DNA of 5,411 nt from Chloroflexota bacterium (GTDB taxonomy: Bacteria > Chloroflexota > Anaerolineae > 4572-78 > J111). The position numbers and the translations under genes were made by a program. The DNA is taken from contig RFJF01000562.1 of assembly GCA_003695455.1 (NCBI GenBank), positions 1 to 5,411 of the forward strand, given 5' to 3'. The notes below the pieces were generated by a model. That model ran no database searches. It was not told the origin of the DNA and was given only the letters and a program-made list of their open reading frames with translations. Of the stretch, positions 1 through 5,411 are shown in pieces (the first letter of the stretch is position 1; each line of letters starts with the position of its first letter).

Positions 1-101
1 GTGCGGGTGGCTGTGGGCGGCGGGGTTGCGGGCGCGCAGGCCGCCAAAATCAGGAGCGGCAGCAGGAGTATCAACGTAAGACGCAAGCGGATGTGAGACA
101 T
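1..101 (-). CDS. Putative lipoprotein, 5' end only
   Basis: Reading the minus strand from the ATG at 101-99 gives MSHIRLRLTLILLLPLLILA followed by ACAPATPPPTATR, open to the window edge (33 complete codons). This is a classic lipoprotein signal peptide: a basic n-region (residues 4-8), a hydrophobic leucine-rich core (9-19), and a lipobox L-A-A-C with the lipidated cysteine at residue 22, then a Pro/Thr/Ala-rich tether. The mature protein should be exported by Sec, processed by signal peptidase II and anchored to the outer face of the membrane. The function is unknown because the body lies outside the window; in many bacteria such a tether precedes a solute-binding or sensor domain, but nothing here shows which. 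There is no Shine-Dalgarno sequence before the ATG. A strong promoter places the transcription start at or next to the ATG, which supports this start and suggests a leaderless message. The gene is divergent from mgtE. Confidence 0.8.
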   Translation of the reverse strand, partial: MSHIRLRLTLILLLPLLILAACAPATPPPTATR

Positions 102-107
102 GCCGCC

Positions 108-136
108 AGTGTAATTCAGCTTTGGGGGGGTGTCAA
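108..136 (-). promoter_or_regulatory. Sigma-70-type promoter of the lipoprotein gene
   Basis: On the minus strand TTGACA (136-131, perfect -35) is followed by 17 bp including a run of seven C, then TACACT (113-108, four of six matches to TATAAT). Transcription would start six or seven bases further on, at about 101-102, which is the A of the lipoprotein ATG or the base before it. The promoter therefore predicts a leaderless or nearly leaderless transcript, in keeping with the absent ribosome binding site. Confidence 0.7.
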
Positions 137-159
137 GGCCGGGTGCGGATTTCAGAATT

Positions 160-188
160 TTGACAAACGCCCCACGATTCCATAAAAT
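160..188 (+). promoter_or_regulatory. Sigma-70-type promoter of mgtE
   Basis: TTGACA (160-165, perfect -35) is separated by exactly 17 bp from TAAAAT (183-188, five of six matches to TATAAT). The expected start of transcription is near 194-196, giving mgtE an untranslated leader of about 168 nt. The -35 boxes of this promoter and of the divergent lipoprotein promoter are 23 bp apart, so the two polymerases would compete for, or share, regulator sites between them. Confidence 0.75.
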
Positions 189-194
189 GCATGG

Positions 195-362
195 CAAGAA
201 TTTATTTTTGCAAAAAGGTGTAATTTTGGACGACTCAGTACCTTTACCCAGTCGTACGGGACACACGTCCCTGCCCCAAATGATTGCTAACCCAACAGAA
301 TAAGCCCCCGGTTAGCCCGCGTTCCATCTGCGCTTCCGGGGAAAAACAACCGGAGGTGTTCT
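195..362 (+). promoter_or_regulatory. Structured mgtE 5' leader
   Basis: This untranslated region between the predicted start of transcription and the mgtE ATG holds three simple hairpins. ACGACT (230-235) pairs with AGTCGT (250-255). GGGAC (258-262) pairs with GTCCC (267-271) over a four-base loop. CCCCGG (306-311) pairs with CCGGGG (336-341), with further GC pairing inside, and ends eleven bases before the Shine-Dalgarno sequence GGAGGT (352-357). A second CCGG at the Shine-Dalgarno (350-353) could compete for the CCCCGG arm, so ribosome access may be switchable. mgtE genes are often controlled by a magnesium-sensing leader (M-box) in other bacteria, but I do not recognise M-box conserved sequence here. 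Regulation by this leader is inference. Confidence 0.35.
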
Positions 363-1712
363 ATGGAGCCTGTACTTCTTGATGATGTGCTGGCGCAAGT
401 GCGCAAAGCGCTCGAATCAAACGACATCCAAACCGCTTCGACGTTAATAGAATCACTTCGTCCGGCAGACCAGGCCGACCTGTTCTGGGATTTGAACGAT
501 GAGGAACAGGCCACGCTGCTGCCACAAATTAACCCGGCAGACGCGGCGGACATCTTTGAAGAGTTGTACGATGAAGATGCCGCCGAGGTAGCAGTACAGT
601 TACCACTGGCAACGCTGGTTAAAATTGTCAACGAAATGGAACCGGACGAAGCCGCCGACCTGCTGGATGATTTGGACCCCCGGCAGGCCGACGCCGTGCT
701 GGCCCAACTGGAAGCCGCGCACCAGATTAAACCACTCATTGCCTACCCCGACGACACCGCCGGCGGGCTGATGACGTCCTCGTTCATTTCTTTGCAGCGG
801 CGCATGACCTGCGGGCAGGCCATCAACGCCATTCGCACCTGGCACCCGGACGAAGAAACCATCTACTTTTTATTTGTCACAGACCGGCTCAAACGGCTGG
901 TGGGTGTGGTCAACCTGCGCCAGCTCATTGTGGCTGCGCCGCACACGCCGCTGGCAAAAATTATGGACCACGATGTTATTTACGTGACCGCCGAAACCGA
1001 CCAGGAAGACTGCGCCGAACTGATGCAGCGGTACGATTTGCTGGCCTTGCCGGTGGTAGATGACAACATGCATCTGCTGGGCATCATCACCATTGATGAT
1101 TTGGTTGACGTTATTCAGAGCGAGGCCAGTGAGGACATCCAGCGGATGGGTGGTTCTTCGCCGCTGGACCGCGCCTACCTGGACACCAGCATTTTTGCCA
1201 TCACCCGCAAGCGGATTGGCTGGCTCTTTTTGCTGTTTGGTACGGCCACCCTCACCGGCTGGGTGATGGATTCTTACAGCAACGTGCTGGGCAGTGTGGT
1301 GGCGCTGGCTATTTTCATCCCCATGCTGATTGGCACCGGCGGCAACGCCGGCTCGCAAACTACCTCAACCATCATCCGCGCGCTGGCCGTGGGTGATGTG
1401 GAATGGAGCGACGCCTTTAAAGTGTGGCTGCATGAATTTGGCGTGGGCGCACTGATGGGCGCGCTGATGGGCGTGGCCGCGTTTGGTCTGGCCTGGTTTT
1501 GGGTAAAAGATTTGCAGTTGGCGCTGACCGTGGGCGTGGCAATTTTGTGCATTGTAATCTGGTCAACCAGCGCCGGCTCGCTGCTGCCGCTGATTGCCGA
1601 CCGCCTGAAAATTGACCCCACCGTTATTTCCGGCCCGGCCATGAGCACCATTGTTGACGCCACCGGCCTGATTATCTATTTCAACGTGGCCCTTTTCTTT
1701 TTGGATGTGTAA
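363..1712 (+). CDS. mgtE: Magnesium transporter/channel MgtE
   Basis: This 449-residue protein has the full MgtE layout and usual length (T. thermophilus MgtE is 450). Residues 1-125 form the acidic, helical-repeat MgtE N domain, rich in Asp/Glu pairs such as DEEQ and DEAADLLDDLDP. Residues 130-190 and 195-255 are two CBS domains (the second with LALPVVDD and LLGIITIDDLVDVI), followed by the plug helix. Five membrane helices occupy about 285-305, 310-338, 356-382, 386-412 and 424-447. The pore signature FIPMLIGTGGNAGSQTT (318-334) and the DATG of the last helix are present; Asp432 matches the pore aspartate of T. thermophilus MgtE. The family is a dimeric inner-membrane Mg2+ channel that closes when the cytosolic acidic domains bind Mg2+. 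The start is supported by GGAGGT at 352-357, five bases before the ATG, with a consensus promoter upstream. It is transcribed divergently from a lipoprotein gene and appears to be monocistronic. Confidence 0.96.
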   Translation: MEPVLLDDVLAQVRKALESNDIQTASTLIESLRPADQADLFWDLNDEEQATLLPQINPADAADIFEELYDEDAAEVAVQLPLATLVKIVNEMEPDEAADLLDDLDPRQADAVLAQLEAAHQIKPLIAYPDDTAGGLMTSSFISLQRRMTCGQAINAIRTWHPDEETIYFLFVTDRLKRLVGVVNLRQLIVAAPHTPLAKIMDHDVIYVTAETDQEDCAELMQRYDLLALPVVDDNMHLLGIITIDDLVDVIQSEASEDIQRMGGSSPLDRAYLDTSIFAITRKRIGWLFLLFGTATLTGWVMDSYSNVLGSVVALAIFIPMLIGTGGNAGSQTTSTIIRALAVGDVEWSDAFKVWLHEFGVGALMGALMGVAAFGLAWFWVKDLQLALTVGVAILCIVIWSTSAGSLLPLIADRLKIDPTVISGPAMSTIVDATGLIIYFNVALFFLDV

Positions 1713-1752
1713 CGCGGCGGCCGCCCACGTTCGTTCCGTTTTGACGTTTTTT
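1711..1752 (+). terminator. Possible weak terminator after mgtE
   Basis: AACG (1711-1714) can pair with CGTT (1728-1731), enclosing GGC/GCC pairs around a GGCC loop in the palindrome at 1716-1725. T-rich sequence follows, including six T at 1747-1752. The stem has an internal mismatch and the T run is about 15 bases from it, so this is a weak candidate. It does lie between mgtE and a separate promoter, where a terminator is expected. Confidence 0.3.
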
Positions 1753-1780
1753 GTGGCGAGTTGCGGCCTCGTGGTATAAT
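1751..1780 (+). promoter_or_regulatory. Extended -10 promoter of the GT/peroxiredoxin/plsC operon
   Basis: TGGTATAAT at 1772-1780 is a perfect extended -10 (TG-N-TATAAT). A poor -35, TTGTGG (1751-1756), lies 18 bp upstream, which is acceptable because extended -10 promoters depend little on the -35. The better-looking TTGACG at 1741-1746 is 28 bp away and too far to act. Transcription should begin near 1786-1787, about 14 nt before the GTG start at 1801. Confidence 0.65.
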
Positions 1781-1781
1781 T

Positions 1782-1797
1782 TGCCTCCTGAGAGGCA
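1782..1797. repeat. 16-bp inverted repeat at the operon start site
   Basis: TGCCTC (1782-1787), four bases CTGA, then GAGGCA (1792-1797) form a perfect 6-bp inverted repeat. It spans the predicted start of transcription and the Shine-Dalgarno-like AGAGG (1791-1795) of the next gene. It could be a repressor operator, or, if transcription starts slightly earlier than predicted, an RNA hairpin that hides the ribosome site. It may also be chance; no regulator is encoded in the window. Confidence 0.35.
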
Positions 1798-1800
1798 CCG

Positions 1801-3177
1801 GTGAAACAATCGCTCGACGTACTTATTTTATTTGCGCTGGTTACGGCCCGTATCCGCATAGACACCCTGGCCGATAACGTGCTACCCCAGCGCCACGAAG
1901 ACGTGCGGCGGCTGGTAGAAGGCTGGTGGCCCGGCTGGAGTCTGGATTTGCTGGCCCACCCGGAAACCGACCCGGTCAGCATGATGCTCATTGTTGGCGC
2001 TATTTTTCTGCTTGTCCTCTATGTAGTAATTGATTTTTTTGGCCCGCCGCGCCGCGCCCGCGCCGTTCACCGGCTCAAACTGGTTTTAATTTACGGCATC
2101 ATCATTTTGCTGGTCTTTGGCAAAACCTTTTTGCTGACCAACCTGCGTCATCTGCGCGGCCCGGCCAGCTACGCCCACGATGGCGGGGTGATTCAAACTG
2201 AATCTACCATCGAGTTTTTTCTGACCGGCAAAAATCCCTACACAGAAGATTACACCAACACCCCCATGGCTCAGTGGGGTTTTTCCAAATACCGCACGGC
2301 GCTCTACCACTACCCCTACCTGCCGTGGACGTTTGTGTCATCGGCGCCGTTTTATCTGCTGGCCCAATCTACCATCGGCTGGTTTGACGAGCGCTGGCTC
2401 TACCTGCTGCTCTTTGCGCTCACGCTGGTTCTCACCCAAAAACTGGTGCGCCGCCCGCAAGAGCAGCGCATTGCCCTGGCCGTGATGGGCCTCAACCCGA
2501 TTCTGGCCGTCAGCATTATTTTTGGAGAAAACGACCCCTACGTGCTGGCCTGGATTGTGCTGGGGCTGTGGCTGCTGCAAAAAGAGCGCCCGCTGCTCGG
2601 CTCGGCGGCGCTGGGGCTGGCCTGCGCCAGCAAACCCACGGCCTGGTTTCTGGTTCCATTCTGGCTGCTGTTTTTGCTGCGCGACCGGTGGGGCAGCGCA
2701 CTTGTGCCGCCTGTCGCCCAGTGGAAGGGGCATCTGGCAAGCCTGCTGCGCCGGGCGTGGACTCTGCCCGCCGTGGCCCTGCTGTTGATTGGCCCCTGGC
2801 TGGCGTGGAACCCCGACGCCATGTACGATGATGTGTGGCGCTGGGCCAGCGGGCAGGGCGAAACCGGCTACCAGATTTGGGGCTGGGGCGGCAGCAACCT
2901 GGTGCTGGCCTTTGGGCTGGTCGCTGATCGATTTGAATACTGGCCGTTTGTCATCCCCGGCGCACTGGTGAGTATCCCGTTGCTGCTGGCGCTGTTGTGG
3001 CGGCAAGCCAAACAGAACACCATCGGCCTGATGCTGTACGGTTACAGCCTGTTTTTACTGGTATTCTTTTACCTGTCACGTTTTTTGCAGCCCAACTATC
3101 TGGGGTACATTCTGGCCTTTCTGGCGCTGGCGGTGCTGATATCCGATGGCGAACGACGAACGACGAACGACGAATGA
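1801..3177 (+). CDS. Polytopic membrane glycosyltransferase-like protein (GT-C / DUF2029-like)
   Basis: This 458-residue integral membrane protein has about ten or eleven hydrophobic spans (for example 61-80, 92-112, 177-190, 197-212, 225-240, 247-260, 282-293, 321-335, 383-400, 408-425, 432-447). Its loops resemble GT-C fold glycosyltransferases of the mannosyltransferase/DUF2029 type. There is an aspartate in HDGGVIQTES (126-134) after the early helices, then LTGKNPY (141-147), YPYLP (171-175), FGENDPY (241-247) and a lysine in CASKPT (275-280). Such enzymes move a sugar from a polyprenyl-phosphate sugar to an acceptor on the outer membrane face; donor and acceptor cannot be told here. The GTG start has AGAGG (1791-1795) five bases upstream and a strong extended -10 before it; an internal ATG at 1981 would lose the first 60 residues. 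The last residues, ERRTTNDE, come from a 7-bp repeat that also supplies the TGA stop. It leads a probable operon with the peroxiredoxin and plsC. Confidence 0.75.
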   Translation: MKQSLDVLILFALVTARIRIDTLADNVLPQRHEDVRRLVEGWWPGWSLDLLAHPETDPVSMMLIVGAIFLLVLYVVIDFFGPPRRARAVHRLKLVLIYGIIILLVFGKTFLLTNLRHLRGPASYAHDGGVIQTESTIEFFLTGKNPYTEDYTNTPMAQWGFSKYRTALYHYPYLPWTFVSSAPFYLLAQSTIGWFDERWLYLLLFALTLVLTQKLVRRPQEQRIALAVMGLNPILAVSIIFGENDPYVLAWIVLGLWLLQKERPLLGSAALGLACASKPTAWFLVPFWLLFLLRDRWGSALVPPVAQWKGHLASLLRRAWTLPAVALLLIGPWLAWNPDAMYDDVWRWASGQGETGYQIWGWGGSNLVLAFGLVADRFEYWPFVIPGALVSIPLLLALLWRQAKQNTIGLMLYGYSLFLLVFFYLSRFLQPNYLGYILAFLALAVLISDGERRTTNDE

Positions 3178-3178
3178 C
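3151..3178 (+). repeat. 7-bp tandem repeat (four units) spanning a stop codon
   Basis: GAACGAC is repeated at 3151, 3158 and 3165, followed by GAATGAC at 3172-3178. The array codes for the last residues of the glycosyltransferase-like protein, and its final, diverged unit provides the TGA stop (3175-3177). A C-to-T change in the last unit is what makes the stop, so the C-terminus seems to have grown by repeat expansion. Confidence 0.85.
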
Positions 3179-3192
3179 TCACCAATCACCAT
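3179..3192 (+). repeat. Second 7-bp repeat, two units
   Basis: TCACCAA (3179-3185) and TCACCAT (3186-3192) follow the GAACGAC array directly, again with a 7-bp period but another unit. With only two copies, chance is possible; adjacency to the first array makes a common origin likely. Confidence 0.5.
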
Positions 3193-3196
3193 TTTC

Positions 3197-3202
3197 AGGA
3201 GG
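3197..3202 (+). promoter_or_regulatory. Ribosome binding site deciding the peroxiredoxin start
   Basis: A perfect AGGAGG lies four bases before the ATG at 3207. It fixes the start of the peroxiredoxin and rules out reading the sequence before the in-frame TGA as the tail of some other gene. Confidence 0.85.
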
Positions 3203-3206
3203 AATA

Positions 3207-3671
3207 ATGCTTAACGAACAAGATATGGCCCCGGATTTTGAATTACTGGATGATTCCGGCAATTCTGTCAAACTGTCCGATTTCCGCGGCAAGCGGGTAC
3301 TGCTCTTTTTTTACCCCAAAGCCATGACCAGCGGCTGAACGGTGCAGGTACAGGGAGTCCGTGACGACTTCAGCAAATTTCAAAATGCCGGCGTGGTAGT
3401 GTTGGGCATCAGCCCGGACCCGGTCAAACGGCAAGCCAAATTCAAGGAAAAAGAGGGCCTGCCCTTTGCCCTGCTGGCCGACGAAAATCACAAAGTAGCC
3501 GAAATGTACGGCGTGTGGGTAGAAAAATCCATGTACGGCCGCAAATATTGGGGCGTAGACCGCACCAGTTTTATCATTGACCCCGAAGGCCGGATTGAAA
3601 CAATTTTCCGCAAAGTTAAACCTCAGCAGCACAGCGCGCAAGTGCTGGCTGCATTGGGTGTTACAAATTAA
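3207..3671 (+). CDS. bcp: Selenocysteine-containing Bcp-type peroxiredoxin (TGA at 3336-3338 read as Sec)
   Basis: This is a 154-residue thiol-dependent peroxidase of the Bcp/PrxQ family, which reduces hydrogen peroxide and organic hydroperoxides in the cytoplasm. The frame carries one TGA as codon 44. Left of it: APDFELLDDSG (8-18) and LLFFYPKAMTSG (32-43). Right of it: TVQVQGVRDDF (45-55), VLGISPD (65-71), FALLADENHKVAEMYGVW (87-104) and DRTSFIIDPEGRI (118-130). E. coli Bcp reads PKAMTPGCTVQACGLRD, so the TGA replaces the peroxidatic cysteine exactly. Thr41 and Arg119 of the active site are kept. The resolving cysteine is Gln49, and no cysteine remains in the protein, leaving Sec44 as the sole redox residue. 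The full family length is reached only by reading through. TGA ends the preceding gene, so the code is not globally changed. A TGC-to-TGA mutation or sequencing error is the alternative. The gene lies 29 bases after the glycosyltransferase-like gene, and its stop abuts plsC. Confidence 0.88.
3339..3371 (+). promoter_or_regulatory. Candidate bacterial SECIS element
   Basis: Directly after the TGA, GGAGTC (3354-3359) can pair with GACTTC (3366-3371), a 6-bp stem with one G-U pair and a six-base loop CGTGAC that starts 22 nt after the TGA. Bacterial SECIS elements are local hairpins inside the coding sequence at about this distance, with a G among the first two loop bases, which holds here. An exclusive alternative pairs ACGG (3339-3342) with CCGT (3359-3362), with AGGT in the loop as in the E. 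coli fdhF element. I cannot choose between them by eye. Confidence 0.5.
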
Positions 3672-4379
3672 ATGAACGTTGTGCCGCAGCGCAAAACCCG
3701 GGCCAAACAGTCTACCGACTGGCGCAAAAACAGAACCTGGCCTACCCAACGCACCCCGTTTATGTTTGTCTGGAAAATCATTGGCCACATCATTTTCTGG
3801 CCCACATACAGCGTAACCTGGGAAGGGCTGGAAAACCTGCCGGAAAGTGGCCCCTGCATTTTGGCCTCAAACCACGCCAGCAATTACGATTCCACGCTTC
3901 TTTTTTCAGAATTGTGGAAACGGTGGCTATTTTTTATGGCCAAAATGGAGCTTTACGAGGGCTGGTTTTTACGCTGGCTGTTGCACGGAATCGGCGCCTT
4001 TCCCGTAAAACGGGGCGAGGGTGACATTTGGGCCATCGGCCACGCTGGCCGGGTGTTGAAGGCCGGGCGAGTGTTAGGTATGTTTCCGGAAGGGACGCGC
4101 AGCAAAACCGGCGTACTCCAAACCGGAAAAACCGGCACGGCAAAACTGGCCCTGCACCACAAAGTGCCGGTTGTGCCGGTGGCCGTGCTGAACACCAACA
4201 AAATTACAAACTGGCATGGGCGGGTGCCTGTTACCGTAAAAATTGGCAAGCCCATTGATTTGGTGTCGCTGGCCGGGCCGGGGCGGCACGACCAACAAAC
4301 CTTTCACAATTTGACCACGATTGTGATGCGGGAAATCGCTGCACTAATGCCACCGGAACTGCGGGGGATTTACAAGTAG
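3672..4379 (+). CDS. plsC: 1-acyl-sn-glycerol-3-phosphate acyltransferase (PlsC family)
   Basis: This 235-residue member of the lysophospholipid acyltransferase family transfers an acyl chain to lysophosphatidic acid to make phosphatidic acid at the inner membrane face. All four motifs are present: NHASNYD (67-73) with the catalytic His68 and Asp73; GAFPVKRG (98-105) for substrate phosphate; FPEGTRS (128-134); and VPVVPVAV (155-162). A hydrophobic stretch at 31-45 should hold it to the membrane. The ATG follows the peroxiredoxin TAA with no gap and lacks a clear Shine-Dalgarno, so translation is probably coupled by ribosome restart. The first 30 residues are basic and not part of the family core; the ATG at 3762 (Met31) is a possible alternative start, but it too lacks a ribosome site. 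The exact acceptor (lysophosphatidate or another lyso-lipid) is inferred from the family. Confidence 0.93.
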   Translation: MNVVPQRKTRAKQSTDWRKNRTWPTQRTPFMFVWKIIGHIIFWPTYSVTWEGLENLPESGPCILASNHASNYDSTLLFSELWKRWLFFMAKMELYEGWFLRWLLHGIGAFPVKRGEGDIWAIGHAGRVLKAGRVLGMFPEGTRSKTGVLQTGKTGTAKLALHHKVPVVPVAVLNTNKITNWHGRVPVTVKIGKPIDLVSLAGPGRHDQQTFHNLTTIVMREIAALMPPELRGIYK

Positions 4380-4433
4380 CAGGGTAGCAAGGGAACAGAG
4401 TTGCAGGGTTGGATAGGCACAGGGGAGCAATCC
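4378..4433 (+). repeat. Degenerate 8-bp tandem repeat starting in the plsC stop codon
   Basis: Successive octamers are AGCAGGGT (4378), AGCAAGGG (4386), AACAGAGT (4394), TGCAGGGT (4402), TGGATAGG (4410), CACAGGGG (4418) and a poor AGCAATCC (4426). The consensus is AGCAGGGT. The first unit starts with the AG of the plsC TAG. The first four units are convincing; the rest are decayed. Confidence 0.6.
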
Positions 4434-4499
4434 GGCGCATTGGGATGCTCCGCCTGCCGTTTACCGGCCGCGAGACCCTTCGCTGCACTCAGGGTAACA
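4434..4499. repeat. Cluster of hairpins; resembles a dispersed intergenic repeat
   Basis: Three small inverted repeats follow one another. GCAT/ATGC surrounds TGGG, flanked by GGC/GCC (4434-4454). GCCG (4456-4459) pairs with CGGC (4465-4468). ACCCT (4475-4479) pairs with AGGGT (4491-4495) around an 11-base loop. The last, read GAGACCCTTCGCTGC then ACTCAGGGTAACA, is close to a sequence I recall as a common intergenic repeat in environmental bacterial genomes (GATCCTTCGC...GCTCAGGAT forms). That match is from memory. No T run follows, so it is not a convincing terminator for plsC. Confidence 0.4.
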
Positions 4500-4514
4500 A
4501 AGTTGAGACTCACC

Positions 4515-4549
4515 CCTAATTCCTGACTCCCGAATCCTGAATCCTGATT
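4515..4549 (+). repeat. 7-bp tandem repeat (five units) before a ribosome binding site
   Basis: The units are CCTAATT (4515), CCTGACT (4522), CCCGAAT (4529), CCTGAAT (4536) and CCTGATT (4543), with consensus CCTGAAT or CCTGATT. The array ends four bases before the AGGAGG of the next gene. Its period matches the GAACGAC array at 3151-3178, although the unit sequence differs. Confidence 0.75.
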
Positions 4550-4553
4550 TCAA

Positions 4554-4559
4554 AGGAGG
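4554..4559 (+). promoter_or_regulatory. First ribosome binding site of the HhH protein gene
   Basis: A perfect AGGAGG six bases before the ATG at 4566. It supports the longer of two in-frame starts. Confidence 0.75.
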
Positions 4560-4565
4560 AAATTT

Positions 4566-5171
4566 ATGCTTTTCACTGCCAACATTATTTTTAAGGAGTT
4601 TGCCATGGGACGCACTGCATATTCAAATGTTCAGGCCTCACAGGCGTCTGGCGCGCCCTGGTGGCTGTTCGGGCTGCTGGTGGTCATTGCCTTGGCGGCC
4701 GTAGTTATTAGCTGGATGATGCGCCAAAAACAGCAGTCTGCATCAGAATCAGTGCCGGCCGCGCCACCGCCTCCCGAACCGGTTGCCATGCGCAGCACGC
4801 CGGTAGCGGTAGCGCCAGAACCGGAACCTGCCGCCGAAATTGCCCAAGCGGCGGAAGACACCGCCCCGGTTGAAGAAGCCGCCGAAGAATCTTCCGCCCC
4901 GGAAGCCCCGGCGGAGCCGGACAACCTGACCCGCATCGAGGGAATTGGCCCCAAAATTTCAAGCTGGCTCAACGATGCGGGCATCACCACCTTTGCCCAG
5001 TTGGCCGAGATGACACCGGAGCAAATTGCAGAAATTCTGCAAAACGCCGGTCACCGGATTGCCAACCCCGCCACCTGGCCGGAGCAGGCCAAACTGGCCG
5101 CCGCCGGCGACTGGGAGACACTGGCCGCGCTGCAGGATAACCTGCACGGCGGTCGCCGTCTGGCAGACTAA
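4566..5171 (+). CDS. Membrane-anchored helix-hairpin-helix protein (TRIEGIGPKI type)
   Basis: This 201-residue protein has a single membrane span at about 31-52 (APWWLFGLLVVIALAAVVIS, then MMRQKQQ on the cytoplasmic side). A low-complexity Pro/Ala/Glu linker follows (about 57-118), then a C-terminal helix-hairpin-helix domain (120-200) with NLTRIEGIGPKISSWL, AGITTFAQLAEM, ATWPEQAKLAAAGDWE and LQDNLHGGRR. This C-terminal domain is found in other bacteria as a tail on unrelated proteins (for example ribosomal L21-like and respiratory-chain-subunit-like proteins); its ligand is not established to my knowledge, and DNA binding is only suggested by the HhH fold. Two in-frame starts have good ribosome sites: 4566 (AGGAGG, spacing 6) and 4605 (AAGGAG at 4593-4598, spacing 6; 188 residues). 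I give the longer; the shorter fits the predicted membrane topology equally well. The gene stands alone after a repeat-rich spacer and converges with thrS. No clear promoter is visible. Confidence 0.85.
   Translation: MLFTANIIFKEFAMGRTAYSNVQASQASGAPWWLFGLLVVIALAAVVISWMMRQKQQSASESVPAAPPPPEPVAMRSTPVAVAPEPEPAAEIAQAAEDTAPVEEAAEESSAPEAPAEPDNLTRIEGIGPKISSWLNDAGITTFAQLAEMTPEQIAEILQNAGHRIANPATWPEQAKLAAAGDWETLAALQDNLHGGRRLAD
4593..4598 (+). promoter_or_regulatory. Second ribosome binding site, for the internal start at 4605
   Basis: AAGGAG lies six bases before an in-frame ATG at 4605, 39 bases after the first start. Having two good sites in tandem leaves the true start of the HhH protein open. Confidence 0.6.
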
Positions 5172-5185
5172 CACCACAAAACAAA

Positions 5186-5217
5186 AAGCCCCGGAGGCGT
5201 CAAATCCTCCGGGGCTT
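5186..5217. terminator. Shared terminator between the HhH gene and thrS
   Basis: AAGCCCCGGAGG (5186-5197) and CCTCCGGGGCTT (5206-5217) form a perfect 12-bp GC-rich stem with an 8-base loop. On the minus strand the stem is followed by TTTTT-G-TTTT, a proper U tract, so it is a strong intrinsic terminator for thrS. On the plus strand CTTGCAACC follows, so termination of the HhH gene would rest on the hairpin alone. Confidence 0.9.
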
Positions 5218-5220
5218 GCA

Positions 5221-5253
5221 ACCGGCTACATTTACCGGTTACAACCGGTTACA
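5221..5253 (-). repeat. 10-bp repeat (three copies) starting at the thrS stop codon
   Basis: On the minus strand TGTAACCGGT occurs at 5253-5244 and 5243-5234, then after three A as TGTAGCCGGT at 5230-5221. The first copy includes the last two bases of the thrS final sense codon and its TAA stop. Each unit contains the palindrome ACCGGT (or a near form). The array fills the gap between stop codon and terminator. Confidence 0.8.
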
Positions 5254-5411
5254 GTTCTGACACGCGATTGGCAATTTTCTGCTGCACATCGGCAATAAAT
5301 TGGGCCACGGGCAGGCCGTTTTGGCGGCTGTTGTCTCGCCGCCGCAGAGCCACGGTTTCATTTTCAACCTCGCGGTCACCTACCACCAACTGGTACGGGA
5401 CCTGCATCAAC
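5249..5411 (-). CDS. thrS: Threonyl-tRNA synthetase, C-terminal 53 residues
   Basis: The minus strand reads LMQVPYQLVVGDREVENETV, then ALRRRDNSRQNGLPVAQFIA, then DVQQKIANRVSEL and TAA (5251-5249), open to the right edge. This is the end of the anticodon-binding domain of class II threonyl-tRNA synthetase. The stretch VPYQLVVGDREVENETVALRRR is the highly conserved strand-loop of that domain, and the closing basic helix with a short acidic tail is typical. The enzyme charges tRNA-Thr with threonine in the cytoplasm. Most of the protein, including the catalytic core, lies outside the window. The gene ends at a strong terminator shared with the convergent HhH gene. Confidence 0.93.
   Translation of the reverse strand, partial: LMQVPYQLVVGDREVENETVALRRRDNSRQNGLPVAQFIADVQQKIANRVSEL

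Follow-up and report, generated by a model that had tools for sequence, protein, structure and literature searches.

A Bcp-type peroxiredoxin gene of an Anaerolineae genome with an in-frame TGA, probably read as selenocysteine, at the peroxidatic cysteine

The window, as we call the whole 5,411-nucleotide stretch of DNA analyzed here, holds a Bcp/PrxQ-type peroxiredoxin gene between genes for a GT87-like protein and a PlsC-type acyltransferase (Table 1). The frame of the Bcp gene contains a single internal stop between its ATG and its TAA, the TGA of codon 44. Its read-through product matched the NCBIfam model PRK09437 (thioredoxin-dependent thiol peroxidase) over residues 2–150 with 187.7 bits (cut-off 140), in agreement with an earlier sequence-only reading that had noted Bcp similarity on both sides of the TGA. 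Pfam AhpC-TSA was matched with 134.3 bits (cut-off 26). Three solved Bcp-type PDB structures aligned across the TGA and all have cysteine at its column, as do 31 of 50 aligned loci, placing the TGA exactly at the catalytic cysteine as had been proposed. In the PxxxTxxC active site, here with TGA for the cysteine, P37, T41 and position 44 were invariant in the window and six relatives, as was R119, probably the active-site arginine of peroxiredoxins. The AGGAGG reported ahead of the ATG was likewise found. The frame was thereby confirmed as that of a Bcp-type peroxiredoxin interrupted only by the TGA. A mechanical ORF listing splits it into products of 113 (2997–3338, GTG start) and 109 amino acids (3342–3671). 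An annotation in two fragments, or as a pseudogene, had been anticipated.

Table 1. Features in and around the Bcp gene, numbered from the first base of the window.
Feature	Position	Strand	Remarks
GT87-like protein gene, upstream neighbor	1801–3177	+	Below the Pfam cut-off; terminates in TGA
AGGAGG ribosome-binding sequence	3197–3202	+	4 bases 5' of the ATG; direct reading
Bcp/PrxQ-type peroxiredoxin gene	3207–3671	+	Frame with one TGA read through; 154 residues and TAA
Thr41 codon, PxxxTxxC/U active-site motif	3327–3329	+	Invariant in the window and six relatives
TGA, codon 44	3336–3338	+	Peroxidatic-Cys column, predicted Sec; motif P37-x3-T41-x2-U44
Gln49 codon	3351–3353	+	Sec+5, where Bcp has its resolving Cys; locus alignment
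Candidate bacterial SECIS hairpin, CAGG-GAGU-CC(G)UG	3351–3363	+	Loop 3355–3358, 16 bases past the TGA; pairs and wobble-base constraint
Arg119 codon	3561–3563	+	Invariant in the window and six relatives
PlsC-type acyltransferase gene, downstream neighbor	3672–4379	+	Pfam scan

The GT87-like gene adjoins Bcp in all eight family loci compared and the PlsC gene in five of the eight (flanks of up to 1.5 kb), so the contig fits its family. An Rfam scan of the window returned nothing above gathering scores. Further downstream, 4566–5171 encodes a protein rich in Ala, Pro and Glu that appears to have a membrane anchor at its N terminus and carries a helix-hairpin-helix domain at its C terminus. Its tail is similar to tails in NuoE and ribosomal L21 models, with scores below their cut-offs.

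Homologues were sought in 150 genomes, namely the genome that holds the window (G000, an 87.46%-complete draft with 929 contigs and 4.38 Mb in total) and 149 relatives, and 144 of them gave a protein match. Fifty loci were aligned: the 30 best-scoring including the window, eight further listed TGA matches (E <1e-38) and 12 other listed matches. The catalytic codon was TGA in 19 and TGC or TGT in 31, figures that describe chosen loci and not a frequency for the class. The alignment thus revealed the Cys/Sec split that the sequence-only reading had suggested looking for. With 19 of the 50 loci sharing it at this codon, the TGA is not a chance event. The identical TGA occurs in 18 genomes besides the host, and the 19 loci are spread over five families of the class (f1, f3, f30, f43 and f40); one of them (L017, in G007) is cut by its contig end. 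A congener, G001, has a cysteine codon where the window has TGA. Among the best 80 named GTDB loci, 78 carry cysteine codons and two carry TGA, both from members of the host's own family (Chloroflexota, Anaerolineae), by which the host is placed in Anaerolineae: Anaerolineales isolate H5_CFX5 (G006, JABTUK010000002.1) and Anaerolineae isolate Zod_Metabat.569 (G009, JAFGNV010000020.1). Some 30 weaker listed matches of the Bcp search also carry one TGA.

The half of the gene beyond the TGA is under purifying selection. Its dN/dS was 0.12–0.21 against seven of eight family relatives (dS was saturated for the eighth), similar to the part ahead of the TGA and with no sign of relaxation. TGA also serves as a terminator, both in 8 of the 18 Sec-type genes with a visible end and in the GT87-like gene of the window. 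It is therefore a true stop here as well, and the internal TGA must be marked out.

A strong SECIS-like constraint was observed in the codons beyond the TGA. Of the 19 Sec genes, 18 read GGA-NTC at codons Sec+6 and Sec+7; the remaining one reads GGG-TTC. GGA encodes Gly+6 in 18 of 19 Sec forms, compared with 16 of 196 other glycine codons of the same genes, and all 19 have C as the last base of the +7 codon, compared with 42% of Val/Ile/Phe codons elsewhere in them. Relatedness among the genes makes the binomial p values of 4.5e-19 (GGA at Gly+6) and 6.5e-8 (NTC at +7) look stronger than they are. Glycine itself stands at +6 in all 19 Sec forms and in 14 of 31 Cys forms. In the 11 Sec genes of families f1 and f3, the third base of codons +3 to +9 had a mean entropy of 0.50, as against 1.14 for upstream codons and 1.20 for those from +12 onwards.

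As a fold on its own, the candidate hairpin is weak. None of 300 synonymous re-draws reached an energy as low as that of the pooled local folds of the 19 Sec genes. For the window stretch alone, 87 of 500 re-draws folded equally well, and a 55-base fold from the TGA was no better than shuffles (z 0.89). Sec and Cys forms averaged 3.89 vs 3.77 of five hairpin pairs in one register and 3.16 vs 2.48 of four in the other, and local fold energies did not separate the two groups (p 0.19). A published bSECIS model specifies a loop of 3–9 nt, a stem of 4–16 bp, G in the first two loop positions, a spacing of 16–37 nt and an MFE of ≤-7.5 (PMC13188914). The candidate fits in its GAGU loop, its four base pairs with one bulge and its spacing of 16, and its local MFE of -3.9 kcal/mol misses the -7.5 of that model.

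The machinery for selenocysteine was also surveyed. The sequence-only reading had recommended a search for the sel genes in the host and had regarded absence of all of them from a complete genome as refuting a selenoprotein. The host draft carries selB (302 bits, cut-off 242.25; the gene runs off the contig end) and a C-terminal part of selA that begins at a contig edge (208 bits, cut-off 267.9), so two of the four were recovered, one in part, and the refuting outcome was not observed. In this 87%-complete draft no selD scored over its cut-off, whether sought with the profile or with SelD of a family member, and no tRNA-Sec (selC) was found among the 150 of 675 candidates scored. Five loose tRNA-Sec matches in the host were rejected because ARAGORN types them as tRNA-Ser, -Leu and -Arg. 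The tRNA-Sec of G001 is identical to five family copies in 90–94 of 95 bases, so a copy in the host draft would probably have matched it as a query; that search, run without a positive control, gave no match. Contig ends lie close to tRNA-Sec in two relatives, at 9 bases in L158 (G003) and 2 bases in L159 (G005). Assemblies may break there, which could explain its absence from the host draft. With selD and tRNA-Sec undetected in the draft, the host's own Sec machinery is shown only in part.

The picture was fuller across the family. Among the 19 Sec-Bcp genomes, selA and selD each exceeded the curated cut-off in 17 and selB in 14 (for selB with all candidates scored), and tRNA-Sec was found in at least 13 (up to 26 candidates scored per genome). 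With the partial selA of the host counted, no genome among the 19 has fewer than two of these four genes. The best selD of all 17 genomes with a selD over cut-off carries an in-frame TGA itself. Over all 150 genomes, tRNA-Sec was found in at least 114 (up to 26 candidates scored per genome); with few candidates scored per genome, a selB or tRNA-Sec that seems absent may have been overlooked. The host and its sisters G001 and G007 share the lack of a SelD over cut-off by profile and by family query; all three have selB and a whole or partial selA, and G001 has tRNA-Sec. Other family members (G003–G006, G009, G010 and G011) have selD, and G008 does not. The gap in the three sisters probably reflects their drafts (87–90% complete), yet three in a row is odd. 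In G006, which is 96% complete, Sec-Bcp, selA, a TGA-bearing selD and tRNA-Sec occur with no selB over cut-off, all candidates having been scored; a frameshifted selB is possible there. G039, whose Bcp has cysteine and Gln+5, has none of selA, selB, selD and tRNA-Sec over cut-off.

Other explanations of the TGA were considered. A draft in 929 contigs, with an intact cysteine codon in the congener G001, could be taken to hold a decaying pseudogene or a sequencing or assembly error. This is highly improbable given 18 further genomes with the same TGA, the comparable constraint on either side of it and the nearly fixed codon choice at +6 and +7. A relic, in which the lineage has lost its Sec machinery, the TGA now terminates and the gene is newly dead, would agree with the missing selD of the three sisters, with tRNA-Sec not being found in the host and G007, and with the replacement of Sec by Cys in G001. 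Against this stand the host selB and partial selA, both cut by contig ends, the intact GGA-NTC signature of the window, the unrelaxed constraint past the TGA and the tRNA-Sec, selA and selB still present in G001, and we regard such a relic as very unlikely.

Reassignment of TGA in the host, for example to tryptophan as in code 4, might be read from 8 of 120 listed database proteins that have tryptophan at the catalytic column (P0003, P0004, P0007, P0012, P0017, P0019, P0020 and P0024). All eight have Gln+5 and Gly+6, and they are probably TGA codons that gene callers translated with code 4. As TGA terminates 8 of the 18 Sec-type genes with a visible end, and the GT87-like gene too, the probability of reassignment appears close to negligible. 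The gene is most likely a Bcp with selenocysteine at the peroxidatic position, inserted by SelB and tRNA-Sec with the predicted SECIS, a reading in which we have high confidence. The selenoprotein assignment made earlier from the letters alone is thus strengthened by the Cys/Sec split, the selB and partial selA of the host and the codon constraint.

The Sec forms also differ from the Cys forms in the resolving cysteine. This residue at +5 is absent from all 19 Sec forms, the window having Gln49, and present in 27 of 31 Cys forms (Fisher p 2.9e-10, a value that ignores relatedness). When an association of Sec with the lost resolving cysteine was tested by independent pairs on a 109-row tree, supported branches gave only two such pairs, too few for significance. 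Among the 78 named Cys forms the residue is kept in 70 and missing in 8; being common and not universal, it does not define Bcp, and Sec is not the sole route to its loss. Fifteen of the 19 Sec forms, the window included, contain no cysteine whatever (one of the 15 is cut by a contig end). From the missing resolving cysteine and these Cys-free proteins we infer a one-Sec cycle with an external thiol reductant. In the proposed mechanism, SelB and tRNA-Sec would decode TGA 44 as Sec, aided by the short predicted hairpin just 3' of it. The selenolate of Sec44, in the P-x3-T-x2-U motif, would attack the peroxide to give a selenenic acid. Its reduction would fall to an external thiol, for example thioredoxin, with no intramolecular disulfide of the kind formed in 2-Cys Bcp. 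An outside reductant would be needed because the window protein has no cysteine at all.

The history of the Sec and Cys forms was examined on two trees. The first, of 50 rows, was rooted at its midpoint only for display. It unites the 11 f1 and f3 Sec forms with the Cys form of G001 in one group (97/95), and the host, G001 and G007 cluster at 93/96. The Sec label requires four changes, at least three of them on supported branches. The simplest reading would be a reversion of Sec to Cys in the G001 lineage, whose Bcp no longer has the GGA codon. The 109-row tree was built without 49 of the 80 named loci and without 92 of the 120 listed proteins (the omissions include P0026, which is the window fragment, and P0028, whose motif is odd); support is poor in places, with 37 of its 105 inner branches open. 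It requires nine changes, tryptophan rows counted with Sec, and sets G001 within a group of five Cys rows. The clade with the f1 and f3 Sec forms holds 20 Cys rows, 13 without the resolving cysteine and 7 with it. These seven argue against a strict rule, and change within the clade could have run either way. Among the listed database proteins, 13 Cys forms lack the resolving cysteine, and in 11 of these the +6 residue is not glycine.

We advance a wider scenario tentatively, judging it somewhat less probable than its negation. Anaerolineae Bcp would be a one-selenium peroxidase, in which gain of Sec went with loss of the resolving cysteine, and often of all cysteines, and with dependence on an outside reductant. 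The SECIS would fix Gly+6. Some lineages would have reverted to Cys without a resolving cysteine and then dropped the glycine, a scar of the former selenoprotein. An earlier survey counted five Cys-to-Sec events and no Sec-to-Cys event for Prx (PMC1794560, Table 1) and described traces of SECIS elements in Cys members of other families (PMC1794560). A return in the G001 lineage, if true, would add to that table. Cys-type Bcp with Gln+5 from gammaproteobacteria (L113, L125, L130, L134 and L150) form one clade, with a Sec-like motif around a cysteine.

Among profile models, PRK09437 Bcp is matched over nearly its whole length, and the window differs from it by Sec (TGA) for the peroxidatic cysteine and glutamine for the resolving one. 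PrxU (NF040737), presumably a model of the E. acidaminophilum Sec-Prx, is also a peroxiredoxin, of another subfamily; the window product scored 67 bits on this 233-position profile, whose cut-off is 270. Sec peroxiredoxins of COG1225 with a TXXU motif have been listed with 43 sequences (PMC1088965), and the entry 'Peroxiredoxin (Prx), COG1225 (Bcp), TxxU' is tabulated elsewhere (PMC9312934). Prx TxxU is also given with 253 sequences (PMC2398784) and appears in PMC13188914, where the E. acidaminophilum Sec-Prx is cited; a further study counted 91 Prx selenoproteins across 78 organisms (PMC5029168). Tabulated since 2005 (PMC1088965, PMC9312934), Sec-Bcp is a known family, and Sec in place of a peroxidatic cysteine is the established pattern that the sequence-only reading took it to be.

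The window product, likened to COG1225 Sec-Prx by description, shares with it the Bcp/PrxQ domain, the TxxU motif, Sec for the peroxidatic cysteine and widespread Cys homologues. It is unlike that family in being Cys-free and in its Anaerolineae host, which the available portions of these sources do not name for it. Sec as such is known from Chloroflexi, for which the accessible part of PMC5736913 describes Sec formate dehydrogenases and does not mention a peroxiredoxin. A search of titles and abstract openings, outside the subscription literature, found no paper on Sec-Bcp in Anaerolineae. The gene would therefore be a new example, in Anaerolineae, of an established Sec-Bcp family and, as its sequence suggests, a real selenoprotein gene. 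Its annotation can be corrected, the split ORFs being one gene, and databases probably show some relatives wrongly as tryptophan proteins. It also places Sec-Bcp in a class where selB exceeded its cut-off in at least 121 of 150 genomes (up to eight candidates scored per genome). Close Sec/Cys pairs within one family may offer natural test enzymes for the benefit of selenium without a resolving cysteine.

A second TGA-bearing redox family, with a U-P-x-C motif, was seen in the four relatives read for it (L167, 396–878, plus strand; L168, 244–732, minus; L169, 275–754, minus; and L170). For the three scanned, the nearest NCBIfam model was SelL_rel_redox, at 60–74 bits and below its cut-off of 120.
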